Below are positions 1 through 35,826 of a stretch of 35,826 bases of DNA, piece after piece. The notes beneath the pieces are model-generated. The model had not been told where the DNA came from, searched no databases, and saw only the letters and a list, made by a program, of their open reading frames with translations. Each line of letters starts with the position of its first letter. Position 1 is the first letter of the stretch. The DNA is from Thiotrichaceae bacterium (GTDB lineage: Bacteria > Pseudomonadota > Gammaproteobacteria > Beggiatoales > Beggiatoaceae): positions 1 to 35,826 of the forward strand of contig JAOZSV010000022.1 of assembly GCA_029939505.1 (NCBI GenBank), read 5' to 3'. Made by a program: the position numbers and the translations under genes.

Positions 1-150
1 ATGTTTCCAAGATGTTTAAGAAATCCGATTTTTGAAAAAAATCGGATTTCTAAGCGGCGATGTTTAAGCGGCGAAACGATGTTTAAGAAATCCGATTTTT
101 GAAACGGATTTCTAAGCTCGAATAGAATAGCTTTGCGTAACATCAGCTGG
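1..150. repeat. Composite palindromic repeat upstream of uppS
   Basis: Two hairpins of the AAATCCGATTTTT / AAAAATCGGATTT family lie at about 21-52 and 85-113, followed by a tail containing GCTTTGCGTAAC. The reverse complement of the same composite occurs at 19043-19110, where one hairpin copy is missing. The arrangement indicates a mobile or amplified repeat with internal duplication. There is no gene in 1-214. Confidence 0.8.
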
Positions 151-161
151 TAACAGAGGAT

Positions 162-190
162 CTTGCAAAACTCGTTTCGAGTTTTGCAAG
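162..190 (+). repeat. Strong hairpin just upstream of uppS
   Basis: There are perfect 13-bp arms (162-174 and 178-190) around a 3-nt TTT loop, ending 24 nt before the uppS start. The arms contain TTGCAAAACTC, which reappears as the outer arms of a repeat at about 35474-35620. It could act as a terminator-like or processing structure for uppS mRNA, but no U-tract follows, so the role is open. Confidence 0.65.
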
Positions 191-214
191 AAGCTCAACA
201 GAATAAAAAAATAA

Positions 215-949
215 ATGACTCATTCTCGTATTCCACGCCATATTGCCATTATCATGGATGGTAATGGTCGTTGGGCAAAAAAAAGATTCTTACCCCGCTA
301 TGCTGGACATAAAGCAGGTGTCGAAACCGTGCGTCAAATACTCAAATTATGTGCAGAACAAAAGATTAAAGTATTAACTCTATTCGCATTCAGCAGTGAA
401 AACTGGCGACGGCCTAAAAAAGAAGTCAGTCTGCTTATGGAGTTATTTATGACGGCATTGCAGCGGGAAGTTAAGAGGTTAGATAAAAATAATGTGCGCC
501 TACGCATTATTGGTGTCCGTGAAGCTTTTTCCGAAAAATTACAAGAGCTTATTCACGAAGCCGAAAAAAGAACTGAACATAATTCAGGTTTAACTTTGAA
601 CATTGCAGCCAATTATGGTGGTCATTGGGATATTGTCGAAGCGGCAAAACGCTTGGCAGAAAAAGTCGAACAAGGCACATTGAAAAGTCAAGAAATTAAC
701 GAAAGCCTCTTTGCAGAGCAATTATGTTTAGCTGATTTGCCAGAGCCAGATTTATTCATCCGTACAGGTGGAGAAAAGCGGATAAGTAATTTCTTATTAT
801 GGCAATTAGCTTATACAGAAATGCATTTAACTGAAACTTTATGGCCCGATTTTGATAAAGCGGCTTTTATGGAAGCCTTAAATTCGTTTTCCGCCCGTCA
901 ACGCCGTTTTGGACGTACAAGCGAACAGGTTGAAGAAGAAAATGCTTAA
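215..949 (+). CDS. uppS: Isoprenyl transferase (undecaprenyl diphosphate synthase)
   Basis: This cytoplasmic cis-prenyltransferase condenses isopentenyl diphosphate onto farnesyl diphosphate to make the C55 carrier lipid precursor for peptidoglycan and O-antigen. The 244 residues are close to the family length. The catalytic Asp (D15) sits in the DGNGRWA motif, followed by the GHKAG segment, the FAFSSENW block and the C-terminal RTGGEKRISNFLLWQ motif that binds Mg and diphosphate. The ATG at 215 puts the motif at the usual distance from the N-terminus. No clear Shine-Dalgarno is visible, only an A-rich leader. It heads the conserved envelope cluster and overlaps cdsA by 8 nt if cdsA starts at 942. 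frr, which usually precedes it, is not in the window. Confidence 0.97.
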   Translation: MTHSRIPRHIAIIMDGNGRWAKKRFLPRYAGHKAGVETVRQILKLCAEQKIKVLTLFAFSSENWRRPKKEVSLLMELFMTALQREVKRLDKNNVRLRIIGVREAFSEKLQELIHEAEKRTEHNSGLTLNIAANYGGHWDIVEAAKRLAEKVEQGTLKSQEINESLFAEQLCLADLPEPDLFIRTGGEKRISNFLLWQLAYTEMHLTETLWPDFDKAAFMEALNSFSARQRRFGRTSEQVEEENA

Positions 950-1760
950 ACAACGTCTGCTGACTGCCCTTATTTTAATCCCACTAATAGTGTGGGTATT
1001 ATTAAGTTTATCCTCACAGACGCTGGCGTGGTTTATGAGCATTTTTGTTGTGCTTGGCGCGTATGAATGGGCAAATATTTGTAGTTACTCTCAAAAGAAA
1101 CGACCTATTTATGCCATCACAATTGGTGTAGCACTATTAATACTTTCTCTGTTCTGGCATAAGCCGACGATGATGACGATTTTAATAGGCGCTTGTCTGT
1201 GGTGGATATTGGCTCTGTATTGGATATTGCGTTATCAAAAAGGTCATCATCTTATACCAACCTCACCGCTTGTTAAAGCTTTATTGGGTTTATTGATTTT
1301 ACTGCCACCCTGGATCGCCCTATTGATTTTGCATGAACGTTTTGGCGGAGAATGGGTACTTTTTTTATTCGTACTCATTTGGGCAGCAGACAGTGGGGCT
1401 TACTTTGTTGGACAAAAATGGGGCAGAACAAAATTGGCTGATCAAATTAGTCCTGGAAAAAGCTGGGAAGGCGTGGCAGGGGCTTTGCTGATGACTTTAC
1501 TGATTTCGCTTGCTTATGCTTTATTTAAATCAATGCCATTAATGACATTATCATATTTTATGTTATTATGTTTGCTGACAATCATTGCGTCAATTATTGG
1601 GGATTTGTTAGAAAGCATGTTTAAGCGTCAAGCTGGCATAAAAGACAGCGGTCAAATATTACCAGGTCATGGTGGTGTGCTTGATCGCATTGATAGTTTA
1701 ACCTCGGCTGCGCCCATTTTTGTGGTTGGCCTGATTTTATTACTAGGAAACGTGTTTTGA
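942..1760 (+). CDS. cdsA: Phosphatidate cytidylyltransferase
   Basis: CdsA converts phosphatidic acid and CTP to CDP-diacylglycerol at the inner membrane, the branch point of phospholipid synthesis. The protein has about eight hydrophobic membrane segments. The family signature near the C-terminus is complete: SMFKRQ, then IKDSG, then PGHGGVLDRIDS. I chose the ATG at 942 (272 aa), which has a GAAGAAGAA purine tract just upstream and gives the normal hydrophobic N-terminus MLKQRLLTALIL. An in-frame TTG at 909 would add 11 hydrophilic residues and overlap uppS by 41 nt. The stop at 1758-1760 overlaps the dxr TTG start, so the two are probably translationally coupled. Confidence 0.95.
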   Translation: MLKQRLLTALILIPLIVWVLLSLSSQTLAWFMSIFVVLGAYEWANICSYSQKKRPIYAITIGVALLILSLFWHKPTMMTILIGACLWWILALYWILRYQKGHHLIPTSPLVKALLGLLILLPPWIALLILHERFGGEWVLFLFVLIWAADSGAYFVGQKWGRTKLADQISPGKSWEGVAGALLMTLLISLAYALFKSMPLMTLSYFMLLCLLTIIASIIGDLLESMFKRQAGIKDSGQILPGHGGVLDRIDSLTSAAPIFVVGLILLLGNVF

Positions 1761-2959
1761 AGGGCATTACTATATTGGGTGCGACGGGTAGCATCGGTCT
1801 TAACACCCTTGAAGTCATAAAACAGCATCGACAGGATTATGAAGTCATTGCTCTAACGGCACACCAACAGGTTGACCGTTTAGAAGCCTTATGTTTAGAA
1901 TGGATGCCCCGCTACGCCGTCATGGCGGATTCTGATGCAGCGGAACGGCTCTCGCTGCGCTTAAAAAAGATTAATGCACCTGTACAAGTTTTAAGCGGCA
2001 CTGATGGACTCACTTTTGTCGCGAGTTTGCCAGAAACAAATTTAGTGATGGCTGCAATAGTGGGTAGTGCAGGATTATTGCCCACGTTGGCGGCTGCCAA
2101 AGCAGGTAAACGGCTTTTACTTGCTAATAAAGAAGCCCTTGTCATGTCAGGGCAGATACTGATAGAAACAGTACGCAAACATGGCGCAGAATTATTGCCC
2201 GTTGATAGTGAACATAGTGCTATTTTTCAATGTTTGCCATTTAAGAAGAATACAGGAATCCAGCAGGAGACGCATCATACAGAAATAAGTCGTCTCTTGC
2301 TAACCGCCTCTGGAGGGCCATTTCGGACTTATTCCGTTGAACAATTGCATGATGTTACCCCAGAACAAGCCTGTGCACACCCTAATTGGAATATGGGGCG
2401 CAAAATATCAGTCGATTCTGCCACCATGATGAATAAAGGTTTGGAGGTGATTGAAGCTTGCTGGTTATTTTCTACCCCCCCTAATAAAATAGAAGTGGTA
2501 CTACATCCACAAAGTGTGATTCATTCACTGGTTGAATATATTGATGGTTCTGTATTAGCGCAGTTAGGTCAACCTGATATGCGTACACCTATTGCTTACG
2601 CTTTGGCCTGGCCCAAACGTATTTCTTCAGGCGTTCCCCGTTTGAATTTAACTGAAATTGCCCAATTGGATTTTGAGGCGATTGATTTTAATCGCTTTCC
2701 TTGCTTAAAATTGGCTTATGATGCCTTGTTAGCGGGTGGTACAACAACGACTATTTTAAATGCAGCTAATGAAATAGCTGTAGAAGCCTTTTTGCAAAAG
2801 CGTTTACGTTTTACAGCGATTTCTAAAGTCGTTGAAACGACTTTATCCAAATTAAGTGGACATAAGGCAACATCAATAGATATAATTCTTGAGGATGATG
2901 CCCATGCTCGCGATTTGGCTTCGGAACTGATTAATTGTGAAAAAAACGCCCAAAGCTGA
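1757..2959 (+). CDS. dxr: 1-deoxy-D-xylulose 5-phosphate reductoisomerase
   Basis: Dxr performs the second step of the MEP pathway, NADPH-dependent conversion of DXP to methylerythritol 4-phosphate, which ultimately feeds UppS. The 400 residues match the family. The NADPH loop GATGSIG is at residues 8-14, metal ligands D150 and E152 lie in PVDSEHSAIFQ and the third acidic ligand is near E230. The substrate loop HPNWNMGRKISVDSATMMNK and the LHPQSVIHSLVEY block are also present. The start is a TTG that forms a TTGA overlap with the cdsA stop. An AGGAAA sequence at about 1745-1750 is suitably spaced, and the N-terminus MKGITILG fits homologues. Confidence 0.96.
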   Translation: MKGITILGATGSIGLNTLEVIKQHRQDYEVIALTAHQQVDRLEALCLEWMPRYAVMADSDAAERLSLRLKKINAPVQVLSGTDGLTFVASLPETNLVMAAIVGSAGLLPTLAAAKAGKRLLLANKEALVMSGQILIETVRKHGAELLPVDSEHSAIFQCLPFKKNTGIQQETHHTEISRLLLTASGGPFRTYSVEQLHDVTPEQACAHPNWNMGRKISVDSATMMNKGLEVIEACWLFSTPPNKIEVVLHPQSVIHSLVEYIDGSVLAQLGQPDMRTPIAYALAWPKRISSGVPRLNLTEIAQLDFEAIDFNRFPCLKLAYDALLAGGTTTTILNAANEIAVEAFLQKRLRFTAISKVVETTLSKLSGHKATSIDIILEDDAHARDLASELINCEKNAQS

Positions 2960-3266
2960 AGCGTTGGACTCCAATAATTAAGAAACGTGCATAAAATAAT
3001 TTAGTCAACTTTAAAACCAGACCTGCCAGGTTAAAACAAAACCTGGCAGGTCAAGAGCAGCGACCAAACTTGATTTTGACTTTGGTTTCGAGGTTCAAGT
3101 TTTGTTTTCAAAAAACTTGAACCTCTCCGACTTTGACCTGGCAGGTTTTCTTTTGATCCTGCCAGGTCTGGTTTTGATTTTGACTTGAAGAAGTTATTTC
3201 ATGACCATTCCTAAGCGTTGAACAGAAAAAAACGTACACATTGAATTAACTAAAAACTAAAAACTG
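2960..3266. repeat. Nested palindromes in the dxr-rseP gap
   Basis: There is no gene in these 307 bases. The DNA after dxr contains an AAAGCTGAAGCGTTGGACTCCAA element (about 2951-2974) that recurs at 18822 and 20770. A three-layer inverted repeat follows. The outer arms around ACCTGCCAGGTTAAAA lie at about 3012-3036 and 3151-3175. Middle arms carrying CCTGGCAGGT lie at about 3040-3056 and 3136-3151. The inner hairpin is GAGGTTCAAGTTTT / AAAACTTGAACCTC at about 3090-3127. rseP therefore probably needs its own promoter or relies on read-through. Confidence 0.75.
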
Positions 3267-4601
3267 ATGTTAATCATACAAACTTTACTCGCCTTTATCG
3301 TTGTTATCGGCATTTTAGTGACTGTGCATGAATTTGGTCATTACTGGGTTGCGCGGCACTTGGATGTAAAAATTTTGCGTTTTTCCGTTGGATTCGGGAA
3401 ACCCTTATGGTTGCGCCGCTTTGGTAAAGATCAGACCGAATTTGTGATTGCGCCTTTCCCCTTGGGGGGTTACGTCAAAATGCTGGGAGAGCAGAAAGAC
3501 GAGGAAATTGCTCCAGAAGATTTGTCCCGTGCGTTTAGTCGAAAACCTTTATGGGTCCGTACTGCTATTGTTTTTGCAGGTCCCCTGTTTAACTTTTTGT
3601 TTGCCATCATCGCCTATACCATAATGTTTATGGTAGGGATAACTGGCATGACTGCACTGGTGGGTGAAGTTACCCCCCAGAGTTTAGCAGAACAAGCTGG
3701 CTTTCGTTCTGGTCAAAAAATTATTGCCATCAATGAGCAGCCCGCAGCACGTTGGGACAGTGTCATGCAAGCAACATTGCAACAACTCCTTGATAATAAA
3801 CAAGAATTGATATACACAGTCCAGGATAACCCAGGTCATCAACATGACATTGTTTTGAATTTACAGGGATTTACAATTGATGATCTTGCTCAAGGCCAAT
3901 TTTTTGAGAAAGTGGGTTTGCGTCCTTATCGATCCCCTTGGCCCGCGCTCATTGGTGAAGTCATGCCGGATCATGCCGCTGAAAAAGCGGGATTACAGTA
4001 TGGTGATAAAATAATCGCTTTGGATGACAAACCGATTAGTGATTGGAGCAGTTGGGCAGAATATGTTAATCAACGTCCAGGACAAGATATTCATGCGGAG
4101 ATTGAAAGGAACGGTCAAAAACTCAAATTAATATTGATACCTGATAATATCAATGGTAAAGGGCGAATGGGTGTTTATGCCCCTTATTTTACAATTGAAC
4201 GTTATAATTTGTGGAATTCCTTTACTAATGGCATAGAAAAAACTTATGACATGAGCATATTAACTTTGCGCCTCATGGTCAAAATGTTGACTTTGCAAGT
4301 TTCTTATGAACATATCAGTGGACCAATCAGTATTGCCCAATTTGCAGGACAGTCCGCTCAATTAGGTTTAGCTGTTTTTTTATCCTTTTTAGGTTTAGTC
4401 AGTATTAGCTTGGGTGTCATTAATTTATTACCCATTCCATTGCTTGATGGTGGTCATTTGTTCTTATATTCAATAGAATGGATTAAAGGGAGCCCTGTGA
4501 CTGAAAATACGGAATTTTTTTTACAACGCATTGGTTTAGCCCTTTTACTGTGTTTAATGGGCTTGGCAATATTTAATGATTTAGAACGGTTATTCAATTA
4601 A
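3267..4601 (+). CDS. rseP: RIP metalloprotease RseP (site-2 protease)
   Basis: RseP is an inner-membrane zinc protease that cleaves the anti-sigma factor RseA within the membrane after DegS, activating sigma-E in response to outer-membrane stress. It also clears signal-peptide remnants. The 444 residues match the family. The zinc-binding HEFGH is at residues 21-25 in the first membrane helix. Two periplasmic PDZ domains occupy roughly residues 115-290, visible as repeated 'A..AG...GD.I.A.' patterns. The third zinc ligand lies in the LLPIPLLDGGHL motif near the C-terminus. The start at 3267 gives the standard N-terminus. No Shine-Dalgarno is obvious. It lies between uppS/cdsA/dxr and bamA as in other gammaproteobacteria. 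Confidence 0.96.
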   Translation: MLIIQTLLAFIVVIGILVTVHEFGHYWVARHLDVKILRFSVGFGKPLWLRRFGKDQTEFVIAPFPLGGYVKMLGEQKDEEIAPEDLSRAFSRKPLWVRTAIVFAGPLFNFLFAIIAYTIMFMVGITGMTALVGEVTPQSLAEQAGFRSGQKIIAINEQPAARWDSVMQATLQQLLDNKQELIYTVQDNPGHQHDIVLNLQGFTIDDLAQGQFFEKVGLRPYRSPWPALIGEVMPDHAAEKAGLQYGDKIIALDDKPISDWSSWAEYVNQRPGQDIHAEIERNGQKLKLILIPDNINGKGRMGVYAPYFTIERYNLWNSFTNGIEKTYDMSILTLRLMVKMLTLQVSYEHISGPISIAQFAGQSAQLGLAVFLSFLGLVSISLGVINLLPIPLLDGGHLFLYSIEWIKGSPVTENTEFFLQRIGLALLLCLMGLAIFNDLERLFN

Positions 4602-4933
4602 TTTAATTTAATGTAACTACTCAGGGCAACCACAAGGGATTGCCCCTACATAAGAATATTGTTGTAACTACTCAGGGCAACCACAAGGGATTGCCCCTAC
4701 ATAAGAATATTTCAGCCTAAAGTTTTTTGAAGAAAACTTTAGGCTGAAATGTTGTAGGGGCAATCCTTTATGGTTGCCTGAGTAGTTACGTTTTTTGAAG
4801 AAAAATTTTAGCCTCGAATATTCTGAAAATTCTGATTCAAACAAGAAAAAATGTCCAGTACAAAATTCCAAGTGAATAGATTTTCAGAAAATTCAAGAAC
4901 CCCAATTTTTGGCTATGGCAACTGCGTGTACAA
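4602..4933. repeat. Direct and inverted copies of the GTAACTACTCAGGG repeat
   Basis: There is no gene in these 332 bases. Two direct copies of a roughly 48-bp element beginning GTAACTACTCAGGGCAACC start at 4613 and 4664. An inverted copy lies at 4754-4789. Between copies two and three sits a hairpin with TTCAGCCTAAAGTTTT arms (4711-4748). The same element recurs at 10363, 10436 and 10504, and its outer GTAACTACTCAG end recurs at 15380, 15614, 17158, 19191 and 35396. The stretch 4790-4933 is AT-rich and contains nothing I recognise. Confidence 0.8.
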
Positions 4934-7240
4934 ATGTATAAAATATTTTATCTGAAAAACTATAGAGGAACTCTTTTTCTAGGCTTGATGCTATTGCACG
5001 GTATCGCTTATGCCTTTGACGCTTTTATAGTCAAAGACATTCGCTTGGAAGGATTAGGGCGAATTTCTGCTGGTACTGTCTTTAATTACTTGCCTGTGAC
5101 AGTGGGAGAGCGTTTTTCTATAAATGATACCCGTGTTGCCATATCCGCTTTATATAAAACAGGTTTATTTAAAGACATACGCCTAGAACGAGATCACAAT
5201 GTCCTGGTTGTGCGCGTTGAAGAACGTCCTGCGATTTCTAAAATTACCTTTAAAGGTAATACAGACATTGAAACAGAAGATTTAACCAGTGGTTTAAAAA
5301 ATATTGGTTTTGCCGAAGGCAGAGTATTTAATCGTTCATTGCTTGAAAAAGTCGAATTGGAATTGCAACGCCAATACTCTCATTTAGGCAAATATGCGGT
5401 GCGTATAAAATCAACTGTCACACCAATCAGCCGTAACCGCGTTGCGATACAAATTGATATTCAAGAAGGGCTCATTGCGCGAATTAAGCAGATTAATTTT
5501 GTGGGTAATCAATCTGTGAGCGATGAAGACTTACTGGATGAAATGAAATTAAGTACAGGCGGGTGGTTTTCATTTATCACCAAAGACTATCAATATTCTT
5601 CAATACAACTTGGCGCAGATTTAGAAACGCTACGTTCTTTTTACTTAGATCGCGGCTATATCAACTTTAATATTGATTCCACCCAAGTTTCCATTACGCC
5701 TGATAAAAAAGAAGTCTATCTCACAATTAATTTTACTGAGGGAGATAAATACACCGTCTCTAAAGTAGAACTCCTCGGCAATTTAATTGTAAAGAAGGCA
5801 GAATTATTTGATAAAATAATCCTCAAATCGGGCGAGGTATTTTCGGGTAAAAAAGTCACTAAAAGTCAAGAAGCCATTCTTGAACGGATTGGTGATGAAG
5901 GCTATGCTTTTGCTCAAATCAATCCAGTTACAAAAGCTGATATAAAAAATAAAACGGTTGCTTTAAGCTTTTATATTGATCCAGGCAAACGGGTTTATGT
6001 ACGACGCATTAACTTTAAGGGCAATAGCAAAACCCGTGATGAAGTTTTACGTCGAGAAATGCGTCAAATGGAAGGCGGCTGGATTTCTACTAAAGATGTG
6101 AAACGCTCATCGACTCGCTTGGAACGTTTAGGTTATTTTGAAAGTGTCAGTGTTGAAACCCCGCGTGTGCCACATACTGACGATCAAATTGATGTCAATT
6201 ATAGCGTCATCGAAAGACCATCAGGTAATTTGATGGCAGGCATGGGTTATTCGCAAACTTATGGGGTTTTATTCAGTGCGAGTGTTATCCAAGATAATTT
6301 TTTAGGCTCTGGAAAACGTGTTGGCGTGACATTTGATAATAGTCAAGTCCGTACAGTATATCGTTTTTCTTATTTTAATCCTTTTACAACGATAGATGGT
6401 GTGAGTCGTGGTTTTAACGTATTTTACAGGACGACAAACGCTGAAGAAGCCAATTTAAGTCGTTACACCACTGATGCGTATGGAACGGCACTCAATTATG
6501 GGCTACCCTTCACAGAATTTAACAATATTAATTTCGGTGTCGCTTTTGATCACACTCAACTTAACACCACAGATTATAGTGCAAAAGAGGTATTTGACTT
6601 TTTAAAGGCTAATGGTAATACTTACAATTCCTATCGCCTTAATGCGAGTATCCAACATGATACACGTAATCGTGCTTTGTTTCCAGATAAAGGCATGTTA
6701 CAATATTTAAGTGCAGAAGTAACCCTACCATTTAGTGATCTCAACTATTACAAAGTGCAATATAAGCACCAGTGGTTATACCCATTGATCACAGATTATA
6801 TTTTATTGCTCAAAGGGCAAGTCGCTTATGGAAATGGGTATGGTGATACGGATCAATTACCCTTTTTTGAAAATTATATTGCTGGAGGACCACGTACTGT
6901 ACGTGGTTTCAGGGGAAATACCCTAGGACCATTAGATTCTCATGGATTACCCTTAGGGGGAAATTTAAAAGTAATTGGTAATGCGGAAGTGATTTTGCCG
7001 ATACCTTTTGTTAAAAAGTCTCGTTCATTTAGACTATCTACCTTTATAGATGTCGGGAATGTGTATGGCAACGACGAAGACTTTGACACTTCTGAGTTAC
7101 GTTACTCCATTGGCTTGTCTGCAATATGGTTGTCGCCTATGGGCGTATTAAGTTTTAGTATTGCCAAACCGCTTAATGAAAAAGAAGAGGATCAATTAGA
7201 ACTATTTCAATTTACTATTGGCACAACCTTTAATTGGTAA
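4934..7240 (+). CDS. bamA: Outer membrane protein assembly factor BamA
   Basis: BamA is the central Omp85 barrel of the BAM complex, which folds and inserts outer-membrane proteins. The sequence shows a signal peptide (hydrophobic LFLGLMLLHGIAYA, likely cleaved after residue 27) and five periplasmic POTRA domains over roughly residues 28-425, each with the 'G...I....L' pattern. A 16-strand barrel follows, with the hallmark VRGF(R)GNTLGP loop-6 motif and a C-terminus ending in aromatic W. The 768 residues are a little shorter than E. coli BamA, within family range. Gene order rseP-bamA-skp is the classical one. No good Shine-Dalgarno is visible upstream of the ATG. Confidence 0.97.
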   Translation: MYKIFYLKNYRGTLFLGLMLLHGIAYAFDAFIVKDIRLEGLGRISAGTVFNYLPVTVGERFSINDTRVAISALYKTGLFKDIRLERDHNVLVVRVEERPAISKITFKGNTDIETEDLTSGLKNIGFAEGRVFNRSLLEKVELELQRQYSHLGKYAVRIKSTVTPISRNRVAIQIDIQEGLIARIKQINFVGNQSVSDEDLLDEMKLSTGGWFSFITKDYQYSSIQLGADLETLRSFYLDRGYINFNIDSTQVSITPDKKEVYLTINFTEGDKYTVSKVELLGNLIVKKAELFDKIILKSGEVFSGKKVTKSQEAILERIGDEGYAFAQINPVTKADIKNKTVALSFYIDPGKRVYVRRINFKGNSKTRDEVLRREMRQMEGGWISTKDVKRSSTRLERLGYFESVSVETPRVPHTDDQIDVNYSVIERPSGNLMAGMGYSQTYGVLFSASVIQDNFLGSGKRVGVTFDNSQVRTVYRFSYFNPFTTIDGVSRGFNVFYRTTNAEEANLSRYTTDAYGTALNYGLPFTEFNNINFGVAFDHTQLNTTDYSAKEVFDFLKANGNTYNSYRLNASIQHDTRNRALFPDKGMLQYLSAEVTLPFSDLNYYKVQYKHQWLYPLITDYILLLKGQVAYGNGYGDTDQLPFFENYIAGGPRTVRGFRGNTLGPLDSHGLPLGGNLKVIGNAEVILPIPFVKKSRSFRLSTFIDVGNVYGNDEDFDTSELRYSIGLSAIWLSPMGVLSFSIAKPLNEKEEDQLELFQFTIGTTFNW

Positions 7241-7466
7241 TGAGGTTTAAGAAATCCGATTTTTTTCAAAAAATCGGATTTCTAAGCTCGAAATGGAGTA
7301 CAACGGATTTGGGAATACAACGGATTAAATCTAATAAATTCATAGCGTTAATGTTATGCAACGTTTTTTTAAATCCGTTTATTTCTAAAATCCGTTGTAC
7401 TCATTATTCTGCTCAATCAATTCAATAATAATTTTCACGCAAAATTGCGTGTAACAGAAAACTAAC
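7241..7466. repeat. Palindromic repeats in the bamA-skp gap
   Basis: A hairpin of the AAATCCGATTTTTT family lies at 7246-7276. It is followed by an imperfect inverted repeat about 110 bp long whose outer arms are GAGTACAACGGATT (about 7296-7309) and its complement (about 7389-7403). An apparent small reading frame across this region is encoded by the repeat and is not a gene. Confidence 0.7.
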
Positions 7467-7970
7467 ATGAAAATGCGTCATTTTTATCTGATTATTACAC
7501 TACTTTGTAGTCTTTACTCCACTCAAGTAGCGGCAGAACTTAAAATTGGTTTTGTCAATGCCATTAGAGTTATGGAAAAAGCCCCACAGGTTAAGCGTGC
7601 TAACAGCCGCTTAGAGCGAGAATTTGCGCCAAGACAACGAAGGCTTGTCAGTGCAAAACAGGCCATTAGAAAAAAGGAGGAACGGTTCGCCAAAAATAGT
7701 GCGATTATGAGTGACTCCAAAGCACTTCAAGCTGGCCGTGAGATTAGGGACAAAAAGCGTGATTTAAAACGTCAACAAGAAGAATTTAGAGAAGACTACA
7801 ATATCCGCCGTACTGAAGAACTTGAAAAAATTCAAAAAGTCATTACAAAAGTCATTCAAGACTTGGCAAAAAGAGAGTCTTATGACTTTATACTGAGTGA
7901 TGGTGTCATTTGGGCAAGTAAACGTGTCGATCTGACGAATAAAGTATTGAAAAAACTCCGTAATAAATAA
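7467..7970 (+). CDS. skp: OmpH/Skp family periplasmic chaperone
   Basis: Skp is a trimeric 'jellyfish' chaperone that holds unfolded outer-membrane proteins in the periplasm on their way to BamA. The protein has 167 residues, against about 160 in the family. It has a signal peptide with cleavage likely after VAA (about residue 23), then the typical LKIGFVNAIRVMEKAP strand and a long charged coiled-coil arm rich in Lys, Arg, Glu and Gln (about residues 40-125). A C-terminal strand with YDFILSDGVIWAS follows. Its place between bamA and lpxD is conserved. A second in-frame ATG lies two codons downstream, and neither has a clear Shine-Dalgarno. Confidence 0.93.
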   Translation: MKMRHFYLIITLLCSLYSTQVAAELKIGFVNAIRVMEKAPQVKRANSRLEREFAPRQRRLVSAKQAIRKKEERFAKNSAIMSDSKALQAGREIRDKKRDLKRQQEEFREDYNIRRTEELEKIQKVITKVIQDLAKRESYDFILSDGVIWASKRVDLTNKVLKKLRNK

Positions 7971-8022
7971 CATCAAACATTCAAACTGAAAATCTTATAA
8001 AACGTGATTTCAGTTATCATCA

Positions 8023-9054
8023 TTGACAGTGAAGTTCTCCATCAACCTCGCAGATTTAGCCACTAAAATTGGTGCAACTCTAAAAGAGGATTCATCCAGC
8101 GACTTACCGATCTTAGGTATCGCCTCTTTAATGCGGGCTGGCAAGCATGAAGTCAGTTTTTTTACCAATAGTTTGTATCGTGATGAATTGGCAAAAACAT
8201 CGGCTGCTGCTATCATTTTAGCAAGCAAGGATGAACGTTTTTGCAAAGGACCTAAATTGGTGATGGAAAATCCCTATTTAGGTTATGCCAAGACAGCTCG
8301 CTTATTTAATCCACCTCCTCGTTATCCTCAAGGCAAACATCCTACTGCTTGGGTAAGCGAAGAGGCTATTTTTGATGAGGCTTCTGTATCAATAGGACCA
8401 CAAACCGTCATCGAAGCGGGTGTTAAATTGGGACGTAACGTGGTTATTGGTCCAGGCTGTGTTATTGGCAAAGGAATCAAAATAGGTGATAATTGCCAAT
8501 TAATCGCAAATGTCACCTTATGTACAGGCACCGTACTGGGACAACGTGTGGTTATCCATCCAGGTGCCGTAATTGGCTCAGATGGTTTTGGAAATGCCAA
8601 TGATGCCGGAAAATGGGTAAAAGTGCCACAACTCGGTGGTGTTATTATTGGCGATGATGTAGAAATTGGTGCCAACACAACCATAGATAAAGGAGCCTTA
8701 GAAGACACGACGATTGGTGAAGGCGTGAAATTGGATAATCAAATCCAAATTGGACATAATGTTCAAATTGGTGAACATACAGCAATAGCCGGATGTGTAG
8801 GTGTTGCTGGCAGTACTCGCATAGGACGTTATTGCATGATAGCTGGTGGCGTAGGCATAGCCGGTCATCTTGACATAAGCGACTATGTACATGTCACAGG
8901 CGGTTCAATAGTCTTACAGTCGATCCGTGAACAAGGTGTTTATTCTTCTGGCACACCTTTAGAACAAAACAGACGTTGGCATAGAAATTATCATCGATTT
9001 AAGCATCTTAATGAAATGGCAAAACGTTTACAAACCCTAGAAAGAGAGCAATGA
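8023..9054 (+). CDS. lpxD: UDP-3-O-(3-hydroxyacyl)glucosamine N-acyltransferase
   Basis: LpxD adds the second hydroxyacyl chain in lipid A synthesis, from acyl-ACP onto UDP-3-O-acylglucosamine, in the cytoplasm. The 343 residues match the family. An N-terminal uridine-binding domain (about 1-105) is followed by hexapeptide repeats forming a left-handed beta helix (about 110-300) and a C-terminal helix. The catalytic His is probably H245 in QIGHNVQIG. No ATG is available at the N-terminus. Candidate starts are TTG at 8023 or GTG two codons later at 8029, and both give the usual INLADLA... beginning. It is followed 3 nt later by fabZ. Confidence 0.95.
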   Translation: MTVKFSINLADLATKIGATLKEDSSSDLPILGIASLMRAGKHEVSFFTNSLYRDELAKTSAAAIILASKDERFCKGPKLVMENPYLGYAKTARLFNPPPRYPQGKHPTAWVSEEAIFDEASVSIGPQTVIEAGVKLGRNVVIGPGCVIGKGIKIGDNCQLIANVTLCTGTVLGQRVVIHPGAVIGSDGFGNANDAGKWVKVPQLGGVIIGDDVEIGANTTIDKGALEDTTIGEGVKLDNQIQIGHNVQIGEHTAIAGCVGVAGSTRIGRYCMIAGGVGIAGHLDISDYVHVTGGSIVLQSIREQGVYSSGTPLEQNRRWHRNYHRFKHLNEMAKRLQTLEREQ

Positions 9055-9057
9055 GTT

Positions 9058-9507
9058 ATGAGTAGTATGGATATCCATCAAATTTTTCAGCACCTGCATC
9101 ACCGTTACCCGTTTCTATTAATAGATCGAGTACTTGACTATACTGTAGGTGAATACCTGGTCGCTATAAAAAATGTGACTTACAATGAGCCATTCTTTCA
9201 AGGGCATTTTCCGCATCGCCCCATAATGCCAGGTGTTTTAGTGATAGAAGCGATGGCTCAAGCAACAGGCATATTGTCATTTAAAACCGCAGAACTACAA
9301 CCAGAAGGTAATTCACTATACTATCTTGTTGGTATAGACAAAGCTCGCTTTAAACAACCTGTTGAGCCAGGTGATCAATTATTAATAGAAGTTAAACTCA
9401 TACGCACAACCCATGGCATATGGAAATATGCGGCAACCGCTAAAGTGGATGACAAATTGGTTGCCAGTGCTAATCTGATGTGCATGAAAAGAGATATTTC
9501 AAATTGA
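9058..9507 (+). CDS. fabZ: 3-hydroxyacyl-[acyl-carrier-protein] dehydratase FabZ
   Basis: FabZ dehydrates beta-hydroxyacyl-ACP in fatty acid elongation and competes with LpxA and LpxD for hydroxymyristoyl-ACP, which explains its conserved place between them. The 149 residues form a single hot-dog fold. The catalytic pair is visible as H50 in GHFPHRP and E64 in EAMAQ, and the N-terminal [11 protein letters not shown] segment is typical. The ATG at 9058 follows the lpxD stop by 3 nt, with a GAGAG purine stretch upstream. The TGA stop overlaps the proposed TTG start of lpxA. Confidence 0.97.
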
Positions 9508-10277
9508 AATCAGCACACGCCTTGATTGATCCCAAAGCCGAACTGGATAGCGATGTCACAGTTGGTCCCTATTCCATTATTGGCGCAGAGGTGCAAATTG
9601 CCGCTGGCACTTGGATAGGCCCGCATGTTGTGATAAAAGGCCCAACACGAATTGGGCGCAATAATAAAATCTATCAATTTGCATCGCTAGGGGAAATTCC
9701 CCAAGATAAAAAATATGGGGGAGAGCTAGAAACTCGTTTAGAGATTGGTGATCGCAATGAAATCCGCGAATATTGCTCAATAAACCGAGGTACTGTACAA
9801 GGTGACTCTGTCACACGCATTGGAGATGATAACTGGATTATGGCATATTGCCATATTGCCCATGATTGTCAGATAGGCAATCAGACTACTTTTGCCAATG
9901 GAGCCTCCTTAGCGGGACATGTACAGATTGATGATTTTGTGACTTTAGGAGGCTTTAGTTTAGTTCATCAATTTTGTGTTATGGGAAAATACAGTTTCTC
10001 AGGCGCGAGTTCATTAATTTTTAAAGACGTACCACCCTTTGTAACAGTATGGGGAAATCGTGCTAAGGCTTATGGTATAAATAAAGAAGGTTTAAGGCGG
10101 CATGGATTTAGTCGTGATACAATTATGGCATTGCACCAAGCTTATAAAATCATTTATAAAAAGAACCAAACCATAGAACAAGCCATTGAAAATTTGAAGG
10201 AACTCCGTGAAGAATTTCCAGAAATCCAGCAATTAATCAAATTTTTGCGGCAATCGAAACGTGGAATTGTTCGGTAG
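9504..10277 (+). CDS. lpxA: UDP-N-acetylglucosamine acyltransferase
   Basis: LpxA catalyses the first, reversible step of lipid A synthesis, transferring a hydroxyacyl chain from ACP to the 3-OH of UDP-GlcNAc. With the start proposed here it has 257 residues (E. coli: 262). Hexapeptide repeats run through the first two thirds. The catalytic His is H120 in CHIAHDC, and the [10 protein letters not shown] and [16 protein letters not shown] blocks are diagnostic. I prefer the TTG at 9504, which forms a TTGA overlap with fabZ and has AAGAGA upstream. A GTG at 9480 would add eight residues that merely extend into fabZ. lpxB, the usual next gene, is absent here. Confidence 0.94.
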
Positions 10278-10655
10278 AATGCGTTCTAAAAATACATGAT
10301 GTTTTGTAAGGGCGGTGAAAATGGTTTCGAGGTTTCACTCTTCAAAAAACTGAAGTCGAGGCGTAACTACTCAGGGCAACCACAAGGGATTGCCCCTACA
10401 TCAGAATATTTTCGTCACTCTTCATCAGAATATTGTTGTAGGGGCAATCCTTTATGGTTGCCCTGAGTAGTTACACTTGTTTTTTGAATATACAGGATTT
10501 ATTGTAGGGGCAACCCTTTATGGTTGCCCTGAGTACAAAAGAGCTAACAACTGTCCTATTTCAAGAAAAAAAAACCTCTGAGGTTTCCAAAACCTCAGAG
10601 GTTTGACTCCAAACATTTTTCTGAAAGTCTATCTAATGTTCGCCCTTATAAAAAA
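10278..10655. repeat. Repeat-filled gap between lpxA and the convergent gene
   Basis: There is no gene in these 378 bases. A GTAACTACTCAGGG element at 10363-10410 faces an inverted copy at about 10430-10474, giving a large palindrome. A further partial inverted copy lies at 10504-10535. A hairpin with AAACCTCTGAGGTTT arms (10572-10604) then closes the gap and could serve as a bidirectional terminator for the two convergent genes. Confidence 0.75.
10572..10604. terminator. Possible bidirectional terminator hairpin
   Basis: Two 15-nt arms, themselves palindromic (ACCTCTGAGGT-type), flank a short CCA loop. An A9 run precedes the stem on the + strand, which is a U-run for - strand transcripts. 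It sits between two convergent genes, which fits termination. It also resembles the ACCTGACAGGT hairpin at 33458-33486, so it may simply be another repeat family. Confidence 0.45.
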
Positions 10656-11924
10656 CTATACCTCTTCTTCAGGTATTTCTTCTTCTTCAGCTATTTCTTC
10701 AACAACTTCAGGTGAAGTGCTCTCTTCTGGAGCTACAACATCAGGCGGTGTGACTTCAGGGCCTGTTTCAGGCGGAGTAATCTCTTCTGGAGTCGTTTCA
10801 GGTGTAGTAGTCTCAGGCTTGGGCTTGGGCTTAGGCTTTGCTGGTTTAGGCTTGTTTGGGTTAGTGATCTCCACTACCTTCTTATCAGGTGCTGAATATC
10901 GGCCACCACCGCCAACCTGATTATAAATGAAAAGATAGTAAATCTGAGATTTCGCCTCTTTATGGGTGTAAACCAAATCTTCAAAGTTATCAGCATAAGC
11001 GACAACGTGACTGCTTGTATCGACCAACTTGAAGGTCAGGTATTGATTAATGTCATTCAATTTTTGCCAGTTTTTGTTGTCCTTTTCCCGCAACGGTTTC
11101 ATACCCGGTACCTTCAAGGTATCTTCAAGATCCATCCAGACTTTATATTTGGCATATTCCCAAGTCTTGCCTGCAACCCCCACACTCACCTTATTTTCAC
11201 CATACTTCAAATCTCCCATGGCTTGGCTGTTGGCATTAAAGGCTTTGAGTTTAAATGTCACACTCTCCCCAGGGGTGCTAGGAGAAACAGAAAGCTGATA
11301 GTCACCGGCAGTGAGAATTTTAATAGGCTTTGTAAACAGGCTTGCCCCATGCTTAACTTCCCCTTCAACATCAGTATTTGGACCAGTAAATTTGTAGGTT
11401 AAGTCTTGTTTCCCTCCACTGATATCAAAAGACATCACATAACCCATATCAAGGTTAACGTTAGCGACAAAAGGCGTACCCGCGGCGGTTGTAAATCCGT
11501 ATATTGTACCCGCATTTAATGGAGCACCTGGTGGCACAATAACTTCCTCACCTTTTTTGCCCGTTTGGGTTTCCAGATTGGCGAAAAATAACGGTTGTCG
11601 CGTTTCTTTGTCATTACCATTGACATTAATTATCCTGGCAGGAACATCTTTCACTATATGATATTCGTGAAAAACACCAATACCCTTATAAACAACGATA
11701 CTGCTCATGTCGATGTCAAAACCAAAGGTCTCACGATTAAAGACGTACTTCACCTTGACGGCATCTTCAGATGTGATACCAAGACCATTAAATCGGAAGC
11801 CATCAAGTACAATAGCATCACCCTCCACAAGAGAGGGGTTGGTGGTATAAAAATCCACTGTATAGTCTTCAGCGTGAGCCACGCCTACTCCTATGAACAG
11901 GAGTCCAAAAAGGATTTTTTTCAT
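10656..11924 (-). CDS. Secreted protein of unknown function with acidic Pro/Glu/Thr-rich tail
   Basis: I do not recognise a family. The ATG at 11924 is chosen because a GGAG lies 6 nt upstream and it gives a clean signal peptide (MKKILFGLLFIGVGVAHA, cleavage likely after AHA). Starting further upstream would translate repeat DNA. The mature part (422 aa precursor) is beta-rich. One segment around residues 170-230 (DLTYKFTGP...AGDYQLSVSPSTPGESVTFKL) looks like a small periplasmic or extracellular beta-sandwich of the PPC type, a guess from pattern only. After about residue 345 comes a KPKPAKPKPKPKPE stretch, then a Thr/Pro/Glu spacer ending in EEEEIPEEEV. The low-complexity tail suggests a surface or matrix anchor or spacer. 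It is transcribed towards lpxA, alone. Confidence 0.75.
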   Translation of the reverse strand: MKKILFGLLFIGVGVAHAEDYTVDFYTTNPSLVEGDAIVLDGFRFNGLGITSEDAVKVKYVFNRETFGFDIDMSSIVVYKGIGVFHEYHIVKDVPARIINVNGNDKETRQPLFFANLETQTGKKGEEVIVPPGAPLNAGTIYGFTTAAGTPFVANVNLDMGYVMSFDISGGKQDLTYKFTGPNTDVEGEVKHGASLFTKPIKILTAGDYQLSVSPSTPGESVTFKLKAFNANSQAMGDLKYGENKVSVGVAGKTWEYAKYKVWMDLEDTLKVPGMKPLREKDNKNWQKLNDINQYLTFKLVDTSSHVVAYADNFEDLVYTHKEAKSQIYYLFIYNQVGGGGRYSAPDKKVVEITNPNKPKPAKPKPKPKPETTTPETTPEEITPPETGPEVTPPDVVAPEESTSPEVVEEIAEEEEIPEEEV

Positions 11925-12426
11925 AAGCATCTCCAAAGTTAAGTTGTACACATGCGAATTAAGAGTTAAAATAGGAGTTCGAGGTTTAAGTTTTTTGAAG
12001 AAAAACTTAAACCTCGAAAACGCTTCAGCTTTGGGCGGACTGACAAAGTTAATGTTGGATACCAAATCACAAAGCTAAAGCATTCGAGGTTTGAGTTTTT
12101 CTTCAAAAAACTCAATTCGAGGTTCAAGTTTTTTCGGTAAAAAAACTTGAACCTCGAATCGAATGTACTCCATTTTCAAAAAAAAATTCAACTCTTAATT
12201 CGCATTACACGATTTATTGTATAGCAATCCAATTTGATTCACAAACATTTTTTGGATTAATGGTGAATGGTAAGCAATTATTATGCAAATGACCTATATT
12301 TTCATAACACATTGTATTATAACAATTTAATATTTAAGTCATGAAATATTTTTTGCATTATGCGTTGCAAATTAAAAATAACTTGCAATTTGCATTTTTA
12401 ATTATCATTTTTAGAAAAAGCTCTCT
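11925..12426. repeat. Nested palindromes and AT-rich DNA upstream of the secreted-protein gene
   Basis: There is no gene in these 502 bases. Outer arms ATGCGAATTAAGAGTT (11952-11967) and complement (12190-12205) enclose several hairpins with TTCGAGGTTTAAG- or TTCGAGGTTCAAG-type arms (11978-12018 and about 12083-12160). The region 12210-12426 is very AT-rich, with one AATGGTGAATGG heptamer unit at about 12259, and contains no recognised feature. Confidence 0.7.
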
Positions 12427-15270
12427 TTACCAGAAAAAACTGAATATTGAATCTATTACTGAGTTTTCATCAGATGAGTTTTCATCTATTGAATTTTCAT
12501 CATCACGATAAAGTACAGTTACTGCTGTTCCTTCCGCAACAATGCTGCCAGACACATTTCTACCATTGCCAGCTAAAGGATCTGATTTTTCCATCGCAAC
12601 TCCATAAGTACCACTGGGTAGCGAATAAGTATAGTTTTCGCCTGCGTTATAGATTACGATAATCTCTTTCCAATCATCACCACTGGCAGCGGCATTGATA
12701 TGATTGACAATCACGCCCTTTCTAGGTTGATAAGTTGTTACGTTTTCGTTAATCGCTTCCCAACTGTTCAAGCGAAAGCCAGGATGTGCCCGACGCATGG
12801 CGATCACATTTTTGTAGTATTCAAACAGATTCTCATTGTCAAACTTCCACTGCCAGCGGATTTTATTAATCTCATCTGGTGCATTATAACTATTGTGATT
12901 CCCCTGTTTATCTCTCATCATTTCCACGCCCCCATGCAGGAATGGAATACCTTGAGAAGTGAGAATGATACCATTAGCAAACTTTTGGATGCGTTCCAAA
13001 TAATCTGTATTAGCCACCTGATTGTTCAATTGAGCCACTGCCAAAATCTTATCGCGTAACGTTAAGTTATCGTGAGCAGACACATAGTTAATACTTTGCT
13101 CTGGATTGGCTGCAAACATCTGTGCCCACAGTTCAATGGGTAGATGAGGAACATTATTGGCGCGAATACTGCCCCGACTGCCAACGGCTATTTGCGATTC
13201 ATAGCCTTGGTTAAAAATAAAGCCGCCGCCCAAACCATTATCATTTTGCCCTTTGAGGGCTTCACGAAATTTAGGATTAAATACACTGACATGGGCATCA
13301 GCTATTCTGGCGATGGTGCCAAGACGCACTCGGTTAGCTTCAAGTGGATCAGCCGTAAAACCGTTCCAAGGTTCACCGTACAATAACAGATTTCGTTCAG
13401 GAAATTGTGCATTTAAGTATTTGCCCCATTCACCGACGACGGCATAATCAAAAATACCCAGCAAGTCAAAACGAAAACCATCAATATGATACTCTCGCGC
13501 CCAAAATTCTAAGGAATCTCGGATCAGTCGGCTAACCATTGGTACAGAAGCGTTTACGGAATTACCTGTTCCTGATAAATCGGTTTCTGTGAAATATTTT
13601 TGACTGATACGACTAAAGGTACTTTCGCCGCCAATCCCAAAAACAGCAGTATGATTATAAACAACGTCCATGATTACACGGATTCCCGCTTTATGAAACG
13701 CATTGATCATGGTTTTGAGTTCACGTATCCGTTCAACGTAATCAGTTTGCTGTGAATAACTTTCTTCTGGCACATTGAAATTTTCTGGTTCATAACCCCA
13801 ATTGTAGCAGTCATCTTGGTTATTAAGATATTTCGCCGAACAGGATGCAAAATCGAAAAAGGGCAATATCTGAACATGAGTGATGCCCAATTCAATCAAA
13901 TGATCAAGTCCTGTCGCCTTGCCCTGATAAGTTGTACCAGTTTGAACCATCCCCAAATACTTACCCCGTTTGTCAGCATCCACACCAGAATTTTCGTCAA
14001 TGGTAAAATCGCGGATATGTATTTCATAAATCACGGCATCTTCCCGTTTCAGCAAGGGAGGATGTGGTACCCAACCACCAATGGGTTCAGTTAATGACAT
14101 ATCCATCACAATATTATTGTCAGTCGCGGGCTTAACCATGACTCCGTAAGGATCACGCGCTACTTTACCATTGATAATAAAGTGATAAGGTTTAAGATGA
14201 TGATAGCCTGATACAGTAACAGCATAAACTTGAGTGTAGCCATTCGCATCGGGTATTTGTTCCATTCGATAAATTTGCCCCTCCAGCCAAAGTTGTATAT
14301 TGCTGGTATCGGGCGACCAAATAGAGAAAACGGTATTTTCGACACGATAATCTGCGCCAAGTCTTGAGATACTTTGCGTTTGAGTCGGCTTATTCGCCAG
14401 TGGAAACATGATCACGGGTTCATTATGATTGCGTTTAAACACGTTCACGTAACCGCATTTTCCAAAATGGTTTTTTGACGAATAAGGTGTATTGGATTGT
14501 TTAATATCTCCTTCCCACTGAGTGCCATTAGAAATATAAGACTTCAATTCAAACCAGCCATCAACGGTTTTAGAACAGTCCATTTCGACATCAAGCATCC
14601 AATAATTAGGACCATACTTATTCAGAGGCTCTTCACCAAAGCCATGTTCTGCAACCGTTCTTTTTTCTTCTCCCCAATCATCTGGCCATTTATCTATTGT
14701 CCAATCTAACGGCGTTCCAGACGTACATTTTTCATCATGCCAGTCCAAATGAGTCTCACCTATTTTCAAAGTGCGAGTGCTTGGGTTCTTCAAATTCAAG
14801 TGGCGTATGGGAATAGCACAATTGTCGTTTGAGTCTGAACAATCTCTATTGAGTGCACGATTAGCATAATCGTGATCAATACCACCACGAATGAACATAT
14901 TTTGTCCAGGAACGGTTTTTCCATAAACCAACATGACTGTACGTTTCCAATCATCATCGTCATTTATAGTCGCCTTGAATTCAATATGTATTGCCGTTAC
15001 TGTAAAAGGTTCAACCCGTAGATACGCGGTGCCATCCTGATTAACCGTGATGGTTGTTCCTGTACATTGCTTGTTGACAACTTCACTATCCAAGATGTTG
15101 CAGTAATTTCCTGCTGGCAAACCTGTTTGAAATATCTGTTCAAGAGGAAATGATTCTTGGTTAATTACTACAAAACCTTTATTATTTCTACTAAAGGCAA
15201 TTTGCTTGTTACCGTTATCCCACCAGTGATCAAGCCAGGATGTTTGATTAGGTAAATTTTCTTTAGGCAT
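12427..15270 (-). CDS. Pullulanase-type GH13 enzyme with an alpha-amylase C-terminal domain at its N-terminus
   Basis: This is a debranching enzyme cleaving alpha-1,6 bonds of glycogen or starch. Domains in order: residues about 15-98 resemble the C-terminal beta domain of alpha-amylases (WWDNGNKQIAFSR, GFVVIN, LPAGNYCNI). About 105-285 is a Cys-containing module (MFIRGGIDH, CAIPIRHLN, YWMLDVEMDC). About 305-395 is CBM48-like and about 410-800 is GH13. A C-terminal beta domain follows. The type I pullulanase motif YNWGYEP is at 489-495. Catalytic regions are DVVYNH (535-540), GFRFD (nucleophile D602), GEPW (acid E633) and SAHDN (D734). There is no signal peptide and no Shine-Dalgarno. The ATG directly abuts a heptamer repeat array, suggesting loss of an upstream amylase catalytic domain. 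Confidence 0.88.
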   Translation of the reverse strand: MPKENLPNQTSWLDHWWDNGNKQIAFSRNNKGFVVINQESFPLEQIFQTGLPAGNYCNILDSEVVNKQCTGTTITVNQDGTAYLRVEPFTVTAIHIEFKATINDDDDWKRTVMLVYGKTVPGQNMFIRGGIDHDYANRALNRDCSDSNDNCAIPIRHLNLKNPSTRTLKIGETHLDWHDEKCTSGTPLDWTIDKWPDDWGEEKRTVAEHGFGEEPLNKYGPNYWMLDVEMDCSKTVDGWFELKSYISNGTQWEGDIKQSNTPYSSKNHFGKCGYVNVFKRNHNEPVIMFPLANKPTQTQSISRLGADYRVENTVFSIWSPDTSNIQLWLEGQIYRMEQIPDANGYTQVYAVTVSGYHHLKPYHFIINGKVARDPYGVMVKPATDNNIVMDMSLTEPIGGWVPHPPLLKREDAVIYEIHIRDFTIDENSGVDADKRGKYLGMVQTGTTYQGKATGLDHLIELGITHVQILPFFDFASCSAKYLNNQDDCYNWGYEPENFNVPEESYSQQTDYVERIRELKTMINAFHKAGIRVIMDVVYNHTAVFGIGGESTFSRISQKYFTETDLSGTGNSVNASVPMVSRLIRDSLEFWAREYHIDGFRFDLLGIFDYAVVGEWGKYLNAQFPERNLLLYGEPWNGFTADPLEANRVRLGTIARIADAHVSVFNPKFREALKGQNDNGLGGGFIFNQGYESQIAVGSRGSIRANNVPHLPIELWAQMFAANPEQSINYVSAHDNLTLRDKILAVAQLNNQVANTDYLERIQKFANGIILTSQGIPFLHGGVEMMRDKQGNHNSYNAPDEINKIRWQWKFDNENLFEYYKNVIAMRRAHPGFRLNSWEAINENVTTYQPRKGVIVNHINAAASGDDWKEIIVIYNAGENYTYSLPSGTYGVAMEKSDPLAGNGRNVSGSIVAEGTAVTVLYRDDENSIDENSSDENSVIDSIFSFFW

Positions 15271-15701
15271 AATGGTTAATGGTTAATGGTGAATGGTTAA
15301 TGATGAATGGTGAATGGTTAATGGTTAATGATTCAATTCATTTATAATTCTAGGCTAAAGTTTTTTCTTTAAAAAAACGGTAACTACTCAGCCCCCTCGT
15401 TCCCAAGCTCCAGCTCTCATCGTTATACATAAGTCAAAAATCGTAAAAGTAGGGTGGGTAGAGTGAAACGCACCATTTTTGGCGGTTCGGTGGGTTTCGC
15501 TCTCGCTCTACCCACCCTACGAAAAAACCATTTAAATCAAATACTTAAATACTTATGACTAACGATGAGAGCTGGAGCTTGGGAACGAGGGGTGGGTGAA
15601 ATTGATTTCAAGGCTGAGTAGTTACAAAAAACTTTAGCCTCGAAACCATTCACCATTAACCATTCACCATTCACCATTCACCATTCACCATTCATAATTA
15701 A
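15271..15701. repeat. Five-layer nested palindrome between divergent genes
   Basis: From outside inwards there are five layers. First, heptamer arrays of TTAATGG/TGAATGG (15271-15330) face complementary arrays (15645-15694). Second, AGGCTAAAGTTTTT (about 15353) faces AAAAAACTTTAGCCT (about 15627). Third, GTAACTACTCAG (about 15380) faces its complement (15614-15625). Fourth, a perfect 31-bp arm around GTTCCCAAGCTCCAGCTC (about 15396-15426) faces about 15560-15590. Fifth, a GTAGGGTGGGTAGAG hairpin sits at the centre (about 15450-15521). There is no gene inside, and both flanking genes start right at its edges. Confidence 0.88.
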
Positions 15702-16655
15702 ATGTTTGAGCAATTAGCAAATTTATTAATTTATCAATTAGGCGGTTTATCATCCAATAGCCATTTAGGAGCCGCCCTGCATTTTTTTGTCATGGATACG
15801 GCAAAAATTTTTGTTATGCTAGTCATTATTATATATATCATGGGTTTATTTCGCACCCTGCTCAGTCCAGAAAAGGTACGCGAATATATACGAGGGCGTT
15901 CTAAAGCACTGGCTCGCATACTGGCTATCATCTTAGGTGCAGTGACTCCGTTTTGCTCTTGCTCCTCTGTACCACTATTTATTGGTTTTGTCGAAGCGGG
16001 CATTCCATTAGGAGTCACTTTTTCCTTTCTCATCGCCAGCCCTATGATTAATGAAGTCGCTGTGGTACTTTTAATGGGGATTATGGGGTGGAAATTAACC
16101 TTATTATATGTCATGGCTGGTTTAACAGTTGCATATATCGGTGGTGTAATAATAGAACGTTTTCATCCTGAAAGATGGGTTGAAGACTATGTTTGGAAAA
16201 TTCAAATGGGAGAAATGGCACAACCTGCTGTTGACACATCATTACGTGGGCGACATGAATTTGCTAAAGCTGAAGTTCAAGAAATTGTTGGACGTATTTG
16301 GCTATGGGTATTAATTGGTGTCGGTGCTGGTGCCATGTTTCATGGGTATTTTCCAGAAAGTTGGGCTGAAAGTTTAACGGGTAAAGATAATTTTCTAGCC
16401 GTACCAATGGCGGTTATTTTAGGAATACCTTTATATTCTAATGCCGTAGGTGTTATTCCTTTAGCCGAAGCGATGCTCATGAAAGGGGTTGCTATAGGTA
16501 CAACTTTAGCGTTGATGATGAGCATTGCTGCAATTTCTTTACCTGAATTATTAATTTTGCGTAAAGTGATTCGTTTACCTGGCTTATTGTTATTTGTCTC
16601 GGTGTTGACTATTGCAATTATTTTAGTTGGTTGGCTATTTAATGTACTCATTTAA
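15702..16655 (+). CDS. Permease of the UPF0718/ArsP-like family
   Basis: This is an integral inner-membrane protein of 317 residues with about eight to ten hydrophobic segments. It carries the family hallmark FCSCSSVPLFIGF near residue 87, followed by GIPLGVTFSFLIASPMINE. A second glycine-rich half around residues 230-290 (GIPLYSNAVGVIPLAEAMLMKG) indicates an internal repeat. Relatives include YraQ-type predicted permeases and ArsP organoarsenical exporters, so the substrate is uncertain. It is followed 29 nt later by a thioredoxin-like CxxC protein, a common pairing for this family. The ATG lies 7 nt after a heptamer array and has no clear Shine-Dalgarno. Confidence 0.85.
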   Translation: MFEQLANLLIYQLGGLSSNSHLGAALHFFVMDTAKIFVMLVIIIYIMGLFRTLLSPEKVREYIRGRSKALARILAIILGAVTPFCSCSSVPLFIGFVEAGIPLGVTFSFLIASPMINEVAVVLLMGIMGWKLTLLYVMAGLTVAYIGGVIIERFHPERWVEDYVWKIQMGEMAQPAVDTSLRGRHEFAKAEVQEIVGRIWLWVLIGVGAGAMFHGYFPESWAESLTGKDNFLAVPMAVILGIPLYSNAVGVIPLAEAMLMKGVAIGTTLALMMSIAAISLPELLILRKVIRLPGLLLFVSVLTIAIILVGWLFNVLI

Positions 16656-16684
16656 GAGATTTAAGAGAGGAAAGGAAAATATTT

Positions 16685-16915
16685 ATGAAGGATATCAAAG
16701 TGTTAGGTTCAGGCTGTGCCAATTGCAAAACCACGTTTGCTCGAATTGAAAAAGCTGCTCAAGAAAAAGGGGTGGAAATTTCTTTAGAAAAGGTTGAAGA
16801 CATGGCACAGATTATGTCTTATGGAATTATGTCTACCCCCGGCGTGGTGATTGATGGTAAAGTGGTACACGCTGGAGGTATTCCTGATAGAAAAAAAATT
16901 GAATTGTGGTTATAA
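16685..16915 (+). CDS. Small thioredoxin-fold redox protein (redox-active disulfide family)
   Basis: The 76-residue protein has the active-site pair C11-x-x-C14 (GSGCANC) right after the first beta strand, then a helix, and the cis-Pro region STPGVVIDG at about residues 54-62. This matches the minimal thioredoxin-fold family often called 'redox-active disulfide protein 2'. An AGGAAAGGAAAA Shine-Dalgarno lies about 8-10 nt upstream of the ATG. It lies directly behind the permease and probably works with it, for example by delivering or reducing a thiol-reactive or metalloid substrate. That functional link is inference from context. Confidence 0.88.
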   Translation: MKDIKVLGSGCANCKTTFARIEKAAQEKGVEISLEKVEDMAQIMSYGIMSTPGVVIDGKVVHAGGIPDRKKIELWL

Positions 16916-17209
16916 CTCAACTATCAAGTTTTTGGTGTATCTTATTAAAATATGGTGGTCGTTTTTTTTATGTAGGGTGGGTAGAGCGATAGCGAAACCC
17001 ACCATTTTTCAACGGTGCCACTTCGTTCCTACCCACCCTACATTAAGTAAGAGATACCACCAAATTTTGATAGGATACTTTTTGGTGTTGTTTAGCTTTA
17101 CTACAACGCTCTCTTTTTGGTAACGAATCAGCGGTTAGCCTTGAAATCAATTTCAAGGCTGAGTAGTTACAATTTAATTGAATAGGAAAGAGATCTAATT
17201 ATTCACAGT
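16916..17209. repeat. Palindromic repeats between the thioredoxin-like gene and the phosphate transporter gene
   Basis: A hairpin of about 70 bp with GTAGGGTGGGTAGAGCG / complement arms (16974-17043) belongs to the same family as the core of the 15271-15701 palindrome. It sits in a wider imperfect inverted repeat (TTTTTGGTGTATCTTATTAA near 16926 against about 17046-17085). A TTAGCCTTGAAATCAATTTCAAGGCT palindrome with a CTGAGTAGTTAC end lies at about 17137-17170. No gene is seen. Confidence 0.7.
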
Positions 17210-18784
17210 TTACATTAGGCTAATGGCATAATACATAATACCTCCAATGAATCCAGAGATTGGCACTGTAATTAACCAAGCAGTTATAATCTTGGTTAGC
17301 ATTTTTCCTCTAATATACTGCTTTCTTTTAATTTTCGCCAGTTTTTTCATCTCTTTCTTAGAAAACTCTATTTCGCCACTGGTTTTCACCTTCTTTAATC
17401 TTTCTTCTTTTTTTGCCATCCGATTTAAAAGTTGCGTTCTTTCATTCTCATCTTCTAAATCAGTCAACTTGTTGTTCCACTTGAGCAGTTTTTTATTGAT
17501 GGATTTAATATGATGTGCCTTTACCCCTTCAATTTCATCTTTATACTTATAGTAGAGATAGTAGCGTAAATAACCCACTCCAAAAACACCACCAATGGCA
17601 ATATGTGTAGAACTCACAGGTAGTCCTAATGTTGAGGCAATAATCACAACAACGGCTGAAGACATGGCAACTGACCAAGCTCTTGTTTGATCAAGATCAG
17701 TGATTTCACTGCCCACAACTTTAATCAGTTTAGAACCATAAATGGCTAATCCAAGCGCAATGCCTAACGCGCCAACCACCATTACCCAAAGTGGAATAGC
17801 CGCGTTTTTAGCAATTTCGCCACTTTGTATGGTGTCATAAATGGCCGAAACGGGGCCAATCGCATTGGCGACATCATTAGCACCATGTGCAAAACATAAA
17901 AGTGCAGCCGCAAAAATAAGGGGAATGTTGAAAAGTTGGTTAATATCAGCTTTCTCATTAGATAGCCGTTGAGAGGCTTTAAGAATAAGCGGTTTTATAA
18001 TCAGATAAGTGACTATGCTAGATATGGCACCTATGAGCAAGGCGGTTGTGAAATCAAGTTTCACTATTTTTTTAAAGCCTTTAAGTGCTAAATAAGTGAT
18101 AAAAGCAAAACTCATTATGGCAATTAAAAATGGCACCACCTTTTTGGCGGATTCAAGCGTATCTTCTTTATGAAAGATTCTGTCTTGAATGATATAGAGA
18201 AATAGGGCGGCAACAATTCCACCTAAAACGGGAGAAATGATCCAACTGGCTGCAATTTTTGCCATTATTGCCCAGTTCACAATGTCCCAACTACCTGATG
18301 CAAGACTGGCACCTATAATACCACCTACAATAGAATGTGTCGTCGAAACGGGGAATCCCACGGCGGTGGCTATATTGAGCCATAACGCGCCACCTAAAAG
18401 CGCGGCTAACATGATCGAAATAAAAACATTGGAATCAGTGATCAAGTTAGGATCAATAATGCCTTTGTTAATAGTGCTAACCACATCTCCTCCAGCAATT
18501 AATGCACCACTGGCTTCAAAAAAGGCGGCAATGATAATAGCACCTGTCAATGTGAGTGCCTTAGAGCCCACCGCAGGACCAACATTGTTGGCAACATCAT
18601 TCGCACCAATGTTCAAAGCCATATAGCCGCCAACCATGGTGACAAATGCTAGGAATAGCATACCTTGAGTATCAATCAAGGTGTATAACATCACTGTAAT
18701 TAGGAACAGTATTGCGAGACCCAGTTTGTAAAATTCGTTGCTCATTTTACTTTTTTTGCTTTGAATATTGATTTTATTCGTCAT
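17210..18784 (-). CDS. Inorganic phosphate transporter, PiT family
   Basis: This is an inner-membrane phosphate:cation symporter of 524 residues. The duplicated PiT signature is visible in each half: GANDVANNVGPAVGSKALT near residue 60 and HGANDVANAIGPVSAIYD near residue 295. Each lies in hydrophobic repeats, together with two 'GxPVSTTH'-like segments (GFPVSTTHSIVGG and GLPVSSTHIAIGG). A charged, coiled-coil-like insert of about 80 residues precedes the last membrane helix. The start at 18784 has AGGAG about 12 nt upstream, and an alternative ATG lies 13 codons inside. No PhoU-like (DUF47) partner gene is adjacent. Large sulfur bacteria handle much phosphate and polyphosphate, but no specific role can be read from this sequence. 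Confidence 0.93.
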   Translation of the reverse strand: MTNKINIQSKKSKMSNEFYKLGLAILFLITVMLYTLIDTQGMLFLAFVTMVGGYMALNIGANDVANNVGPAVGSKALTLTGAIIIAAFFEASGALIAGGDVVSTINKGIIDPNLITDSNVFISIMLAALLGGALWLNIATAVGFPVSTTHSIVGGIIGASLASGSWDIVNWAIMAKIAASWIISPVLGGIVAALFLYIIQDRIFHKEDTLESAKKVVPFLIAIMSFAFITYLALKGFKKIVKLDFTTALLIGAISSIVTYLIIKPLILKASQRLSNEKADINQLFNIPLIFAAALLCFAHGANDVANAIGPVSAIYDTIQSGEIAKNAAIPLWVMVVGALGIALGLAIYGSKLIKVVGSEITDLDQTRAWSVAMSSAVVVIIASTLGLPVSSTHIAIGGVFGVGYLRYYLYYKYKDEIEGVKAHHIKSINKKLLKWNNKLTDLEDENERTQLLNRMAKKEERLKKVKTSGEIEFSKKEMKKLAKIKRKQYIRGKMLTKIITAWLITVPISGFIGGIMYYAISLM

Positions 18785-19271
18785 TTCTTCGCTAATCTCC
18801 TAAAAAATTGTCCTATACAAAGCTAAAGCGTTGGACTCCAATTGTACTCTTTTTGAGCAAACACTAGTGTTGGAAGGCGGAAATTCCCAGACCATTTTAA
18901 AGGCAAAGAAATCCGATTTTTTGAAAAAATCGGATTTCTCAATGGTCTGAAGATTTCCGCCTAGTATCTGCAAGGGCAGCTGTTATTATCATCAATTAAT
19001 CTCGTTTTAAACTCCAACCGTAAAAGGATTGATTAATGGATGTTACGCAAAGCGATTCTATTTTAGAAATCCGATTTTTTGAAAGGATTTCTTAAACATC
19101 TTGGAAACATAGTGCGTAACATCAGTGATTAATGGATTGATCAAATTATATCATAAGTACATTCGAGGCTAAAGTTTTTCTTCAAAAAACGTAACTACTC
19201 AGCCTTGAAATCAATATACGGTTTAAGGTGATTTGATGATAACAAGCTGAAGCGTTTGATTAAAAATATTT
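18785..19271. repeat. Repeat cluster between the phosphate transporter gene and the CHASE2 gene
   Basis: There is no gene in these 487 bases. An AAAGCTAAAGCGTTGGACTCCAA element lies at about 18820-18842. A nested palindrome follows, with outer arms GGCGGAAATTCCCAGACCATT (18876-18896) and a near-complement (18941-18961). It encloses an AGAAATCCGATTTTTT hairpin (18907-18939). The composite at 19043-19110 is the inverted relative of the repeat at 1-150. At 19161-19215 there are partial TTCGAGGCTAAAG and GTAACTACTCAG elements. Confidence 0.75.
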
Positions 19272-20729
19272 TTAAAAATCAATCACTTGTCGTAGTTGAA
19301 CCGCTAACCAAGGACACGCAAAACTGAGCCAAATACCCTCTTTGAATAGCATAAAACTCAATGGGATCAGTGCGATTATCAAAAAAGCAGAATAGAGTGC
19401 TCCCCATAATTTGCCGTATTTGATGAGTAGAAAACTGGTTAGTACAATCAGTATTGTGGCAAATAATAATATCCACCAATTGGAAGGGGGATGCAAGATT
19501 CCGTATTGTAGCAATGATTGGATGCTATTGACTAAGACGAGCATTCCGGGCATCCAGCCTAACGGTGTTGCGTGCCAATCTCGCCCTTCTATATAACTGC
19601 CGCATAAGATGGTGATGCTGTCACGCAAAGGTTCGTCGCTGGCTCCTTTCTTCAGAATTTTGTTGGCAGACATGATGGTGAGTAAATCACGCCCGCCGGA
19701 GACAGAGGGTCGTGTTTCGCCCCCGCTTAAATACCAAGGAATAGTATAAAGAATACGGCGGCTGAGGCGTGTCGGGTGCAAGTCAAATACTAAATCTTTA
19801 GAAACTTGAAATTCTGTCGGTTTATGCTGTAACGCTTCGCTTGTCCATTTTTTGGGACTTTGCTGACAGTTGGGCAGAAAATAACTCAAGTGGTGGCGCA
19901 ACCGGCACGCGCTAGGGAGTGTATTGGGTTCCTCTTCTTCAACCAATAGTGCCGCTGTTAATAAGGGCATAGAGGGAATGATATCGGGGACATTTTGGGT
20001 GCAAGTCGTTGTCCATAAGTCCCAACGGCGCAATAGGCGATCATGTTCTCGTTCATATTCTGTGGTGGCCCAATAAATATGGGGGGAACGCATGACAATC
20101 TGATCTAAAAAAGTCGGGCGTTGTGCCAGATAATAGGGGGGCGTTTTTGGATCAAATGGTCTCATTCCCTTTGGTAAACGAAAAGTTCGTGCCAACAAAA
20201 TCGCCGGGCAATCCGATTCGCTACAATGTGTTTTTTCATATTGAGCCAAATAGTGCTGGAGGGCTAAATCATCGGGGTGTAAGCCCTCTTCTTGATGTGG
20301 TTGTTTGTCGATAGCAATATCCACAATAATCAATTTTGGCTGACCTTTAATTGCAAATTCTAATAATTTCAACAACTTATCGCGTGGTGTAAAAAAAGGT
20401 TCTCCCCAAGCTTGATAAGTGTCTTCATCAATATCCAATATGACAAAGGGCGGTGTATTTTCTTTAACCAAATCACCGCGATAAAGCGTCATCATCCAAT
20501 CAAGACTTAAATCCTCAATTTCCGCCACCCATTGCCCATGACGTAATCCAATCAATAGCAATGTAATTAACACGCCAAAAACGACGTTTTTATAAAATGG
20601 CGATAATCGTTGCCATAGTTTCTTGATAGAAGAAAAGAAAGGGGAAAATGGCCGAAAAATCCACCCTAATCCGTTAGCGATTTTTTTTAATAATGGTCGT
20701 GAAATCAGCCGCTTGAGTAATTTTTTCAT
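19272..20729 (-). CDS. CHASE2-domain membrane protein without output domain
   Basis: The 485 residues start with a basic cytoplasmic segment and one membrane helix (NVVFGVLITLLLIGL, about residues 49-64). An extracytoplasmic CHASE2 sensor-like domain (about 70-410) follows, with the diagnostic FVILDIDEDTY, LIIVDIAID and GWMPGMLVLVNSIQSLL segments. Three closely spaced C-terminal membrane helices end the protein. CHASE2 normally precedes a kinase, cyclase or phosphatase, but here the chain stops right after the helices, so any signal output must come from a partner. ATG 20729 has AAAGG about 8 nt upstream. No adjacent gene in the same orientation supplies an output domain. The ligand is unknown. 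Confidence 0.85.
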   Translation of the reverse strand: MKKLLKRLISRPLLKKIANGLGWIFRPFSPFFSSIKKLWQRLSPFYKNVVFGVLITLLLIGLRHGQWVAEIEDLSLDWMMTLYRGDLVKENTPPFVILDIDEDTYQAWGEPFFTPRDKLLKLLEFAIKGQPKLIIVDIAIDKQPHQEEGLHPDDLALQHYLAQYEKTHCSESDCPAILLARTFRLPKGMRPFDPKTPPYYLAQRPTFLDQIVMRSPHIYWATTEYEREHDRLLRRWDLWTTTCTQNVPDIIPSMPLLTAALLVEEEEPNTLPSACRLRHHLSYFLPNCQQSPKKWTSEALQHKPTEFQVSKDLVFDLHPTRLSRRILYTIPWYLSGGETRPSVSGGRDLLTIMSANKILKKGASDEPLRDSITILCGSYIEGRDWHATPLGWMPGMLVLVNSIQSLLQYGILHPPSNWWILLFATILIVLTSFLLIKYGKLWGALYSAFLIIALIPLSFMLFKEGIWLSFACPWLAVQLRQVIDF

Positions 20730-20887
20730 GTTTTGAACCTTTTAGAATTTAATGGAGTCCAACGCGATGGAGTCCAACGCTTTAGCTTTGGAAAGGACTC
20801 CAGAGTCAGAAACCAAGTTTCTTCAAGAAACTTGGTTTCTCAGAATTTAAAGCAGGTTATAAATCGGCTCTGATATAGTTTGGACAA
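20730..20887. repeat. Short palindromic repeats between the CHASE2 gene and xisI
   Basis: Two GGAGTCCAACGC units (about 20755-20782) run into a CTTTAGCTTTGG tail, the inverse of the element at 2951 and 18822. A hairpin with AGAAACCAAGTTTCTT arms follows at about 20809-20845. It lies just after the xisI stop and could serve as its terminator. Confidence 0.6.
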
Positions 20888-21220
20888 TTAACCAATAGCA
20901 AATCCAGTATATTGCCTTTTATAGGGCGCGTGAAAAGCCAATACGATGTCTTCTTTGGGAACACCTAATGCCACGAATTCATTTGCCATTCCGATTTCCG
21001 TACCATCATGCTGAATCCATATCTTGTCGTTTTTGAGATCGATATGCAATACGCACCCATAAGTACGTCGATTATTACGCCAACCGACATGAACTAATTG
21101 ATAATGATCATGTTTTTCATCAGTGATGATTTGTGTTTCAACATCATCATTAGATGAAAAATGTCTATATTTTTCAAGGAGCTTCTGAACGTGAACTCGG
21201 TATTTTTCTATGGTTTCCAT
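20888..21220 (-). CDS. xisI: XisI family protein
   Basis: The 110-residue protein closely fits the XisI family, known from cyanobacteria as a factor needed for fdxN element excision but widespread outside that context. Recognisable segments are the N-terminal YR..VQKLL, the central HYQLV.VGW...RR.YGC..HIDL.N.KIWIQHDGTE, and the C-terminal LGVP.EDIVLAFH....R.YT.FAIG. The start overlaps the end of xisH by 13 nt, indicating translational coupling. It is the last gene of the apparent five-gene - strand operon beginning at 22944. The molecular function is unknown. With XisH it may form a nuclease/regulator or toxin/antitoxin-like pair (inference). Confidence 0.9.
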   Translation of the reverse strand: METIEKYRVHVQKLLEKYRHFSSNDDVETQIITDEKHDHYQLVHVGWRNNRRTYGCVLHIDLKNDKIWIQHDGTEIGMANEFVALGVPKEDIVLAFHAPYKRQYTGFAIG

Positions 21221-21624
21221 TTTACAATGATCTGTTTTTCAATGTCATAGATAATTAAATTGAGTTGATAGTCTTCAATAGCCGTTTGGACAAATTTGAG
21301 CGTAAAAAAACTGTCAAAAGTATCCATTGGTACTGCCAAATAAAGACTCCGTTTTGGTTCTGTGTTTTTTAAAGCGAGACGATAATTCATAAATTGCCCC
21401 ACTGCCAAGTGGAAATCATAAATAGTGGAGGCACCGGAAAAACTTTTAATCTCAACTGCAATTTTCCGTTTCGCCTTTTCAGCTGCAATAATTTTTTCGG
21501 CTCCTAAATCAATGTACATTTCGACTCCGCCCACTCTTATAGAGAGCGGATCATCAGTAATTGTCCAGCCTTCCTTAATTAAGGATTCCTTAACAGTATC
21601 ATGGAAAATGTCTTTTGCTGGCAT
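21208..21624 (-). CDS. xisH: XisH family protein (restriction-endonuclease-like fold)
   Basis: The 138 residues match XisH: the MPAKDIFHD.VK.AL.KEGW.IT.DP N-terminus, the DLGAEK segment and the VEIKSFSG core. D39, E58 and K60 are arranged as in a PD-(D/E)xK nuclease site, so the protein may cleave DNA or may be a pseudo-nuclease. An AAGGGG Shine-Dalgarno overlaps the end of the preceding gene, whose stop is only 5 nt upstream, and xisI overlaps its 3' end. In cyanobacteria XisH and XisI are required together with XisF for excision of the fdxN element. Here no recombinase is present, so a different role in this operon is likely. Confidence 0.9.
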   Translation of the reverse strand: MPAKDIFHDTVKESLIKEGWTITDDPLSIRVGGVEMYIDLGAEKIIAAEKAKRKIAVEIKSFSGASTIYDFHLAVGQFMNYRLALKNTEPKRSLYLAVPMDTFDSFFTLKFVQTAIEDYQLNLIIYDIEKQIIVKWKP

Positions 21625-21629
21625 TGGTT

Positions 21630-21935
21630 TTAATTCCCCTTTATTAACGCTTTCCGCAATTCCCGCGCAGGGCCATAATTATTAGCAATATCAAAGACTT
21701 GTTGATAGTCTTCAAATGACCATTTGATACGATCTTGTTTTGCCAGCCATCCCGCTTGTAAGGTGCGACGCATTTTTTCAGGTAGAGTATTGTCTTTCAA
21801 CGGTTTGGGGTAATCGGGGAGTTTTGTTACTGCTTCAAATTCTAATTCCGTCGGCGGTTTGGCCTGATTGGCAGTGATGATGATCCAATTGGCTTGGTTC
21901 ATATCGTATTCGTCTTTCATTTCAAAATGATTCAT
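21630..21935 (-). CDS. 101-aa protein of unknown function in the toxin-antitoxin/Xis operon
   Basis: I do not recognise this protein. It is acidic to neutral with no signal peptide or membrane segment. It shows an N-terminal strand-like NWIIITAN, a Pro-rich middle (TKLPDYPKPLKDNTLPEKMRRTLQ) and a helical C-terminus (YQQVFDIANNYGPARELRKALIKGN). Its ATG overlaps the stop of the preceding gene as ATGA (21932-21935), and xisH starts 5 nt after its stop, so it is firmly part of the operon. A diverged fragment of a second copy of its C-terminus lies at 23002-23063, so this is a small gene family. It may be an antitoxin or adaptor (inference). Confidence 0.75.
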   Translation of the reverse strand: MNHFEMKDEYDMNQANWIIITANQAKPPTELEFEAVTKLPDYPKPLKDNTLPEKMRRTLQAGWLAKQDRIKWSFEDYQQVFDIANNYGPARELRKALIKGN

Positions 21936-22372
21936 AAGTTTTTCTCTGGCATTGACGTGAATTGTGACAATTGAACCGTTAAAACTTCAATTTGTTTTAT
22001 CATAATATCATCACAGCTAATTGCACATTCAAGTAATTCTTTAGTAATGCTATTAGGAAGTATGGCAAGCGTTCTGATTTCTCCAGAAAAATGTTTTGCA
22101 AGTAATTTAGCGGCGGTTAATTCAAAAAATTCATCAAGCCCAATCCAAGTATCCTTTTCTAAACAACATGAATTTTGAGGTAGAAAAAAATTAGGATACC
22201 GATTTTGGGTTTGACAACCCTGCTCTAAACCTTTGCAAGTCTCTTTAGAGGTTGTCTTAACAACAACATAGTACCCGACACTGCCATCATTTAGAACCAC
22301 TAAAATTTTTTTACCCATATTGCCATCAGAAAATCTAAACTGATCGTCAACCAATAATGTACCTGCTTTCAT
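21932..22372 (-). CDS. Putative toxin paired with a Panacea antitoxin
   Basis: The 146-residue protein is encoded directly behind a Panacea-domain gene with an ATGA overlap (22369-22372), the standard layout of Panacea toxin-antitoxin pairs. The N-terminus (MKAGTLLVDDQFRFSDGNMGKKILVVLND) and the C-terminal half (DTWIGLDEFFELTAAKLL, LAILPNSITKELLECAISCDDI) follow the strand and helix order of MazF/PemK-like RNases. The similarity is only a pattern. Five cysteines lie between residues 46 and 70 and near 117-120, unusual for that family. An unrelated new toxin fold is equally possible. The next gene also overlaps as ATGA. Confidence 0.65.
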   Translation of the reverse strand: MKAGTLLVDDQFRFSDGNMGKKILVVLNDGSVGYYVVVKTTSKETCKGLEQGCQTQNRYPNFFLPQNSCCLEKDTWIGLDEFFELTAAKLLAKHFSGEIRTLAILPNSITKELLECAISCDDIMIKQIEVLTVQLSQFTSMPEKNL

Positions 22373-22944
22373 AAATAATGACTCACTATTTCTTGATGTG
22401 CTTCGCTAAGTTCTCTGATGACTTCTTTTTCCGCAGAAGTTAATACATATTCATAAGGTATAAGATGTTGTTGTTTGCCTTCCTGAATATAGACCCGTTG
22501 CCAAGGTTTATGTTCTAAATGAGTTGCTTCGATTATTTCTTCGGCAGAAGTATCGTGATATTGATTCGCCAGATGTTCCATTAAACGAAGTTCACGTTGA
22601 CTAAAATAACATTTATCAAATTTTGCAATGGGTTTAATATAAATCATTAAGCCATTTTTGATTGGAATGGATTCAAATTGGATGCGACTGAGCATATCAG
22701 GTGCGGGCAGATCAAACTCTGCGTATAAATCCACTGGTACTGGACCCAAGGGCCAAGCATAGTAATTTAAACCCGTCACACTACGTCCAATTTGCTTATA
22801 ATGCTCAAAATCTAGGAAATACATTAATTTAAATAACTTGACTTTGCCACATTTTTGAGTATTTTGAGCAAAATAAACCATGGCATTAATCAACTTTTCA
22901 CGCTGATGATTTATTAGCAAACCGTGATGATGATGTTTAAGCAT
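22369..22944 (-). CDS. Panacea (SocA-like, DUF4065) antitoxin
   Basis: The 191 residues contain the Panacea domain: KLFKLMYFLDFEHYKQIGRSVTGL, then YYAWPLGPVPVDLYAE, and a C-terminal half with SAEEIIEATHLEHKPW and LTSAEKEVIREL. Panacea is known as a promiscuous antitoxin domain that neutralises many unrelated toxins encoded next to it. The ATG at 22944 is chosen because GAGG lies 8 nt upstream. A GTG at 22986 would add 14 residues with no Shine-Dalgarno. A run of four His follows the start codons (KHHHHG). It is the first gene of the operon Panacea-toxin-orf101-xisH-xisI. Confidence 0.88.
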   Translation of the reverse strand: MLKHHHHGLLINHQREKLINAMVYFAQNTQKCGKVKLFKLMYFLDFEHYKQIGRSVTGLNYYAWPLGPVPVDLYAEFDLPAPDMLSRIQFESIPIKNGLMIYIKPIAKFDKCYFSQRELRLMEHLANQYHDTSAEEIIEATHLEHKPWQRVYIQEGKQQHLIPYEYVLTSAEKEVIRELSEAHQEIVSHYL

Positions 22945-23001
22945 TTTATTAACCTCAAGTTTGCAGGACGAAGCGGAGTTTGCCACTTCGTCCGAAACAT
23001 T

Positions 23002-23063
23002 TTAATGTACTAACGCTTTCCGCAATTCCCGTGCAGGGCCATAATTATTAGCCAGGGCGAACA
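23002..23063 (-). pseudogene. C-terminal fragment of a second copy of the 101-aa gene
   Basis: In the - strand the frame reads VFALANNYGPARELRKALVH then TAA (stop 23002-23004), against VFDIANNYGPARELRKALIKGN in the intact gene. About 42 nt (23011-23052) match 21645-21686 with one mismatch. No matching upstream part remains, so this is a remnant of a duplicated or neighbouring module, placed just upstream of the Panacea gene. Confidence 0.7.
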
Positions 23064-23151
23064 CACAAATCATCAAAGATTTAATGCCTTATTCGTTTCC
23101 CCACCATTTGCTGTACTCAGGAGAGATTAATCATGACTCTTTTAACCAATG

Positions 23152-23277
23152 GTTCGGACCGTTTTTAAAAATTAGGGACGCTTATAATTATAACTTATTG
23201 AAATTTAAGCACTTTATAAGTTAAAATGAAAAATATAAAATGCGGTAATAACAACAAGTGACAAAAACGGTCCGAAC
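23152..23277. mobile_element. MITE-like element with 15-bp terminal inverted repeats
   Basis: GTTCGGACCGTTTTT (23152-23166) and its exact complement (23263-23277) flank about 96 bp of AT-rich non-coding DNA. The symmetry continues imperfectly about 7 nt outwards (CCAAT against ATTG). Size and structure fit a non-autonomous miniature element. It interrupts the continuation of a + strand ATG at 23133 that has a strong Shine-Dalgarno. Confidence 0.55.
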
Positions 23278-23282
23278 TATTG

Positions 23283-26201
23283 TTAACGAGAATAAAAAGA
23301 AAAATTCTCATTCAATTCATCATAATACCCCGGTGATTGCTTTCCACCAGTGTTATTAACGACTTCTTTACGCACTTTTCTGAGTACCTTATTAATGGAC
23401 ATATGAGGTTTTTGCATCCAGTTCATCAGAGAGACAACATAAAGGCTATTGCGCCCTCTCCCAACCATCGCAATGCGACCTGGGCTGGCAACATAAGCAA
23501 TCAATGAACCCGAAGTGGTTTTCATTGGACTTAAACCCGGCAGTATCATTTCGTCTTTAAATAAATTCTTGATAAAGGTAGGCGCACGACGACAGGCATC
23601 TAAAATAAACAGATTAACCCGATTACCAGCGGATTCCATCGTGGTTTGGATATAATTGGCAGCCACTGTTTTATAACGCAATTGTTTTGGGTTTTTCAAT
23701 AAATCTGCCCCATCCACAGGGATCAGATAATTGGTTCCCTGATATTGCACGCCATGTCCTGAGAAATAGAATAAACCCACGCCAGGATTTTGACGTAATT
23801 TTTCATCAAATTCCAGAATCGCTTCTCCCATCTCGGCATAGTTTAGATTATGTTTTTCAATCACCTCAAAATGGAGATTTCTTAAAACAGCCGCTAAATC
23901 TGTGGCATCATTCACCGGATTTATTAAAGGCACGTCGTCTTGATAAGCGGCGTTGCCAATGATTAAGGCAGTACGTTTTTTGGGCTGTGTTTCTCGCGTT
24001 TTTTGAGCGATTTGCGTCTTTTCTTGATTAGCCAGAGTAATAGCACGCTCGGCCTCTCCGATTTGCAAAGCCAGTTGAAGAATATCAGGGCGGTGGTAGA
24101 AGGATTTATGATTGTCGTATTTCTCAATTCCAGCTACTTGTTTACCAACACGAACATTAATATATTGTTCACCATTTGGCGAAGCGACATAGTAACCTTG
24201 TTTGGGCATAATGGCAACGCTTTCACCATCCTTAAAACCAACCATTTGGATAATTTCTTCTTGGATAATTTCTTCATCTTTTTCAAGATTCCATAAACGT
24301 ATGGTATCCTTACTTCCCGATAAAGCGATTTGGCCATCTGGGGAAAAAGCGACGGAATTAACAGCCGATTTATGTCCTTCTAATATTTTGAGGACGCGCC
24401 CCGTCGATAAATCCCACCATTTTACCGTTTTATCCTCACTACCCGACAAGACGGTTTGGCCATCGGGGGAAAACGCGACGGATTTAACAGAAGAAAAGGG
24501 TTTAAGTAAAGAGGGATGTTCTTTTAATGTTTTGACGACGCTCCCCGTCAATAAATTCCACAATTTCACCGTACCCTTACTGCCCGACAAGGCGGTTTGG
24601 CCATCGGGGGAAAACGCGACGGATTTAACATTCTTGGAATGTCCTTTTAATGTTTTGAGAACGTCCCCCGTCGATAATTTCCACAATTTCACCGTTTTAT
24701 CATCACTGCCCGACAAAGCGGTTTGGCCATCGGGGGAAAACGCGACGGAATTAACCCTCTTGGAATGTCCTTCTAATGTTTTATTGAGGCCCCCTTTCGA
24801 TAAATCCCACCATTTCACCGTGTTATCATCACTGCCCGACAAGGCTTCTTTTCCATTGGGAGAAAACGCAACGGAATTAACAGAAGAGGTATGTCCTTTT
24901 AATGTTTTAATGACGCGCCCCCTCAATAAAAAATCCCACCATAAATAACTCCACCATTTCACTGTCGATAAATTCCACAATTTCACCGTTTTATCATCAC
25001 TGCCCGACAAGGCGGTTTGGCCATCAGGGGAAAACGCAAGGGAATTAATCATATTGGAATGTCCTTTTAATGTTTTGAGGATGCGCCCCGTCGATAAATC
25101 CCACCATTTTACCGTTTTATCCATTTTATCCATTTTATCTGTTTTATCCGTTTTATCCTCACTGCCCGACAAGGCGGTTTTGCCATCAGGGGAAAACGCG
25201 ACAGATTTTAATTTGACAACTGAGGAATCTTCTTCTAATGAGAAATGTCCTTCTAATGTTTTGATTTTTATGATGCGCCCCGTCGATAAATCCCACGTTT
25301 TCACCATTTTATCCTCAAAATAACTCAATAATGCGGTTTGGCCATTGGGAGAAAACGCGACGGAATTAACCCAATTGGAATGCTGTTTTAATGTTTTTAT
25401 GACGCGCCCTGTCGATAAATTCCACAATTTCATTGTGTTATCCTCACTGCCCGACAAGGCGGTTTTGCCATCGGGAGAAAACGCCACTGAATTAACAGAA
25501 TCGGAATGTCCTTCTAATGTTTTAATGACGCGCCCCGTCCATAAATATTTCAACTTTAAATAATCCCACCATTTAACCGGCGATAAATCCCACCATTTAA
25601 CCGTGTTATCCTTACTGCCCGACAAGGCGGTTTTGCCATCGGGGGAAAACGCGACGGAATTAATAGAAGAGGTATGTCCTTTTAATGTTTTGAGGACGCG
25701 CCCCGTCGATAAATCCCACAATATCACCGTATCATAAAAACCCGACAAAGCGGTTTTGCCATCAGGGGAAAACGCGACGGATTTGTTATTCGTATTAGAG
25801 AAATGTCCGTATGCCTTGAGGACGCGCCCCGTCGATAAATCCCACCATTTCACCGTATCATTACTGTTCGACAAGGCGGTTTTGCCATCAGGGGAAAGCG
25901 CGACAAAATTAACATCATCGACATGTTCTTTTAATGTTTTGAGGACGCGCCCTCTTGATAAATTCCACCATTTCACCGTACCATAACTGCCCGACAAGGC
26001 GGTTTTGCCATCGGGGGAAAACGCGACGAAATTAACCTCATCGGAATCGGAAGGTTTCACTTGCACAAATACCTCATCCACTTCTTGTGGAGAAACGGAT
26101 GGTAAAGTAGTCGTAGAGGCTTGTGATGGTTGCATTAATAACCAATTCACCACGACACAGATTAGCAATGTTAGGCTGATTTTTATCATTTTCTTTAACA
26201 T
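23283..26201 (-). CDS. Secreted WD40-repeat caspase-like protease (peptidase C14)
   Basis: The 972-residue protein has a signal peptide (hydrophobic ISLTLLICVVVNWLLM, likely cleaved after QAS). About 13 WD40 repeats follow (roughly residues 45-640), each with SVAFSPDGKTALSGS...TVKWWDLSTGRVLKTLKGH, enough for nearly two propellers. A linker of about 100 residues leads to a caspase/metacaspase domain (about 744-972) starting RTALIIGNAAY. The catalytic dyad is present: His in YFSGHGVQ (about H816) and Cys in FILDACR (about C870). ATG 26201 has GAGGAAA just upstream. Several repeats carry in-frame insertions. Such proteins are frequent in multicellular cyanobacteria and large sulfur bacteria. Proteolysis triggered by WD40 sensing is an inference. 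Confidence 0.92.
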   Translation of the reverse strand: MLKKMIKISLTLLICVVVNWLLMQPSQASTTTLPSVSPQEVDEVFVQVKPSDSDEVNFVAFSPDGKTALSGSYGTVKWWNLSRGRVLKTLKEHVDDVNFVALSPDGKTALSNSNDTVKWWDLSTGRVLKAYGHFSNTNNKSVAFSPDGKTALSGFYDTVILWDLSTGRVLKTLKGHTSSINSVAFSPDGKTALSGSKDNTVKWWDLSPVKWWDYLKLKYLWTGRVIKTLEGHSDSVNSVAFSPDGKTALSGSEDNTMKLWNLSTGRVIKTLKQHSNWVNSVAFSPNGQTALLSYFEDKMVKTWDLSTGRIIKIKTLEGHFSLEEDSSVVKLKSVAFSPDGKTALSGSEDKTDKTDKMDKMDKTVKWWDLSTGRILKTLKGHSNMINSLAFSPDGQTALSGSDDKTVKLWNLSTVKWWSYLWWDFLLRGRVIKTLKGHTSSVNSVAFSPNGKEALSGSDDNTVKWWDLSKGGLNKTLEGHSKRVNSVAFSPDGQTALSGSDDKTVKLWKLSTGDVLKTLKGHSKNVKSVAFSPDGQTALSGSKGTVKLWNLLTGSVVKTLKEHPSLLKPFSSVKSVAFSPDGQTVLSGSEDKTVKWWDLSTGRVLKILEGHKSAVNSVAFSPDGQIALSGSKDTIRLWNLEKDEEIIQEEIIQMVGFKDGESVAIMPKQGYYVASPNGEQYINVRVGKQVAGIEKYDNHKSFYHRPDILQLALQIGEAERAITLANQEKTQIAQKTRETQPKKRTALIIGNAAYQDDVPLINPVNDATDLAAVLRNLHFEVIEKHNLNYAEMGEAILEFDEKLRQNPGVGLFYFSGHGVQYQGTNYLIPVDGADLLKNPKQLRYKTVAANYIQTTMESAGNRVNLFILDACRRAPTFIKNLFKDEMILPGLSPMKTTSGSLIAYVASPGRIAMVGRGRNSLYVVSLMNWMQKPHMSINKVLRKVRKEVVNNTGGKQSPGYYDELNENFSFYSR
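25114..25158. repeat. 9-bp tandem repeat inside the WD40 gene
   Basis: Five units of a TTTTATCC(A/G)-type nonamer lie in a row. On the - strand they encode DKTDKTDKMDKMDKT within one WD40 repeat, where other repeats have a single DKT. This is an in-frame expansion, likely by replication slippage. Confidence 0.85.
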
Positions 26202-26731
26202 ATTTTCCTCATTATTTTGAACAGGATTGATTAAAAGATTAACAGGATGAAAAAACATGAGTATTCTTCATACTCGCTTGCTTTAATAGGAACATAAAAA
26301 ATAATGATACTCTTTTAAATTAATCCTGTCAATCCATTAATCCGTTCGAGGCGAAAGTTTTTTGAAGAAAAACTTTCGCCTCGAATCCTGTTCAAAAGTG
26401 TTTGATTTGCGAAGGTATTAAAAATAACCTATAAAATAGTACAGCGGATTGCCGGAATAAACGGATTTTTTCAATTCAGAGTATATTATATACAATGTCG
26501 TTATTGTTTTTTTTGTAACGACAACGCTTGCTATTAATTGAACTCAACTTCCAATTCTTTTATATTTCTTTAATGTTCAGGATACTAATTAAGTCTTTGT
26601 AAAACTCGTTAGCCTTGAAATAAATTTCAAGGCTAAAAGCTAAAATCGGCTCAAGCCGACTACTACTAATTTAACTTCTTTTAGTCCGCTTTAGCTGACT
26701 TGAGCTTTTAGCCTTGAAATTTATTTCAAGG
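26202..26731. repeat. Repeat region between the intact and the decayed WD40-caspase genes
   Basis: There is no intact gene in these 530 bases. It holds an AACAGGATTGATTAAAAGATTAACAGG-type leader also seen at 31930-32045, and a perfect TTCGAGGCGAAAG hairpin (26345-26385). It also holds the first 43 nt of the 95-bp repeat (26437-26479) and the left arm plus loop of the large inverted repeat at 26606-26739. Confidence 0.7.
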
Positions 26732-26739
26732 CTAACGAG
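26606..26739. repeat. Inverted repeat with 37-bp arms that are themselves palindromes
   Basis: Left arm 26606-26642 (CTCGTTAGCCTTGAAATAAA...) and right arm 26703-26739 are near-perfect complements, and each contains a TTAGCCTTGAAAT / ATTTCAAGGCTAA palindrome. The loop holds a smaller AAGCCGAC/GTCCGCTT-type pair. The right arm runs into the 3' end of the WD40-caspase pseudogene and supplies its TAG stop. Confidence 0.75.
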
Positions 26740-27677
26740 AAAAATAAAAATCTTCATTCAATTCATCATAATACCCTGGTGACTGCTTTCCATCAGTGTT
26801 ATTAACGACTTCATTACGCACGCCTCTGAGTACCTGATTAATGGACAGATTAGGTTTTTGTATCCAGTTCATTAGAGATGAAACATAAGGGCTATTGCGC
26901 CCTATCCCAACCATCGCAACGCCACCGGGGCTGGCGGCATAAGCAATCAATGAACCCGAAGTGTTTTTCATAGAACCTAAGCCCGGCAATGTCATTTCGC
27001 TTTTAAATAAACTCTTGATAAAAGTAAGTGTTTTTTTACGACAGGCATCTAAAATAAACAGATTAATACGTTTACCGGCTGTTTTCATCGTGGTTTGAAC
27101 ATCATTCACTATTTGGCGAAGCGACATAGTAACCTTGTTTAGGCATAATGGCCACTTCACCATCCTTAAAACCATGCATTTGGATAATTTCTTCACCCGT
27201 TTCAAGATTCCATAAGCGTGTACAGTGACTATCGCCAGACAAGGCGGTTTTGCTATCAGGGGAAAATGCGACGGAATAAACCGTAGAGGAATGTCCTTTT
27301 AATATTTTGATGACGCGCCCAGTCGATAAATCCCACCATTTCACCGTGTGATCACTTCCCGACAAGGCGGTTCTGCCATCAGGGGAAAATGCGACAGATT
27401 CTATATTGGAATACACTTCTAATGTTTTGATAACGCGCCCCGTCGATAAATTCCACAATTTCAGCGTTTTATCATTACTTCCAGACAAGGCGGTTTTGCC
27501 ATCAGGGGAAAACGCGACGGATTTAATCTCAGAGGAATGCCTTATCTGCACTTCTTCCACCTCTGGCGGGGTAAGGGGTAACAAATAAGCGAGTGAGGGT
27601 TGCATTATTAATAACCAACTCACCGCTATACCAATTAGCAATGCCATTAGGCTGAAGATTGTAATTTTCTTTGACAT
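26732..27677 (-). pseudogene. Decayed WD40-caspase paralogue
   Basis: The 5' part (27102-27677) encodes a signal peptide, three clear WD40 repeats and a fourth partial one, and the same linker (GFKDGEVAIMPKQGYYVASPN), then hits a stop. In another frame the 3' part (to 26732) continues with the second half of the caspase domain: TTMKTAGKRINLFILDACRKK through SPGYYDELNEDFYFSR. Compared with the intact neighbour, about 170 codons are missing at the junction near 27100, including the catalytic His, and the frame is shifted. The Cys remains. The 5' part could still yield a secreted 191-aa WD40 protein. The ATG 27677 has AGGAGAACATAC upstream, so translation of that part is plausible. Confidence 0.85.
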
Positions 27678-27930
27678 GTATGTTCTCCTATAGCACAGCG
27701 AATGACGTGGATAAACGAATTAAGCACATCATCTCCTAGTACAGCGGATTGGCGGAATAAACGGATTTTTTCAATTCAAAGCATTCTAAGAATATGAGTG
27801 ACTCCCAATCGGTTTTTTATCAATCCGTCTAAGTACCTGTGCATAAATAATCGGATAATTAGAATTCGAGGCGAAAGCTTCTTTAAAAAAACTTTAACCT
27901 CGAATCCTGTTCAATAATTTTAAGAGGTCT
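27678..27930. repeat. Repeats between the PARIS-like operon and the WD40 pseudogene
   Basis: This stretch contains one full copy of the 95-bp repeat (27737-27831) and a TTCGAGGCGAAAG / CTTTAACCTCGAA hairpin (27865-27904). The hairpin lies 27 nt after the stop of the AriB-like gene and could serve as its terminator. No gene is seen. Confidence 0.65.
27737..27831. repeat. 95-bp repeat, copy 1
   Basis: It begins TAGTACAGCGGATTGGCGG and ends ATCAATCCGTCTA. It differs from the copy at 30152-30246 at two positions and is in the same orientation. The first 43 nt also occur at 26437-26479. This copy lies 59 nt upstream of the start of the WD40-caspase pseudogene on the - strand. Confidence 0.88.
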
Positions 27931-28776
27931 TCATTGCTGTTGAATTCGCTCTTTAAGTTCTAATAAATCCTGATGTTGACTCAGTTCTAAATGAGCAGTT
28001 GCCCAAGCGCAAAATTTATCCAAAGAAATTGAATTTGGCTTTTCTTTCTGCATGGCTTTTTTCAAGTCTTTACCATGAAACCACACGAGGTACTTTTTTT
28101 GCGCCCAAAATTCAGTCTCTTGGAAATTTTCTTGATAGGCGTTCATCAGTTTTTCAAACTCATCAAAGTTCACGCCTTTCATTGAGTCCGTGAAGTTTTC
28201 AATCAACTTGTTAGCTTCTTTCTTACAATCATCCATCTTGAGTGAAGGGGGCAAATGCCCACTGCCTTTTGTCCAAGTGGTTTCGACTTGTGGCCATCGT
28301 TTACCCGGTTTTAAAGTCGCTAAAGCCCATCGAACTGTTTGATAATCATTAATGTTTTCAGCACTCTGTTTTATCCACGTCTCAATATTCTGAATACTAG
28401 GGGATTCGCCATGTTTCCATTTTGGTCCCAGGGCCATTTCATTCCAGTAATCATGAATTAGCGTTGCATCCAATAAATAATTTTCAATACAAGCACGGTG
28501 GCTAAACAAAACCGGCTTGGTAGGAAATGGCATAATTAACTTAATCTCTGACGGTGGCTCCGCGTCAAAATCTCGATCCCGAAATGCCAGATAGGATGGT
28601 TTTTGATTCACATAAGAAGAAAGTCGCCCCTGAATAAAAGCCCCCAATCCATATTTACCACCAGCAGGAATGACGATATTTGGATTACCAACTAAACGGG
28701 CTAAAATGGCATAATCAAGACTATCAGGTTTACCCTCACAAAACAACAATTTTGTGCTTAGACTTATCACACTCAC
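27931..28776 (-). CDS. AriB-like DUF4435 Toprim protein (PARIS-like effector)
   Basis: The 281 residues show an N-terminal Toprim-like core: LLFCEGKPDSLDY with acidic E14, then YLAFRDRDFD with D67 and D69. The DUF4435 hallmark RACIENYLLD follows at about residues 94-103. In PARIS phage-defence systems AriB is the DUF4435 Toprim nuclease, released by the AriA ATPase when a phage anti-restriction protein is sensed. This gene follows an AAA ATPase by 3 nt. The start is a GTG with GGAGG about 9 nt upstream, inside the end of the ATPase gene. DUF4435 also occurs beside ATPases outside strict PARIS, so 'PARIS-like' is the safe call. Confidence 0.8.
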   Translation of the reverse strand: MSVISLSTKLLFCEGKPDSLDYAILARLVGNPNIVIPAGGKYGLGAFIQGRLSSYVNQKPSYLAFRDRDFDAEPPSEIKLIMPFPTKPVLFSHRACIENYLLDATLIHDYWNEMALGPKWKHGESPSIQNIETWIKQSAENINDYQTVRWALATLKPGKRWPQVETTWTKGSGHLPPSLKMDDCKKEANKLIENFTDSMKGVNFDEFEKLMNAYQENFQETEFWAQKKYLVWFHGKDLKKAMQKEKPNSISLDKFCAWATAHLELSQHQDLLELKERIQQQ

Positions 28777-28779
28777 AAT

Positions 28780-29847
28780 TTAGTCCTCCAAACGGATAAT
28801 GGATTCATAAGGAGAATCATCAGGTAAAATCTGCTCAATATAATCAGAATGCGTGCTAATAATAAATTGATTATTTTGACCCATTTTGGGCAGGGCGCGG
28901 AGAAGGGCTTGTTGCATTGGTGGATGCAGATGTAGTTCAATTTCATCAATTAGGATGACAGAATGATGAATATTCCAATTCACAAAATCGAATAAAATCG
29001 GAAAAATCGCCTTTTCACCGCCCGACATTTCTGAAATTTCATACTGATGCAAACCATCGTTAAAATAAAACCAAGGTTCACTCAATATGTCATCAATATC
29101 AGGACGCAACAACGTTCCTTCAAAACGACGCTCAGGGAAAACGGTTTGATAGGCTTTTTGCAGTTCGACAAATAAATCCTTTTTTCGACTAAGTGCTTTA
29201 AATCTTCCCATTGATAGCTGTTGATGAAATAGGGCAAATTTGGACAGGCGATCACGCAGTAATTCCTCAGATATGTTAATGGTTTTGCCGTTATGCTCCG
29301 AGGTTAAACTGGTAGCGGTTCGTTGTTCGGTGTACCAAAAAACGGTTCCCACCTGCTCGAATAGTTTATAACCTTCAGGATGCGTTTTAACGATTTGTTT
29401 TGCATAGTCTCGCCCTTTAAACTGAGACAATGTCTCTGGTGTATTTGCATGGACTTTGTCATTTTGGAGTGTCAAGTTTACAAACCTGTTATCGGAAGGC
29501 GGACTTAAATGACTAACTAACTGATTTTTATGGTAAAAATATTTTGTAGCGGTGATTTCTGCCGCTGAAAACTCTACCTCCATTTTTATCGAAGTAGGCA
29601 GCTGCCAATTGTTGTTAGCCAATTCCAAATCAAATCCGGGCCAATTTAAATCATTCAATTTTTTTAAGCGTCCCGTTGCATTGCCCAAGACGGCGGCGAT
29701 GGCTTGCAGAATGCTGGTTTTTCCTGAGCCATTATTTCCGACTAAAACAATCAAGTTTTTAGCCAAACCTGTTTCATGATCAGTAAAATCAAGCAATTGT
29801 TCACGAAATCGTTTGAAATTTTTTAGGTGTAGTGATTGAACTTTCAT
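28780..29847 (-). CDS. AriA-like AAA/ABC-type ATPase (PARIS-like sensor)
   Basis: The 355 residues have an SMC/ABC-type ATPase head. Walker A is GNNGSGKTS (38-45), the ABC signature is SGGEKA (275-280), Walker B is VILIDEIELHLHP (297-309) and the switch His is H333 in ISTHSDYI. The middle (about 90-260) is a variable insertion. It resembles the AAA_15/AAA_21 group that includes AriA, other OLD-like ATPases and overcoming-defence ATPases. It is shorter than the AriA proteins I recall. Its ATG overlaps the stop of the preceding antitoxin-like frame as ATGA, and the DUF4435 gene follows 3 nt later, so this is a three-gene unit. There is no Shine-Dalgarno, so translation probably depends on coupling. 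Confidence 0.82.
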   Translation of the reverse strand: MKVQSLHLKNFKRFREQLLDFTDHETGLAKNLIVLVGNNGSGKTSILQAIAAVLGNATGRLKKLNDLNWPGFDLELANNNWQLPTSIKMEVEFSAAEITATKYFYHKNQLVSHLSPPSDNRFVNLTLQNDKVHANTPETLSQFKGRDYAKQIVKTHPEGYKLFEQVGTVFWYTEQRTATSLTSEHNGKTINISEELLRDRLSKFALFHQQLSMGRFKALSRKKDLFVELQKAYQTVFPERRFEGTLLRPDIDDILSEPWFYFNDGLHQYEISEMSGGEKAIFPILFDFVNWNIHHSVILIDEIELHLHPPMQQALLRALPKMGQNNQFIISTHSDYIEQILPDDSPYESIIRLED

Positions 29848-30096
29848 TTGAGTTTTTTATTGCGTCTAATATCCTCATAATTGGAAAATTGTCCCGCTTG
29901 CACTCGTTGCCGAGATTGTTCTATCGCATTGACTAAACCAGGTATCGTTAATAATTCTTCTGTCGCTTTTTTTTTCATACGCTTTGAGGTGAACCACTAA
30001 TGCTTCCCAAACGGGCAATTCAAGTTGGGCAGTTTTCTTATTGCCTTTCGTCTCTACCACAAATTGACCATTTTGCCATATTTCTGTCGAAGTCAT
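29844..30096 (-). pseudogene. Antitoxin-like small gene, out of frame at an A9 run
   Basis: Reading from ATG 30096, the frame gives MTSTEIWQNGQFVVETKGNKK...VHLKAYEKK and then leaves the sensible frame at a run of nine A (29967-29975 on the + strand as T9). If one A is skipped it continues KATEELLTIPGLVNAIEQSRQRVQAG...YEDIRRNKKLK and stops at 29844, exactly overlapping the ATPase ATG as ATGA. The repaired protein of 83 residues looks like a small type II antitoxin (C-terminal IPG...RxxxxxG....YEDIRR pattern), a weak family assignment. Without skipping, a 73-aa protein ends at 29875. It may be a real mutation, transcriptional slippage or a sequencing error. Confidence 0.65.
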
Positions 30097-30329
30097 CTTT
30101 ATCTTTATTAGAAATGAAACTCAAGTGCCAACGGCGTTGGCACCAGAAAAATAGTACAGCGGATTGGCTGAATAAACGGATTTTTTCAATTCAAAGCATT
30201 CTAAGAATCTGAGTGACTCCCAATCGGTTTTTTATCAATCCGTCTACTCTGTTAATCCGTTCTACTAAACTGAAACAAAATTCGTTTATCCCCGTCATTC
30301 GTTGTACTCATTGGCGAAGGTATTCAACT
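30097..30329. repeat. Leader region of the PARIS-like operon with 95-bp repeat
   Basis: No gene is seen. A short GTGCCAACGGCGTTGGCAC palindrome (30125-30143) lies just before 95-bp repeat copy 2 (30152-30246). TTCGTTGTACTCATTGGCGAAGG near 30297 resembles the edge sequence near 7390 and 26406. Confidence 0.6.
30152..30246. repeat. 95-bp repeat, copy 2
   Basis: It matches 27737-27831 at 93 of 95 positions in the same orientation. It lies 55 nt upstream of the antitoxin-like start on the - strand, almost the same spacing as copy 1 to its gene. The two copies bracket the whole PARIS-like operon. Confidence 0.88.
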
Positions 30330-31922
30330 TCACTTCAAAGCTGACGGTTTTTCTTGTACAACGGGAATGCAGTAACTGATAATCGCTTTCCCTTCGAGAG
30401 TTTCTTCTTCTGTCCTCGCTTGCGGTTTGAGGCGGTGATCAAACACAATGTAGTAGCCCTCTTGAACTTTTTCTAATTTGAGATATTTTGCCAGTTGACG
30501 TTTGCCGGCTTGATAACGTTTGTTGCCTTCCCAAATTTTAGTTTCAACAATATACTTCACTTGTTGATGTAAAATAATTAAATCCATTCGTCCACGCCCA
30601 CTCCTGACTTCGAGATACATAAACCCATGTATTTGTCGTACAAAAGCATCAAGATAACTAAATAACAGGTACTGTCCAATAAATTCTTTAGGTGTATCGG
30701 GCACTTGAAGAATTCGATAACCGGCACGGGCAATAAAATCATTGAAGTTAGCCAGCAGTAAACGCATGTTGATCCGTTCATTTGATGTTAAGTAATCCAC
30801 AAAATCGGTATCGTCTGAAAAATAGTCATCTTCTAAACCATTAAACAGCGGTTGGAAAGTTCGCATGATCCGATAATGGTAAATCGGATTCATTATCTGG
30901 CAATTTCCATCAGAATCGTGAGCAATCACCCCGTAAGTAAAGAGTTCACTGATAATCTCATTATCCAAATTAAATGGCATCGGTTGTTCTTTCAGGGCGA
31001 TTCGCATCAACGCGATTTCAAAGCGCGGATTTTGACGAATATTAGTTGTTAAATGTGAAATATTCACATTGCGTTCAATCAATATCTGTTTATGGGCTGT
31101 TTCAAAATGAGAAAGGGTAATGGTTTGTTCAAGTCCTATTTTCATTTCTTCTGTCAATATCTGCGCCAACCGATTAACAAGAAACGGTTGGCCGGCGGTT
31201 TGCTTGTGAATATTCTCAATCACTTCTGGTGCAAACACTTGCCCAACTTCGTCTGTGTATTGAGTCAAGAGTTTTTGCACTTGTGAGAGCGTGAAGTTGG
31301 ACAGTGCAAATTCATCTTGGATGTTAAAGGGCGAGATTGAACGATCATAGTTCAGTTGGGTAATGCTTTTAACACCGATAATGCCAATACTGTATGGGCA
31401 GCAGTTGGGTTCTTCTGAGAGATAAATCTCTCGCAAAACATGTAGAAAATCACTGACAACCGAGTCTGGAATCCCATCAAATTCATCAATGATGATGGTA
31501 AGGCGGTAATTTTTGAGATAGCGGCCCAGTTGTTCAAAAAAACGCTTCATTTCAATATGGGAAGTGATTGAATAACTTTCCAAAAATTGGCATAAGGCTT
31601 CATTTTGCAACTGACGAAAAAGAGTCGCTTCTTCGATTTTTTTACGAAGTTCATCTTTTAGACAAGTATAGAATTCACCCGGCGAAATGTTTTTGTATAT
31701 CTCGAAACTCAGCTTAATTGGCAAATAGGTTTCATCTAACGTGCCTAACGCCCAGCGAAAAAAAGTAGTTTTCCCGGTTTGGCGCGGCGCGAAGATGACA
31801 ATATACCGCCCCTCGGTGATGCGCCTTTTTAAATCTTTGATTTCTTCGGTGCGCGGTACCACATAGTTGCGGGCTGGATCGACAGGTCCACGAGTTTCAA
31901 AGGTGCGTGTTCGAGTTTCCAT
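30330..31922 (-). CDS. AAA-like ATPase with C-terminal PD-(D/E)xK nuclease-like domain
   Basis: The 530 residues start with an AAA_35/AAA_14-type ATPase domain. Walker A is APRQTGKTT (45-53) and Walker B is LTIIIDEFDGI near residue 140, followed by a sensor-like region GIIGVKSI and a helical lid. A winged-helix-like middle (about 300-360) follows. The C-terminal domain (about 390-510) has GRGRMDLIILHQQVKYIVETKIW, the D...ExK arrangement of the PDDEXK_9 group. Proteins of this architecture are numerous in large sulfur bacteria and some Bacteroidetes. Their function is unknown, though defence or mobile-element roles are suspected. ATG 31922 has a strong AGGAG 5 nt upstream. It is a single gene between repeats. 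Confidence 0.85.
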   Translation of the reverse strand: METRTRTFETRGPVDPARNYVVPRTEEIKDLKRRITEGRYIVIFAPRQTGKTTFFRWALGTLDETYLPIKLSFEIYKNISPGEFYTCLKDELRKKIEEATLFRQLQNEALCQFLESYSITSHIEMKRFFEQLGRYLKNYRLTIIIDEFDGIPDSVVSDFLHVLREIYLSEEPNCCPYSIGIIGVKSITQLNYDRSISPFNIQDEFALSNFTLSQVQKLLTQYTDEVGQVFAPEVIENIHKQTAGQPFLVNRLAQILTEEMKIGLEQTITLSHFETAHKQILIERNVNISHLTTNIRQNPRFEIALMRIALKEQPMPFNLDNEIISELFTYGVIAHDSDGNCQIMNPIYHYRIMRTFQPLFNGLEDDYFSDDTDFVDYLTSNERINMRLLLANFNDFIARAGYRILQVPDTPKEFIGQYLLFSYLDAFVRQIHGFMYLEVRSGRGRMDLIILHQQVKYIVETKIWEGNKRYQAGKRQLAKYLKLEKVQEGYYIVFDHRLKPQARTEEETLEGKAIISYCIPVVQEKPSALK

Positions 31923-32049
31923 ATTTTCTCCTAAAGTTTGAATCGGATTAGATTAAAAAGATTAACAAGATTAAAAACGATGAGTATCCTTTATACCTGA
32001 TAAAATTCTGAGAATAAATCCTGTTAATCCTACATCCGTGTAATCTTGT
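31923..32049. repeat. Short repeat leader between the PDDEXK and AAA genes
   Basis: The sequence resembles 26202-26345: AAAAGATTAACAAGATTAAAAACGATGAGTAT-type words followed by AATCCTGTTAATCC. The shared word order suggests the upstream regions of the WD40-caspase and AAA genes have a common repeat origin. No gene is seen. Confidence 0.55.
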
Positions 32050-32655
32050 TCAAACATCATTAGCATAAAAATCTATAATAGTTTGAAGTACACCAAGAAT
32101 CTGCGGAATATTATCAAGAAAATACTTTTTCGCATCAATCAGAATGGTTTGGTTTTCAAGTTTCAGGAATTGCCACACTTCACCATTCGTTACACAGCCA
32201 AAAATGGTTTCAATCGGTTGGTTTTCGGATTGATTAAAAATCCTGGCACCCATCATTTGTGCCGCGCATTGCCCCATATTGTTTTCGACAATATTTTGCT
32301 TGGCTTCGACGAGGGCAAATATAGGTGCTTGAATTGTATAGGTTTTCACTGCTCTGCTGATAATAAAATCACATTCTCCATTCAAGCCCTTATCCGCATC
32401 GACATCTAAAGTCTCACCCGAAAATATCGTAAAAGTACGCTGATTTTTTTCCATCATTTCCAACAAAATGGGGGCAATAATCATTTCTGATCGGGCTTTT
32501 TCACTTTTGAGTGGAAGACAAGCGCCTTTTTCCAACGTTTGTTGTAACCAATCGCTGATTTCAATATTTTTAACGCTGGGAAAAAGGTTTTGCACCGTTT
32601 CTTGTAATTGGAATGCTTTCTCTACCGTTTTAAGGGTGAAATTGCTGTAAGACAT
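32050..32655 (-). CDS. PD-(D/E)xK nuclease-like protein of unknown function
   Basis: The 201 residues show the pattern E57 (in KSEKARSEMIIAPILLE), D96 (GECDFIIS) and E117-x-K119 (ALVEAKQN), which fits a PD-(D/E)xK restriction-like core. Similar stand-alone proteins are common in cyanobacteria and Thiotrichales, often annotated hypothetical. A C-terminal helix-rich part follows FGCVTNGEVWQFLKL. ATG 32655 has AAGGAA about 8 nt upstream and begins 21 nt after the stop of the Toprim-like frameshifted gene, so the two probably form one transcript. Whether it acts as a nuclease cannot be read from the sequence. Confidence 0.75.
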   Translation of the reverse strand: MSYSNFTLKTVEKAFQLQETVQNLFPSVKNIEISDWLQQTLEKGACLPLKSEKARSEMIIAPILLEMMEKNQRTFTIFSGETLDVDADKGLNGECDFIISRAVKTYTIQAPIFALVEAKQNIVENNMGQCAAQMMGARIFNQSENQPIETIFGCVTNGEVWQFLKLENQTILIDAKKYFLDNIPQILGVLQTIIDFYANDV

Positions 32656-32676
32656 TTTTTGAGTTCCTTATGATAT

Positions 32677-33320
32677 TTAAAAATACGATGCTTTGATAAC
32701 ACTTTCCAAGTTGATTTTAAAATTTTGAAAGATTGGCATATCCATTTTATCAGGTTCACATTGTTCATCAACAATTTTTATGAGTGTTTCCATAGTTGGT
32801 TTTTCGCCAATCTTTTTTTGGATGATTTTCTTGGGGTGTTCATCACTCACCTCATTGCCAGCTAAATTTTCTAATTTTTTACAATGTTGATGCCTTCCTA
32901 AACAGCACAATATCCATGCTTCGCTGGTTGGTTTAGGTACCATTGCTACCCCATTTTTAAAACCGCTATCAATAAATCCTTGTAAAATAGAATTAACCCG
33001 TTCTTGCCAATCTGGTGATATGCCACTTTTAGTACAGTCAGCATCACGAAAGAAAATAGCAATATCATATTGTTTTTCAATGGCTATTTTTCCTAAAGCA
33101 TAAGCATTTTTATAAAAAATAGCGGTTTTTTTACCACTTTTTTTGCTGGGAAATTTGCGGGTTTTCAGCTTTTTTTTTCTTGAATCAGTTGGCTTTTGGC
33201 AATCAATCCAAAATAAGCCTTTTGATTTTGAGTATTTTGAAGAATTTGTTCAATCAGATAAATCATGGGTCCTTTTTTAATATCCGATAAATCAGAATAG
33301 GGATAATTGAGTTCTCCCAT
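32677..33320 (-). pseudogene. Toprim-like gene, out of frame at an A9 run
   Basis: ATG 33320 has a good AGGAAG Shine-Dalgarno and gives MGELNYPYSDLSDIKKGPM...AKSQLIQEKK. At a run of nine A (33170-33178, T9 on the + strand) the frame runs into TGA. In another frame the protein continues KLKTRKFPSKKSGKKTAIFYKN...YDIAIFFRDADCTKSG...VAMVPKPTSEAWILCCL to a stop at 32677. A tenth A (or two fewer) would restore one protein of about 214 residues. The FFRDADxT and KPTSEAW segments suggest a Toprim-like or related metal-binding protein, but I cannot name the family with certainty. An internal ATG at 32943 could still make an 88-aa piece. Confidence 0.65.
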
Positions 33321-33585
33321 ATCCGTCTTCCTTTAGTGCATATGTCGCAGGAAGAATCACTACGCTTGCTGATGCAAGAATCTCGTGATGGACTTTTAAA
33401 AAAATTGGGTAAGCACTAGTACATTGTTAATTTTAATTTGTCTGCTGATAAAAAAAGACCTGACAGGTTTTGGAAACCTGTCAGGTATGATTCATCTGGA
33501 ATTTATTTCATGCACATTCCTTAGAAACAACTTTAACGAAATCTGTTATTCTGTTAAAAACTCTCTATCATTCCACTACCTGCCC
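33321..33585. repeat. Gap between bioB and the Toprim-like gene
   Basis: It contains a tiny + strand frame (33342-33419, 25 codons) with no Shine-Dalgarno, which I do not call as a gene, and a hairpin with ACCTGACAGGTTT / AAACCTGTCAGGT arms (33458-33486). The hairpin lies about 100 nt beyond the bioB stop and is followed on the - strand by a TTTTTT run, so it could terminate bioB transcription. Confidence 0.55.
33458..33486 (-). terminator. Probable terminator hairpin downstream of bioB
   Basis: There are perfect 13-bp arms around a TGG/CCA loop. On the - strand the stem is followed by TCTTTTTTTATC, giving the U-run of an intrinsic terminator. It belongs to a palindrome style also seen at 3012-3175 and 10572-10604. 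Confidence 0.6.
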
Positions 33586-34545
33586 CTACTGTTCCAATGA
33601 AATGCCCAAGCGTTTAAACAACTGGTAATCATGCTCAACCCCAGGATTATCCGTCGTTAACAGTTTTTCGCCAAAAAAAACAGAATTAGCCCCAGCAAAA
33701 AAACATAATGCTTGTAATTCATCACTCATTTCAGTTCGTCCAGCAGATAAACGTATATGAGAAGCTGGCATTAAAATACGTGCCGTTCCAATGCAGCGCA
33801 CTATATCAAACGGATCAGGTTTTGACGCATTTTCTAAAGGGGTTCCTGCCACCGGAATCAACTGATTCATTGGAACACTATCCGGGTGTTCCGGTAAATT
33901 AGCTAATTGGTGCAGAAGGGCAGCGCGATCAGCCATACTTTCACCTAGTCCAATAATACCGCCACAACACACCTTTAAATGAGCATTACGCACATTAGCA
34001 AGTGTATCAAGACGATCCTGATAAGTATGCGTGCTAACAATTTTCTCATAATAGGCGGCTGAAGTATCCAGATTATGGTTATAATAATCCAACCCCGCCG
34101 CCTTTAATTGTTCCGCTTGTTCACGATCAAGCATCCCCAAAGTCAGACAGGTTTCTAAGCCAAGGGCTTTAACGGCTTTTATGATTTCCAAGATTTTTGG
34201 AAAATCTTTCCGTTTTGGGCTTCGCCATGCCGCGCCCATACAAAAGCGTGTTGCGCCCTTCGCTTTAGCCTCTTTTGCCTCGGAAACAATGGCTTCCAAT
34301 TCCATTAAAGGTTGAGGTTGAAGGGCAGAATTAGAATGTACACTTTGTGAACAGTAACTACAATCTTCTGAACACGCGCCCGTTTTAATATTTAACAAGC
34401 TACTTAATTGCACTTGATTCGTTTTAAAATAAACACGATGAATCTCTTGTGCTGAAAAAATTAAATCAAAAAGTGGACGATTCAGTAATTCAATCACCTC
34501 ATCAAGAAGCCAATCGGAACGTTTTAATAAACCGTTATTCATCAT
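33586..34545 (-). CDS. bioB: Biotin synthase
   Basis: BioB is a radical-SAM enzyme that inserts sulfur into dethiobiotin as the last step of biotin synthesis. The 319 residues are slightly short against E. coli (346) but complete. The radical-SAM cysteines C58, C62 and C65 lie in [10 protein letters not shown]. Further hallmarks are [34 protein letters not shown] and the cluster-ligand Arg in RLSAGR. The start MMNN at 34545 lies 9 nt after the preceding gene's stop. No other bio gene is in the window. The pairing with a succinate dehydrogenase subunit is unusual and probably reflects co-transcription only. Confidence 0.97.
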
Positions 34546-34554
34546 TTTTTAAAT

Positions 34555-35298
34555 TTAAGAAGTCAATGTCGCAGATAAATACTCGCGATTAAGACGAGCA
34601 ATATGATCTAATGAGATATTTTTTGGACATTCAAAAGAACAGGCACCCGTGTTAGTACATGCACCAAAACCCTCTTTATCCATTTGGGCAACCATTCTTT
34701 CAACCCTTAATTTTTTTTCCATCTGCCCTTGTGGTAATAGGGCAAAATGTGACACTTTAGCGGCAACAAAAAGCATGGCAGACGCATTTTTACAAACCGC
34801 AACGCAAGCGCCGCAACCAATACAATCCGCCGCATCAAAAGCCTCTTTCACCTTTTCATTAGAAATCGGAATGACATTCGCATCAGGTGCGGAACCCGTA
34901 TTGACAGAAATATAACCGCCTGCTTGAATGATTCTATCAAAAGCGGAGCGATCGACGATTAAATCTTTAATCACTGGAAAGGGTTTCGCTCGCCAAGGTT
35001 CGATATAAATCGTCTCTCCCTCTTTGAAAGAACGCATATGCAATTGGCAAGCAGTCACACTTTGTTCTGTGCCGTGTGCTCTGCCGTTAATATATAAACT
35101 ACACATTCCACATATTCCCTCACGACAATCGTGATCAAAAGCCACAGGCTCCTCGCCTTTCTTTAACAACTTTTCGTTTAAAATATCCAGCATTTCAAGG
35201 AAAGATAATTCTGGGATAATATCTGTCAGCGTATAATCTTTCAGCTCGCCGGGAGTATTTCTATTTTTTTGTCGCCAAATTTTAAGATGTATTTTCAT
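34555..35298 (-). CDS. sdhB: Succinate dehydrogenase/fumarate reductase iron-sulfur subunit
   Basis: The 247-residue subunit B carries electrons between the flavoprotein subunit and the membrane quinone site. All three clusters are visible: [2Fe-2S] at C58, C63, C66 and C84 (CREGICGMC ... TAC), [4Fe-4S] at C159, C162, C165 and C169 ([11 protein letters not shown]), and [3Fe-4S] at C214, C220 and C224 ([12 protein letters not shown]). The spacing and the [16 protein letters not shown] segment point to the type with a single di-heme membrane subunit (B-type) rather than E. coli SdhB. This typing is an inference. GAGAGA lies just upstream of ATG 35298. sdhA and sdhC, which normally precede it, are not within the 528 nt upstream. 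Confidence 0.93.
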
Positions 35299-35826
35299 CT
35301 ATCTCTCAGAATTTAGAAAATGATAACCTCATAAAGTGTTGAAGTTTTTAGTATATGGAGTCGAAAACTAAAGCATTCGAGACAAAGAGTTTTTGTAACT
35401 ACTCCGCCTTGAAATCAATTTCAAGGCTGATAGCTAAAGCAGGCTAAAGCCCGCTAAATGATTTAATTAGAGCCTCTTGCAAAACTCGCTTTTTCGAGTT
35501 TAGATTTAGAAATCCGATTTTTGAAAAAATCGGATTTCTTAAACATCGTGTGTTTCTTCAAGCTTAGAAATCCGATTTTTTTCTTTCTTAAACATCCTGT
35601 GTTCAGAGTTTTGCAAGAACCTCATTAGTCTGCTTTAACAGACTATTCGAGGCGAAAGTTTTTTCTTTAAAAAAACTTTCGCCTCGAAAACAACAAGCAC
35701 TATAACTACAAGCACTATAACTACAAGGATTATTTATAAGAAAGGATAATCACTCGGTATTTTTTAAATAATTGATTTATAATCGTTTTTTATCTATCCT
35801 TTCTTATAAATAATCCTTGTAGTTAT
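35299..35826. repeat. Repeat cluster upstream of sdhB to the window end
   Basis: There is no gene in these 528 bases. GTAACTACTCCGCCTTGAAATCAATTTCAAGGCTGA lies at about 35396-35431. Outer arms TTGCAAAACTC (about 35474) and GAGTTTTGCAA (about 35605-35617) enclose two AGAAATCCGATTTTT hairpins (about 35506-35540 and 35564-35594). A perfect TTCGAGGCGAAAG hairpin is at 35646-35688. The terminal inverted repeat 35717-35826 is listed separately. The sdhB promoter must lie close to 35300-35390, but no clear -35/-10 pair stood out. Confidence 0.75.
35717..35826. repeat. Perfect 32-bp inverted repeat at the window edge
   Basis: Left arm 35717-35748 (ATAACTACAAGGATTATTTA...) and right arm 35795-35826 are exact complements around a 46-bp AT-rich loop. 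CACTATAACTACAAG units precede the left arm (35698-35716), a 15-bp direct repeat. The right arm ends exactly at the window end, so the repeat may extend further. It looks like a MITE or extragenic palindrome. Confidence 0.8.

Follow-up and report, generated by a model that had tools for sequence, protein, structure and literature searches.

XisH and XisI are needed for the excision of the fdxN element in Anabaena. XisH has been modelled as an endonuclease and XisI as a recombination directionality factor (Hwang 2014, as cited in PMC4853749), and in the genome of Thiomargarita xisHI is present and a XisF homologue is absent (PMC4853749). PanA antitoxins of the Panacea type, paired with MazF-like PanT toxins, have already been described (Kurata et al. 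2022, PMC8832971). In the window, by which we mean the whole stretch of 35,826 nucleotides that was analysed, relatives of both systems lie side by side on the minus strand, together with a fragment of a third, the BrnT/BrnA toxin-antitoxin. The features needed here are:

22369 to 22944, minus strand: PanA, a Panacea-domain (SocA-like) putative antitoxin of 191 aa (PF13274)
21932 to 22372, minus strand: PanT, a 146-aa putative mRNA-interferase toxin of predicted MazF/PemK fold (conserved pair, fold match)
21630 to 21935, minus strand: orf101, a chimeric remnant frame of 101 aa, not ancestral (DNA comparison with relatives)
21208 to 21624, minus strand: xisH, an intact gene for a PD-(D/E)XK-type protein (PF08814)
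20888 to 21220, minus strand: xisI, the XisH partner and putative antidote (PF08869)
19272 to 20729, minus strand: CHASE2-domain gene, the next downstream of xisI (PF05226, 1.7e-21)
23008 to 23052, minus strand: second copy of the tail of a gene for a protein of about 290 aa, upstream of the Panacea gene (95.6 % identity)

The five open reading frames, overlaps and spacings given in the first-pass annotation proved exact when the minus strand was re-examined. PanA starts at ATG 22944, with an alternative in-frame GTG at 22986, and its stop at 22369 falls within a 4-nt ATGA overlap with PanT (22369-22372); a second ATGA overlap joins the 146-aa frame to orf101 (21932-21935), orf101 ends at 21630, 5 nt before the xisH ATG at 21624, and xisI, starting at ATG 21220, overlaps xisH by 13 nt (21208-21220). 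Against Pfam, the Panacea protein matches SocA_Panacea PF13274 at 3.4e-20 (73.5 bits, cut-off 25.7), and XisH and XisI match their families over the full length (PF08814, 7.3e-59, residues 1-134 of 134; PF08869, 3.1e-46, 1-110 of 110), while the 146-aa and 101-aa frames had zero matches in Pfam, NCBIfam and PADLOC. The tight arrangement had been taken as the mark of one functional unit; we conclude that the region is very probably a composite scar, in which two unrelated pairs have become accidentally adjacent, and not a five-gene system.

The Panacea half resembles PanAT (Kurata et al. 2022, PMC8832971) in that the Panacea antitoxin comes first and overlaps its partner by 4 nt. The best relatives of PanA, in Parabeggiatoa (L007) and Thiomargarita (L008), are 80-83 % identical to it, with dN/dS of 0.05-0.07, and in both the toxin gene is cut short near residue 61. 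Three gammaproteobacterial genomes that are unrelated (L065, L066 and L067) hold complete pairs that overlap by 4 nt as here, and L013 holds a more distant Panacea-toxin pair. Furthermore, when IMG/VR was scanned with the Panacea alignment, 28 loci came up, some of them duplicates of one another. A full-length toxin-family frame (E <= 1e-30) lies at the Panacea 3' end in 21 of the 28, and in another four the match is partial or weaker; the pair with its 4-nt overlap is seen in at least 20 of these viral contigs. The 146-aa toxin was not found in plasmids, nor the L013 relative of the toxin in phage records, and an IMG/VR scan with the L065 toxin gave no match. No XisHI was seen near the relatives of the Panacea-146 pair in the stretches examined at L007, L008, L013 and L065-L067 and on the 28 viral contigs. 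As far as comparison of sequences can tell, the Panacea gene and the 146-aa frame are an autonomous, stand-alone pair. In Thiomargarita, Panacea/toxin is present a second time in degraded form, about 2.5 kb away (L008, 7430-7597). In the window, a small inverted repeat (gacgaag...cttcgtc, 22960-22990, minus strand) immediately precedes the Shine-Dalgarno of the Panacea gene, close to where the homology to L007 and L008 ends.

Folded alone, the 146-aa protein was predicted with a pLDDT of 36; AlphaFold2 run on an 11-row alignment that included 10 viral sequences gave pLDDT 88.2 and pTM 0.83. Foldseek of this model against the PDB returned MazF or Kid toxins as top matches (E 3e-4), the structural agreement with MazF/Kid structures reached Z 9-11 over about 100 residues (for 7bxy, Z 11.0, rmsd 3.2, 107 residues), and the top named matches in BFVD were PemK/MazF or endoribonuclease. 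By profile, similarity to PemK PF02452 did not reach significance (no Pfam match; hhalign probability 0.9 %, P 0.058). Structure prediction, which the first-pass annotation had proposed for this protein, thus gives a model with a MazF/PemK fold over most of its length, and the protein would be a putative PanT-type toxin of a known kind, likened by fold and gene order to the MazF-like PanTs of Pseudomonas moraviensis and Bifidobacterium ruminantium (PMC8832971). The conserved pairing and the MazF fold of the 146-aa model bear out the putative Panacea toxin-antitoxin pair, which is what these two frames look like; judging from the families, the Panacea protein would most likely bind and neutralise a MazF-like RNase. 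What is gained is a predicted MazF-fold identity for a widespread prophage PanT family without a Pfam match.

The second pair shares with the XisH/XisI of the Anabaena fdxN element its families (PF08814/PF08869), its PDB relatives (2inb, 2okf, 3d7q and 2nlv) and its gene order and overlap. Solved relatives are 2inb and 2okf for XisH and 3d7q, 2nlv, 2nwv and 2nvm for XisI. It differs in that neither XisF nor element borders were seen among the annotated neighbours of the window's xisHI, and in a loss pattern that is toxin-antidote-like. The XisH residues D39, E58 and K60, singled out in the first-pass annotation, are present in the window and invariant in an alignment of nine Beggiatoaceae homologues. 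In a census of 43 family genomes, mostly draft, a gene counted as intact if it covered at least 88 % of the profile without a stop. There were 41 intact XisH-XisI pairs and 41 lone intact XisI (22 beside a broken xisH, 19 without an xisH hit), against five lone intact XisH (four beside a broken XisI, one without a XisI hit). At least three of these five cases are not genuine: in L145 XisI is essentially complete, so that the case is a threshold artefact, the XisH of L144 lacks the residues around D39 and that of L141 is without its start and E43, an invariant residue; in L143 only the C-terminus of XisI is missing, and in L142 an insertion splits XisI. For a type II toxin-antitoxin one expects the antitoxin to outlast the toxin and a lone intact toxin to be rare, and this is what was found (41 versus 5). 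The repeated loss of XisH with XisI kept suggests a toxin-like nuclease in XisH and an antidote to it in XisI, a reading in line with the earlier proposal of a XisH nuclease controlled by XisI and one that we regard as probable for this pair. XisH would then be a PD-(D/E)XK nuclease-type toxin checked by XisI, with xisH lost first and xisI kept. For XisH/XisI in general, so far known chiefly for their help in fdxN excision, we lean, a little less firmly, towards the same putative nuclease toxin and antidote, with XisI kept after deletion of xisH and sometimes coupled to another gene. In the literature, of which our coverage was incomplete, no claim of XisI as an antitoxin was found. The reading offers a simple, testable claim on why XisHI is spread among bacteria that lack excision elements.

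The main competitor of this reading sees XisH and XisI as recombination helpers that serve XisF-type excision, the one as an endonuclease and the other as a directionality factor, without XisI being an antidote to XisH. The requirement for both proteins in fdxN excision and the published modelling mentioned above speak for such a role, which we nevertheless consider rather unlikely, as the Thiomargarita genome has xisHI without a XisF homologue and as a helper pair should be lost symmetrically, not 41 to 5; the asymmetry is predicted by a toxin with its antidote and not by a pair of helpers.

The excess of lone XisI could also be an artefact of gene length or assembly fragmentation, or reflect XisI with other partners. 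The census genomes are indeed mostly drafts, a divergent XisI subgroup (L127-L131) shows no trace of xisH, and in two Nostocales plasmids (L133 and L134, 863-1830) a 213-aa N6-methylase-like gene overlaps XisI by 4 nt in the place of XisH, which is possibly a swap of the XisI partner. Against this, the excess survives correction for length: in a length-corrected binomial, 22 of 26 loci, counting only those with detectable xisH remnants, gives p = 0.0014, and 41 of 46 gives p = 6e-7; both values are guides, as the copies are not fully independent. Moreover, the last 10-30 codons of xisH are recognisable directly upstream in eight or nine of the 16 lone xisI examined, some of them by eye, and the xisI ribosome site lies within these stumps. 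With eight further lone xisI of this kind, we find it improbable that an artefact or other partners account for the excess, and we keep to the toxin-antidote reading. XisI orthologues of the window's site are under strong constraint, with dN/dS of 0.11-0.14 in comparisons with relatives without xisH; between two genomes both without xisH the value is 0.12, part of which may predate the loss, and one xisI copy (G030) has a premature stop. XisI has matches in 46 plasmid records and XisH in 38, nearly all of them cyanobacterial; in nine records a match to XisI comes without one to XisH, and a further record has only a 41-residue XisH fragment. Among the eight of these nine that were examined, three have xisH-stump-like sequence before xisI and one a fused xisH start, partly judged by eye; two are the plasmids with the N6-methylase-like gene, and in one both genes are decayed. 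Neither XisH nor XisI was found in IMG/VR.

Between the two pairs lies orf101, which had been described as an unknown small protein. Compared with 43 genomes of the same family, its product nearly always aligns to the C-terminal third of proteins about 290 aa long, whose open frames reach up to about 400 aa and whose N-termini look, by eye, like secretion signals. The DNA match to a genome of the same genus (G034, L043) is in two blocks: 21938-21889 of the window corresponds to the 5' end of brnA (L043 2632-2583, 94 %), and 21889-21623 to the 3' end of a gene for 289 aa (L043 894-622, 87.5 %). The join, read by eye from the aligned blocks, is at 21889. L043 has both parents intact, with about 1.7 kb between the matching parts. 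This interval holds the remainder of brnA, a pair that looks RelBE-like by eye, and the initial 200 codons of the 289-aa gene; the intact brnA gives a PF14384 match of 4.4e-10. The first 50 nt of orf101 are thus the 5' end of a gene for a BrnA-type antitoxin, the point of likeness to BrnT/BrnA; the difference is that only about 50 nt are left here, not functional and with about 15 BrnA residues. The remainder of the frame is the final third of the secreted-protein gene, which genomes of the same genus have intact. The comparison indicates that orf101 is deletion debris, made of fragments of two deleted genes, and it rules out an unknown small gene. A 45-nt direct repeat (21642-21686 versus 23008-23052, 95.6 %) flanks PanA-PanT-orf101. 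One could instead imagine orf101 as a newborn functional gene, for example an antitoxin N-terminus joined to a binding domain and co-opted by one of the pairs, given that the frame is open and keeps register with the overlaps on either side, and that its tail has a dN/dS of 0.42. Relaxed selection gave no signal and cannot be inferred for orf101, because this value is no higher than that between intact relatives (0.48). The whole frame, however, is present in only one genome in a search of the 43, its tail derives from a secreted protein and BrnA contributes only those few residues, which makes a newborn gene very improbable.

The surroundings of xisHI point to a history of its own. In G033 (L044) and G030 (L045) a gene for a 290-aa secreted protein is followed by an xisH stump, xisI and a CHASE2 gene, with neither a Panacea gene nor the toxin gene, and the CHASE2 gene of G033 is 82 % identical to that of the window. 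G034 (L043) has the secreted-protein gene, a 30-nt xisH stump and a xisI 96 % identical to the window's, and upstream of where xisH would start it shares with the window the sequence ggggaattaaaaccaat; it follows that the 5-nt spacing, like the Shine-Dalgarno inside orf101, is a legacy of the old neighbour gene, and neither points to coupling with the Panacea pair. In G013 (L049), which is without xisHI, a 277-aa homologue of the secreted protein directly adjoins CHASE2, from which we infer that xisHI was inserted between the two genes. On this comparison, xisHI had neighbours of its own before the Panacea pair arrived. More generally, a signal-peptide-like protein of about 290 aa without a Pfam match recurs next to a CHASE2 gene in Beggiatoaceae (L043-L049; 19272-20729 in the window).

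An order of events compatible with these data (insertion, deletion, tail duplication) can be proposed. An older pair, the secreted protein of about 290 aa followed by the CHASE2 protein, would have been entered by xisH-xisI, and brnA-like and RelBE-like toxin-antitoxin genes would have arrived upstream of the secreted-protein gene. A deletion in this lineage would then have fused the beginning of brnA with the final third of that gene, giving the 101-aa chimera, and the Panacea-antitoxin/MazF-fold-toxin pair would have come to lie directly upstream of it. A search for co-occurrence, suggested in the first-pass annotation, found the two halves only apart elsewhere: PanA-PanT and XisHI were not found together among the relatives and viral contigs examined, which is one of the outcomes that the annotation had listed as counting against its reading. 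The view that PanA, PanT, orf101, XisH and XisI act together as a single composite defence or addiction operon, for which the tight spacing and the ATGA overlaps had been offered, is contradicted, and made extremely improbable, by the chimeric origin of orf101, the xisH-to-upstream-gene spacing that predates the arrival of Panacea (L043) and the separate occurrence of the halves. A false new defence operon is thereby removed, and the case teaches that, where mobile modules and deletions accumulate, gene overlaps and spacing can by themselves be a misleading guide; of lasting value are the identification of the predicted toxin fold and the testable XisH/XisI hypothesis.

Elsewhere in the window, the protein encoded at 23283-26258 (minus strand) combines WD40 repeats with a caspase-like peptidase domain. 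Another gene of the WD40/caspase type, at 26732-27677 (minus strand), is shorter, split over two frames and probably a decayed copy. A DUF4435 protein and an AAA_15 ATPase at 27931-29847 (minus strand), with PADLOC matches to AriB (2e-9) and AriA (1e-29) and also to PtuA, form a PARIS-like defence pair.
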